From assembly GCA_950295325.1 (NCBI GenBank), contig OX485805.1, forward strand, positions 39,543,501-39,607,500: a stretch of 64,000 nucleotides of DNA, written 5' to 3'. The position numbers and the translations under genes are program-made. The notes below the pieces were generated by a model. The model did not search any database, had not been told where the DNA came from, and saw nothing but the letters and a program-made list of their open reading frames with translations. Positions 1 through 64,000 of the stretch are shown here, piece after piece. Origin of the DNA: Polytrichum commune (lineage: Eukaryota; Streptophyta; Polytrichopsida; Polytrichales; Polytrichaceae). Position 1 is the stretch's first letter, and each line of letters opens with the position of its first letter.

Positions 1-2050
1 TACATTAGGCTTCATTATATATCCATATGTAATTTATACATAACACATGGTACTTTAGATTGTGCTAATTTACTTTTATATTTTTGTAAAATAGGTTAAT
101 AAAAATTGGAATGATTACAATTTTTGGAGGATGAGTGTGTTTAGAGGGTAAGTTAGGTTTAAAATAGCAGGGGTTCGTTGAAAACATGAATAATATTTCA
201 ATCATTATGGATGAACTTTGGTATGATGTGGATGAATGTTGGTTTGTTATGGATGAAACAAGAAAATGAGGTTTTAGAGGGTTTGATGCATGTTGAGCTA
301 GTTTTCCCTTTCAATTATCATTTTGCACATCTCCTCAGTTGTAGGGTCAACTAAATTGTTATAAACGTTTTTGTCATTTTGATATATTTTCTTAGTAACA
401 AACATCAAAAAACAATCAACTCCACTCCAATACCACAAGGATAAAATTTGAACCCCTACTTTTTATAAATAAAATAAGGTGTAATTTATTGCATAATTTT
501 GGGATTTATAATTACCTACAAAGTGGAGGAAAGTGGTGATAAGTAGTATTTTTTTAATCATACAATACCAAAAAGTTCAAAGAACTAGGTAAATAGCCCC
601 ATGTACCCCAAGTTTCTATAGAGATGCCTTCCTTGGGGGTCCAGTTGCAAGATTATGGTATTATTGTATTGGCATTCTAAAGCTAAAGGTATCTTTAAAG
701 TATAAATATGATGCTTCATACTCTAAGTGGATAGATGTCGATTCAATTATATTAGCCATGACAATGCCATATCAATCATCCTCCAAGTTGTATGCATTGG
801 ATAGCAATGATGTTGAGCGTCTTGTAGAATTTGTTTCTATTTGAGGTTAAGTTGGCAAGTTGCCTATGTGTATGCTAGAGCTTATTGGTTTATACTTGAA
901 CCATTTGTGATGCAATTATTATGCTACATCTCATCAATAAATGTATACCAAAAGCAATTTCATTGCTATGTCTTTGTGTATTGGCATCTGGAAAAATGTC
1001 TCTATTACTTCTAATCCTACTTTCAAAAATTTCAATTTTCTTAAGATAAATATACATTTATGGATATAAAACAAAAAAATGTAAAACTAATATGGTTATT
1101 ATAACTAATAACCATGCCATCAAAAGGCTTGAATTCCAACATTATGTAATTATAGGATCCTCAAAAATATGCCGGAAGATACCCCCCCGCGGGCAGGGTA
1201 GTTATGAACATATGTTTGGAGCTTGATTGTGCAAAGATTTTTATTTTATTTTTATTTCTTTGGTTTATTTTTATTTTATTTTGAAGATGTGTTCAACTAA
1301 TAAGACATGTTACTTAGATGTTATAGAAGTGGGTCTACTTCTATGACAGTGGGATGCTAGGAGTTCAGTCTAAATATGAGTATCTCCATATGTAGCTTTT
1401 TGAACATCCCATTGTTATATTTTGAGGGCCCACGGAATGAGAGTTGCATGCTGTGAGTAATGTTATCTTGTTTTTTAGTACCCACCAAATTGAAAACTAA
1501 TAGGTGTTCACAATGCACATTGATTTAAATATCTATTTTGGGAGGAAAACCCTCCACTTTATAGAAGTGGATCTATGTCAGAGGAGATCATTGAATCATG
1601 TAGCGAAGAAAATACCTTCCAAACTTCATAGATTGTTGCCGAAATTCAAATTATGGCTGAAACGGAGACCTACTTTTTTGAGGTACATGAAATTGAAGTA
1701 CTCGAATTATTTGTAGAACAAAAAGGACAACCCCATTGATCAAATCAGCCAAAGTCAACCTTTTAACACCTACTCATGACCATCTAGCTTGTGTGCCCCT
1801 AAGGTACGTGGCCCTATTGTGGACACTTCCAACTCTAGATACAATGTTGATCATTGATTGGGATCATAGCGTACATGTCCATCACGTCACGTCCACAGAT
1901 AGTGACATGACAACATACCAAAATTTGTAACACCGATCTGTTGGAAAGAAACAAAATGCATAAATTGCAGTCGATTAATAATCAACTGCAAATTAACGTC
2001 AACTAGAAAAAAATTATAAAAATAAAACCTTATTCGTTAGATTTTGTCAA
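1..2050. other. AT-rich intergenic DNA, nothing recognised
   Basis: I see no gene here. The open frames near 1504-1716 and 1736-1930 are short (70 and 64 codons), AT-biased and show no family resemblance. No terminal-inverted-repeat element could be delimited. Confidence 0.5.
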
Positions 2051-2234
2051 GTGCAATATGCAATTCAACAACAACAACAACAAGTGGGACGACACTCCCT
2101 AGTACTAAAACACATGTTTTTGATAGACTTCAAGGATGATACTTCTAATGAATCCAAATTTCGTAAGCCTAGGGTTCACAATGTGTTTGAACTTCAAAGG
2201 AATGGGACTTCACTTGGCCAAGACACCAGAACCC

Positions 2235-2275
<41 letters not shown>

Positions 2276-2556
2276 AGAAGAAGAAGAATAATAATGGGCA
2301 CCACCAATGATAGCCCTGCTACAGCAGTGGCGCCCTGCCTCTCACCCTTCCCCTCTTGCAATTCTACTGCCATGACTAAGTGCAGCAGTTTCCACGTCTC
2401 CGGCCCGTCTCCGTTGCAGAGCTCCACTAGCTCCCATCCGCCATAGCCAGCGCAAACCCTCGCCACCCCGTCCCACCCACTTCCCACACCGCCACCATCC
2501 CCAACACATCTCCGGGCCTCCGCGTCTGCGACACCAGCCCCTCCAGCTCCTCCACA
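2051..2556 (+). promoter_or_regulatory. Upstream/5' leader of the DUF1218 gene
   Basis: The DNA becomes GC- and CT-rich toward the start codon at 2557, as expected of a plant 5' leader. It contains an (AAT)n-(ATT)n tract at about 2235-2273 that is self-complementary and could fold into a hairpin, followed by AAG repeats to about 2290. An A-rich TATA-like stretch lies near 2010-2030, but no transcription start can be fixed from sequence. Long frames through the tract on both strands are low-complexity and not credible genes. Confidence 0.4.
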
Positions 2557-3132
2557 ATGGGCGCCGCGTCGTTTCTGGTGATCGGCATCACTCTGGTGTT
2601 CTACCTGACGGCCTTCGGCCTGGCGCTGGGAGCCATGGCGCGGCGCAGCAAGGGCGACTTAACAATGGTGGACGAAGACCTCGGGACGCTCAGGTGCCAA
2701 TACACAACCGACATTGCCACAGGTCTCGCGGCAGGTGCGCTGATCTTCTTGCTGGTTGCGCAGCTGTTCATTTCTGTTGTGACGCGCTGCCTGTGCTGTG
2801 GTGGGGCGGGTTACAAGCCTGGAAGTGCGAGAGTGTTGGCTGTCGTTGTGTTCATCTTCAGCTGGATCTCGTTCATTATCGCTGCTGCGGCTCTGCTTGC
2901 CGGCGCTAGCCAGAACAAGATCCAGACCAAGGGGCTGTTCTACTCTACTGGTCCTAATGTGACGTGCAGGCAAGTGCAGAAGAGCTTGTTTGCTGCGGGG
3001 GCGGCTTTTACGTTCATTACTATGCTGTTGGCTGAGGTCTACTATGTGCTGGTTTCTAAGGCCCGTGAAGGCGAGTCATGGCAGGCTTATAACCCTGGGG
3101 GTCCATCCGTTGGCATGTCAGCTTACAACTGA
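2557..3132 (+). CDS. DUF1218 four-pass membrane protein (MWL/VCC-like)
   Basis: A single-exon, 191-residue protein. Four hydrophobic segments are visible at about residues 5-27, 52-76, 91-117 and 143-166, matching the four-helix layout of the plant DUF1218 family (for example Arabidopsis MODIFYING WALL LIGNIN and VCC/DEAL proteins). The family signature region is present: Cys47 followed by a polar 'YTTDIATG' stretch, a long second helix with 'LLVAQL', then the Cys78-Cys80-Cys81 cluster. 'SWISFIIA' in helix 3 is also characteristic, and Cys137 lies in the loop before helix 4. The tail after residue 169 is short and polar. The start was chosen because it is the first ATG, has a strong context (ACAATGGGC), and the first helix begins immediately after it. 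Known family members affect lignin, wall composition and vein or leaf symmetry in endomembranes. The specific role here is unknown. Confidence 0.88.
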   Translation: MGAASFLVIGITLVFYLTAFGLALGAMARRSKGDLTMVDEDLGTLRCQYTTDIATGLAAGALIFLLVAQLFISVVTRCLCCGGAGYKPGSARVLAVVVFIFSWISFIIAAAALLAGASQNKIQTKGLFYSTGPNVTCRQVQKSLFAAGAAFTFITMLLAEVYYVLVSKAREGESWQAYNPGGPSVGMSAYN

Positions 3133-4400
3133 TTTTACTTCGCATCAGGTGATCAATGCATGTGTTCTTGATGCGGTTTCATCTTCTTGATGAATAAGTT
3201 ATGTAGTTTCTCGATTGCAGTTGTTATAAGTAGACATGTAGGACTCCATTTTTGGCATGCAAAGTCGAGTTCGGTCTGTACATTAAGTTGATCGACTCTG
3301 TAATATGGATCGGTGCCTTCGTATGTATGTACTCAATGGCATTAGATGGCTGGCTACATTGAAAATTGCTCTTGTGTACGTGACATTGCATTCTGACCTC
3401 TTCCTAATTGCAACTAACTGAGTAGCAGCTGCAATGTACTAGTATAAGACGTTAACCTAATTCTCTTCCTACCTCTTGATGCATTTCATCATCTCGATGA
3501 ATAAGGAGTGTAGCTGCCTGATTACATCACAGCTGTAGTTCTTTGAGTCTGATTTTGGTCTTGGCACTGATCTGTCCAATTGTCACAAGAACTAGGTGCG
3601 TGTTGCGGAGATTCACATTATACCATTACGTCTTGTGAAGCATGATTCATCAACATTTGTCGGGGGAATGAATGCACATTATCTGATGCTCAGTTCTCTA
3701 CAGATTTCTGACCATGTATGGTGCATGCAGTGTCTGTGAATTCTCCGCATGAATGATTTAGTGTCGTCACTCATACATTGCAAATGTGAGGATTAAATTA
3801 CTGACTTCGGTGAATAGATAGATCAATTCCATTATTCACCTCAACCTAATTGAAGAATTGATGGACTTCACATGCAATCCGCAATCCACTCAACGGCATT
3901 AGCTGGCCGGTCACTTCAAACATTGCTGTTACATTCATATATGACATCGCATTCATGATTTCATTCTAATTGCAATGCTTGTAAGATCGACAATGTGTGG
4001 CAAAATCGATGCCTTGTTAATGTTCATTTAGTCTGATTCTGGTCTCAATGTTTCTATGTCAAATGGTCATCACGAATTTAAAGGTTCGAATTTTGCATTT
4101 CTGTGTTGTACCATTACAGCTTGTGATGAAGCATTGCTTTTGGGGTTATTTCTACAGTTGCTCAAATCAACAATATCTCAAGATTTCTGACCATGTGTGG
4201 GGCATGCCTCTGGAATTCCTTGGCATGGATTATTGACACTTCGACATTGCAAATGCGAAGGTTTTGCTTACATTGATGATTGCTCATGTGGATAGATCAA
4301 TTCCATTTTTCACCTTGACCTAATTGCACGATTACAGATGTCAACTGATTGTAACGAATGCTAGACTTGATTGAAGGTGGCTCTGATATTGTTGAATCAT
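3133..4400. repeat. 3' region with diverged tandem duplication
   Basis: Downstream of the DUF1218 stop, a block at about 3338-3890 recurs in diverged form at about 3893-4340. Shared landmarks include a 'GGCATTAG(C/A)TGGC' start, a 'TTTCTGACCATGT(A/G)TGG' segment at about 3705 and 4180, and a 'GATAGATCAATTCCAT' segment at about 3820 and 4290. A smaller related repeat with 'GATGAATAAG' occurs near 3190 and 3498 and probably lies in the 3' UTR. No coding potential is seen. Confidence 0.55.
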
Positions 4401-5749
4401 TTCCTGCATTATCACTTGCATGTGATTGGCATTCATGGAATCACTAAAAGAGAAAGCAGAGTACCAAAAGTTCACTTCAAGAAGAACCTGAGATTCCGAA
4501 GTGTGAGATTATATTGAGAAGAATATGCAACATCAATGTTGGGTGATATCCAGTGGATTAGTAACAAAAATCAAGTTTCTTGTGGGTTTCGACCAAGAAC
4601 AAATTTGAGAATATTCCCTCGATATCTTCATGTCCATAATTCCTATGACTAGTAGGAAAATGGGTTTGAGAACATGAACAAATAATTTGCATCTCAAAAC
4701 GGATAGGTCCCGGACATTTTTGAACTTTATTAGCCATTGGGACATGAGCTTATTAGTGGAAAATGGTTCTTCAGGACACACTTGAACAAACAATTATGCC
4801 AAAAATTTGCACTAAATCCGTTGACATATTGGGAGGTGCACTTCCCAAGGTGGCAACAACTGGGATTATTATATAGAATTATTCACATGTATATCGCTTT
4901 CTAATAGTATCAATATGATTATTAACTTAGCATTTTACGTATGGTGATAAAGAGAAAATCAAGATGAATCCAATGATACCAAAATCTATGTCAATAGAAA
5001 AGTTCTAATATAAAATTTAATGGCTTAAATTTGTATAATAAGGTAATTTTATACTATGGGGGCCTAATGCAGACCTTAAATTGTTTTTTTCCATCTCATT
5101 AATTAATATAATAATCTATTATAACACAAATCAAGCATCATAGTAGAATATACAAGCATTATAGTATTTTTAGCCCAACCCACATTTTGAAGTTCTCTCT
5201 AATAACTCTATAATACATAAATATATAGCCACTGCTAGCTCTCAAATGATCTTATTATCCGAAGACCCCTGCAGTGTATCCCAATTATTTCCACCCTAGA
5301 GTGTAGTTACTCATTATTGGTTCAAAATGGGAATTGTCTCATATGGTTAGCGATTGTGAATCACAAAAGATTGTCATTTTTAATTTTCAGAAGTGGAAGT
5401 CATATCCAAAAGTTATCATCATTTAATGTAAACAAAGATTCTCTTGTTCTTTACAAGATCACAAAGACCATGCTTCCAGTTGTGACAATAATTGAACCTA
5501 TAGCGATGTCTATGTTTTGAGCACGTACTCCAACCTCATGGTAACATGTCTTTGTTTTTCTAGCGACCCCACTCAAATTACAACGTATCGAATGCTACAA
5601 TATCATTAATTTGTAGCATTTAATATTATTTTTTGAATTTTGTTGGTGCAAGGGAAGGTGTTGAGGTGGCTGATAACATCTTCAAACCGTCGTCCTAAAA
5701 AAAAACATATAGCAAAATGTCAAAAACATCATAGCACTAGAAAACCACC
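4401..5749. other. Intergenic, nothing recognised
   Basis: AT-rich sequence without a convincing gene. The 86-codon minus-strand frame at 4533-4793 and the plus-strand frame at 5317-5520 have no recognisable domain. Confidence 0.4.
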
Positions 5750-5752
5750 TAA

Positions 5753-6270
5753 GGGCCTGTTTAGACTTGGGGCCAAGGCCATTGGGAACGAAGGCCAATA
5801 TGCCCCATGTGGCATGCAAATGGGCCCCCAAGGCCATTAATAAGAAAGTAACCTAACTCCATTCATTGCTTTCATGTGTAAACCTATTTAGATGGGGTTG
5901 GGGCCATTTGGAGGCTGCAATTATGAGAGGGCTCCAACGTACTCATGAACTATTCTATGGATAATGATTAAAGTATAATAAATTTAGAATTTCTCCCCTC
6001 CTATTCAATGCTCAAAGAATAAACTACTACAAGCAAATAAAAGCTCTGACAATGGCCTCAACTAGAGGGAAAGAGTCCACAAGGTCGGGAGCTCTCTTTT
6101 CCAAGGCCTGAGGCCATTGTCATGATGAATAAAATAATTTATTTGTTAATTGGCCCCAACTCATGGTGTAAACTTGAAGAGGCGAGTCCCAACCTCTCTA
6201 CCAATGACAGGAGTGGATTTCTTGCACCCCAGCCCATTTTTGAGCCTTGACTCCAAGTCTAAACCCGCCC
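5753..6270. mobile_element. Tourist-like MITE with GGGCC termini
   Basis: The ends are imperfect inverted repeats. The left end begins GGGCCTGTTTAGACTTGG and the right end is CCAAGTCTAAACCCGCCC. The left end is preceded by TAA (5750-5752). The right flank reads CAA, which I take as a mutated TAA target duplication. GGGCC-type ends plus a 3-bp TWA target suggest a PIF/Harbinger (Tourist) non-autonomous element of about 518 bp. No coding sequence is inside. Confidence 0.6.
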
Positions 6271-6640
6271 CAAGTCTATGGAATTCGATCTTTGAATCAT
6301 AATGTCAAAATTGCTTCATGACCCAAAAAAATTAAATAACTATTTCCCAAACATGAGGAACATCAACCATTGGCATTGAATCAAGTCCTAACAACCATAT
6401 TATGAGAGACTTAAAGTCACACCTGAATCGCGAAGCCGGCTCGCAAGTCATCCACCATAGATCGTCCAAGCTCACATTGAGCACTAAGCCCCTCAAAAAA
6501 ACTTGCGGAATCGGCCACGGTTGTATCCTATTTCAACTTCAATCAAGATATATTAGTTCGGTTTCACTCTTCTTCTTTTTCCGCATCTTGTAACTCAGTA
6601 TATATGAGCTCTTTTTGATCCATAATTTTTTTTCTTAAGT
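6271..6640. other. Intergenic, nothing recognised
   Basis: Short spacer between a MITE and a SINE-like element. The 63-codon frame at 6402-6593 ends in a T-rich tract and looks spurious. Confidence 0.35.
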
Positions 6641-6641
6641 C

Positions 6642-6806
6642 TTTTTTTTTTGAAACACATGAGGCACTTGACCACCTGGGCAGTTTTTCTGTCAAGTAGA
6701 GAAATGATTTCATGGCTAGGAATCGAATCGCTAACCACTCTGTTTGGTTTGGGTACCTCTCCACTATCATCCGGTAGTTTAGGGTCATCGCGGACCACTT
6801 TCTTTG
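6642..6806 (-). mobile_element. tRNA-derived SINE-like element, copy 1
   Basis: Read on the minus strand, the unit carries an internal Pol III box A match (TAGTGGAGAGG at 6766-6756) and, 26 bases on, a box B-like match (GATTCGATTCC at 6729-6719). It ends in an A-rich tail of nine As (6651-6643 region). A diverged second copy lies at 26629-26790 in the same orientation with the same order of parts. This layout is that of a tRNA-derived SINE. The box spacing is slightly short and I could not define target-site duplications. Confidence 0.5.
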
Positions 6807-6809
6807 AAA

Positions 6810-8040
6810 GTTATTAGTGTACGACACACCTACTAGATGAGTATTCTAAAATGCGAGACATACATCACCTTTGAGAAGGTTTTGACTGCTCTATACTCAA
6901 TATCCGTTTTAGACTCACATACCTTAACCCCTTTTAATTGGAACATTCATTCAGTGTGGTGGCTCGGTGAGCATAATTCAATGATGAGAATCATCTCTTA
7001 TATAATGAGTGTAGGGTTTACCTAAGAGAGAGGCACGAAACGATTGAGTAAGCAACATGTAGCGACCTACTTGATGGCATGTTGACCCACCCACCCAATG
7101 TCCATCTACCTACATGTCTGCCTTTGTACTTGCCCATTTTGTTTCCAACTACCGTAAACAATGCACATGCATCACATTCATGGACCAAGCTGATAGATTA
7201 GTAAGAGGTAATGCGAAGGTAACATATATTAACCACGATAAATACTTATCAAAACCAACTACACATTAGCCTACAAATCTTGCCAATCTATAATTCATGT
7301 GCATGGTTGACATGTGCCAATACAACACATGCCAAATCAAAGTTTCACATGTCATATCATAATGTTCCATATGGATAATATGTACCATGTACATTAAAGG
7401 GTAGGTATAACCTCCTTATGAACAGACATATCAATTTTTTTTAAGATCTTCTTTATATACATTTAATCAAATTTGATATGATACTAAGGTCGAAGATCCA
7501 ATCAAGTTTCACCCACTTCCAATAACCTTGACAAGAACTCTAAATTTAAACTTTTTGATTACCTCAATTGTGGGGGCATGTAAGTTGATACACTCTCAAT
7601 ATATCCAATTGTTTTTATGGGAAAATCATATGTGACTCCTCAACAATTACTGGGATGTTGTGGTATTGAAATATTATAATGGGAAAAATCAAATTTCAAT
7701 GTCATGTTTATATATATTACGAATTGATGAACAATGACAATCAAATCAAAACATATGTTATAATATCATCACAACCATCCATGCAGATGCAAACCCATTG
7801 AAGGACCCTACCATACAATCAAACATGCTAAATTATTTTAAATGACCCTTGATCCAATCTTACTTAAATAGCGATTGCTTTGTCATTTTGGATGCAATAA
7901 AGAGTAATAAAAACATCTTTAAAATAGGGCACATTTCTTTATTCCAAAACACCACTACTTAACTTAGTATGTAGGATCTCTACATGTAGTTTCTTTTTAT
8001 TTTTTTAAATAAAGAAAATGTATGGCTTCATAGACGTAAC
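6810..8040. other. Intergenic; part of a dispersed AT-rich repeat
   Basis: About 7730-7865 resembles stretches at 33295-33605 and 54285-54595 (shared 'CCTACCATACAATC'-type core and a 'CTTACTTAAATA'-type end), so it is a dispersed repeat copy. The remainder shows nothing recognisable. Confidence 0.4.
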
Positions 8041-8044
8041 TCAC

Positions 8045-9715
8045 CAACTCCGCCAATTTTGATGTTGTCACTTCTAGTTGCTCCTTCAAGGTGCTCCGCA
8101 ATTCTTGGAACTCCTAGAAGTCACATCATACTACGGATGTTGAATGTTACACAACATTCACAAAGTAAAAATTACTATATTTCGTGAACACATTTCAAAA
8201 CAAATTATAACGTCATTATTTTGAATTGGAAGATTATGTCACTTACAAGTTTGAGTTGCTCAACCTCTACATTGAGTGACTCCCTCAAATCTCCAATCTC
8301 CTACTTTTAAGAAGATGCCCGAAACATGTCGTAAGTTTACAAACATGTTCGTACCAAGAGGTAATGCCCCCTTTTTTTTTTTAAAGAAAATTGCATTTAC
8401 ATGAAGTGAAAGTCAACACAAAATTTCAAAAATATTCAAAGGTACACAATCATTTAGATGAACTCAAAGACATTTCTTGATATTCACAATTTTTCAATAT
8501 TTGATTAGACTCTAAATAAAAAGAAATGTACATGAATTATCTAAATGACTCCGTTGTGCTCCTTTTATGAATATATATATCGTGACTTGTTGTCATGAGG
8601 ACTTCATCAAACTTTGCATTACTATTAGATTCAACTTTAAAACCGTGTCTTACCAAAAAAAAAATATTAATAATAATAATAAATCTCGCATGAAGCTTAC
8701 CAAAATTTTGGTAAAGAAATGGCCTTTGTGGTGAACTCTATCTAGTCTACTACTATAGGTTGATAGCAAGATGGGAAACAATTGCCCAATATTTACTTTA
8801 TATTGGAGAAAGGGCTTAGGCACTTTGTAAAAACATTTATGAAAATTTACACAAACATGTTTGTGTGTGTGTGTGTGTGTGATATTGTAGGCACATGACA
8901 TATTGTAGTGAGACTTTTCCCACACTTTTCTAGCAGTCTCCGCTTCTTTTAAGTTTTTAGGACTCTTGATTCTGAGATATTATGTTTGTAACCTATGAAT
9001 GCTAGCTTTACTCCATGTGAATGTCGAAGTGAATGCATGTGTGATGCGCATGGTAGGTACAGTGGTGTTGTAAGTGCATGTGAGTTGTTGACTTTGGCCT
9101 CATTCCAAATTACACCAGATGTCCTAATATTTGGACATCTTTATGATTATTCTTCAATTTAAGCCATCTAACTCATTAATTTCCAAAAGAAGTAGGCTTA
9201 GTTTTTTTTAATTAGTTCCCGTCCATCCTACTATCAACCTATGGTATGTGAATATGTATCATCCTTGTAAGGATTATTAATTGGCATTCTGAAAAACGAA
9301 CTTACCTCTTTGTATGATTCCATTTGTGTGTCCAACTTTCCCCGCCAATCTTTAAGATCCTGCAAGAAACTATTAAATTGATTTTACCATTTTAAACTAG
9401 TTGGTTTTGTATTCAGACTTATTTTTGTCTTTGGTAATGTTGGTTTCTAGAGAACGGTATCATACTTTGGAAGCTTTGAATTGAAGCTTCAAAATCAATA
9501 TATTTACTCTATGCAATTATTAGATCCTCAAGATAATTATAATTTTCCCACAACAAATCAAATACATAGTGGATAAGTCAATAGAATATGTTGATATTTT
9601 TATTTATTTTTGGTTAATTTGTGCATGGACAAGTGTCATTAACCTAATTTTATTTACTCACATGCTTGAGATTTTGCACCCGATTGAGAAGTTCCGTCCT
9701 CGACTCATCCAAACC
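8045..9715 (-). CDS. Spliced coiled-coil gene or gene remnant, unknown
   Basis: Four short stretches look like real exons. Each is bounded by AG upstream and GT downstream and all are in phase 0. In transcript order they are 9715-9662 (54 bp, GLDESRTELLNRVQNLKH), 9359-9306 (54 bp, DLKDWRGKLDTQMESYKE), 8300-8247 (54 bp, EIGDLRESLNVEVEQLKL) and 8113-8045 (69 bp, 23 residues starting EFQELRSTLKEQLEV). The acceptor TTTCTTGCAG and donor GAG|GTAAGT around the second are near-consensus. The peptides are charged, Leu/Glu-rich and heptad-like, as in coiled coils. A possible further exon lies at about 8900-8960 (KEAETARKVWEKSHYNMS), but its splice sites are poor. The ends of the gene were not found. 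It may be the tail of a transposon-encoded protein or a decayed host gene. I do not recognise the family. Confidence 0.4.
8862..8881. repeat. (TG)n microsatellite
   Basis: About ten TG units, probably inside an intron of the putative coiled-coil gene. Confidence 0.9.
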
Positions 9716-12296
9716 CTAGTAGTGGAACCATGTAAACCTTCAAAGTCACATTTGGTTATGCACCGGTTTTTCACTCCACACACACACACATATATATTTA
9801 TTTGCATTCCACTTCTATGGCCAAAAATTCAACTTTATTTCTCTAGTAGGGTGTTGAAAGCTGTCAAAATTGAAAATAACATGGGCCAATATATTATATT
9901 ATGTTAAATTTCATTTTTGAGTGTGAGAATATATTTGTAAGATAATTATATTTATTTCTTTAAATAGACATTTATTTCTTTAAAATAATAAATGGCTGAT
10001 GATTGTTATATTATACCGAAATGCTTATATATACTTTCCAATTCCTGGTCCAAGCCTTGCTTAAGGCAACTAGTGTAAGACGGATTGGGACTTCAAAATC
10101 GTTTCAAGTTTAACCATTTATGTGATCCAATTTCAAACGTTCTTCCTACTTTGGATGAAAATTTATGTTGATCATTTGTGGTGGTCTAAGCGCAACCATG
10201 GAGCCTAGAGAGAGTTATTCATACGACATCATTCAAGAAATCTAAATTTTATCTTTTAAAGTTTCAAGTGACTTGTAGTGAAATCCAAGGTAACAAAGTA
10301 GAGTTGGAATGATGTCATTTATATACCACTTAGGAGAATATAAGATAAGTTTTGTATTGTTTTATACCCATAGATACGAATTTTTGAAAAGGATATTTTT
10401 GTTCACGACATTAGCCAAGTATTTTATATCACACAAGAGCCTTCATTCCTACTCTTGTCCACAAAGTGATACCCACCAAATATTGAAATTTGACTAGTAT
10501 TCCAAATTTTGATATAAGATGTGTAAGATCTATGATATTGTTATTGACATTGTGTGTTGATTGTGATGCATTCTTTTGTTATACTACCACTCCAACGATA
10601 GTTTGAACATATTGGTATATGACTCATTTAAGTTTGAGGACCTCTTACAGGTGGTAGCTTCATATTTGCAATACAAGACTCTGATAAACAATCGTCATTG
10701 TTTGTGTCCTGCAAGAAACGAGAGATCGATTGTTCATTCCATTGCATTCAAAAAAGTGAAGTTCCTCTTGGCTCGTAATCAAACATACGTCAATTTAATG
10801 CTTTTAAATGGTGAGATACATGTCAGAATATTACTTTGAACTTTTAAATGATGATAGAAATCATAATCATAACTATAATTATAATTTTGTTATCATGCAA
10901 ATGTTGGTTCCTTTAAGAAGAAGCGACCATGGAGAGAGAACCATTCAACTTCATATCATTGCCACCTTCCAATTGTGGGCTATTTCAATCTAAGGTTGAC
11001 AAGTGTGTGCGCAACACATGATGCATATAATGTGCACTAAAACAAGTTTATACTGAAATCATTTATTGATTCAATTGAGTCTTAAGCATGAAAGACAAAA
11101 AATACATATGTTTCGATATAATGCATATATCATTGTACAATGAGTCTTCAAATGGATAAAATATTATTTGTGATGTACAAATAAATTTGAAAACCTTCAA
11201 TCATGACTAATATTATTTCCAATATGAATTTGAGGATGAACTATTGCATGCAAGGATTTACATAGATTCTACAAAATTGAGTACCTCAAGGACCGCGTGG
11301 GGTTGGTAAGAATGTGACATTTCCATCGCGACACGCAATCGGAACAAAGTTGGCTTCTTTGGTTCTTGACTTAATAGACACCCAATGTAAGATACGTAAA
11401 GGGGGGAAATCCTCAAACTTGAATCATTCTATTTTATAAGCAACCCTAAATTTCAAAGACAAAACCTACAATGTCCTCACATTTCTATCACACATTTGGA
11501 ATATGCCCCAATATTATGCTAATATAAGATGAAACATAATTCCCATTGGGAGGGAAGAGATTGCATCCTCCGATTTCATTTTTCTAGAATGAAACCACCC
11601 ATTCAAACACATTCACCTTGTTTATAAAAATCCAAATGATTTAAGAAATCGATTACAAAGTACTTCAATGATGTGACGAATTCCCTTCACTGTAAAATTA
11701 TTTCACAAATTAGATGATGGTCATTGCAATGGGTGGACCTGGCTTGTGATTGCTTGCCACTCAGTCGTGTCCATCCGAGGACAATTATCTAGTCCTTAAA
11801 ACAAAGCACTAGACATAATGTTTTCTTGTAAGTGTGTAGCACAGTGACTACCAAAAACTTGGGAAATTATGTCTTAATTGGAAAGAATTTGAAGGCAATC
11901 GGATGGAGCATATTCCCATGGGGTGGACTCTTCATACCACGTATGAACTAACGTGAGTGTAATAAGGGGTGTCATTTAAGACAATACTGTACATAGTAAG
12001 CATAAGGGAGAAGTATTTTTTTTTCTCTAGTGTGTACATTTAGAAAGGCTATTAAGATTTGTGAAGTAAATGTAGATTCACAAAAGGGGTTCTAAGATTT
12101 AGAGGGAAATTTGACAATAGATGTGCTAGTTTCATCCAATTTACATTTCCATGCATTGTTGTTTGATGGTGATAGCTCCAATGACTCGTATATGCAAAAG
12201 AGGCCTATATATTACATGATTTATGTATTTGCAAATGTAGTGGAGGAACTTATCACGTTCAAGTGAAAAGCATGGTATAAATACATGTACATTTTT
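9716..12296. other. Intergenic, nothing recognised
   Basis: AT-rich sequence with only short open frames (largest about 87 codons at 10576-10839), none with recognisable domains or splice-supported structure. A short (CA)n run lies at about 9778-9790. Confidence 0.4.
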
Positions 12297-12297
12297 T

Positions 12298-12406
12298 TTC
12301 TCTATAAAATTCTCATATATTTCATAGTCACCCATGCACGTCGTTTAGGTTTCCAATGAAGAGCATGCATGGGTGATTATGAATTACACGAGAATTTTAT
12401 AGAGAA
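12298..12406. repeat. Near-perfect inverted repeat (foldback)
   Basis: Arms 12298-12338 and 12366-12406 are 41 bases each and complementary except for a few positions, with a 27-base loop. The outer ends are TTCTCTATAAAATTCTC and GAGAATTTTATAGAGAA. It could be a small foldback MITE or a long RNA hairpin. No target duplication is obvious. Confidence 0.7.
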
Positions 12407-15400
12407 AATCAAAGGTTTGGAGTTCTTGAAAATTTGCATACTTTCATTGTGCTTTAGACCAACAAGTAAGCATCTTATGTCAACTTCTCAAACATATTTG
12501 TGTTAAAGTGACATCGAATCTCCATGTTGTTGAAAGTTCGGGAACTTAAATCTTGTCCTAGTATTGCTACACTTCAACATAAAAATGGTTCCATCCACCA
12601 CAGAATGTTTAGAATTATGTGGATATTTGTACGTTGATTACATAAAAGTCTTGTTAGGATGTCCATCAAGTTCATTGCCACCACTCTAAATTTTCTTCCA
12701 TTGCATACTTGGGACGTGACAAGAATTTTCTCACAAAGGCGGACTTGATGACCACAAATTTGTCAAATGTTGGCAGCATTTAAACCTCCACATCAAAATT
12801 ATGGAAAATAATGAATATTAAATAGATATTGATAATCAAATTGTTGTCACATGTCAATGTGCCCCTAAAACAAGAAAAATTAAGGAAAAGGAAAAAAGAA
12901 ACATCGGTGTTCTTGCACCGACCTAAATGTGAACTCGTTTTCTTTGTACTAATCATGATTAACCATAATAAGGTGTGCCTTTTAGACGTAATAAACTGAG
13001 GATTAGTAAAAATAAATTCTTGGTAGGATAACTAGAATGAATAATGAAACATCTTTTTGGTAAACATGCAATAGTTCCTTTTGCACATGATTGTTAGAAT
13101 TAGGCATAGAAACCATTTATGTATGGTGGGGACCACCACCAAATAGATATAAATATAAATGTTTGCCTCCTTTGGAGCAAGCATAAATGAACAGCCTCTT
13201 TGCCCACATGCTATTGCCTTCTTTCAGAGGTGGATTTCCAAATTTAGAATGGGTGTGTCGGCCCTTTGGTGAGTCATGGTCGGAGAGTTGAGGGTATGAC
13301 GTGAGGAAAGGGGGGGGGGTTGAAACCTTGTTAGACCCCATTCCTTGTGCAGTGGTGATAATCCCTTTGTCCTACATGAGGAGAGTGGATAGACTTTCAT
13401 TTGGTTAGCATACTTCCAAGGTTTGGGTGTTTGGGTGGGTTGGGCGAGAATGTTGGGAGGTGGGTTTGGTGGTTTTGAGTCTTCTTTTGTTCAGAATTTA
13501 TGTTGAGAAAGAGGGTAAGGGCCATAGTATGGAGGGTCTTTCTTTTTCTTTCTCTTTTGGCAAAGTTTGGATTTTTGTAATTGGAAGTTTGAGTTGTTTT
13601 TAGAGTGTTGTTGGTTGCGTGAGTGTACTCCACCTTGTTGTTTGGCCGTTATGATGGTGAGTCCCCCCCGCACTTCCTTTGTGTAATGTTTTAGCTTTGA
13701 TAGGTGCAATGGACCACATCATGCACTTGTGATTGATCAATTGGCATGTATGTAGGTAGAAAGGTAGGTAGGTTGGACCTAGGTGGGTGGGGTTTGGTTT
13801 CATAACACCTCCCAAGGGGTCATAATAAAATATGCCCAATTTAAGCTCACTACACCGTTATGATATTTAGTGTCACATACACTATTTGCAAAGGGCCTAA
13901 ACTAGATCCCTAAAAGTCTCAAAGTGTGATGCCTGCTAATTGCCATAATATTTCCATTCGTCAATATTAGTAACTTCTTTAAGTGAAAAACATATATCTA
14001 CATTATGACATTTAGATTAGCACATTGGGATAGTTCAAATGATAGTCTTGTGTTTTAGTATGCAAGAGGAAGGTATTCTTGAGCATGCTAATGGCAAGTG
14101 TCATTTGTGTACACATTAGTCAACTTGTAGACCACTGTGTACCATAGGCATGCACCTCATAATATTATTGAACATACTCATGCCAAGCTATAAGTAAGCA
14201 CACTTGAACGCCAAGTGTCATGAGGTGACACTTATGGTGAACTTGTTAGTCATCAGTGTAACCCAACATACGCCTCAAAATAGGATATGTGACACTATTA
14301 CGCATGTGACATTAAATACCATAAAGAGTGTAGATGAAGTTGGGGTCTATGACCCCGATTTAAGGGTTAATTTAATTCAAAATAGCAATGCGTCATGGGC
14401 TTTACAATCATAATTAATGTTTTCACCCTCCTCCTCCCCCTCCTCTAGTTTGCCCTTCCTCCCATTATTCATCTAAGTGAGTGGGTGGATTAGTAGGTCG
14501 GTAGATAAAAACTATTGAATAATGCCTACACCTTAATTCTAAAATGAGCAATCTCATAAAACCGAGATGGAAATTCCTCTCAAGATAAGGCAGAGGGTAC
14601 TATAACCAATGCCCCACCCAAAACCAACACCTATGCATGCCTATTAATCCCTTACACGGAGCGCAGTGACCTTAAACCATCCAAATGTCTCCGATGCAAG
14701 ATGGGAGCGGATTTGGGCAACAAGCGGGACAGTTCCGGGAGAGTGTGGGTTGATTTTAGACGAATGTGGGATTGAATTTGGGCAAGGATCAGAATGAAGC
14801 TAGGGGTTTCTTATATTTATTTATTGAGATCCCGCGTGCAAAAATTATAAGGGCTCAAATTTTTTAATTGGGTGGAGTGCTCGGGGGGTGCACTGTATAT
14901 CATGTTTGAGAACCACGTGCGTTCATGACCCCTCCTAAAAACCCCCTATATACGAGAGGTTAAATGTCTAGATATCTTTGTATACAGATGTATTCCGTTT
15001 TAAATATATGTTTAATGTAAGTATACGTGAATAATTTTCAGTTCTAAATGTGTCTATTGTATGTATACGTAATACGGCAAGGTCCAAATCAATACCCCTC
15101 CTGTGCACTCACGTGGACTCGTACAAGTTTAGTAAAGTGCACCCCCCGAGGTGGAGTGTTGGTTTTAAAACACGGGAAAATTAAGTGGGGTTAGTTTTGA
15201 ACAGTGTCAGGATAGTTTTGTGAGCCATTTGCATTGGAAAAAGTGGGAGTCTAAGGATGGATTCAAGAAACTAAGGGTAAACAACTTCAAAACTTGATAG
15301 TATATTCATATGATGTGAAATTGATTACTTTTGTTTCATTGTGTCTACTAATCCAATCATGCAAATTACTAATCCAAATGGACTCCAAAAATAGGCTAAA

Positions 15401-15660
15401 TCACATAAAGTGTTGGTGTAAGCACCCTCTACCTTACACAAGTGACATGTAAATCCAATTAGGAAAGTAGAGGCAACCACAATCCCTCAAGAGACGGACA
15501 CCAGTGATTTAGTTGAACAATCGCAGGTTTTGGAGATGAGATGAGAGAGCCGATTGGTCGACTCAGGAAGCTCCGACACCTCCAAGACAAGGGATCAACA
15601 TTCCACCAACTTCCATTGTGACCCCATTAGCCGCTTCAAAAATCCATTCCATAATAAGAG
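12407..15660. other. Intergenic with dispersed repeat fragments
   Basis: No gene is seen. A G-rich stretch at 13240-13830 yields Pro/Thr/His-rich minus frames that look spurious. Near 13850, 'CTACACCGTTATGATATTTAGTGTCAC' resembles one end of the CTACAC MITE family seen at 28, 34, 35 and 50 kb. About 13780-13820 and 14400-14460 resemble, in inverse orientation, parts of 33715-33940. Confidence 0.4.
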
Positions 15661-17015
15661 CTCTTCCAACCCCAGGTAATTGAACCTTATGGCGGGACAC
15701 TAGTGTCCCATAATACACCGGTTAAACCCTAAAGTCCGTGTTGACGTCAAAAATGGTCAATTGAAGGCGATCAAAGCAACGTTGAGATTATCTCGACGTC
15801 CTGCACACGCTCTAATGCTCGAAATTGATATATGTTTTCGATCACTTACAATTACAAAACCGATCATTAAGAAGACTCCAATTTATTTAGAACACCGGTG
15901 TCCCACCATGAGGTTCAATAGCCAAACAAGTTGTAGGAAATCTCGTGTGACCTCAACGTGTTGTAGAGTTGAAGCACCTTGAGCTTGGGGCAAGCCAGAG
16001 GAAAGCTGCACATTTCCAGAATGAAAAGCACGACTTATTAGAAAGATGTTTGGGTAGAGAGGTACTGAGGCTTTAATTCCGGAGCTCATTGGCTTGCCCC
16101 ACTGGATCTACGCTAGATGTGTCTTAAATGGTTACTATTTATGGCTCGCCCACTTCTCCCAGGAAGAGACACGTGATGAATATGAGATGGATGGCAACTT
16201 CAAATCGAGCCTGCACACACTTTCCTCAATGTTGTGGGAACTCGTATGAATATCTGATTCATTATCAAAGTGAAGATTCCGTGCTCACTCAATGGCCATG
16301 TATAAACCCTTCTCCCACACAAAATTATGTTGACTATCGAGCCTAGAATGATTATCGTATTTCGAGAAAGTAGTCCAATCTCTTTTGAACTCACGTCTTT
16401 TTGGTGTCCGTTCTTGGAGCCACATGTGGCCACGTAAGTTGGGAACTTGCATATACGCTCTTGAAGTGCTACTATGCTCAGCTCGATTTGCATGTGGCTT
16501 TCTTCATAGAGGTGTGCAGCTATGATGAATTAGCCCATACTACATTTAAAGTTTCATATCTGTGCAATATCTACTTACAAGTCATCGTGCTACTTGAATT
16601 CGCTTCGTACTGCCAAAGAATCAGTTTTTGCACAAAGTTTGCAAAAGCTGACTATTAAGGTCAATGATGAAATAACATGCCCTTTCAAATTTTTTTAATA
16701 TGAGCAGGACCAACATGGTTATGTGATTTCACGGCATCTATGGAAGTTTAATGGTTCAAGGCCAAGAGAGAACAAAATGGAAGAGAAGAAAAGAGGATCA
16801 GAATTGGTGACAATTCATGCAAGTGCCAAGAAAAACGTACATTTTCATTTATTTATACATCAGATTTGGAAATGGGACACAAGAATCTGCCACACGGGGG
16901 AAAAAAAAACCTTGTTACACACACATCAAGAAAGGTGAAACACAGTCAAGATTCTATTCAAATGGTGTCGAAAAGGCACAAGCACCTAGTAAATAGTGTT
17001 TTTGGTGGTAGACCT
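15661..17015. other. Intergenic with a dispersed repeat copy
   Basis: About 16200-16440 is a reverse-orientation fragment of the dispersed AGGTAG-ended family described at 52930-53309 (shared 'TTATCAAAGTGAAGA' core). No gene is recognised. The frames of 60-97 codons here overlap on both strands and lack domains. Confidence 0.4.
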
Positions 17016-17090
17016 TGATTAGACGTGTTTAACTTGATTAGACGTGTTTAACTTGGTGGTCTACATAGACGTGTTTAACTTGATTAGTTA
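17016..17090. repeat. Short tandem repeat, ~20-bp unit
   Basis: Three copies of a unit containing TAGACGTGTTTAACTTG, the third separated by a short insert. Immediately downstream, about 17075-17200 is repeated in diverged form at about 17290-17410. Confidence 0.7.
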
Positions 17091-17410
17091 CAAGGAGGCA
17101 TATTATCACCTATAATTGTTGACCTTGTCATGACATGATCATTACGTTTGATAATGGACACAAGTTGCCATGCCATCGGTTATGGTAGGCACCTTGTAAT
17201 TTCTCACCATTGAGTTGTATAGTTGTACTTTTAACATGACTTGTAAAATACATAGCACTTGTGCAAAGAGATTTTGCTGAAGAATATATTCTTGATTAGA
17301 TACAAGGAGCCACAATATCACCCATTTATGTTGTCCTTATGGCCTACCCAATACGTCCAATAATAGACATGTGTCCCCCTACCATTGGCTATGTTAGCTG
17401 CCAATACCTA

Positions 17411-18517
17411 CCCGTAGTAAGATAGGTTGGATACCTACTACAACATGTGGCAAGGCTCCTCAACTCCTTTACATAGTTCATAGAATGAACATAATAAGGG
17501 GTCTTTGCATGTCTACATTGTCTTTGCTTGATATAGTGTTGGGTGGAGAATGCTTGCAGACAATCATTTGCGTTGCTCAACTATGGCCCTCACACTAGAA
17601 AAGTATACCATTGTTGGACTAGAATCGCCTGTTTTTTTTTAACTATTCGGGTATCTATTATGAAGATTTCACATATTTCGATATCGAAAGATATGAGAAT
17701 TTGATAGCATTATTGATGTTGACTACTGATACCATACCTCATCTCCATGCTCGATTCTTTTGCTTTCTGATTAGCTCTTGAATGCTCCGAAAAATGTTCC
17801 AACTCAGACATGATAGAAGGTTCTCATCTTTCACCAACCAACCCAATCAGTTCTTGTTGACTGAATTTATGTGTTTCTGTGATGTTACTGCGAATTTTGC
17901 AGATTCATCAAATGGAATCAGTCAAGAAAGTTGAGATCGATCGCAGGAGTAACGAGAACTTTTTGAAGAGTCATCTCTGATCTCTGATCTCTCATGTGCA
18001 GAAGGTTTGTACAGAACAATCAATTTTGCAAATTGATCAACCCTTTGCTATACAATGATAATATATTACATTGTCACATCCGAGAACACTCGACACTGCT
18101 TCAGAATACTTGATCCCTTCACTCCCTGACCTTCAATCTTTCTCAACCATGGAGCCTCGAGCTTGCACCCTAGCCTCCTGCCGCCTGAACAGACGGACGG
18201 CGACGTCAAATGTGCACATGAATCAATCTCGTCCGGCTTCTGATGATGTCGTTTTATTTGCAGGAGCCAGGAGTTGGATCGAGAGCTCTATGAATTGAAG
18301 CATGTCAATTTGTGGAAACCACTGGCATGATATTGCTGAGTCTCAGTTCTCAGGTATCAGTTCTCGAGAAGAGAATCTGCACTGACATTCTGTGGCATTG
18401 ATGCCGCCGAATCGTCGAGTTTCTAGCCACAAAAAAAACTTGGTGTGATGGAATCACATGTGTAACTGCATTTCTATGCAAATTAGTGGCAAGGTTTGAT
18501 GAAATCAGGTCATGAAA
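17411..18517 (-). other. Downstream flank / likely 3' UTR of NRL gene
   Basis: This lies just after the stop codon of the NPH3-like gene on the minus strand. From about 18520 down to about 18070 the base composition is less AT-rich than the surrounding spacer, consistent with a 3' UTR. No polyadenylation site can be fixed. The plus-strand frame at 18071-18298 is a shadow without a domain. Confidence 0.35.
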
Positions 18518-21500
18518 TCAGGTCATGGAGTTATGCCGGACATGATGATGGTGTTGGAGTTGCGCCCTGGAGCATGTCGTCGCATTCCGAGGCATGGAGT
18601 CGGTTCGAGCGATAGCCGAGTCCTGCATTTTCCTAGTTCCACCACCATCGTGACCCTGCCACCATGGATTCACCGAACCGGAATTATAAGCTGCGACGTC
18701 TGATCGGTCAACCCTCGCATGGTATTGATGATGATCCGGCACCTCGAGGTTCGATCTTTCGGGGCTTATGGTTTTCGCGGGCTTCCGAGTAACCACAGTA
18801 CTACTGCTGCTGCTCCGAAATCCTAGTCTCTGCAGCGTCCGCGCGACCAACCCGCTCGTGCGGTTCGCCGGCTTCAGCTGGCTCATGCACCCACTTCCGA
18901 TTCCGCCTTCTTTCCTCGTCGTCCTCGTGGCCGCTGCGGCGGCCTGTCGAAGCTGTCCCGAGTGGTTTAAATTCCTGGTACTCTGCCTCGAGTCCGAATT
19001 ATTGTAACGCCCGCCGCCGCCACGAGCTTTCGACTCTGCCATGATGCTTTTCGACAGCACTTTCCGCATCTGGCTGAGCTCCGCCTCCAAGCTTTGCAAC
19101 CGGCTCTCGGTCGCCTGGTAATTCGCGTCTTGAACATTCAGTTTGGTTTGGGGGTTAATTACAACCTCTGGGTGAGAAAACTCTTCATGAAGCTCCTGCG
19201 TTGTCGATCGGAACGAGTCTTGAGGGTGGTGATGTGGGAGCACGAAATCGCTGCAGTGCAGGTGCAGAGGCCCAGAGTTGTGCAGAGGCCCTGAATTCAG
19301 AGGTCCGGAGTTTGGCACCGAGTTCACTCCGGGTGTGGATTTTGTCGGGAGCAGCACTGACCTTGAAAATGTGTCGAAATTGTTGTTGCAGAGATCGGCG
19401 GATGCGGTGGTGTCAGATCGGAAGGATTGATGGTGGCCGCCGATGCCGCCGATGCCGCCGCTTGCTAATTCGAGATGGGAGTTGAGGGCGGTTCGTGTGT
19501 GCATTTGTTGCACAAACATCGCTTGCACCATGGTCCGCAGTGGGATCAAGTTGTTTTGGACAGCGTGAGTGCACACTTTCAGAGAGAGTTTCTGGCAGTT
19601 GAGCGACTGGCAGACGATTAGTCGCTCCTCTTGCGTCGTGTTTGGATGATCCTGCACACGTGACAACATCATCAAGTAACAAAGCTTAGCAATCTGAGAT
19701 AGCTTGGAAGAAGTTCTAGGATTTTCTGCGACATAGATGATGACAGCACAAACCTCTACCTTCATATATCAGGGCTCCTGATTTCACATTGATCCAATAA
19801 CATCATTGAATCAATGCCCACCAAAAACAATGTTGCGATTTTACTGTTCGGTTTCTGTACCCCACCCCAACCCTGAAAGCGCGAATCAGGGGAGAGGCAG
19901 TGATGGTTGGAATTCCTTGGAGTATGTGCATCAGAGACCTCTAAATTGATACATCGTCAATACTGATGATTCCACATTGACTTAATCTCATCAAACCACA
20001 ACATTAATCAATGCCTACTCAACACAGGGTTGCATTTCTAATCTTCCGTTTCATTCCATATTTCAGTGGAATTATCAGTCAACACTTGAGGTTCAACAAA
20101 TCATGAGCTAAATGTTGATGAGTTAGCACTAATAATAGATGAATCCTGAAGGGCATAAATCAACAATGAATTGCTGGTCACTTGTAGTTTGACCTATGTA
20201 AGGTAGAAGCACCCAATTTCATCAGTGACCCCAGTACTAACACCTTTTTATCCCGAAGGAAGCAGCTACGTACTTCACCATGAACACTAATTATATTTAT
20301 CCAAGGACTAGAAACGTAGCTCATTTATTGAAAGAGACAAAATTTCAACGATCAACATTGTCCACTTTGAGGGGCTAGGTGATTAGATATCCTCTGATTA
20401 TGTGATCTCAATGCTCAAAGCGTAATTGGATACTTTGTCCATGTAAGTAAGACACCGTAGTGCTCAAAGTATCCGCGATAGACGTTCTACCTCAATGGAA
20501 GTGAGGAGGCATGCCGTGTGTTGAAGGTGCACATCCTACTTAGGCACAAGTAAGGTAGGTATGAGGCGGCTGATATAACCGATTGCAAGGCGACGCATGT
20601 CTCTTACCATAAGTAGTGATCAAGCCATGGCGGAGCCAACAATTATGGGTGATATTGTGCCTCCTCGTATCCATTCAAAAAGAAAAGCATCAGCAAAGCA
20701 AAAAATTACTTAGCCTGATCACCACGAGATGGATGTCAAGGTTTGGGTTACCTTGAGATAGGAGTCGATGGCTCGGTAGACATGATCATGCGTCAAGCGG
20801 GAGTACTCTGGCACCCTCTCCACAAGGTCGGCGAATTCGGCCGGGGTGAGGGACGAGTCGAACGCGATTTCGGCAAGGTACTCGTCCCAGAGCTTCGCCA
20901 CCGTCGACAACGCTTGGATGCACTGCGAGAAGCCGGGAGGAGCTCCTGTTTCCTCCTCCACCATGCTGTTGGTTCGGGTGTCGATGAAGCCTCGGTGGCG
21001 AGACACAAACAGCTTGACGATACGTTCCATGGATTTGAGCTCCGTCCGGAGAACAACGCCGCCGCTGTCTTTCTCCTTCTTGCTTGGCAGGAGGACGTCG
21101 TCGAGGCTTGCTTGCTCCAGTTGCAAAGCGATCCACGACTCCAACTGCAACCTGCACAAACAAATCTCTACACATTATTCTACGTTTGGATTCCACCTTT
21201 GGATTAGGTCACAACGCTCGGGAAGCTGTAACACCGGGTCCAATGAAATGAAGTTGATTTTAAAGTCCAGGGAGCTAAAAGGCTAATGGGACCAATGTGC
21301 GGACCAATGCCATGCAGATTTATGGTCTCAATGTCGTTCCGAGTTTATGGACTAATCCAAGTTGTAAACTTTCTTCATCTATAAACCCTTAAATGTCAAA
21401 GAGTGTACTTTAAGAATTAAAGATGACTTAAGATGAAAGACTTTCACTGATCGCATTTACGTTAAAAAGAGAGGTTGTTACAATTTCCTTACGGATTACA

Positions 21501-24357
21501 TCCATACACATCTTGACATGACAAAAACCCATGTATACGATTCTGATAGCAAAACATTTATAAATACACATAGCAAGGCTCCGAAAACATACTTATGTAA
21601 ACGTTAAACCTCGGAGCACACAGATTCATTGAGACGAGCGAATAGCAAGATCAGAAATCTAAAAACTTCACACATCTGTACCTGCAATCATCGAGCAATC
21701 CACTCGCCAATCCGCACCGCAAGAGGGCAAACAAGAAGCTAATGGGCACCGCGTCCCTCTCCAATGGCAGCAACCTCACCACCGCTTCCACAAGCATACA
21801 CAAATTAGGCTTCACCTGCTGTACGCCACCATCCATAGCCAGCCATGATGACCCCTGATGATCCAAATGATCATCATCATGATCATCATCTCTGTCACTA
21901 CCTTTGATTTTTCCAAGCACTCCACCCACATTGGTACCAAAAATCCACCGCTCCGCAAATCGTGTAATCACTTGCCCCACATAAGTTTCCTGCATTCCTT
22001 GCCTCCTTATAGCCACAATGAGACGCACAAACAAATTTGGAGGCAAAACAACCAGGTCCTGGATCCACCAGTCTCCCGAGACGGTGGAGGAGGTGCAGGA
22101 AGAATCACGGTGAGAAAAATTGTTGTTGTTGTTGTTATTGTTATTGTTATTGTTGTTATTGTTGATGTTGTTATTCCAGAACCTGCTCTCGCCTGACATG
22201 CTGTGACGAGCTTTGCGTTCGGCCGGGTCGAGAAGCTCCATACAGGCCACCAGGGCTAGGGACTCGATGCAACGGGTGATGATTTGGAGGTCGTCGGCAA
22301 TGGGGAGAAGACGTTCGCAGTGTTGGAGGACGATGAGTGTGTCTTCCCAGCTTTGCAATGAAACCTGCCATGGACATCATCGCCATTCATCAACCATGTT
22401 AGGAGAAAAATTTCGGAGATTGGAAGGGAGAGTTGAGTAGTTGTTGTATTCGATTGGAGAGGTTGTTGGAGATGAAACCTGTGCACATCGAACTCAACTA
22501 CATTAGGTATGTCTGGGTGAAGATTAAGGTGTTTCGGAGATTGGAAGGAGGTGAATTCCTGCGGTCGAATCGAGAGTTCGGAGATTGTGCACATCGAGAT
22601 TTAACCACGTCAGCGAAATGTCGGAGATTGTTGTGATCGATTTGAGAGGTTGGAGGATGTGAAAATCGAAGTCAACTACATTAACGAAATTTCGGAGACT
22701 GAACCGGAGAATTGCTGATTGTGATGGACTCAAGAGGTTGGAGGTTGTGCACATCGAAATTCAACCGTATTAGGGCTTGAGCCGCAGGATTGGTTGTTGT
22801 TATCAGTTCGAGAGGTTGGAGATTGTGTACATCGAAATCCAACCGCATTGGTGACATTCAGGGGATTGAACTGGGAAGTTATTAATAGTGATAGATTCAA
22901 GAGGTTGAAGGTTGTGTATATCAAAATTCAGACAAATTACTGACGTTACGGAGGTTGAACAGAAGAATTGTCAATTTTGATCGCTTCGAGAGGTTGAAGA
23001 GTGTGCACATAAAAGTAGTTCCACATTGGCGAAATGTCTGAGGTTGAACCAGATGATTTCTTATTGTGATCGATTCGAGAGGTTGGAAACTGTGCACATC
23101 AAAATTCAATCACACTGGCGAAATTTCGGAGACTGAACCGGAGAATGATCAAACCTAATCGATTCGAGAGGGTAGATTGTGCACATCATAATTCAACCAG
23201 TGTATTCGCTTCAACCCGACAATTGTTTGTTGTGATCATCGATTTGAGATAAATGTGGAGGTTGAGTTGCTTGCTAACCTGTGTGAGGTAGAGGTTGCTG
23301 CGCTCGCTCAAGTTGGCTCTCCCATACTCCTCCGACATTTGCAAAAACTCTGCCACACAGCAAAGCTCCGCAACATTCGACGGCTCCATGAGGATGGTGG
23401 AGCCGTAACAGAAATTGGCTACGAGCTCAAAAATCTCGGGTCCCCCCGGACACTCGCTCGGCAGTGTGACATCCTTGGCATCCTTCAGCAGGCGGCTTAA
23501 AAATCCGCTCCTCGAAATCAATGGAAACTGCCGCCAAGTACATCCAATCCAATTCAAGGCTGTCAGCCTCGGCTCTTCCGAACTTGCAAAAATATTCAGG
23601 ATAACATACATTAAAGTTCTTCGGACAAAAGAGAGCTGCCTAAGAGGAACCAGCTATGGGTTAGGGTTTAGGGTTTAAGCTTACTTTGTGAAGATGGAAC
23701 GCTCGGTCCTTCACTCGGATGATTACCGTAGTTGGCAACCCTGTTGCCTCACACCTGCATCATCAACAACAATATTTTGAGGATTCAACATGTTGCACTG
23801 AAAATGTAGCCTGCATGTTCTCTGTCAATCGCCTAATTTTTCGTAAAGTCTTCTTCAATCGAGCAAGGTCCACCTGTTTCGAAACCTTTTTCAACAATTT
23901 CTAACTGTTTTCTGAAGAAGAGTCAGGGTGTGACGCCACTCCCCAGTACTGGCCTCGAACTCGATCAAGAAAAAGAACAAAAGAACCAAATCTCACTGTC
24001 TCTACGTATACCTTTATTGAAGAATTGCATGGTCACTCATAGCAGAGATGTGATTCACTGCACTTTTCAATGGCACTCGGACAAAATCGATCGTTCCAGA
24101 ACATGGAATAGGTTTTAGCAAGATGTCTAGCGCAACTGTCTAGCGCAACTGTCTATCAAGTCCGGAGGAACCTTTCAACCTCTCCTGTAGAAGTAGTTGC
24201 ATTCTAGCAGAGATCAATACCTCAACTTAAAGAAGCTGCATTTTAACAAACTTAGAGATCTAATCCATTGCTTCTGGCCGGGTGCTGGCCTCGACCACCT
24301 TTAGCCCCGAAATTAAGTTTCAACAAGAAAGGAGTGAAGCCGGTAGACTGTGCTGCA

Positions 24358-24411
<54 letters not shown>

Positions 24412-25347
24412 ATTCAGCTCTCTTGTCAACCTCCCTTGCAAAGTCTACTGGAGCTGCAGTTACTCATGGCCGCGCGCACATAAGTACTGCAATTTTCACA
24501 AGCTTTGCACTGCTCCAACGACATGTTTGCCGATTGTTCAGGCGTTCAATTCGATGAACACGATGCGACTGATTGTGATGGGAGAGATTGGAGAGATCTC
24601 AAGACCTCACATGAACCTGATCTTAGAAACTTGTCCTGATACAAAATGGCTTTTGCAAGGTGATGACTGGGGGGTATTTAAAAGCTGAGTTTCAGAAAAT
24701 GGTGTCAGAGACTGAGAATTGCAATGTGCAATGATTGTGAAGACCTGAAGAAGCTCAGTGACAACGGGGTGACAATCCTCTTATGATGAGCAGTAGTGCT
24801 GCCAGCATTTGGACAAATTCGCTGGCTATTGGAATCTTGACATGTTTCTACGAGGCTGAGAATGTGGTGCGGTGAGTGGAAAGGAAGAGGCAAAACGTTT
24901 TTAAGTTTCAAGAAGTTCTTTCCAATTGGAGTGGAGAGGAGAGAAGAGTAAATCCACAATGCGGTGCGAGTGAAATGATTGAGTAACCCACCATGCACGC
25001 ACATTGCGTTTGAGAGCAGGTCCGTAGCAGTAATCCACCACCTCCTCGTTCGACACACTACACGAATTCTCGGAGCTCGCAGGCACCGCCGGCGGCCCAC
25101 TCGACTCGCTGCAAGAAACCTCCTCTTCCTCCTCTTCCTCCTCTTCCTCTTCCTCCTCGAAATCATCCCCACTTGTGCCAAACCCCAAGCTCTCATCCCA
25201 GCTGGAGCTCACCGCCACATTGCAATTGCTCTGCTGCTGCTGCTGCTGCAACATCATCATCTTCACATGATGAATATTCTTCTGATTATGCTTCACCACC
25301 TCCTTCTCTTGCATCTCCTCCTCCTCCTCCTCCTGGTCCATCTTCAT
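18518..25347 (-). CDS. NPH3/RPT2-like (NRL) BTB-NPH3 protein, six exons
   Basis: Exons in transcript order: 25347-24992, 23754-23685, 23527-23279, 22364-21682, 21151-20752, 19651-18518. All introns are GT-AG and the phases match, giving 963 codons plus stop. Domains: an acidic, low-complexity N-terminus with Glu runs and a Gln run (1-118); a BTB domain from about residue 120, with GLPTTVIIRV, FHLHK|FPLISRSG across the exon 2/3 junction and CPGGPEIFELVANFCYG; an NPH3 domain from about 323 (DWWIQDLVVL) to about 640, including LQLEQASLDDVLLPS and the LKDHP|NT-type motif at the exon 5/6 junction; a short coiled coil near 767-791 (ESRLQSLEAELSQMRK); and a basic, Ser/His-rich tail. An Asn run (about 289-307) interrupts the BTB-NPH3 linker. 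Family members are plasma-membrane partners of phototropins or auxin carriers and may act as CUL3 adaptors. Family assignment is strong; the exact orthologue is undecided. It is longer than typical members (about 600-750 residues) because of the homopolymer and terminal extensions. Confidence 0.93.
19652..20751 (-). other. NRL gene intron 5
   Basis: A 1,100-base intron with donor AAG|GTAACC and acceptor GTGTGCAG|GAT. AT-rich, with no open frame or recognisable element. Confidence 0.8.
21152..21681 (-). other. NRL gene intron 4
   Basis: A 530-base intron splitting an Arg codon (AG|G). Donor GCAG|GTACAG and acceptor TTTGTGCAG|G. Nothing else is recognised inside. Confidence 0.8.
22118..22172 (-). 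repeat. In-frame (AAC/AAT)n tract, poly-Asn
   Basis: A trinucleotide repeat inside exon 4 of the NRL gene encodes three Asn, one Ile and fifteen Asn. It sits between the BTB and NPH3 domains. Mixed AAC/AAT codons suggest it is older than a fresh slippage tract. Confidence 0.9.
22400..23250. repeat. Degenerate ~88-bp minisatellite filling NRL intron 3
   Basis: About nine or ten diverged units of roughly 80-90 bases occupy almost all of intron 3 (22365-23278). Each unit contains, on the plus strand, a 'GATTCGAGAGGTTGGA' segment, then 'GTGCACATCGAAATTCAACC', then 'TTTCGGAGA(T/C)TGAACCGGAGA'. The periodic minus-strand frames across it repeat the same translated phrase and are not separate genes. 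Confidence 0.85.
23528..23684 (-). other. NRL gene intron 2 with telomere-like motif
   Basis: A 157-base intron splitting the BTB domain between HLHK and FPLI (donor CACAAA|GTAAGC, acceptor GGCGGCAG|TTT). On the plus strand it holds GGTTAGGGTTTAGGGTTTAA (23659-23678), about two and a half plant telomere units. Such motifs are also common in plant promoters and introns, so this is no proof of an old chromosome end. Confidence 0.8.
23755..24991 (-). other. NRL gene intron 1
   Basis: A 1,237-base intron splitting a Trp codon (TG|G). Donor GCATG|GTGGGT and acceptor GATGATGCAG|G. It contains a (CT)n microsatellite at 24360-24409. Plus-strand Ser/Leu-rich frames through that repeat are spurious. 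Confidence 0.8.
24360..24409. repeat. (CT)n microsatellite
   Basis: About 25 CT units inside NRL intron 1, (GA)n in the sense of the gene. Confidence 0.95.
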
Positions 25348-25690
25348 CTCTCAAAACCTCTCTATCTCTCTCTTTCTCTCTACCTTTACAAATCGATTGA
25401 ATCTAAGCCCAACCCACCTCCGCAAACCTCAACAAAATGAATGGGCTGCACCGCCGGGCGACATTGTTCACCAAACTTCAAGGACCCAACAAACTAACTC
25501 TCTCGGAGAATTTTAGCGATGGTTTCAGTCTCTCAACCTCTCTCTATCTATCCCTCCGAATCGATCGAGTCCAAGACCAACCCACCACTGCATACCTCAA
25601 GAAAATGAATGGGTTGCACAAGCGCGCAACATTGTTCACCAAATTTTGGGGACCCAACGAAACTCTTGGAGAATTTAGCGACCGGGATCG
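25348..25690 (-). promoter_or_regulatory. NRL 5' leader, tandemly duplicated
   Basis: Upstream of the NRL ATG the sequence is CT-rich on the plus strand (GA-rich in the sense strand), typical of plant leaders. Two related units of about 170-180 bases follow each other: about 25347-25528 and 25530-25690. Both start 'CTCTCAA..CCTCTCT', contain 'AAAATGAATGGG(C/T)TGCAC' and 'GACATTGTTCACCAAA'-like segments, and end 'GGAGAATTT(T)AGCGA'. The coding start lies just beyond the unit nearest the gene. Sense-strand ATGs within the units could act as upstream ORFs if transcribed. Confidence 0.55.
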
Positions 25691-26040
25691 TCTCTGATTG
25701 AGGTTGAGGTGTCTGAAACCCACAAGCCCCTGCACCTGAGAATCATGGAGGTAGGTGCGGAGTGCGAAAGATCGGAATTTTTCGTAAACCGGCGACGGAT
25801 TTCGGCGAGTGTGCGAGTGTGAAGGTTTAGAGGAAGCAGCCGAGCCGCGCCGCGAGTGGAGTGACACAAACTAACATTTCATCCGGTCGATGATTCTCAT
25901 CCATTCTAGTAGGTGGATGATAAGTGAAGGAATTGTGATTTCACTTAATGTAGGTACCCTATGATAGGTGAGGCCAACCAATTTGGAAGACGACGGCTTA
26001 ACCCCTACTTACTTACGGGACAACACAGGCGATCCTCTAC
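25691..26040. other. Upstream flank of NRL gene
   Basis: GC content falls off beyond about 25870, so the promoter of the NRL gene probably lies here. I cannot assign a TATA box. The minus frames of 64-107 codons are unsupported. Confidence 0.3.
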
Positions 26041-26046
26041 ATACAC

Positions 26047-26400
26047 TAAGGTAGATGGGTCTTAAGTGGCTCGTTTTCTTAATCGGACCCCTAGATTTGA
26101 TTGGAATGTGGTTCGGTGAGGAGCAAAGAGTAAACATCATGAAGACACATGTTTACGAGAGATTGGACTGGGTCTACAAATGTTTTACAATCAATAATGA
26201 ACATAATTGGGAGGACCCATGCATCCAGTTAAGAAATCAACAAACATGTACTTTCGATAACCATAACTCAATCAAGGGAGGTTTGATTTTCAATCCGGTG
26301 TTTGCAGATGTTTCGTCATAGATTTGCTAATGCAACACGAGTGTTTGGGTGTAAATCTAGTCACTGTAGTCAGTAGAAGTTGGAGAACATGAAAACAAAC
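26047..26400 (+). repeat. Dispersed repeat, AGGTAG-ended family relative
   Basis: It starts with TAAGGTAGATGGGTCTTAAG, the same terminal motif as the right end of the element at 52930-53309. It continues with 'AGAGATTGGACT' and 'AATAATGAACATAATTGGGAGGA'-type segments also seen near 33.0, 37.0, 53.1 and 57.5 kb. The right end is unclear. Confidence 0.5.
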
Positions 26401-26422
26401 CAAATAACACCCACATACGTTA

Positions 26423-26545
26423 GTAGAAATCATGGTAGTTTCATTACACAACACTCTGACAGAAAGTGACCAAAATGACACCATCGTGTGTCATTCTGGT
26501 CATTTTGTGTTAGATTGTCGTGTCATGAAACTACAGCAATTCTAC
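26423..26545. mobile_element. Small hairpin MITE with TA target
   Basis: Two arms of about 59 bases (26423-26481 and 26488-26545) are almost complementary and are separated by a six-base loop. The ends are GTAGAA and TTCTAC. TA dinucleotides flank both ends (26421-26422 and 26546-26547), as in a Tc1/mariner-type non-autonomous element. Its RNA would form a long, near-perfect hairpin. Confidence 0.7.
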
Positions 26546-26628
26546 TAGTGACACTACCTTATGTGGTCTCTAGTACAAAGACTTTGTGTAAAAATCCAAT
26601 ACCTTTTTGCCACTTTTGAAATTTTTAT

Positions 26629-26790
26629 TGTTTTTTGGGGAACAAGGGAGTCGAGTGGCCACATGGCTAGTTGTCTATCAAATAGAGAGAAGATTTCACA
26701 ACCAAGAATTGAATTGCCAACCGCTTCATACGGTTTTGGGCACCTCTCCACTGTCATGTGGTAGTTTAGGGTCATCTCATATCGCACTTT
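26629..26790 (-). mobile_element. tRNA-derived SINE-like element, copy 2
   Basis: A diverged relative of the element at 6642-6806, in the same orientation. The box A region (CAGTGGAGAGG) is nearly intact; box B is decayed (CAATTCAATTC). The shared order includes 'GACCCTAAACTACC' at the head, and the copy ends in an A-rich tail. Confidence 0.5.
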
Positions 26791-27282
26791 CGGGTATGTC
26801 ATTAGAGTTGATCGTAAAGTCATCAAAAGTGGGGACCAACTCAAGTTTTTAAAGGAATCTTCCATATTCGTGGATTTTTTAATTCGTGTCAATGAATTTT
26901 TTTCAAATTAGGGAGGAAGTCGTTTTTCTCTAGCATTCGGGAGCAACAAAACTCACAAAAAGATTTTGAGTTCTTTTCTTGAGTGTAATTTCATTTGAGG
27001 AGGTCACAACTAGTGAGAGGAGCAAAGAGATGCATGTGCACGTAGGTAGCAAAGAAAATGAGAAAGTTGAATAAATGTGTATTTGTCACAGTTGGGTTGG
27101 GGGTAGAAAAATTAATCTTTTTATAGAGAAACTTGAAGAATAGTTTAAGTTGTTGCAGTCACGTACAAGCAACTTTGAAAGTTCGGTTTTTCCCAAAAAA
27201 TTATAACAAATTCATAAGTGACGATATTGAATTTAGTGCATTCTATTGAGAAGTAGTGTTTTGAGCTCAATGAAGCTAACTT

Positions 27283-27670
27283 GAATCTCCAACTTTGGAT
27301 AGATTGGCGGCATTATTGGGAAGGCAATGTGCTTTGGCTAAAGGATGTTATCATTTATTTCAAAGAAAGTTACCCAAGTTTTCCTCCTTATTAATAAGAT
27401 CAAAACGCCAACTCCCTTGGAAGCAAACACGAATGATACTACCCCCTTCCAAGGTTGGATTCCAATATACAAGGGAACCAAAATGAACATTTACAACCAT
27501 TTTTTGACTCTTGGGCCAACAATTGGGAATGGTTAATGTGCCAATCTAACTTTGTAAGACATATGAGATATATCCAAGGGAGATTTCTCTACACATTGAT
27601 CCATTCCATGATCAAGGACACTCAACATAAAAGTGCAACAAATTTCGCGGACGGTGTTCTTGAAGCATAG
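27283..27670 (+). pseudogene. Decayed ORF, unknown family, likely element-derived
   Basis: One frame reads WIDWRHYWEGNVLWLKDVI near 27290-27350. It is interrupted by stops around 27400-27430, then continues from LDSNIQGNQNEHLQPFFDSW (about 27452) to a stop at 27670. The aromatic-rich, non-repetitive composition on both sides of the stops suggests one former protein rather than chance. I do not recognise the domain. It could be a transposon-encoded protein. Confidence 0.35.
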
Positions 27671-28366
27671 ATTTGACTATAGACCATGAGAGCGGATGAG
27701 AGGCTTCGTGAGGGCCTTTTTGTCCTATCAACTTGTACTCCTATTGCACAATGCTTCATCTAGTATGCTAGGTTGTATGTATATGAAGTACTTTGAGCAA
27801 GGTATATATCCATTAAAGTCTACTACGCCCTAAGGCTACATATAGGCTACAATGTATATCATGAGGTTGCATTCAAAGACCAACTTGTTTTCATAGAAGG
27901 TAAGGAGTCCATATTCACTTGTAGTGTGAGCTATTACAAAAACTTCAAGTGCATTTTGTTGAATAACACATCCTTTTAATACACATACGTCCTTAGAGCT
28001 ATGTGAGAATTTGATCATGTGAATAGCATCACACTCGAGGGACAAATTTGAACACACTTGAATGACATTGAAATCAATCTCATAGAGTTTAATGACCAAT
28101 GTTTGGGAGGTAAGTATGGTTGATTAAGGTTCTACGTGTAGAACTTCTTTAGCATCAATGAGGTCGAGAATCCCGATTTGCTAAATATATTTCTTAAACT
28201 ACCTAACGAATGGCAAGACATTGCCAAATCTCATTTGAGCACTTCATTGGTGTTAGAAAGATGGCCTTTCTGTGTAAGAAATCAAATGCAAGTCCACACA
28301 CTTTTGAAGGGCCCAATATGAACAAGCTCATAATAGCATTGATCAGCCGATTGAATTTGAATGATA
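27671..28366. other. Intergenic, nothing recognised
   Basis: AT-rich spacer. The 87-codon minus frame at 27836-28099 has no recognisable domain. Confidence 0.35.
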
Positions 28367-28367
28367 A

Positions 28368-28759
28368 CTACACCATATGGTGCATTTAGTGTCACATGGT
28401 ATTTTATGTCACCATGGTAACTTTTTTTAATGACACTTCTTATGAATAGGTTAACAAGTATTGTCATGCCAACTTACTTTTAGTTCATCGACTTTTAGTT
28501 TGGTATGATCTGCATCCTAACACTTATGTAATGAAACATAGTTTGTCATGGATGGTGGAAATGTGGATGAATAACCACTTAGTAAGTGACAAGTTTTTGC
28601 AACGTTGTAAATCTATATTGCCCAAGAACGATTTCAAGGAATGACAAATAATGTTAGGTTTACATTCAATAGTAATGACATTACATGGGCGGTTTACAAT
28701 TAGTACTGAGCAAGACAAATAGAATTGGTGTCAGACATTGAATACAATATTTAGTGTAG
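28368..28759. mobile_element. CTACAC-family MITE, copy A
   Basis: About 392 bp with imperfect inverted ends: CTACACCATATGGTGCATTT on the left and AATACAATATTTAGTGTAG on the right. Internal sequence matches the copies at 35267-35573, and in inverse orientation those at 34082-34447 and 50158-51447. Shared parts include 'GACACTTCTTATGAATA' and 'ACTTAGTAAGTGA'. No coding capacity; superfamily uncertain. Confidence 0.65.
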
Positions 28760-30035
28760 TTTGACATGTGTTGTCCTAGCCCATTGTACATGTGGTCCAA
28801 TGCCTTTCCAGAACGGTGGGCAATGGTGGAGCAATGGCCTCACCACCACCACCACCATCGCCATCACATTGTCCATTGTAAAATTAAATAATGTTTCAAA
28901 CCTCACCCCAGTGTCCAAGTGACGCCAACAAGATCGTTTCACTTACAATTGGTTCAAATGTAACCTTTTGACTTATAATCAATGAAAGATATGAGAAAAT
29001 CCTAGGGATCTCTTGCTTTACACGATAATTGTATACATATTATGCATATCCTAGCTTCTTTAACATTGTAATAGGTAGTACTTCCATCAACAAGAAATCG
29101 ATAAGCTTATGTGTCTTGGGTTCTCTATGGCCTTTGTGTAATTGCGCTTTGTTGAATTAAAGTCCTTCGTCTCAAATTTCTTCAAGTTATGATTATGTTG
29201 CGCCAAACCAAGGCCCCAATACCATAGTGTTGTTGCATGTCATAGAATGTCTTATGCACGTACCTCACAAAGACCAAGAATAAGAATCAGTTGTTTAGGT
29301 CTCATAATAATTGTAGCCATGTGGAGCAACTATGTATGCTTGTGTTTCAAAATTGACAAAGTTATCTTCCAAATTTCTTTCACATCACAACTCCTTACCA
29401 TTAGTTCTCTTCCACTAAAAGGTTTTGTGATCTACTATATAAATAGATTTTCATTTCATATTCATGACTTTCAAACCCATTTAGAGAAAGAGAACCAATG
29501 GTAAGGAACCACAATTCCCACAGTGAGTGACATACCTCATAAGATCTATGTTACCATATGTGCAAACTTCCTCCAATAAGTATTGAAGTAAATTTTTGCT
29601 TAGTTTGTGGGATCAAATAATATTTAACTCAAATTATGATAAATAGGAAAGAAATTGCAGTGGAACACGATTCATTATCCAAGCCCGGATCTTCATATAT
29701 GCATGGTTCATATAATATAAAATTTAAATGCCTTAATTTTAGACGGGGTCATTTCTAACATGTTTGATAAAGGGAAATGAGTAAAAAAGAAATGACGTTT
29801 AAAGCATGTTTGTATGATGTCTTGAGACCCATAATGTACTTTTTGGACACTCGGATTTTGAAAATGCACGAGCGATTAGTATCACATTACAGTTATGGTC
29901 AAAATACAAATATCAAGTCAAATTTAAAGCAAACTTCTTGTTGAATGTTGTGTTTTTAAGACATTTACAAGATCTTACATGTCCATCCCATGCGTTATCA
30001 TATATGAAGCTAAAGTCTCTGCCCAGGGAGGAAGC

Positions 30036-30077
<42 letters not shown>

Positions 30078-30600
30078 ATTACAATAACAAGTTCATGATT
30101 TGCATTTGTAAAGGGTGGTTGTTACATGAACAACAACTTCTACTTGTTCCCAAATCCCACAACAACTTTCACCTTTTGGGAGTGAAGAAGTGAGTAAAGG
30201 AGGTGGCTCATGACCCTACGAGCTTTGAAACCTTGGTTGATGTAACTTATGTCGAGCTTAATTAGTGATAAACTTCGCTTAATTACAATGATTGAAGGGG
30301 AGTGAGTGGGTTAGTAGGGCCAAATTAAGTTTTTGAGTACCATGGGGAAATCCCCTTCAATGGTACAGTTGGCACTCTAGGCACATAATTTGAACTAGTT
30401 TAAAACCCCACCAATCAATCAATGGGCTCTTGAATTTACTTCAATCTCCCCAACTATCTCTCTCTCTCTATCTCTCTTTTTCTTCCTCTCTCTCTCTCTC
30501 CTCTTCAAGTCACTGCCGTCAGTTTAGCCACTAAAAAGGACCCATAAAGGGAGGCTCTAATTAACACTTAACACTTAACTTAGCCCATTTACTAAGCGCC
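28760..30600. other. Intergenic, microsatellite-bearing
   Basis: No gene is recognised. It contains a (CT)n tract at 30037-30075 and CT-rich stretches at about 30455-30502. The frames at 28751-28942 and 29247-29504 lack domains. Confidence 0.4.
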
Positions 30601-30657
30601 GCTTGAGGACAGAAAGTAAATGCCCACCATTCATGCACTTGGCCCACCAACTGGAAG

Positions 30658-32080
30658 GAAGTTAAGTTAGTTGACACTAATTTGGTTGGTTTTGTGTGTT
30701 ATTATTGATGGCCTTCAAAACGTTGCTAGTATGTACACATGTAGTAGCCGTCGTTTGGTTGGATGTCATGACACGAGGCTAGGGATTCGTGGCGTCTATG
30801 TAAACTCATCCATTTGCGAAGGTGGAAACGTAACGCAGCGGTTCATGTAATGTAGGCCATAAACTATTTGTTTCTAGATTAATTGACTCTGGGAACAATA
30901 CCAAAGACCTCATGTGAGGGGTTGTTTACACCAGGGACCATTAAGTCGTCCCAAGGTCCTGTAAAATCTGTGATTGGTTGTTGGAACTTGTCTGAGGACC
31001 ACTTCGGTTTACGCCAAGGAAGAAATGTCAGAGTGACCATGGAGTTCAAGGTGTCCAAAAGACAAATTGTAAGGCTTGCATTATCCATTGACACAGTCCA
31101 ACGGGTTTTGCAATGGGAGAGGCAAAAGAGGTGCTCTAGTCAAAAAAGGTTCTCAATTTTGTTTTGTTTTGTTTTGTTTGTTTTTTTTTGTTTTTTTTTG
31201 TTTTTTTTTTGGACATATGTTAGAAAAATCAACACATTCACTTTTTGGTGCATGGTCATTCCTCTTGGTCCACATTCAGTTTACACCTAGTGAGGGGCCC
31301 AAAGGCTTTGTAAATTGATTTCTTAAGAAATTGGACCACGAAGTTGAACCATGAAGTCGGACCATGGAAAAAGGCCATCTTCCATGGTCCAACTTCATGG
31401 TGTAAATCAACCCTTAGTCTAGTGGAGTATAGTTGGAATGAATCAGCTCTCAACCTTATACGGGACTTGTTTTAATTGAAACCTCTTCATCCATGGTGGG
31501 TGAGTTCACATAGACACCATGAACCCCACGCCATGACAAGATGGTTGGTTAAGTTAGTTGACACTAAGTTGGTTGATTCGATATTATTGATGGTCTTGAA
31601 AACGTTGCTAGTATGTACATGGGTAGTAGGTGTCATTTGGTTTGATGTTGTGACAAGGCAAAGGATGTGTGGTGTCTATGTAGACTCGTCCATTGCGAAG
31701 GTGAAAACATAGTGATTTATATATTATAGCCCATAGATGGCTTTTTGAAGATGAGTTGACACTCAAATTAACATCAAAGACCTCAAATTAGTCTAATGAA
31801 GTATAGTTGGAATGAATATGCTCTCAGCATTATAAGGGACTTGTTTTTACTAGAGCCGCTTCATCCATAATGGATGAGTTTACATAGACACCATGAACTC
31901 CAAGCCATAACAAAGATGGGGGTGATAGGTATTCGAGACATTACTTGGCACTTTCATAGTGTTGTGTGGGCCACAGTTGAGATTCCAAAATATTTTGTTA
32001 GTTTCAATATGAACTCATGGAATATTCTAGAATCTCAACCATGGCCCACAAAACGCTTTGAAGGCGCTAAATAATGTTGT
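30658..32080. repeat. Interleaved direct repeats
   Basis: About 30658-30920 recurs, diverged, at about 31545-31795 (shared 'GTTAGTTGACACTAA', 'AAAACGTTGCTAGTATGTACA'-type core, 'CCAAAGACCTCA'-like end). About 31411-31545 recurs at about 31791-31920 (shared 'TATAGTTGGAATGAAT' and 'ACATAGACACCATGAAC'). Between them are a T-rich low-complexity tract (31154-31211) and a 26-base inverted repeat (31342-31367 with 31381-31406). This is an accreted repeat region without a gene. Confidence 0.5.
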
Positions 32081-32915
32081 GTTTGGAGACTACGGTTATA
32101 GAAAAGTTAAACTTATGTGGGGTACAATTTAGAGTGCGAATGCATCCACTCCCACATGATTTAAAACAATTGGGAAGGTACATTTGGTTGAATTTTTGTT
32201 GAGAATGGTAGTAGGCATTATGTATGCACAATTAACCCCTAACTTCTCAAGCCTATGAAACTGTTGTTTTAAGTGCATTTCATTCGATGTTGATCGTGGG
32301 ATTTTCATGGACGAGTTTGAGGTTGTAGGATTCATCCATGGCCTCTTGAAACATGGGAGATGAGCTATTTTGAGGGAAAAAATGGCATGAGGAATCCTTT
32401 GATTTTTTAGGTTATAAAATTTGAAGGGAGGGATGCACAAAAAATTGCCTTGTTTATCTCCCCAAAAAAAACCTTTGGCAAATCAAATTCACGTAGAAAT
32501 GCTTGTGTGATCCACTAGATGGGAACAACTTAATAATAGAGCACCTCCACAAATTCTCATGCCAATAATGTGCAAACCACAGTATGCTAGTCCTCTTGCA
32601 TTTGAAGTAGGTGAATTGTCCCATGTTTTAAACCACATATGTGCAAAGAATTGCCTAAAAGTCAAAATTGAACAATCGATGTGACCTCAAGGCCGTTTCC
32701 CAACACAACACAAATATGACCACTTCCCACTTTGAAGTTTATTTTTTTCACATTCTAATTATCTCCAAATTTGCATGGCTCATGTGTTTATGGATAGATA
32801 TTCATATTGGCTTGATGTTTTTAGTTATTTTAATTGTAGATGAATGATTTAGGTGGGGTCAATACAGGGAAGAAATCATTCCTCGACCAAAAATGGGTTG
32901 CTTGGGAAGTTAGGG
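32081..32915. other. Intergenic, nothing recognised
   Basis: The only sizeable frame (32129-32440, minus, 103 codons) has no recognisable domain and average AT-biased codon use. Confidence 0.35.
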
Positions 32916-32919
32916 GTTA

Positions 32920-33290
32920 AGGTAGACATGCCTAAATCCAACATTGCAATTCGGACACTTATATTTGAGTGTACGTGGTTAGGTGTGGACTAAGAATGGA
33001 CACCAGAAAGACATGTCTTTAGAAGAGATTGGCCTATGAGCTCAAAACATGTGAACCATTCTAGGTTCAATAGTCACCATGATTGGGAGGATCTACGTGA
33101 CTACTTAATGAGCACAAGAATATTCACTTTGACAATGATTATGATATTCATATGATCTACAAAAATACAAGACAAATGACTCTAGGCCCAATTTGGAAAT
33201 TAGCTACTTATCTTGCACTTATTATGTGTTTTGTATCCTATGAGAAGTGACGATGTATTTAAGTTAATTTGGGCATATTTACAAAATCTA
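32920..33290. mobile_element. AGGTAG-family repeat, copy
   Basis: Begins TAAGGTAGACATGCCTAA, identical at its start to the element at 52930. It shares the 'TATATTTGAGTG..GTGGTTAGGTGTGGACT' order and an 'AGAGATTGG' segment, with 'CTTTGACAATGATTA' further on. The right end is degraded. Confidence 0.5.
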
Positions 33291-33294
33291 AACT

Positions 33295-33605
33295 TTATGG
33301 TTGCTTCAATTCTAAGGATGGATCCATCAATACACTTCTGAGATACTTAAATGTTATGGGAGATGTGTGAATCCTTAGTGATTACTTGAATGCTATGCTA
33401 CTAAAGTATGATGGAAAAGATGAAATATATATGTTTTGAATTTATAGTTAAATTTTTTATATTGATAATATAATAAAATCAATTTCTATAATACTATCAT
33501 GATCGACTCTACACATTTTGTCAAAGGATCTTACCATACAATCATGTCATAGGATCATATGATAGAATTCAACATGTTATAATTATGTCTTGGATTTAGT
33601 CCAAT
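33295..33605. repeat. Dispersed AT-rich repeat, copy
   Basis: Aligns by eye with 54285-54595 (shared 'GGTGGATCCATCAATAC'-like start, 'AATATGATGGAA' and 'CTTACCATACAAT..TATCATA' segments), and partly with 7730-7865. No coding capacity or clear termini. Confidence 0.5.
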
Positions 33606-34081
33606 TTTACCTCGATATCAGATAGTGGGTGCAGAGAGGAAACATATGCATAACACACATCTACCTTATGTTGTGTCTTGTTACACATGACCAAGTAAGT
33701 TTACTAGGATGAATGTTCACAACACCTGTTGAGGGGAAGGGCAAACTAGGGGAGGGAAAGGTGAGAACGTTGATTACTATTTTAAAGCCCAATCATTGGT
33801 ATTTTAGCAAAATTAACTTCTAGATCAAAGTTAGAGATCCTTGTTTAGTCTAATGTACTTAAATCGGGATGTATCAGCAACCAACCACATAGTAGGTCAA
33901 TTTATTACTAACCCCTTGGGAGGTGTTAGGAAACCAAACCGTTAGGACTTCAAGCAATGACAAAAAAAATTATCAAATTGGAGCTCTTTACTCTAATATA
34001 GGATTTGTTTTGCTCAATACTTTTGCAATTATCATTGTCACATTGATTTTTTTCTAAATTACACTATATCTCATTATTGGA

Positions 34082-34447
34082 CTACATTAAATATAGCATG
34101 ATTTAGTGTCAGCAATTCTACTTCTCTTGCTCAATACTAATTGTAAACCCACCGTGTAGTGTCACCAAATCTAAATGCTAACTTGATATTGTTTGTTACT
34201 CCATGTAAAAATAATTGGGCATTATAAATTCTCAGTGTTACACTTATTGTCATTTACTAAGTAAAAATTTCATCCAAATTTCAATTGTTTATGATAATAC
34301 TTACATAGTTGTTAGGATGTAGAAATTACCAAAAGTGGACGAACTATAAGTAAATTGAGTTGATAATATTTGTAAAGAAGTGTCAATAGAGAAGTTGCCA
34401 CATCAACATAAAGTACCATGTAACTCTAAATACAACATCTAGTGTAG
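34082..34447. mobile_element. CTACAC-family MITE, copy B
   Basis: About 366 bp, inverse orientation relative to copy A. Ends are CTACATTAAATATAGCAT and CAACATCTAGTGTAG. Internal landmarks match the copy at 50158 ('CTTGCTCAA(T/C)ACTAATTGTAAACC'). Confidence 0.6.
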
Positions 34448-35266
34448 TTTTGTTGTCATGGATGATAAGTTGATAACTACACGCTCGGGCTTTGAGATGT
34501 CTATGTCAACTCATCCATCATGGGTGAAGGGACTCTATGTAGTAAAAACAAGTCCCATGTAGTTTTAGGGTTGTTTCATTCCAATTGGATCCCCCTATAT
34601 TAATCTAACATTTAGGTATATTTGGGCAAACTGCTTGTTTAAAAACAATATGGGATGTGTACTTGTGGAGATAAAAAGATCAAACGATAACAACAAAACC
34701 AACAACACAACAAGCACAACTTTGAATGTTTATATTCCATGTTTGCCAACCACCATATTTGTGTAATTTTGCAATCCAATGTATGTCATATGAATAGTTG
34801 GAATTATCCCTTAATTCATGCACAAATTCAAATATGTTGACATCCTAGTGATTAGTTTTAGGTTCTAATGCCATTTTTAGAGGAAAATCATCTAGAATTA
34901 TCATTTATCATGCTACATAGTAGGTAAGTGCATTATCACTTTCCCAATGTACGAGTTGCGTAGATACTATGAAACTCTTTTAGTAACCATGACTATAAAG
35001 TGGTTCAAAGATTGACTTGTTGTTTGAGGCTTGAGCCTCCCCTAGGCATACAATAAACGCATCCATCGTAAATGAAGTTGATCTAATGAAACAATCACAA
35101 ATAGTGGTCCGTTAACTCATATCAACAATTGGATCTCATTTGACTAACTTGAAGTTTCTAAGATTCATTATAAATCGGGAATGCACCTTCATTTGTTGGC
35201 ATCCCAATATTTAATGGGCATAATTATAAGAGTGGATGGTAACTTGGAATCGAGGTGAGCACATAG
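34448..35266. other. Intergenic, repeat fragments
   Basis: About 34470-34610 resembles, in inverse orientation, the 31411-31545/31791-31920 repeat (a day-of-insertion fragment with 'CATGGGTGA' and 'ACAAGTCCC'). Otherwise nothing is recognised. Confidence 0.35.
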
Positions 35267-35573
35267 CTACACCGAATATTGTATTTAGTGACATGTGGCA
35301 TATTATGTCATTGTGATAACTTTCCTTATAACACTTCTTATGAATAAGTCTACACGTGTTGTCATGGATGATTGAAAATTTGGATGGAAAATCACTTAGT
35401 AAGTGATAATCTCTGCAATGTCGTAAACACGTAATGCCAAATTTGGTTTGTACAAAGAACGACATGTAGTGTTAGGTTTACATGTAGTGTTGGTGACACT
35501 ACACGGGCGGTCAATGGTTGATACTAAGCAAGACAAATGTAATTGGTGACACTAACTACAACATCTAGTGTAG
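35267..35573. mobile_element. CTACAC-family MITE, copy C
   Basis: About 307 bp. Left end CTACACCGAATATTGTATTT, right end ACTACAACATCTAGTGTAG. Same orientation as copy A, with which it shares 'AACACTTCTTATGAATA' and 'CACTTAGTAAGTGATA'-type blocks. Confidence 0.65.
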
Positions 35574-36885
35574 TCCAACCACTTGTCATCAAGGATGTTA
35601 GAATCGCCAATATCACTCACACATGGAATCGATATTCTTCTAGTGATCAACTTCTTGTTGTGTGTAAATAACCGAGTACCGTGTTCCGTAGGTACTCAAA
35701 GTCAACACCACTACACTAAGATTGATGTGGTGGACATCCATAGACATTAATTCCCTCAAGACCGGAATCGATGCTAATTTCAAAGCATCATGGACCCCAC
35801 TACTTCAAAAATGGTGGATGCTTTAAAACTAGTGTTGTACACACTAATTAAGTTACAAGGGTTAGTGCTCTTGAAATAACACTTTTTTGGCTCCAATATA
35901 GGGTCATTGTTAGCCAAAATGGAGTCCAAGTTATGACCATCATGATCACCACATGCACTATCTTATAAAAATCATGCCAATGTCATTATATCAAAATCAA
36001 AGAGATCAATTGACAAATAGATTATCCGTTTAAGGAGCGTATAATGAACTCCAAAGAGACTCCCAAAGTCACTCCAAGTTGTCCCTTAAACGGTAAGATG
36101 GCATATAAGATGAAAGGGTTTAGGGTTTTATCGGCCCATTCCCCCCCCCCCCCCATATAATGTAAAGATTATACCTATATGCTTGGAAGTTGTTTTCACT
36201 TTAAAATGTGGAGGAAACTGTATTCATGCTTTTGAGTTCAACACTCTTTGTATTATCTCCATAGTCGTAGTATTCAATAACCTTTAACTTTGCATATGGG
36301 TCCATCCAAAATTTGGAAAACATGTTGTCATAATCAAAAAAACAAAAAAACAACGATTACATGTGACAAGGTGATAAAAAAAAAAAATGGGGCAAACTAA
36401 CACTAGAGATGTGTGTGTGGGTGTGGAGGGGTTAAGCCCAACTCTCAATTCAAGTGAGAAAGATATTGTCATTCAAGACACGTGTATTACAACAATTGGA
36501 GGAGTACAATACATAGAATGCTTGAAGGGTCTTAGCTAGTAAGATCTACATACAATAGGGTCTATCGGATAGGCACGTAGGTACACTTATGCGGCAAGTA
36601 TTGTGGGTGCCACTATTAAACGAGTTTTCTCAATCAAATTCTTGGGGATGGTAATGTGGATGCTTATCATCTAAAACACTACAATTTTGGATGCGTGTAT
36701 TTTCATGAATAATATGATGTATATGCATCAACAACCAAAAAAAGGTTAAGAACAAGTGATGTTGTACACACTTATCGATAGATTATGGTATTTCTATCAT
36801 AAGGGCGACCGATATAACTCTGTTCATACAAATTCAACACATTTGAAACTCGTGCACGTGACTAGACATTTACTTACTCATTGTC
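35574..36885. other. Intergenic with poly-C tract
   Basis: No gene. A run of 14 C lies at 36141-36154, preceded by a short telomere-like AGGGTTTAGGGTTTT (36117-36129 region). Confidence 0.4.
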
Positions 36886-36887
36886 TA

Positions 36888-37264
36888 AGGTAAACAACTT
36901 CTTTCAGTTAATTTTCTTATTGAGACACCTATATTTGAGTGGTATGTGGTAAGGTGTGACTCCAACAACAAATTCCAAAAAGATTGGACTGAGTGCTTAG
37001 AATATGATAACCACTCTAAGCTTAATAATGAGCATGATGGGGGGTAGGGCAAGGGGGGGGGGGGGGGGGATATACGACCATTTATTGAGCACTAGAACAT
37101 TCACTTTGATAATGGACAAGATAGTCATGTGAGCTGTGAAAATCACGAGGAAGTGGCTACAACCTTGATTTAAATTTGCTAACCATCTTGTACTAATAGC
37201 GTGTTTCACATCCCATAAGAAGTGGGCTATATGGGAAAAGTAACCATGGAAGACCCCTCAAGCT
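36888..37264. mobile_element. AGGTAG-family element with internal poly-G
   Basis: The left end AGGTAAACAAC follows TA (36886-36887). The right end abuts TA (37265-37266) and the start of the next element. It shares 'TATATTTGAGTGGTATGTGGT' and 'ACATTCACTTTGATAATGGA'-type blocks with 52930-53309. It carries a run of 17 G at 37053-37069. Confidence 0.5.
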
Positions 37265-37267
37265 TAA

Positions 37268-38035
37268 GGCCGGTTCACATAGGGTCCCGACTCCCAAGTC
37301 CCAAAGTCCAAATCACTTGAGGTCAATCTGTGCAATCTTAGCCGTTGAGAGCGTGGAATTTGGGACTCACCCCTTCACACAGAGTTTCAAGTCCTAAATC
37401 CCAAGTATGGCAAACATTGTTTGGAGATAAGGCCTGGGGACTTAGGGCCAGTTCACACGGGGTTCCACGTCCCAAGTCCCACTTATGCTAGCAAGCCCCA
37501 ACATGGAGGCAATGCCCCAAGTTGTGAGCCTCAAGTAACCACTAAAACACTGTTAATTGCCATCAAAGTTGGATCCTGATTACTTTATGCACACATATTT
37601 ATGGGACTTGGTTGAGGGTTGGGTCTAGCTTTTTGCTCGACCCAACTCGCAACACAAGTTCCAAGCCTCACCTCCAAATAGTGTCGCCATGTAGGCATCC
37701 ATGTCATAGTCGGGACCTAGGACTTGGGACCCCGTGTGAAGTGGTAAGTCCCAACTTCCATGCTCTCAACGGCTGAGATTGCACGGATTGACCTCAAGTG
37801 ACTTGGGACTTGGGAGCCCGTGCAAGCCAACCCTTTTGTTGGGAGTCGAGTCAAGCAAAAAGCTAGACCCAACTCTCAACACACGTACCACAAAACACTT
37901 TTGCATAAAATAATCCATACCCGACTTGAATGCATATATATAAACCATGTATTTTAATGGTTTCTTGAGGGTCATAAGTTGGGCTTACTAATAACATGAG
38001 TGGGAGTTGGGCTTGGGATCCCATGAATCCTAGTT
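37268..38035. repeat. Inverted-repeat block of the GGGCC/TAA MITE family
   Basis: About 37268-37440 and 37690-37833 are inverse copies of the unit 'CACTTGAGGTCAATC(C)GTGCAATCTTAGCCGTTGAGAGC' with 'GGGACTTAC' neighbours. The left end GGCCGGTTCACATAGGGTCC follows TAA (37265-37267). 37880-38035 matches the inner right part of the element ending at 52927. It is probably two overlapping or nested family members whose outer limits I could not resolve. Confidence 0.5.
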
Positions 38036-38244
38036 CCCAAGCCCGGTCAAGCTTCACACAAACACGCGAGATCCGCAAACACCCACGTCCACCTCATAGC
38101 CCCCGACCAAGCCCACGGGCCCCCTCCCACATGCTCACCGTCTTGGCCTTTGCACCGTCGACGGCCCCGTGCGGGAGCCAACTTCACTTAGCTTAGCGGG
38201 CCACCCGTGATCTCCCTCGCCCTCATGTGTGTGTGTGTGTGGGT

Positions 38245-38786
38245 GGGGGGGGGGGGGGACCCTATGTTGATGAAACTTGAATTTGGTGTTTTGTAGTGGC
38301 CCATGTTGTTACCTAAGTAACTATACATCTTTCATACACCTAACACTTAGCCCGTACACAACCCCATAGTTTCTTGCACTACTAGACTCAAATGTGATTG
38401 TTTGTGTTCTCCCTTTAAAGTAATTCGGAGATTTTGTGGTGTTTTGTTTTTTGGTGTGTGCATATCATAGTGAACATCTTGATGAAGTAGTCCGTTTTTC
38501 TAACTTTCGTTAAATTTGATCATTTGGTTGAAAGATTTGTCATAGGGGGGGGGGACCCTATGTTGATGAAACTTGAATTTGGTGTTTTGTAGTGGCCCAT
38601 GTTGTTACCTAAGTAACTATACATCTTTCATACACCTAACACTTAGCCCGTACACAACCCCATGGTTTTTTGCACTACTAGACTCAAATGTGATTGTTTG
38701 TGTTCTCCCTTTAAAATAATTCGGAGATTTTGTGGTGTTTTGTTTTTTGGTGTGTGCATTCATAGTGAACATCTTGATGAAGTAGT
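38245..38786. repeat. Recent ~245-bp tandem duplication led by poly-G
   Basis: Copy 1 (38245-38491) and copy 2 (38545-38786) are nearly identical and differ at only a handful of positions. Both start with a G run (14 and 10 G) followed by ACCCTATGTTGATGAAAC, and both end TCTTGATGAAGTAGT. The spacer is 53 bases. The high identity implies a young duplication or an assembly artefact at the homopolymer. No coding capacity. Confidence 0.85.
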
Positions 38787-39297
38787 ACAAGATACCCTAA
38801 GCAACTTATAGTAGAGGCGCCAATTCCTGATCAAGACCCCATCGGCAGTCTGTAGGGTACCGGAATTTTGATCACGCTGGGACTGAATTTTGGTAAGGCT
38901 GGAATTGATAGTGCCATAACACATGTCCTGGTTTTGAGTGCTAGAGTGATGTGGTATATGAGCGGTTAGAATGAGTGGTTAAAATAACATACTCTAGACA
39001 TTGATATTATGTTCGGGCCAACTTTTGACTTTAAAATTTCTTAGTAATTTCAATTTAAGGAATCAAATTACCAAAAACTTTGCAGTCCTCCTGGTTTCTA
39101 TTTTCCTACACCGACAACATTTACACCTCCTTATGCGTCTCTAGATATGGCATAGAATCTCTTAAGTGATCAATTATAGGCGCCTCTGCTCTAGTGCCGC
39201 GGTCGTGTGGATCCTATTGCGGCTGAGCACCATAGCCGTGCATAGCCATGTGGGATCTTGAGAAGGCCTTTGATGGACCCAACTGCCATAGCTCGTC
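38787..39297. other. Intergenic, nothing recognised
   Basis: No open frame or repeat family identified. Confidence 0.3.
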
Positions 39298-39300
39298 TAA

Positions 39301-39836
39301 GGGCCACTTTACACCTAGAGACCAGGCCAGTTCTCCTTGAGGCCGATTGCATGAAATTTTAGCCCTTTTTGGTTTGGAGGCCGGCCTCAACTACACATTA
39401 CAATAAGATCATAACGGGGGCCAATTTTCCCATATGTAAAGGCCTCAAGGCCAAGAAGCCAAGCTGATTCAATAAATCTAGCATGACCCAACAGATCTAG
39501 CATAATCTAGCATAGAGCCGTTCAAATTTCCACAAAATCCAACAGATCCGGTTCGTTGAAAAAATACATATTTAATTTTTAAAAGTTTTTTTTATTGACA
39601 TCTGGCATTGGACCCGAGGCCAATAATTGGCCCTCCATTTTGGGTGCACCCAATTCAACGATCTCGGGTCATGTCAGAACATGCATTTTTTGATTAAAAA
39701 AATTATACCACCAAACCGGTCCAACCTCTAGGTGTACATGGGTTGGGGCCAATTTCAGCCTTTTGGCCAATCACAAGTGAGGATTTCAAGCCTCTTACAC
39801 AACGAATTGGCGTGGCCTCTAGGCGTAAAGCGGCCC
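39301..39836. mobile_element. Tourist-like MITE, TAA target
   Basis: A 536-bp element with inverted ends GGGCCACTTTACACCTAGAG and CTCTAGGCGTAAAGCGGCCC, flanked on both sides by TAA (39298-39300 and 39837-39839). GGGCC ends and a 3-bp TWA target fit PIF/Harbinger-type MITEs. Related ends occur at 5753, 51598 and 51629. Confidence 0.75.
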
Positions 39837-40509
39837 TAAGTATTTATTGATCACAAACTCATGTGTTGTGGATTCGTCAAAGCTCGAAAGTTATTTGAGG
39901 ACGGCCCACATGAGGTGATACTCCGTGACCCTAATGTTTTTTTTTTTTTTTGGACAAGCCTAGGTCTCCCTAGGATATGATATGCGCAACAAGTACACTC
40001 TACCCTCCCTAGTATCACGCTTGTGGCAACAAAAGCGCACATGATATTAAGGAGGTCTGTAGTGTTAACATGGATGTGTGATATTAGAGAATTAGTGTAG
40101 CACGTGACATTATGGAATAATAAAAGTCAAACAACAATGACAATGTGATGTGTACGAGCGCATGGTGTGGATTCATTGGCGAATCCATTTTTAATGTCAA
40201 AACCCATGATACATGAGAGGAAAATGTGATAACAAAGAGGGAGATTTGAACTGAGCACAAATGTTCCCTAGGATTTCAGAATATAGGAGGGAGTGATGTT
40301 ATGAAGGTTAGGGTGTACTAGATGGTCAGCAAACCCAAATCAAGGCCATAGCCACTTCCCTTACAATTTGCGGCAAGAGAATCCTAGTAAGTCGTCTCAA
40401 CAGAAAATAAAGCTGACCATGTCACGAAAACATATTTAAACAACCTGTATCATTTCTACCGTAACCCTAATTTTTATCCCAGTCTATTCTTTATTCTCAT
40501 CAAAGTCAC
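39837..40509. other. Intergenic
   Basis: Contains a T-rich run (39938-39950). Nothing else recognised. Confidence 0.3.
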
Positions 40510-40511
40510 TA

Positions 40512-42210
40512 CAGTCTAACCTTGTTAATACGACACTCGTTTATATGACACCCTTGATATTACGACACATTTTTGCGTGACCAAACTTTTTAGTTCAAAA
40601 CTCCCTCTTTTATACAACTACGACACTCGATAATATGACATTTAGAATCTCCGTTCTGTCATATTACAAAGGCAATTAATGCTAAAATTTCCTTCATCTA
40701 TGTTATGTACATCTAAAATACATCCATTTTCACTTGGGAACTACATGGAAACTTCACTTATCATTGGGAACTTAATGATAATTAGGGTTACTAGTGTAGA
40801 ATGGACTTGGTTAGGGTTAGAGTGGCCTCCTTCCTATTCTTTTGTTAGATTGTGAGCTTGAAGATGTTTACGATATGGATGAGACTAGATTGAATTTTAG
40901 AGCACATCCAAATAAAACATTAGCACAAGGGAAGGTGAAGGGTTGGAAGTTACAGAAGGAGCATGTAACACTTGCTCTTGTTATTAATTCAATTGGGACG
41001 ATAAGTTGAAGTTGCTTGTGATTTATATGTCTAAGCAACCATGATGTTTTGGAAGGTGACAACCTCATGAGTATGTTCGGTGGCACTCAAATAAAATTGC
41101 TTGGATGAAGGGGGATATATTTGAAGCTTGGATTTTGCAACTCAACAATCAATGCAAAGGCCAAAATCAAAAGGTGATTATGATTTTGGATAATGCCTCT
41201 TCACATGTTGTTAGTTTTGCCAAAGTTGGTAAGTCTCGTGGTTTTCCAACCTTGGAATTGAGCAACATGAATTTGGTATTCCTTCCTCCCAATGTTACAA
41301 GCATAGTTCAACCTTTGGATCAAGGTATAATAACATCTTTCAAAATACAGTACAAGAAGAAACTTTTGCAGTGGGTTTCATCACAATATGATGATGCCAC
41401 ATTGAAGGACTTAAGGAATGTGGTGCCCGACATCATACATGCTATCATGTGGAGTTATGAAGTATGGAGTGAGTTGGATGCATAGATAGTCGGGAATTAT
41501 TGGAGGATGGCGCGTATATTACTTTGCAACATGGAATGTTGATTTTGCCCTAGTTGATGAAAGGGAGAAGAATAGAATGCAAGAAGAATAAGATGAACTT
41601 GGTGCTATGCTTTCAAAGTTGCGATTGGGTGATGATGGGATATCAATCGAGACTTACATTCAGATGAAAGGGGAAGAGATTACTAAGCTAGAATTGAGTA
41701 CTAACGAGTTGGTGAATGTTGCTTTGGGATCCAATTATGCACAAGGCTTTAATCTTAATATTAATCTACACTCAGTAGATGTGGATGATGTTGCTCCACC
41801 TACAGTAAAGCTTAGTGATGCTAAATGTCATGCATCATTGTTGCCTAATTTCTTATTAGACAACTCTTTACATTTTGGTGTTAATGAAATTATTAATTTT
41901 CAAAAGCTAGTATGGAATTTAGACAAGATGACAATTGCTAACTTGGGTAGGCACCACCAAAGATCTTTGAACTCCTATTTCAAGAGTTCTTGAGAACATC
42001 TGTATTTGTTTGGAGTTACAAATTATTATTTCATACAATCTATATTGCTGAAACTCGTTGTATATATTTTAAAGCTCATATTGCTCATGTTTTTGTATTC
42101 CCTCAATAGTACAACAATTTACGCCATTCGTCATATAAGGAGAAAACGACACCTCGATAATACGACCTTTCTTGTGTTTCCCCATATGTTTCTCTAAAGA
42201 GGGAGAACAG
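40512..42210 (+). mobile_element. Decayed pogo/Tigger-like DNA transposon
   Basis: The left end CAGTCTAACCTTGTTAATAC, with repeated 'ACGACACTCG(A/T)TAATATGACA'-type subterminal motifs, is typical of pogo/Tigger elements. The right end ...AGAGGGAGAACAG is a weak match to it. Both ends are flanked by TA (40510-40511 and 42211-42212), the target site of the Tc1/mariner-pogo group. The 1.7-kb interior holds broken transposase pieces and no other gene. Confidence 0.7.
40845..41996 (+). pseudogene. pogo/Tigger-type DDE transposase remnant
   Basis: Three in-order fragments. First (about 40850-41090): YDMDET (40869-40886), holding the first catalytic Asp of the DDE_1 superfamily domain; it is followed by a frameshift or stop near 41007 and a TGA after 'SKQP'. 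Second (about 41096-41485): MILDNASSH with the second Asp at 41189-41191, and VTSIVQPLDQGI with the third Asp at 41318-41320. Third (41607-41993): an acidic, Leu-rich C-terminal region with 'ETYIQMKGEE' and 'STNELVNV', ending 'SLNSYFKSS', a tail shape common in these proteins. The N-terminal helix-turn-helix/CENP-B-type DNA-binding region is missing or unrecognisable. All three catalytic Asp positions remain, but stops and the lost start make it non-functional. Confidence 0.8.
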
Positions 42211-42212
42211 TA

Positions 42213-43150
42213 CGTCCCAATCCAAGTCCAATCTACACCATGTCCCGAAACCAAAGCTTTAACAACAAGAACGTCTTACGATTTCAGGGGGTAATGGCTT
42301 TCATACCGCCGCCGACTACAACCACCAGAAATCCTCAACCGAATTCTCCTTCCCAGCCCTTAGTTGGAACTCGTGTGCGTGTTTAAAAAAAACAAAAACA
42401 AAAACAAAAAACCGGCACTTACGCCTGCTGCAAGCTGCTGCAGCCTTTGTGCATCAAGTGCCACCGAAAGGGTTTAAACTGAAACGTAGGGTTTTGCATG
42501 AACTTAGGGTTTGGATCCCGATTCTCCACCTCCTCCTCCTCCTCCTCCGGTTTCGTTTCGTCACTTCACTTCACTTCCATCACCACTACTGCACCTGCGT
42601 GATCGATCGAACCACACAGATGACGATTCACACGTCACTCAGATCTCGAACGCCACGGACACGAAGCAGCTTTGCGTCAGAATCGCGAAGCAGGACAAAT
42701 CTCAGTCGCCATTCCCAAGAAGGCGACGCGAGAGAGAGAGACGTGAGGATCAAGGGATCCGTGATGAGTGGCAAGTGAGCGCCGCAGATCAGTGTGAAGA
42801 AAAGTGGACCTCACAGATTTCGTTTTCTTCGTGTCTGTCTGTCTGTCTGTCTGTGAATCGTGGCAAGGAAGCACAAGATCGAAACCTCTCACACACTTCT
42901 TGGCGTCGCGGATCTCGAAATGCCCACAAAACTAAAAGCGCTTGATCGTGGTTGTGTCAGGAGGAGTACTGGTTGCACCAAGACTGCTTTCAGGTATGGT
43001 TTGTGGGCAAGGGATGGAAGAGGTTCGTACAAAAGACGTGGGAAGGTATGCATGAACTTGGAGGTGCAGTTTACGTAACAGGTAAAGTTACTTGGTTCCA
43101 ATTTTCTACCGATTAGATTTGCACAATTGAACGAAATTGATTGTAGAGTC
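42213..43150 (+). other. GC-richer region, possible orphan 5' exon or ncRNA
   Basis: Base composition shifts to GC-rich with CTCC repeats (42527-42549), as in a plant 5' leader. Short ATG-led frames are present (for example MAFIPPPTTTTRNPQPNSP at 42295 and a 144-codon frame at 42511-42945). The latter is proline-, Arg- and Ser-rich, crosses a (GTCT)n microsatellite (42833-42854) and has no domain. It may be the transcribed 5' part of a gene whose body was lost, but I cannot support a protein. Confidence 0.3.
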
Positions 43151-43169
43151 GTCTGGGACGCCGAAAGGC

Positions 43170-43860
43170 TTACAGGACTAAAGAGTACATCAAGATGGTG
43201 TTCGATTGTTTGATTCTCTGGAGTGGTGTAGTGCGGTAGCCTCCGTGAGGTAGAGGTTGGATTTCAACTTGATGGACTACCTTCTCCGATAGTGAGTGAA
43301 ACTTATCTCTAATGGAGTTACAGTATATAGGGGGGCACTGCAACATAAAGTGTGCCTCATTTTCAACGACATTGTAAGAGCAAAAGTCGCGAAATCTATT
43401 ATCTCTAGAGATAGGGGTAGTTGGCCACTGTCTAGTTTCGATGGCGAGTGTATGATTCGATGTGCGGTAAGCAACAATGATCTCGTGTTGTGGTGGTGTC
43501 AATGGTTGCTTCGAGTATGATTCACGTTCGTATTTTTGGGAAAATCCTTGGGGTGGAGGTAATCTAGTTTCTTCCCTGAGAGACAAAACGTGTTCCACTC
43601 TTTAGCATGAAAAGCCCCCTTAATATCATTGAATGTGATTTGTGATGTTGGGTTGGTGTGGGTTTTCCAATGAGTTAGACCCTACTATGCCTTCTGCATG
43701 GTTGTTGATTTGTGCCAAGTGTTAGCCACTTGTTCGGCGAGGGGTTGGGAGAGTGATGTTGCTTGACTAACCAACCAAGCGGAGGCTAGGTGGGCAAGCC
43801 GTTGTTGAAAGCCATAGTTAGCTTAAGAGCATACAATTCCATGGGAAGTTCTCCAAATTC
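43170..43860 (-). pseudogene. LINE ORF2 C-terminal remnant
   Basis: The minus strand, read with a few frame changes and stops, gives ELPMELYALKLTMAFQQRL (about 43858), then LHPKDFPKNTNVNHTRSNH, then LLLTAHR and LAIETRQWPTTPISRDNRF. It ends with the cysteine-histidine element FCSYNVVENEAHFMLQCP (C-x9-H-x4-C) and IRDKFHSL. The order '...AIE...RW...P..R.C..C...VE.E.HF...CP.Y..IR' is the conserved tail of non-LTR retrotransposon reverse transcriptases. The polymerase core is absent. It is clearly dead. Confidence 0.65.
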
Positions 43861-43899
43861 AACCAATAGAATATGATAGGTTGTTGAAGAACACACTTT

Positions 43900-44320
43900 G
43901 ACGCGAGACATCATATGTACACTTCATACCCTTCTCGTAAACCTTCTAGTGAGAGTTTTCCAATGAAACTTGTGTTGCATTAGCAAATCTACGATGAAGT
44001 AACACCAAAACTTGGATTGAAAATAGGACCTCCCCTAACTTAGTTATGGTTATCGGAGTGCATGTTTGTTGACTACTCAACAAAATACATACGTTAGGCT
44101 CCCAATTATTTTCACTATCGACCCAACTGACAACACAAGTCATGAGAATTTTTCATTTTTTCATTTTTTTGGATCAAATTATCAAGATTTGACTTTAACA
44201 AATATAGAGCATGCTTTAATGGTTTCTCGAGGCTCAACAATAAGGACATTGCCTCCATTTTGGGATTTACTAACATGAGTGGGACTTGGGATTGAGACTC
44301 ATGTGAACCGGCCCCGAGTC
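43900..44320. repeat. Dispersed repeat fragments
   Basis: About 43930-44070 is a reverse copy of the block ending 'TTTGCTAATGCAACAC' at 26320-26350 and 57720-57750. About 44110-44320 matches the right-hand part of the GGGCC/TAA element at 52740-52927 ('ACATGAGTGGGACTTGGG'). Confidence 0.5.
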
Positions 44321-44423
44321 TCATAAATCCATGTCCATTCTTCACTTTGAGTTTGGATTATTGACATGATTTTGCCACACTTTGAAAGAAATGTCCATTG
44401 TAGGCTTATATTTAGCCAATCGA

Positions 44424-44694
44424 ATGCGAGAAAGCCCCTCAAAAACCTTGGAATAACATTTCAAGGTAGTGTGTCTAAATACAAGTACCCGTGTATAGAG
44501 AGAGAAAGAGAGAGAGGGAAGTATCGTATACGAGCGTACCTGTCATTCATCCAACATACAAACTAAATCCCTTCTAAGTTTGTCGTCGATTCATCTCAAA
44601 AATTCGAGTGGACTAATGCAGAGTCTTTAGAGCTAATTCCGGTGTCATATATATCAACCTCAAAAAGCAACCTCCGGGTCGCACACTATTTCAT
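44424..44694. repeat. Tandem duplication, copy 1 (empty site)
   Basis: A 271-bp unit starting ATGCGAGAAAG and ending CGCACACTATTTCAT. Copy 2 starts immediately at 44695. The sequence around the insertion point reads AAGTACCCGTGTATAGAGAG, the uninterrupted version of the site that is split in copy 2. Confidence 0.85.
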
Positions 44695-45434
44695 ATGTGA
44701 GAAAGTCCCTCAAAAACCTTGGAATAGCATTTCAAGGTAGTGTGTCTAAATACAAGTACCTGTGTACAATCCACCCTCGATAAATGTTACACTTATAAAC
44801 GTTAACTCATTACATTTGTTAACAAAATCGTACTCCCCTCATATTGCTAACTAGAATGTTAACTATGTTAAATGTTAACAATAATTTACTCCCCTCTTTG
44901 TTAATTTGCCCCTTATAAATGTTAACCTACGAAATACATCCAATATTGTGTGATGACATCCATTACATTGACTCACAACCTTTCAAAGTGGCAAAAGCCA
45001 CCAGATTTGACTTTTGTGATCAAATTATTCATCTGGACTATATTGATTCTTATTTTGTTTCATAAAAATAAAAGATTGATTTGATACACATATTTTATAT
45101 ATGATAATTTTGTAAAACTCTCCCTCCATAATTATAATGAATTTATATTTGTTAAGCATTCAAAAAGCTCCCTATATAACTGTTACAATGTTAACTCACT
45201 ATAAATGTTAGGAAAATTTTACTCCAGAACCTAACATTTATAGAGGGTGGACTGTAGAGAGAGAGAGAGAGAGATCGTATACGAGCGTACCTGTCATTCA
45301 TCCAACATACAAACTGGACCCCTTCTAAGTTTGTCGTCGATTCATCTCGAAAACTCGAGTGGACTAATGTAGAGTCTTTAAAGCTAATTCCGGTGTCATA
45401 TATATCAACCTCAAAAAGCAACCTCCATGCCGCA
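44695..45434. repeat. Tandem duplication, copy 2 (carries a MITE)
   Basis: The same unit as 44424-44694 but interrupted by a 488-bp element plus a duplicated TA. A third, much more diverged relative lies at about 53316-53580. Confidence 0.85.
44767..45254. mobile_element. pogo-like MITE with TA target duplication
   Basis: A 488-bp element. Left end CAATCCACCCTCGATAAATG, right end CATTTATAGAGGGTGGACTG; the ends are inverted copies with two or three mismatches over 23 bases. TA flanks both sides (44765-44766 and 45255-45256). The interior repeats 'AATGTTAAC' motifs near both ends. 'CAGTCCACCCTCTATAAATG'-type termini resemble those of pogo/Emigrant-type elements. No coding sequence. Confidence 0.85.
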
Positions 45435-47672
45435 CACTATTTCAGAGCTTTTAATGCTGAAGGGATGAGAGAAGTACACTCGTCTACGATTAATTCCCTC
45501 TTTCCGCTCCCTACTACAGTACTTGGGCCCGGACATTAAATTTTACAGCTTACCGTTCAGTGCACAACAACAACAACCCCATCGTACACACGAACCGATT
45601 GGCTCACCCAAATTTCTGGTCAACAGCAAATTAAAGTTGACAGGATAATTTGACACCAAAGCACAGGGTTCATAAAGGTTCCACACTATTAGGACCTTTA
45701 TGAACCAAGCTACATTAATTAGTGTGGGCCATGGTAATTTTCTAGAGCCCATGTTAACTCTTGTAATGTGAGTTGATGTGGGCCACAGTAATTTTCAACC
45801 CACATTACATTTCTAGTAGAAATTCAGCATGGGCCACGTTAATTGTCTTCCCTTCCTCATGGGGAGGTCACTCTATTGTAAAGTTGAACAACCACGTGCA
45901 AACACTTTACATGTAAAAAATCCTACTTTTTATATAAAGCATCATCGAAATGAGTCAAACTTTTATCAATTTTTTTCATGAGTAGATATACACGGTACCT
46001 ATTACATAGTAAAAAATGGTAACTAAATCTGAAGATTTATTTTTATAAAACATACCGTTTTTTACTAGAATGACACAAAATTGAACTAAAAATATTACTA
46101 CAAAAATGAAGATGACTCAAATTTTCAATAAAAAAATAGAAAAAATACTATGTATATGTAGAAAAAATATCATAAATTTAAAAATTATCTATGGCATGTA
46201 ATATAGGGGTAGCAAACTTTATTCTCGCATGGTGTTCAACTTGTCAATGGAGTGACCTACCCGTGTCCTTCCTAGAATACTAGTGTGGGTGATTATTTTA
46301 TGTTGTGCTACTCTTGTCCTAAAACTGATATTCAATGTGTTGATCGGAAGTCTTCATGGAGACTTAAGGGAAGGCCTAGGGTTGTGGACCTAGGGTGATT
46401 CCACCTTGGCTGGAAAACTAGTGTGGTCCAAGCTAATAATTTCCATGCTAATTTTTCATCCACAATAATAGGATTGTTTTGTGTAGTTCGTGAACCCTTC
46501 CAACCCAACGTTACCATAGTGTTCGACCAATTTCATGAACCTTCTAAATTAGTTAATGATTCTTCTAAACCGACGCGACCTGTGGCACACCTCGGTTTCG
46601 TGATAGTGAACCTTTACCTCTGGCAACTTCATGAATCTTCCAAACCAATTTCGTAAATCTTTTCGCACTATGTGTTTTTCATATTCTCAACTTTAAATTT
46701 CATTTTGGTACAGCTAGTCGTGAGGAGTGATTAGGAGAATCTCATACATGATGCTCAGTTCTTTGCGGGATGAAGTTATGTGTTCATGGAATTTGTTTCG
46801 TGACATTAATGAATACATGTACCAAATCATAAAATCGCTCACAACATGTAGTGAAATTGGTTGGAAGTTCAAGATAAATTGGTTATCTATATAATGAACT
46901 TGGTGCATGAAATTGGTAGAACCTACTGCTAAATCGGTTTGTAGAATCATTAAATTGAGTTTGCAGTTTTGTGAATTCATCTTACCAAAGGGGTATATTG
47001 CACATCTTTTTGATGGACCTCACATAATATCCACAAAGCATTATCCATTTGCTACCATGTATGACATTGTGTAGATTTTTCATCAACTTTGAGTTTCTTT
47101 GATCTCTCAGGCCCTCAAAGTCTAGTGTAAAGCAAACTTGGACCATCTTTGGCTTCTCAATCAATCATGATATTTGTATATCACATGTTAAGGGCCTTCA
47201 AGCTCTAGTGTAAAGTTACACTTACTGTGGATTACAATACCATTATGAAGTTTGAACTTGAGACTATCAATGTGGATGTAAAAGTAGTCAAGATCGTAAC
47301 TTTAACCCTTCAATGTGCACATTAATATGCAATCATACAAGAGGAAGATGTCAAAAGAGCAAATTGAAGTTGTATGATACAAAAATAAAATGGCAGGAGT
47401 CCTCATCATGATAGGCTAGATTTTTTTTCTTCATATTATGGATGACACTTATACATTTTCATAACATATAATTTGTGTAGCGTATTTAGAACATATTGAT
47501 ATGTACCTCTTCACAACATGACTTCTCCTCCAAACTTTTTTTTCAATATGTATATAATTGGCTCAAAAACATGGTTAGTATCCGAAACACTTCCAAATAA
47601 TATTGAAGGTGATAACCAAGCTCAACACTTTGGTGTCAGGATGTTAATTTTTTGAGGTGATATATAGGTAGA
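45435..47672. other. Intergenic, nothing recognised
   Basis: AT-rich. A perfect 12-base hairpin (GTTCATAAAGGT with ACCTTTATGAAC) lies at about 45669-45706. The minus frames of 60-88 codons near 46.7-47.2 kb have no domain. Confidence 0.35.
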
Positions 47673-48279
47673 TGGGTGCAAGCACGGTAAAGTGGACAAC
47701 TTTTGATCCTTGCCTGGGTTCAAGTGGAAGTGATTCAAATCTATACACTAACTTTGAATTTTTTTGAAGAAAAATTTCATAGGCATTTTAAACACATATC
47801 TATCTACAAACCCAAGCAATTTGTGATAACCCCCAAAAATATCAAGAAATATCTAATGTTTTAGAAAACGATGCAAGTGGTGTGCAAGTAGGTGATATTG
47901 AAAAAGTAAATGTCTAAATTTTGTGTAAAATATGATAAAATTACATCAAAATGATGGCTTCTACATACTCTTATGATGATAACCCCGAGTATATAATGAA
48001 TTCAAGGAATATAAAAAAGAATCCAACTTCAAAATATTTGAGGTCATGAAATTTACTTTCAACACCAAATTCTATCATGTGCTTTTGAGCATCACTTTTG
48101 AAGATCTCAACTTGATGTTCTACATTTGAGTATTTAACACAACAATAGAGCTCGTCATTGAAAACAATCCAATTTAAACACTACTACTACTACTACTACT
48201 TTTAGGCCTTTTCCCAAAACAAATATGGTTTTAATAGACTAGAGCATTATTTTGGTCCACTTTACCATGCTTGCACCCA
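47673..48279. mobile_element. TIR element, TGGGTGCAAGCA ends
   Basis: About 607 bp with 25-base inverted ends, TGGGTGCAAGCACGGTAAAG and CTTTACCATGCTTGCACCCA, differing at one or two positions. An (ACT)n tract lies inside at 48181-48200. The target duplication is unclear and no coding sequence is seen, so the superfamily is undetermined. Confidence 0.65.
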
Positions 48280-49213
48280 AATAACAATGTCAACGTCCTG
48301 TGAAGGCAAGTGTGAATGGAGAGTCTCTTTGTCTAAGGGCTACTCCCCCTTTCAAGGGTGGACTAAGGTGATACATGTGATTTTTGTACAGGTTCCGACT
48401 AATAGAAAAGTGACATGTGACACTTTGCATGTTTTTGAAATTGATTTGTGTCAAGCTTGCGTATCACCTGCAATATAGGAGTTGCCACCCTAGGTACAAA
48501 ATTGCACAAGCAATAGTCATGATGGACTCAATCTCCTAATGTACCTTGTGCAATTCATGCCAATATGCAAGCCATGCTAAGGAAATAAGAATATAGGAAA
48601 TTGAACCGAGCACATGATCTCATAGACTTGTTTAAAAAGTCTCTCAAAGAGGGATGAAACCATAGGTTTGATCCTCCTTTGAGAAAATTTTCTATTAAGA
48701 GCTCGATGTGTATTGAAGCTTGTTTTGAAAGTTGAGTGAAATTTTATGGTCCTCCTCTTTCCACCTCACAAAGTTTGAGAAAATTTTAGGTTCCAAAACA
48801 TGTTTGTGCCTGAGGCCTGCTATCCTAATTCCCATGTCTGCTTATGCAAGATTAGCTTGGCTACCCATCTTAGTAGGACAAACTAGACAACCAGTTTTCA
48901 ATAGCCCAACACCACTCTTTGTGTATAGTAATTTGAATATTTTAAAACTTGGGTGATTTTTTGTTGATTCTCATAGACTTAGGGTTTAGGACTAAACCCA
49001 TGGTTTCATATGCTTTGTACTTTACAAATAACTCGGAGCTTAATGTGTTCTAAGCATCAGCTACTAGGGAGTGCAATTATACTTCAAAGGGCTAATCAAT
49101 CACAACTATGAATTCATGAGGGTGGCTTGCAAGTCGCCAATTTTTGACTTCAACTTAGGCAAGTTATCAAGGCTTCATGTTATGTACCATTTTAACATCC
49201 ACATTTGGACCAC
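48280..49213. other. Intergenic, nothing recognised
   Basis: Short frames only (63 and 74 codons); no domain or repeat assigned. Confidence 0.3.
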
Positions 49214-49216
49214 TAA

Positions 49217-49336
49217 GGGTTAATTCCATGTAGGCCACTTGCCTACCAGATTCTAGTGGAAATGTAGAATCCACTTGTTGGCATCTACATTTCCACTAAA
49301 ATTGGGTAGGTGAGCAACCTCTATGGAAACTAACCC
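49217..49336. mobile_element. 120-bp hairpin MITE with TAA target
   Basis: Almost the whole element is a stem. The left arm starts GGGTTAATTCCATGTAGG, the right arm ends ATGGAAACTAACCC, and both meet at 'AGTGGAAATGTAGA'/'TCTACATTTCCACT' around a short loop. TAA flanks both ends (49214-49216 and 49337-49339), so it fits a minimal Tourist-like element. Confidence 0.75.
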
Positions 49337-49339
49337 TAA

Positions 49340-50157
49340 GTTAGACGCGCCCCATTCGGATGCTTTATTGCATCCAAATTTATGCTCAAAACCAGAGGAA
49401 TAAGAAGATGCCACATATTGAGCTGTAACCTCTCAAATTATTCATATATAGACTACAATTGAGCATACAACACAATGTTGGGACATGGGGCCTTCAAATG
49501 AGTATAAGAACAATCATGTTGGGTCGATGTTGATAAGAAATCTCAAAACGAAAGATATAGAATGTGGAAGTTGGCGACTTCAAATCAATTGACTCCAAAT
49601 TCATGCTGAAATCTAGTTGAGTCGAAAAAAAATGCTTAAAGCTTGGCAACCATGACATTACGACCATGCTTTCAAGAAATTGAGGATTATGCTTCGTGAT
49701 TGCCCAAGATAAAGTGTAGATCTTTACATAATGTAGATTCTTTTGGCTCTCAAGTTAGGGGTTTCACACTAATTATATGATTACAATGTTGCACATACCA
49801 TGCCGATTCCTCTCACATACTTCAACAACTCCACTTTGATTCTTACCCATGCTCCAAAAACATTGTGTAATGGTCCAAGTGAATACCTAGTGATTACCAC
49901 ATTGGTAGTTATTTACCATGCTCAAAAAAACCTCCCGGTCTCTAGTTTATCTGCAATTTTCACTATAAGAACATTATGTATTGGTCCAAATGTCTCTCTC
50001 CACTTGGTGTTAGAGACATGGTTCTTAGGGCTAATTCCCATTTTAGCTACAAAGAACTCACACATGTACATGAGCCTTACATATTATCGAGGATATTATC
50101 CCATCATCCTTGAGCCACTCATCAATATTTACGGGGCCTCTGACTCTCATGTAGCTA
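49340..50157. other. Intergenic, nothing recognised
   Basis: The 137-codon plus frame at 49800-50213 runs into a MITE end and has no recognisable domain. I do not call it a gene. Confidence 0.35.
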
Positions 50158-50495
50158 CTACACTAAACACAATATTTAGTGTCACCAATTCTATTCGTCT
50201 TGCTCAACACTAATTGTAAACCGAAGTATAGTGTCGACAATACTAAATGTTAACCTAGCATTATTTGTCATTCCTTGTAAACTTTTTGGGGGATCATAAA
50301 GTTTACAATGTTGCAATTGCTGCCACTTACCAAGTGATTTTGCATCCAAATTTCAATCATCGTCCATGACAACCTTTCATCACAAGTTGGTGACAAGAGA
50401 AGGTAGGGTGGTGGCCAATGGATGAACTCATCCATCCATCCATCCATGACAGTATTTGCTCGCTTATCACAAGTGTCATCCAAAAAGTTCCCTTA

Positions 50496-51014
50496 TGCCC
50501 CCTCCCCACCTGACTTTACCAAATAACCAAAGTCTTTCCTAAAAGCCGGGTAAAGCTCCCTCAGTTGGTTATAGGGGAGGCATCCGGCTATCCCAATGCA
50601 CCTACAAGAACTTGCTCCGGAGATTTTTGAGTAGGTTTTAGTTGAGTAGCTTTCACACATGTTCATGGTTTAATCCACCAAGCAATGACATGCTGGATAG
50701 TTTTTGTCTCATCCCCAAATCCCTTACTATTCATCTATCTTACCATCGGTTTTTGTTAATGAAGCTCCTCGTGCCCTCATAGCAAGACTAAAAAACAACC
50801 AATCACAAGGGTGGGAGGCGACACTTTTAAAAGTCCTATATTCTCGCCTCATGGTACCGATGGGAGGGTCGGTGCTTGGGGCTTAAAACCTCCACGTTTA
50901 AGCCATGCGACATCATTTGCCAACTAGGCTGGGCACCATATAATGTCGATGGTGTGGAGGCCGTGTTTTTAGAACCAACTTTTAGGCTTCGCTAAAGTCG
51001 GGTGGGGAGGGGCA
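50496..51014. mobile_element. Nested MITE, TGCCCC ends, TTA target
   Basis: Left end TGCCCCCTCCCCACCTGACT, right end AGTCGGGTGGGGAGGGGCA, flanked by TTA (50493-50495 and 51015-51017). About 519 bp; no coding sequence. Fits a PIF/Harbinger (Tourist) non-autonomous element. Confidence 0.75.
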
Positions 51015-51017
51015 TTA

Positions 51018-51399
51018 GAGCAAGCCCAGTGGCCCTGCACCTGCATCTGCATTTGCGTTTTCTCATCCGCGATGCGGATGCAGATGCAGGATACTAGCCC
51101 AGTCACCTTGCTATACCCTAAAACTGGATGTAAAACAATACAGGAAGTGCATAACTCCTTGCATTTCGGCGAGATATGCAGGGAGCCTGCTATCAACTAA
51201 GGACAAACAACTTCATGGCGGCTTTTAACTAAAGACAACTCAATATGGTAGGGCCGCAGAAAACTACAAATCATTTTAGAGGAAAATCTGAGGTAGTAAG
51301 GTAGAATGAGTGGGGTTTTTGCCTGGGTCTGCATTTGCATTCTGGGTGGAGGCCACTTTTCATTCCCGGATGTAGATCCAAGAACGACCGGGCTTGCTC
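51018..51399. mobile_element. Nested MITE, GAGCAAGCCC ends, TTA target
   Basis: Left end GAGCAAGCCCAGTGGCCC, right end GACCGGGCTTGCTC. TTA precedes (51015-51017) and follows (51400-51402). About 382 bp. The 'CTGCATCTGCATTTGCG' and 'GGTCTGCATTTGCATTCTGG' segments form subterminal inverted repeats. Confidence 0.75.
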
Positions 51400-51628
51400 T
51401 TAGTGACATAAATTAGCATATGACACGAAATATCATATTTAGTGTAGCTATGCGAAACCGCATGCAGGGATTGGCTGAGGGGCTGCCAACTGCAGTCTTT
51501 GGTAATGTCGGGCACTTGGTGGCCATTAATTAGTATAGCAACACTTCATCTCAACACTTGAATTCACTGATCAAGGGAGCTAGGTTTGTTGAGCTAAGGG
51601 CTGGCTCAACACGGGTCCCAAGTCCTAA

Positions 51629-52220
51629 GGGCCACTTCACACATGAGCCAAGAGCCGTGACCTTGTAATGGTGAGGGCCCTTGACTCTCATCCAAAGGTG
51701 GTACCATGGGTGTTGGGAAAGCCATTGTATGTAGTCTTGGGCCCTCAAGCGTAGTGTGAAGTGAGAATGAACCATGTTGCGAGACCATTGCATATTTTGT
51801 TGGCGGAAAAAGAGGGGAGGATTTGGTTTAATATAATATGTCTCAAATTTTATCAATTTAAGAGAATTGCTTGGTGGTGTTTGTATGTCTTGGAACGTGT
51901 TTTGAAATTTGCCATGATGTTTGTCCTGAAATTTGTCTTGATGGAAAGATATATTAAAAAAAGTTACGGTCTCCCATAATTTGTGTCAGGCCCACCTCTT
52001 GGAGGTGGGTCTGACGCAAATTCTGGTAGACCATGCACCCTTATCCACAACCTGCCATGTAGGACTCCATGTAGACTTTTCATCCACAAACTTTTCTTTG
52101 GGCCTTTAGGCCTTCACCTCCTAATGTGAAGTGAACTTGGACGGTCTCCGCCTTTTCAACCAATGAGAGCTCTTACATTGCCATGGTCAGGGGCCTTCAG
52201 CCTTGTGTGTGAAGTGGCCC
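51629..52220. mobile_element. Nested Tourist-like MITE, TAA target
   Basis: Left end GGGCCACTTCACACATGAGC, right end GCCTTGTGTGTGAAGTGGCCC. TAA flanks both ends (51626-51628 and 52221-52223). 592 bp. It lies entirely inside the element at 51598-52927 and interrupts its left arm, so it inserted later. Confidence 0.8.
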
Positions 52221-52223
52221 TAA

Positions 52224-52640
52224 GTCCCAAGTCACTTGACGTCAATCCCTGCCATCTCAGCCGTTGAGAGCATGGAAGTTGGGAGTAACCACTTCACACG
52301 GGGTCCCCAATCCTAAGTCCCAAGTCACTTGAGGTCAATCCATGCAATTTCAGTCGTTGAGAGGATGGAAGTTGGGACTTACCACTTCACAAGTCTTGAG
52401 TCCCAAGTCACTTGAGGTCAATCCGTGCAATTTCAGCCGTTGAGAGGATGGAAGTTGGGACTTACCACTTCACAAGTCTTGAGTCCCAAGTCACTTGAGG
52501 TCAATCCGTGCAATCTTAGCCGTTGAGAGCATGGAAGTTGGGACTTACCACTTCACAAGTCTTGAGTCCCAAGTCACTTGAGGTCAATCCGTGCAATCTT
52601 AGCCGTTGAGAGCATGGAAGTTGGGACTTACCACTTCACA
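52224..52640. repeat. 83-bp tandem array inside a MITE
   Basis: Successive unit starts at about 52290, 52383, 52466, 52549 and 52632 (partial), with a first diverged unit from 52224. The three central units are 83 bases and nearly identical: 'CACTTCACAAGTCTTGAGTC', then 'CACTTGAGGTCAATCCGTGC', then 'GAAGTTGGGACTTAC'. The flanking units carry the longer 'CACACGGGGTCC' version. Confidence 0.9.
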
Positions 52641-52929
52641 CAGGGTCCCAAGTCATGAGTCTCAAGTATGACATGGGTGTCTACATGGCAATGTTTTTTG
52701 AAGGTGAGGCTTGGGACTTGTGTTAAGAGTTTGGGTCAAGCAAAAAGCTAGACCCAACTCTCAACACAAGCTCCGCGTGACTATTTATGGATAGAGTAAT
52801 CAAGATCTGACTGTAATGATAATTAACCATATTTTAATGGTTTGTTGAGGTTCAGAAGTTGGGACTTTGCCTCCATGTTGGAATTTGCTAACATGAGTGG
52901 GACTTGGGACCCTATGTGAATTGGCCCTA

Positions 52930-53309
52930 AGGTAGACATGCCTAATTCCATATACTTATTTTTATCGGACACGTATATTTGAGTGGTATGTGGTTTGGTG
53001 TGGTTCCAAGAACAAATACCATAAATACACGTTCATAATAGAGATTGGATTGCATATTGAATATATGATAACCATTCTAGACTCAATAGGCAATCTAATT
53101 GGGGGAACCTACATGATTGTATAAATGACCACAAGAATCTTCACTTTGAAAACAAATAAAATATTCATAGGAGCTTTGAAAATTACAAGGAAAATGACCT
53201 GCCATGGCCTTGATTTGGATTTGCTAACCATCTCGTACTAGTTGCGTGTTTTACATTCTAGAAGAAGTGAGCTAGTCATAAAAAGTAACCATTTAAGACC
53301 CATCTACCT
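52930..53309. mobile_element. AGGTAG-family MITE, TA target, best copy
   Basis: Left end AGGTAGACATGCCTAATTCC, right end TTAAGACCCATCTACCT. TA flanks both sides (52928-52929 and 53310-53311). 380 bp, no coding sequence. Other copies or fragments: 26047, 32920, 36888-37264, about 57500-57780, 59640-59800 and, reversed, 16200-16440 and 63050-63290. Confidence 0.6.
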
Positions 53310-53315
53310 TAATGG

Positions 53316-53580
53316 CAACGAAGAGAGGGAATTATTGTATATGAGGATACCTCTAATCCATCCAATGTAAAAACTTGACCCCCTATTTTGCCGATTCATC
53401 TTAAATGACTTCATGTGGAGTGATTGGAAGACTTTGAAGCTAATTTTGGTGTCAAATCAACTAACAAAAGTAAGCTTCAAGTGCATACTATTTCAAAAAA
53501 ATTATGTTGGATGAATGAGAGGTACACTCAATTATGATAATACCCTCTCTCCGATGACAACTTGGGTCTTGAAAAATAGC
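53316..53580. repeat. Diverged third relative of the 44.4-kb duplication unit
   Basis: Shares the order 'GAGAGGGAA.TATTGTATA(T/C)GAG..TACCT', 'CCGATTCATCT', 'GGAGTGATTGGAAGACTTTGAAGCTAATT' and 'GCATACTATTTCA' with 44490-44694 and 45256-45434, at clearly lower identity. Confidence 0.5.
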
Positions 53581-55780
53581 AGATTCGAATGTGTGCAAAG
53601 GAAAACTTGTAATTTTTTTTGCCGAGTGCCAACTTTAGGGATAATATAGTGACGTGTGAACATGCATAAATTTTCAAGTGGTTCAAAGCTTTTTGCAAAT
53701 TCCATCACTATTAGGTAGGGTCGGGTAAGACAAGACCTCAAGTGAAACAAAACAAACCCAACTCTTGTGCAGACGAGAAATTTATGTCCTTCTCTCAATC
53801 TTTCCTCTTTCTATCGCTTTTCATCACAACTACTATAAATGTGAAGAACATGTTCAGTTCAACCCTAATGTTGAAGTTAAAATTTTGAAATGCATGTGTA
53901 TAGAACAAGCACAAAAATGATGACTAAAACCTTAATGGTAGAGCATTTGAAAGTTCATCACAAAGGGCATAAGCCATCTTTGACTTTAAGTTGTCAATAT
54001 GATTATAAGAATTTCAAGTTTATTTGAATAGTTTAAGTGTTATGTAGTAGATGTGAAATATTACATTAAAGTGTAGAAATGAAAAATAAAATTACAACAT
54101 CACAAAACTTTCACAAAGTATTCAACATTTGTGTGAAGTACCTTAATGAGGTTGAAATCAACTATAGTCTTTAAATATGAAGATTTGATGGGAAAACACA
54201 CAATATAGTGTAGTTGAAATCTTAGACAAGTCATATTTAGATAAAATTTATGGACGTAATTTAAGAAATTGGACTTTTTATTTGCTTCAATTCTATGGGT
54301 GGATCCATCAATACCCATCTAATGTACCCAAGCTTCATGGGAAATATGTGAAACCTTAGCGGTTACTTGAACGTATGCTCTTAAAATATGATGGAAGATC
54401 AAATTTTAATACCGAGTCTATGTAATAAAATGTTGAACAATGACAATATAAAACAAATTGCTATAATAATCTCATAATCAATTTCGCACATTCTGTTGCA
54501 AAATCCTACCATACAATTTTATCATAGAATTCTATGAAAAATTAAGCATTTCATAATTTTGGACTTGAACTTAGTCTAGTTTTACTTAAATATTAGTTAG
54601 ACCTATAGAGTTTGCAATTGCAATCAAATATTTTAGTTCAAACAACTCCTAAATTAAAAGTGGAATGAAAAGTAGATTTCCAAAAGTCACCATCATTTCA
54701 TCAAGTTCTACCGAAACCAAATTATGAAATAGTTAAAATAATAATATAAAGTATCAATTATATATAATATAAAAATAAGAAATGAATCTAAGACAAAGTT
54801 GCTAGTTATACATTTCAAGGACTCTTTGGCAATGATCTAATATATATGTAAATTTACTGCATTTTTCAATGCAACATGTGCGCGTGATGTGAATTTGGAA
54901 GGATATGGCTTGGCAAATTTTAAGCTAATGATTGATGAATATAGTTTAAATCCAATTCTATCAAGGTTGTCTTGTGAGATTTTTTATTTTTTTATTTTTT
55001 TATTTTATTTTGGTTTTGTTTGGGTGCACAAATTGAAAGTGTGGTGAGATTATGTCTATAATATACAAGCAAAATATGGTTGTTGGCATGTTCATGACAA
55101 TGTATACAACCTGCACTAGACTGAACAAATTGAAATAAAAAAATAAAATCATATGATATGATATGCATGACGATCATCCTTTAGGCACCAAATTAGAGTT
55201 CATTGCTTGTGTGACAAGAATCATTAATGATGTTGGTAGAGCAGGCTACTTTATTGGATAACTCAAAAGCTACATGTTGGCATTGGATTATTTTAATAAA
55301 GTAGTATGTACCATAAACGTCATCAACAATCCTCACCATATAAACAATAAACACTAATATGGTGCACAAAAGATTATTGTTGTGCATATCATTTGACATA
55401 ACTTCCAATTTTTTTAACAAGTTATGCATTTGGTTCAGCCTAATGCAAGTTGTACGCATGGTCACAGGCATGTCACCAAGATTATGCTTCTAAATCACAA
55501 ACATAATTTCATGATGCAACTTTTGGTAGATTTTGACTTCAACTATATTGTGTGTATAGTTGGGGATTCAGTGAATTGGTAAGGGGGATCGCCAAAAACA
55601 TCCATAAAAATATCCATCCAAAAATGGCACGTCATCACAAGCATTGAAAAAAAACTTTTATTTAAACAACCAAAAACAATAAAGCTTAGAAGGCCTCTTC
55701 TATGTTGTCTTAGAAGAGACCACACACTGATATGTATAACAACACATGATCAGATGAGGCACTCATAGCCACCTCTTTTG
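53581..55780. other. Intergenic with dispersed AT-rich repeat
   Basis: 54285-54595 is a copy of the repeat at 33295-33605. The 92-codon minus frame at 55193-55471 has no recognisable domain; it could belong to the element upstream but I cannot show that. Confidence 0.4.
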
Positions 55781-55789
55781 CGCTACCAT

Positions 55790-56985
55790 CTACACAAGTA
55801 GTTGGTACCTAGATGCTTGGCTTCTAGACCCAAACGTTGAGGCAGAGCCAAACACACATTGAATGAGACCCTCCATTGGAGTTGAAGGTGATGGCCTAGG
55901 TTGCCACCAAGGTGTTGCCGATGGGCCATAGATAAAGCCACATTGATGCCGACCATTGTTGTCGTTTGCAACCCCCTCCACCAAGTCTTTTTCTGCCAAG
56001 TTGTTAGAGGTTTGAAGAGTAGCATCCCGCCTGCCACCTTCCAATGGTACCTCATCGTCATCACGCAAATTTATATCAATGTTTCACTCCTCAACCTTGT
56101 GGTCAATTGCAATTTGCTGCACGTTGAATAACCTTATGTTAGACACAACCATGATAGTGTTAAAGAACATGTTTGAGATATCTTCCATTTTTATGTCATG
56201 AGGATTCATCATGACCCTTCAAATTGAAGCAACCCTTTTCACATCCATTCTAGTAGATCTCAAAGGAATGCCCCATTTGAAATTTAGATCAAATTGCCCA
56301 CTTTTAGACATGTGAAACAATGTTCCAAAAAAAATAACACCAAAATGCTTCGTCATACAAAAACGTGCCCATTAGTCAACATGTTGCAATACATTGTGGT
56401 GGGACAAACTCACACGATTTTTTGATCCATTCTTCTCAAATTTTGCGCACTCCATCTTCCCCTCATTCATATCACGGCAAAGACATTGTAATGCACAAAC
56501 TCAAAGTGGTGTTCCCCATTGTCCTTCATGGAATACCCCACCATACACAAAAAAATTATGCAATCCCTGACCTATTCAATTTTTACAACAAACAACATGC
56601 CTCAGAGGTGGATTTGCATCCCATCCTAAAGCAACCTTGATTTTCTTATCCAACATTGGTAAATTACTAAAATCACCCTTGAACACTATGTGAAAATGGT
56701 TATGAGTCAATGCACCTCCCTTCTCAACATAGCACAATCTAGAAAAACAATGATCCTTCATGAACCTCCTCAAATTCACCAACAATCTACTGTCAATGTC
56801 CATGTTCACCACCGCAATGGTGACGGAAGCTTCAAATCTAGGCTAAATTTTGATCTAAACAAATCTAAATAGCTATAAAGCAACGGGAAAGTTGATGAGG
56901 TCAAAAAGGTAGTTGCACTTTTTGGAAAAGTCTCCCAACACCCGCATTGAAAACCTCTTCAATGCCTTTTCAAAGCTATTATTTT
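55790..56985 (-). pseudogene. Decayed HUH-endonuclease (Replitron-like) gene
   Basis: The minus strand reads, across three frame segments with stops, as one protein. It runs from KRFSMRVLGDFSKKCNYLF (about 56940) through VNMDIDSRLLVNLRRFMKD and CYVEKGGALTHNHFHIVFKG to KIKVALGWD. After a frameshift come GYSMKDNGEHHFEFVHYNV and then EGKMECAKFEKNGSKNRVSL, GTLFHMSKSGQF and VMMNPHDIKMEDISNMFFN. The last segment is a 92-codon tail to 55790 (SNNLAEKDLVEGVANDN...). H-F-H (codons 56698-56690) fits the two-histidine HUH metal-binding motif. Y-S-M-K (56535-56524) fits the YxxK catalytic motif of Rep/HUH single-strand nucleases. I infer a rolling-circle-type transposon protein of the Replitron kind. The assignment rests on motifs and remembered family shape, not a search. 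It is non-functional as read. Confidence 0.55.
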
Positions 56986-59340
56986 TGATTAATTCTTCAT
57001 TCAGTCACCCTTGCTTTGCAAGCTTTTTCCTTGTTGAGGTAGTATTGCGGGTACTCAAAGGGTACCCTGCAAGCATTGCTACTTAATTGTGCAGTGCAAG
57101 GTGAGAGAATCATTATATACCTTAGTTGTTACTTTGATAATATCACTCTAAGCCACAATACTGATACGAGGGCGATCTTAGGTAGGTATGAAGGTTCTTG
57201 CTATATTGACCCAGATGGTGTTGAAAACCCGTGGAAATATTCTCAAATAACCATACCCTACTAATATCAGAAGTTGTGAAGTCCTCATTATAGATATTCA
57301 AATAAGTATAAAAAAGGGTCAATACCGATCCAATGTTGATATATACCATTAGAGATCAAATTACAAACTTCTTAAGGTTAAAAGCTCAATGTGAATCAAT
57401 AGGAAGTTGACAAACCAAATAACAAGAGGTGCTAGAGCATCCCACAAGATAGGTTCCTAGAGCAACATAGTGACCATTACTTTCTTAACCATCATGTATT
57501 AAGAGGTTAGATTTTAAGAACTAAACCCAACAAGACATGTGTTCAGAAGAGATTGGACTACGTGCTTAAGATTCATCAACCAATTTAGATGAATGGGTAG
57601 TCAACACAACCAAGAGGATTTAGGTGTTCATTTCAATAACTCAACACACATTCACTTTCAAAAATCACAATCAAATCAAAGTGCAACCCCATTTCCACTC
57701 CGATTTATATTAATGCTTCATCATAGATTTGCTAATGCAACAACACAAGTTCCATTACATAATTGTGAACGGTAGAAGTTGGAGGACATCAAGAATGAGC
57801 ATCTAAACACCCACATACCTTAAACCCTCATCGAGGAATATTATTGTTATGGCATGTCCATGAACAACCTAAAATTTGTAAATCATGCATATTCACACAA
57901 CTAAGGATACAAGTGATCAAGTTTCCTTAAATATTTGGCCAATAATCCCATTCAAGAAACTGTATGTGGCAGTTGCCCCACATAACTTACTTTCAACATT
58001 ATCTCATGACATGTTGAGCATTTTCTTACATGATCTTGAAAATCTTGCACTAAAGTGGGTGACCTTCACTGCTTAAACCTTTCATGGAGCTCTACTTTTG
58101 AGGCATGACGTGTAAGTTGTGGACATAAAACGGGCACTTATAATGATGGACTATTCCAAGCTTATAAAATATCAATTGGAGGTAAGTCAACCACTAAGTA
58201 CCAGTTAAAAACTAGATGCAAATTGGACCCACCATCTTACATATTATGTGCTTTGATAGTTTGCATGACTAAATAGATAAGGAACATCGATGCATTTACA
58301 TCGGCATGCAATAACCGTTCACCAACTCAAGTTCGTATCCATATGGGTAGTTTGTATATTCTAGTGTTTGTGTGTACCTACATCAAATTCTTGGTTAATG
58401 GATACTCCATATATTGGCCAATCACACAAACTTTGAAAAGTGTTCATGGGACTAGTGGCATGGTCTCTATCTGCTCGATTGTGTTGTGGATCACCCATCT
58501 CCATCTCAATTTGTTTGGTCACACCGACCTTGGGTTCTAGATTTCTTGAAGTCCAAAACCAACCTGGCAAATGCATGTTTTTTTCATGATAGAGGTAGTA
58601 CGGCTGAAAGGACATCAAGCAAACACATGGTTCCACGTCAAGTCGGTCTCCTAATAAGGACAATAGGTGGTTGTTGGTGGGAGGCAACTGCGAAATGACT
58701 TTTCATTCCAAATTACAGTTGGAATGGACATGATTTCTGGTAATAAAGATTCCAACTTGAGACCACTATTATACTACACATCGATTTATGATGACTAGAA
58801 ATTATACATGTGATTCAATCTCCATGAATTTGGAGGAAATTTATTGAACATGAGACCATTTTAAAGTTGATGTGTAAAAGCTGCCAATCAAGGACTTTGT
58901 GATGGAATGGATGAAACATTATCAACTCCTAGGACTCCTAAGGGCTCAGAGAATTTATTTGGTGATAGAGAAATTATGAAACCCAATCATCATCACAACC
59001 ATTACAAGAATTGAAGAAACCAAACATTGGCATCTTGTTCGATATGTGATATATCTTGTAAAACATTGATCAAATGCTCACGATTAGAGAAAACTGGCTC
59101 CAAAATGACACGAGTTAAATAACAAGAAAACGGTAGAACCGTGAGGCTTTGTCCTTTACTATGAAAGACTACAATTATAGTTGTCCACTTTGCTCATGCC
59201 AATCCATGGCTATTTACGATACCAAACCTTTCTTGGATTTTGTGCACCTTCTTCTCAAATGCAGGTCAAGGATTTTGATATCACCCGAAATTTTTAGAAT
59301 AAATAATCAAGAACTGCCGAAATAACTATAGTTAACTAGA
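56986..59340. other. Intergenic with repeat fragments
   Basis: About 57500-57780 holds an AGGTAG-family-like fragment ('AGAGATTGGACTACGTGCTTA', 'TTTGCTAATGCAACA'). The other frames (60-108 codons) lack domains. Confidence 0.35.
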
Positions 59341-59375
59341 TTTCTTTCAATGCATTTTAGGGAGAAATTATAGTT

Positions 59376-59421
59376 TTATATATACATATACATATACATA
59401 CACACACATATACATATATAA
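59376..59421. repeat. AT/AC dinucleotide-rich tract
   Basis: Low-complexity TATACATATACATA(CA)n stretch. Confidence 0.8.
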
Positions 59422-60681
59422 TTATAGTTAACATCCACATTAAATAAAGTGGACCAAAAACAACAAGAACAAGTAAACGTCCAAGTGTGAACGCAAAGTG
59501 GTTAGGAAATTTGCTCTTTGAAACGAAGAAGTTGATGCATAGCCTCTGTCCTACAGACAAAACCAATAAACAAAATGAGGACTACGTCCTCAAGATTTGT
59601 CACCTATTCTAGAAGTGCAACAATCAAGTTATATGATTGGAAGAGAGGTGCCAGGAGACCTATATGTATTACGATGATGGTAAGAAGATGAGAACTCTTA
59701 CTTTAATAATGAATAAGATGTTCACATGAGCTCCAAAAATTATGAGGTTATGGTCTCAACATGGATTTGCTAATCACCTCGCACCAATCGTGCATTGGTT
59801 AGTTAGAAAAAAAATGTCAATTTTAATCCCACAAAACCGATTACGAGATGATTAACCCTAGTGCAAGAACCCAGTGTCTATTGGATGATGCGGAAGGCCA
59901 CTTGACAAGAGGCTATAACTTAAGGTAGTGTGTTAAGTTACAAAAGATCACAAAATGACTCGGTCATGGGGTAACGTACTCATAATCTCACATTTTGCAG
60001 CCACATCATCTTTCCGGGTTCCTAGGCCTCCATAAAAGCGAAGGAGCCTAATGATCCCACCCCGCAAACCGACAACCGACCCAGTCTCATGAAAGCCGAC
60101 GACGCATGGCTGTACATTCGAAGACATAAAGATATACAAATACATGATTCTCATATTTATTCTCATAATTCCTTCTTCAATACGAGGCCAATAAGCTAAT
60201 AAGCTAGTTTAAACAGCTGGCTCAAAAAGGTCACCGCGTCGGAGTGCAGGTCACCGTGTACCTTGACGTCTTTGTTTGTCGAACTTTGTCTTAGTACTCC
60301 AAACGTGTGCTCATCATCAAGTTGTTTCGATATCCTCAAGATGCGATCCGGGTGTGGTTCTCGGTTAGTCGTATCTCGATTATTCCAGATGCTTGGAGTT
60401 TTATCGTACCACCACATGATGTGTGTGGGCTATTCTTATTTTTAGGCCCGTCTTTGACCTTTGGGTGCTTTAGATTTAATGCTCACAGTTGCAGAATGTG
60501 ATAGAGAGATAGTGGATTCAACTATATCCTCGAGTCTTTAAGCCTCGATGGACCCTGTTTAATTAAGTATTCAGGCTCGGTGATTGGGAGCAACCGGTTG
60601 TTTGCGGCAACGAGAGCCGGACTCTTTGATGATGTAGGTATGTGTTTCTTTCTGAAGCCTTGTTGTGTTGCAAATGAAGCT
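59422..60681. other. Intergenic, mixed composition
   Basis: 59640-59800 is a repeat fragment. From 59990 to 60660 GC content rises and short frames occur on both strands (72-73 codons at 59948-60166 and 60196-60417, minus), but I recognise no domain or splice-linked structure. Confidence 0.35.
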
Positions 60682-60938
60682 AGTCGAGCATCACAGTTGA
60701 ATCTGCGTGTGATTGAGAAGGGCTCAAATCAATCTAGTTGAGCATCACAGTTGAATCTGCGTGTGTTTGAGAAGGGCTCAAATTGATCTAGTCAAGCATC
60801 ACAGTTGAATCTGCGTGTGTTTGAGAAGGGCTCAAATTGATCTAGTTGAGCATCACAATTGAATCTGCGTGTGTTTGAGAAGGGCTCAAGTTAATCTAGT
60901 TGAGCATCACAGTTGAATCTGCGTGTGTTTGAGAAGGG
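60682..60938. repeat. 54-bp minisatellite, 4.8 copies
   Basis: Four full units of exactly 54 bases starting at 60682, 60736, 60790 and 60844, then a 41-base partial at 60898. The unit contains GAGCATCACAGTTGAATCTG and GTTTGAGAAGGGCTCAAA. Units differ at a few positions. The length is divisible by three, but every frame meets a stop in at least one unit, so it is not coding. Confidence 0.95.
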
Positions 60939-62689
60939 CGGGGCATGCCTTGTGTGCTTGTAGTTCAAGGGATTTCAGTTGTTCTGAATTGACGTGACAA
61001 AATTCACTTCAACTGAATCGAATGCAACTGAAAATTAGAGGGTTAGATGATGCCCAATATTGAACCATTTTCATGACACACCAGACCGCTCACCTTTGGA
61101 ATTCTTTTTCTCTTTTGTCTCCACAATTGCTCAAAGATTAGTTTGACAAGCGTGTACTTAGTGTGTACTAGTTAGTGACCATTAGCAGATTTCTTGTTCT
61201 GCTGTTGTCACTTGGTTTTGGCTTACCACAAAATCATTTTGAATGGACATAGGTATGGCACTATGATAAATTTGCATAATTTTCAGTTTCATTTGTCCAT
61301 GACGCGCGTTATGGGGCTCATATGCTAACAGTGATGTTAGCCATGGCCAAGATCCCATGTTCCTATTTAGTCTCGGCTTTGTCTTGTAGACGAAATGGAC
61401 GAATACATAGGGGATTGTTAAATCAACCACACAATATGTAACGTGTAAACTAGGCTTTGACTTGTCATCCAAGTTGATCAAGTTTATTGATTGTAATACA
61501 AAGTTGATACCTTGCTCCTCTTCATGTGTTTGATGAAAAATCAAATTTTTGACAAATCATGTGATCGCGCAACATGTCTGTGTGGTCAATTTAACAATTC
61601 CCAATTCATATATGCACATATTAATCAAAATGATTGATGATTTATAATCATCTCCATTTTCATATGTAAACTATAAAATAAGATACACTACCAACATACG
61701 ATTTTAAAGAGCACATGTCATCTGCACATGAAAAAATTGCAAACCTTCCACTGCAATAAATACACACGTAAGATTCTCTGGGAAAAAGCCTATCTGTTCA
61801 CCTCCTACATCATACTGGGTGCAGATTCTCATCTTTAGTTTAATTTCAACCATAAGCCTAACCTTGTGTAGCTAGATTATTCAAGTTCTATAATTTCTTT
61901 TCTACGTGGAATCCAGCATGGCAGTTCTCAGCTTGAAAACTTAGTAAATTTTTGGGCAGACCTGTAGCAGACTCAGACACCTCACTCGATGGTGTTAATT
62001 TGATTTTGAGTGTATTTCTTCGTCGTGATGTTGTGTTCACCTGGACATTTTGCAGACGCTTCGATACCACATGGTCCTGTAAAATGATGCAATCAATCTC
62101 CTAACAAGCCGAGTTGATGCTATATTCCCACACTACTTAGATATTCAATTTTCTGACCCCGAGACAAAGGTGACCAGGTGGTGAGTTTGTCAATCTCGCA
62201 CCACAATCGTCATTTCCTTGTATCGATGCAATGGAATTCACTTCTTGGTTGTCTTCACAGATTAGGTGAAATGTTCACGGATTAAGCAATTTGCAGGAAA
62301 TAGGTTTATAACCTCTTTGTCATGAGCTCAAGAGGTACTTCAAAGTATCATGAGCACAAGATATGGATATTGGGGGAGCATTGCTGTAGTGGGGGGAAAA
62401 AAAACAGTGCAGCAAATTGCACGATATGCACATGATGTCAATCTTGGCAACAATGTTTGGTAGTAAGGATGTCGACATGTAATATTTCTGAAAACTAGTC
62501 CATAATTTATGCACCCTACTGGAACATGGAGAGTTGTCAAGGGTTTGTTAATTTTGTTTTTGTTAAGTAAGCCCCAGTACTTCGACAAATCTTGATAATT
62601 TGGAAAGCTTTGGAATCACTGGTCCTGTTAGAACCCCATGACTGCCATCAGACTGTGTCAGACATAACTAACTTATCAAGACTTGATGG
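60939..62689. other. Intergenic, upstream of the hydrolase gene
   Basis: No clear gene. A minus-strand segment at 62076-61888 looks like a possible terminal exon (acceptor TTTTACAG|GACCATGTG, 62 residues, then stop), but I found no partner exon. The 120-codon minus frame at 61182-61544 has no domain. The 5' leader and promoter of the hydrolase gene presumably lie near 62500-62689. Confidence 0.35.
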
Positions 62690-63328
62690 ATGGGTGATGC
62701 AGAGAAGGAGAAAGATTCATTGCTGGCATTTAATTACAAGATGGCGTCGCGGTTTGGGTGGATGGTAGGCCGATCCCAAAGTGGGCCTGCAGCCATCAGC
62801 ACAGCCAAACCTCAAAGTGGGCCTGCCACAACTCTCACAGTCCAAACTCAAAAACAAATCGCAACTAATTCGACGCCACCCGGAGTACGAGCTCAGAAAC
62901 AAATCGCGACTAATTCGATGCCACCTGGAGTTCAAGAGGTAAGAAATTGTCTGCTTTGTATATGGTAGATGTGTGTTATTTGGATATGAAGCCCGCTGCT
63001 CCTAGGATATGAAACACGCGATTAGTGCGAGATAATTAGCAATCCAAATCATGTCTGTAGCTATCTGCCTCATAGTTTTTGGAGTTCCTATTAATCTCTT
63101 ATTCATTATCAAAGTGAAGACTCTCGTGCTCATGAAGTGGTTATATATGTCCCCTAGATTATGTGGACCATTGAGCGTAGAATTAATTAGAATAACTCGA
63201 GCTTGTAGTCCAATTTGTTTTGAACGCATGTCTTATTGGTGTTCATTCTTAGATCCACACCCAACCACATACCACTCAAATATAGGTGTTTAGATTATTG
63301 TTGTGTTGAAATTCGGCACGTCTATCTT

Positions 63329-63363
<35 letters not shown>

Positions 63364-64000
63364 ACACATTACATCATCTTGTGGCAGCCATGTTAGGGGT
63401 CTAGTAAAACCTACCCTTATGGGTTTCTGGGTGGTCCATTCCATTTTAATCTCTTCTAGTCAAACGAACTAAGGGCCTTTGATGCTAAATCTGGTGTTAA
63501 ATTTGTTTATGAAAGAAACGTCCAAACTAAAAGAAGTTCCCAACGTTTCCACATTCAACTTACACGGCCGTCACAAATATGTGGGTCGTTTTTTTGTATA
63601 CGCAGTTAACACATCAAGTCCTTGCCATTTTTGCAGTTGGTGAGTGGATGTGTATACTTGTTTCATGAGCCCCCCATAGACCAACCAATTGAAGTTGAGA
63701 TTATCTTCTTGCATGGCCTACAACTTGGTGAATATAAAGATGCATATTGGAAGACTTGGCGGTCTCGAGATGGATCCACTTGTTGGCCTACTACTTGGCT
63801 TGGCTCTAAGTTTCCAAATGCCCGCATTCTTTCACTATCATATGATTCGAGTGCACGAAAAACGGCGAAGACGGGGAATTTGGACCCAACGGCGTTGGGC
63901 GAGAACCTAATGAACAACTTAGTGTCACCTCAAGTAAGGGTTGGCCAAAAGGGTTGTCCGGTCGTGTTTGTATGCCATAGCCTTGGAGGCCTCATTGTGA
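62690..64000 (+). CDS. Alpha/beta-hydrolase gene, 5' part (runs off window)
   Basis: Two exons in phase 0: 62690-62938 (donor CAAGAG|GTAAGA) and 63637 to beyond 64000 (acceptor CCATTTTTGCAG|TTG). Exon 1 (83 codons; an internal start at 62741 is possible) is low-complexity, with a repeated QKQIATNS.PPGV phrase. Exon 2 shows an alpha/beta-hydrolase core: EIIFLHGLQLGEY (strand plus HG oxyanion loop), a Trp-rich segment with CWPTTWLGSKFPNARILSL, YDSSA, and VVFVCHSLGGLIV with the nucleophile Ser at 63979-63981. This is the pattern of SERAC1/PGAP1-like lipases. Bryophyte hydrolase-NBS-LRR (HNL) receptors also start with an alpha/beta-hydrolase domain. The Asp and His of the triad, and any NB-ARC or LRR region, would lie past the edge. 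The intron carries an AGGTAG-family repeat fragment and a (TG)n tract. Confidence 0.7.
63050..63290 (-). repeat. AGGTAG-family fragment in the hydrolase intron
   Basis: A reverse copy with 'TTCATTATCAAAGTGAAGA' and 'AACCACATACCACTCAAATA', matching the 5' half of the element at 52930-53309. Confidence 0.5.
63337..63361. repeat. (TG)n microsatellite
   Basis: About twelve TG units in the first intron of the hydrolase gene. Confidence 0.95.

Follow-up and report, generated by a model that had tools for sequence, protein, structure and literature searches.

A very probable dead, 5′-truncated Replitron copy in the genome of the moss Polytrichum commune

The window analyzed here is a 64,000-nucleotide stretch of the Polytrichum commune genome (assembly GCA_950295325.1, contig OX485805.1, positions 39,543,501 to 39,607,500, forward strand). 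Besides the locus under study, it contains a DUF1218 gene (2431-3132, plus strand), a split NPH3 gene (18518-23653, minus strand) whose weak BTB match falls slightly short of the cut-off, with tandem repeats (22628-23171) lying between two NPH3-side pieces, and a DDE_1 transposase piece (41060-41485; 79.6 bits), which we take to be pogo/Tigger-like. A preliminary description, made from the letters of the window, had placed this DNA in a land plant. The NPH3, BTB-like, and DUF1218 pieces bear this out, as does an Lhca3 exon from this genome (L071; one gene) that was closest to the moss Physcomitrella (367 bits versus Physcomitrella 6L35, 329 versus pea 4XK8, 362.5 versus entry 9LUT, and 259 versus the 6IJJ/6IJO sequence of Chlamydomonas; PMC7884438 gives the source organisms of 6L35, 4XK8, and 6IJO). 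Fourteen chlorophyll a/b-binding matches with equal scores were clustered on contig C5 of the assembly at 1.75-1.85 Mb. The starts of several small contigs look bacterial (57-72% G+C in 5 of 12 sampled; the window has 39%), and no organelle contig was recognized among the 12. The features of the locus are as follows.

55566..56836, minus strand: very probable Replitron relic, 5′ end absent; span alignable as DNA with L013, the nearest copy in its own genome
56482..56827, minus strand: HUH endonuclease domain, divided over two frames; PF21859 profile positions 1-115 of 128
56698-56690, minus strand: H-F-H at the HUH motif position, encoded in the first minus frame
56571 to 56470, minus strand: open piece of 34 amino acids (aa) with the YxxK block, flanked by two frame changes; PF21859, 23.4 bits
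56535-56524, minus strand: Y-S-M-K, the single-tyrosine YxxK motif, in a frame different from that of H-F-H
56162..56320, minus strand: Replitron_C remnant, PF21860 positions 25-77 of 77, one stop inside; 18.5 bits, cut-off 27
56827-57090, no strand assigned: separate high-copy repeat, 85-89% identical elsewhere and not Replitron, adjoining the relic at its missing 5′ end

The HUH half of the relic occupies a single minus frame (56842-56579); after the tyrosine, the reading returns to this first frame from 56500, so that the frame changes at least twice. First-frame stops start at 56578, 56503, 56374, 56221, 56086, and 55792. A minus-strand reading broken by one frameshift and several stops had been proposed; the stops are there, and the single frameshift gives way to at least two. 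H-F-H and Y-S-M-K are both encoded on the minus strand where they had been reported. Their HUH/YxxK spacing had also been offered as a signal, and this argument failed: across the six frames of the 64-kb window we counted 24 H-U-H triplets with a similarly spaced Y..K in some frame, 9 of them with both motifs in one frame. The H-F-H and YxxK pair alone is therefore not beyond chance, and motif spacing was dropped as evidence for the relic.

Replitrons are eukaryotic transposons, reportedly described by Craig in PNAS in 2023, that encode one protein, in which a single-tyrosine HUH nuclease is followed by a Replitron domain at the C terminus. When stops and frame changes were bridged with X, the relic gave a continuous reading whose HUH part matched the Pfam profile PF21859 (Replitron_HUH) at 37.9 bits (cut-off, 28.5; E = 2.6e-9); over its full length the reading scored 34 bits against this profile. 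The part 3′ of the HUH domain matched PF21860 (Replitron_C) at a score below the cut-off; this match is collinear and reaches the end of the profile. Among seven unjoined pieces searched, the HUH-half piece matched PF21859 positions 1-73 (12.8 bits; E = 0.16) and the tyrosine piece positions 92-115 (E = 8.3e-5), the profile positions being consecutive across the two; the other five gave two weak unrelated Pfam matches and three blanks. A blind six-frame Pfam scan of 54500-58500 (E ≤ 0.1; no joining) returned PF21859 at 18 bits and PF21860 at 15.5 bits, both in the expected minus frames and each below its cut-off, along with one further weak and unrelated match (Rhodopsin_N; 15.4 bits) and no match on the plus strand. 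The proposed HUH-nuclease origin is thus upheld at the profile level, with the read-through above the cut-off and two separate pieces falling on the same profile. No competing family emerged from PHROGs and NCBIfam searches with the relic. Neither the relic nor alignment A1 had a relative among solved structures when searched by sequence in the PDB, where four weak matches to unrelated proteins were the sole result, and neither 12 pattern stretches in viral contigs nor 44 in GTDB contigs were confirmed as relatives; the tie to named Replitrons therefore runs through Pfam only.

No helicase or Helitron family was detected in the six frames of 54500-58500 (E ≤ 0.1), a search that a strongly decayed domain could escape, nor was a helicase found in five paralogue frames (E ≤ 1). 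The helicase-free appearance on which the preliminary description had set the locus apart from Helitrons was therefore confirmed at these thresholds. Plants have one other group of HUH transposons, the Helitrons, in which truncated copies are common; this is the attraction of reading the locus as what is left of a Helitron RepHel gene after loss of its helicase half. However, Helitrons carry a tyrosine pair and a fused helicase, while the relic has one tyrosine (YxxK) and, among Pfam families, Replitron_HUH fits it best, with Replitron_C rather than a helicase coming next. We consider a Helitron origin very unlikely.

At its 5′ edge the relic meets a different sequence. When 55000-57600 was used as a genome query, 39 of the 42 listed matches fell on window positions 56818-57090 with 85-89% identity, a lower bound on the copy count of this repeat since 40 of 1,745 candidates were scored. 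Twelve aligned repeat copies (10 loci) share a right end near 57090; on the left they run at least 60 bases past 56827, the point at which, in the window, repeat sequence gives way to Replitron sequence. The repeat unit (window 56827-57090; L049-L058) measures ∼260 bp or more; in L056 and L057 it occurs as two same-strand copies with starts 709 and 740 bp apart, an arrangement like that of a small LTR-type element or of tandemly inserted copies. Homology among the paralogues often extends 65-95 bases beyond the relic upstream, and this stretch opens with an ATG (agreement of at least 60% of 29 rows) and is absent from the window. No convincing match to a paralogue-type 5′ start was found in the 1.4 kb of the window that come next; those that appeared were at chance level or, in the other loci, fell well upstream of such a start. 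Given the repeat at the 5′ edge and the missing ATG-led stretch, the relic is, as judged from these alignments, 5′-truncated, and the residues previously reported upstream of ∼56838 are foreign to it. Of the span first given (55790..56985), the relic itself stands, ∼56838-56985 belongs to the high-copy repeat, and homology continues on the other side to 55566. Just past this 3′ edge lies an imperfect 467-bp palindrome (55045-55511; 67% self-complementary), possibly a foldback-type element.

Replitrons have short direct terminal repeats of 5-11 bp and target-site duplications of 2-8 bp. When copies were aligned pairwise within three groups, no element ends, terminal repeats, or target-site duplications could be made out in these diverged sequences, and two guessed edge zones of L011, the locus with the longest open frame listed (see below), had no 6-9 base word in common; a 6-mer is shared in 64% of shuffles.

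Searches for further copies covered the 407.8-Mb assembly (64 contigs, of which seven, at 77.9, 70.3, 59.2, 59.1, 52.9, 44.7, and 42.1 Mb, account for 406.1 Mb). Replitron_HUH matched 116 times at E ≤ 10, and 72 matches exceeded the cut-off, 69 alone and three with neighbors in frame. In some cases two of these rows are fragments of a single copy, and the lowest-scoring rows may have arisen by chance. None of 14 control genomes, whose identities are not specified, matched PF21859. The top 40 of the 116 rows were used for paralogue comparison. By DNA (E ≤ 1e-6), 39 of these 40 loci matched the relic, L039 being the sole miss, and by tblastn (E ≤ 1e-3) all 40 did. The closest copy, L013 (C3:38843013-38844237), is 75% identical over 1.27 kb (window 55566-56835). 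Locus L011 holds PF21859 (57.7 bits) and PF21860 (35.2 bits), both above their cut-offs, in one 289-aa frame, the longest open frame among the 116 listed matches. PF21860 also exceeded its cut-off in the paralogue frames of L026 (32.4 bits) and L024 (39.4 bits), and gave no match at E ≤ 1 in those of L010 and L044. The structure predicted for the 289-aa frame was too poor to use (mean pLDDT, 47.4). A search for intact copies elsewhere in the genome had been suggested; L011 answers to this in having both domains in one frame, with nothing longer than 289 aa among the listed matches. The nearest copy to L011 (C1:52263768-52264984) was just 82% identical (40 of 288 candidates scored), so L011 bears no sign of recent movement.

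To this L011 frame we aligned 38 loci and the window (39 alignments; L039 missing). Divergence at codon positions 1, 2, and 3 was 0.203, 0.173, and 0.458, respectively, and 0.214, 0.193, and 0.432 in the window's own row. The excess at third positions indicates that ancestors of the family were selected as protein; the Replitron family in this genome was evidently under protein-level selection in the past.

At the HUH position, the 40 paralogue rows read H-F-Q in 26 cases, H-F-K in four, H-F-H in one, and something else or a broken motif in nine; 27 rows retain YxxK and 35 the tyrosine. Intact paralogues without H-F-H and YxxK had been named as grounds for rejecting the relic. H-F-H is indeed absent from 39 of 40 rows, but YxxK and its tyrosine largely persist, and the profile match is independent of the last histidine. 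With most rows reading H-F-Q and one in 40 reading H-F-H, the H-F-H of the relic is probably drift from an H-U-Q-like motif. The prevalence of H-F-Q should be useful for defining the Replitron active site. We also entertain, tentatively and as an unlikely reading, a moss-lineage branch of Replitrons whose nuclease had H-F-Q rather than H-U-H and that spread to many copies and then became extinct; the ceiling on listed open frames and the lack of any closer scored relative of L011 point in this direction. If this were true, the novelty would lie in the H-F-Q motif state and in the extinction of the whole family.

Some CRESS-type Reps also have H-U-Q, and Replitrons are said to be weakly linked to CRESS-type Reps; together with H-F-Q in most paralogue rows, this would suit a Rep gene endogenized from a CRESS-DNA virus or related plasmid. 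However, no superfamily-3 helicase was found in 54500-58500 or in the five paralogue frames, Replitron_C stands in its place, and the dispersed genomic copies fit a transposon. In tblastn against phage records just four matches appeared (E values between 3 and 9), including one at 30.6% to a replication initiator in a small virus record, and viral contigs held no confirmed relative. We therefore regard a viral or plasmid origin as highly improbable. Chance occurrence of two short motifs in a noncoding stretch, which the abundance of such pairs in the window would favor, can be given practically no weight against the E value of the domain match, the 1.27 kb of DNA homology with another chromosomal site, and the codon-position pattern.

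The locus is thus very probably a dead, 5′-truncated Replitron copy: PF21859 lies above its cut-off, PF21860 follows collinearly though below its own, and L011 passes both, in agreement with the dead member or close relative first proposed. By analogy with the Replitron family, the live enzyme would have nicked one strand at the element ends and kept the nicked DNA end on its tyrosine, and the element would have been copied to new sites via a single-stranded intermediate. The relic then decayed through stops and frame changes, and the high-copy repeat now occupies the site of its 5′ end.

According to section 3.1.7 of PMC10741241, Replitrons occur in green algae, liverworts, mosses, lycophytes, and ferns and not in hornworts or seed plants. 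Since mosses fall within this range, the relic would be an ordinary dead member, and the moss copies do not extend the published host range. They add to a recently named transposon group a moss genome with many old Replitron copies, and they show that a real relic can be recognized by tool-less reading of raw sequence.

Compared with known systems, the relic most resembles Replitrons in its HUH domain followed by Replitron_C, its single tyrosine, the lack of a detected helicase, and its many copies in a non-seed land plant; it differs from them in being dead and 5′-truncated and in having H as the last HUH residue where most paralogue rows have Q. With Helitrons it shares the status of a eukaryotic transposon with an HUH nuclease, whereas neither their second tyrosine nor their helicase was seen at the relic. 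CRESS-DNA virus Reps are likewise single-tyrosine HUH nucleases, some of them with H-U-Q; in contrast to these, the relic carries Replitron_C, has no helicase found, and belongs to a family whose copies are dispersed in chromosomes.
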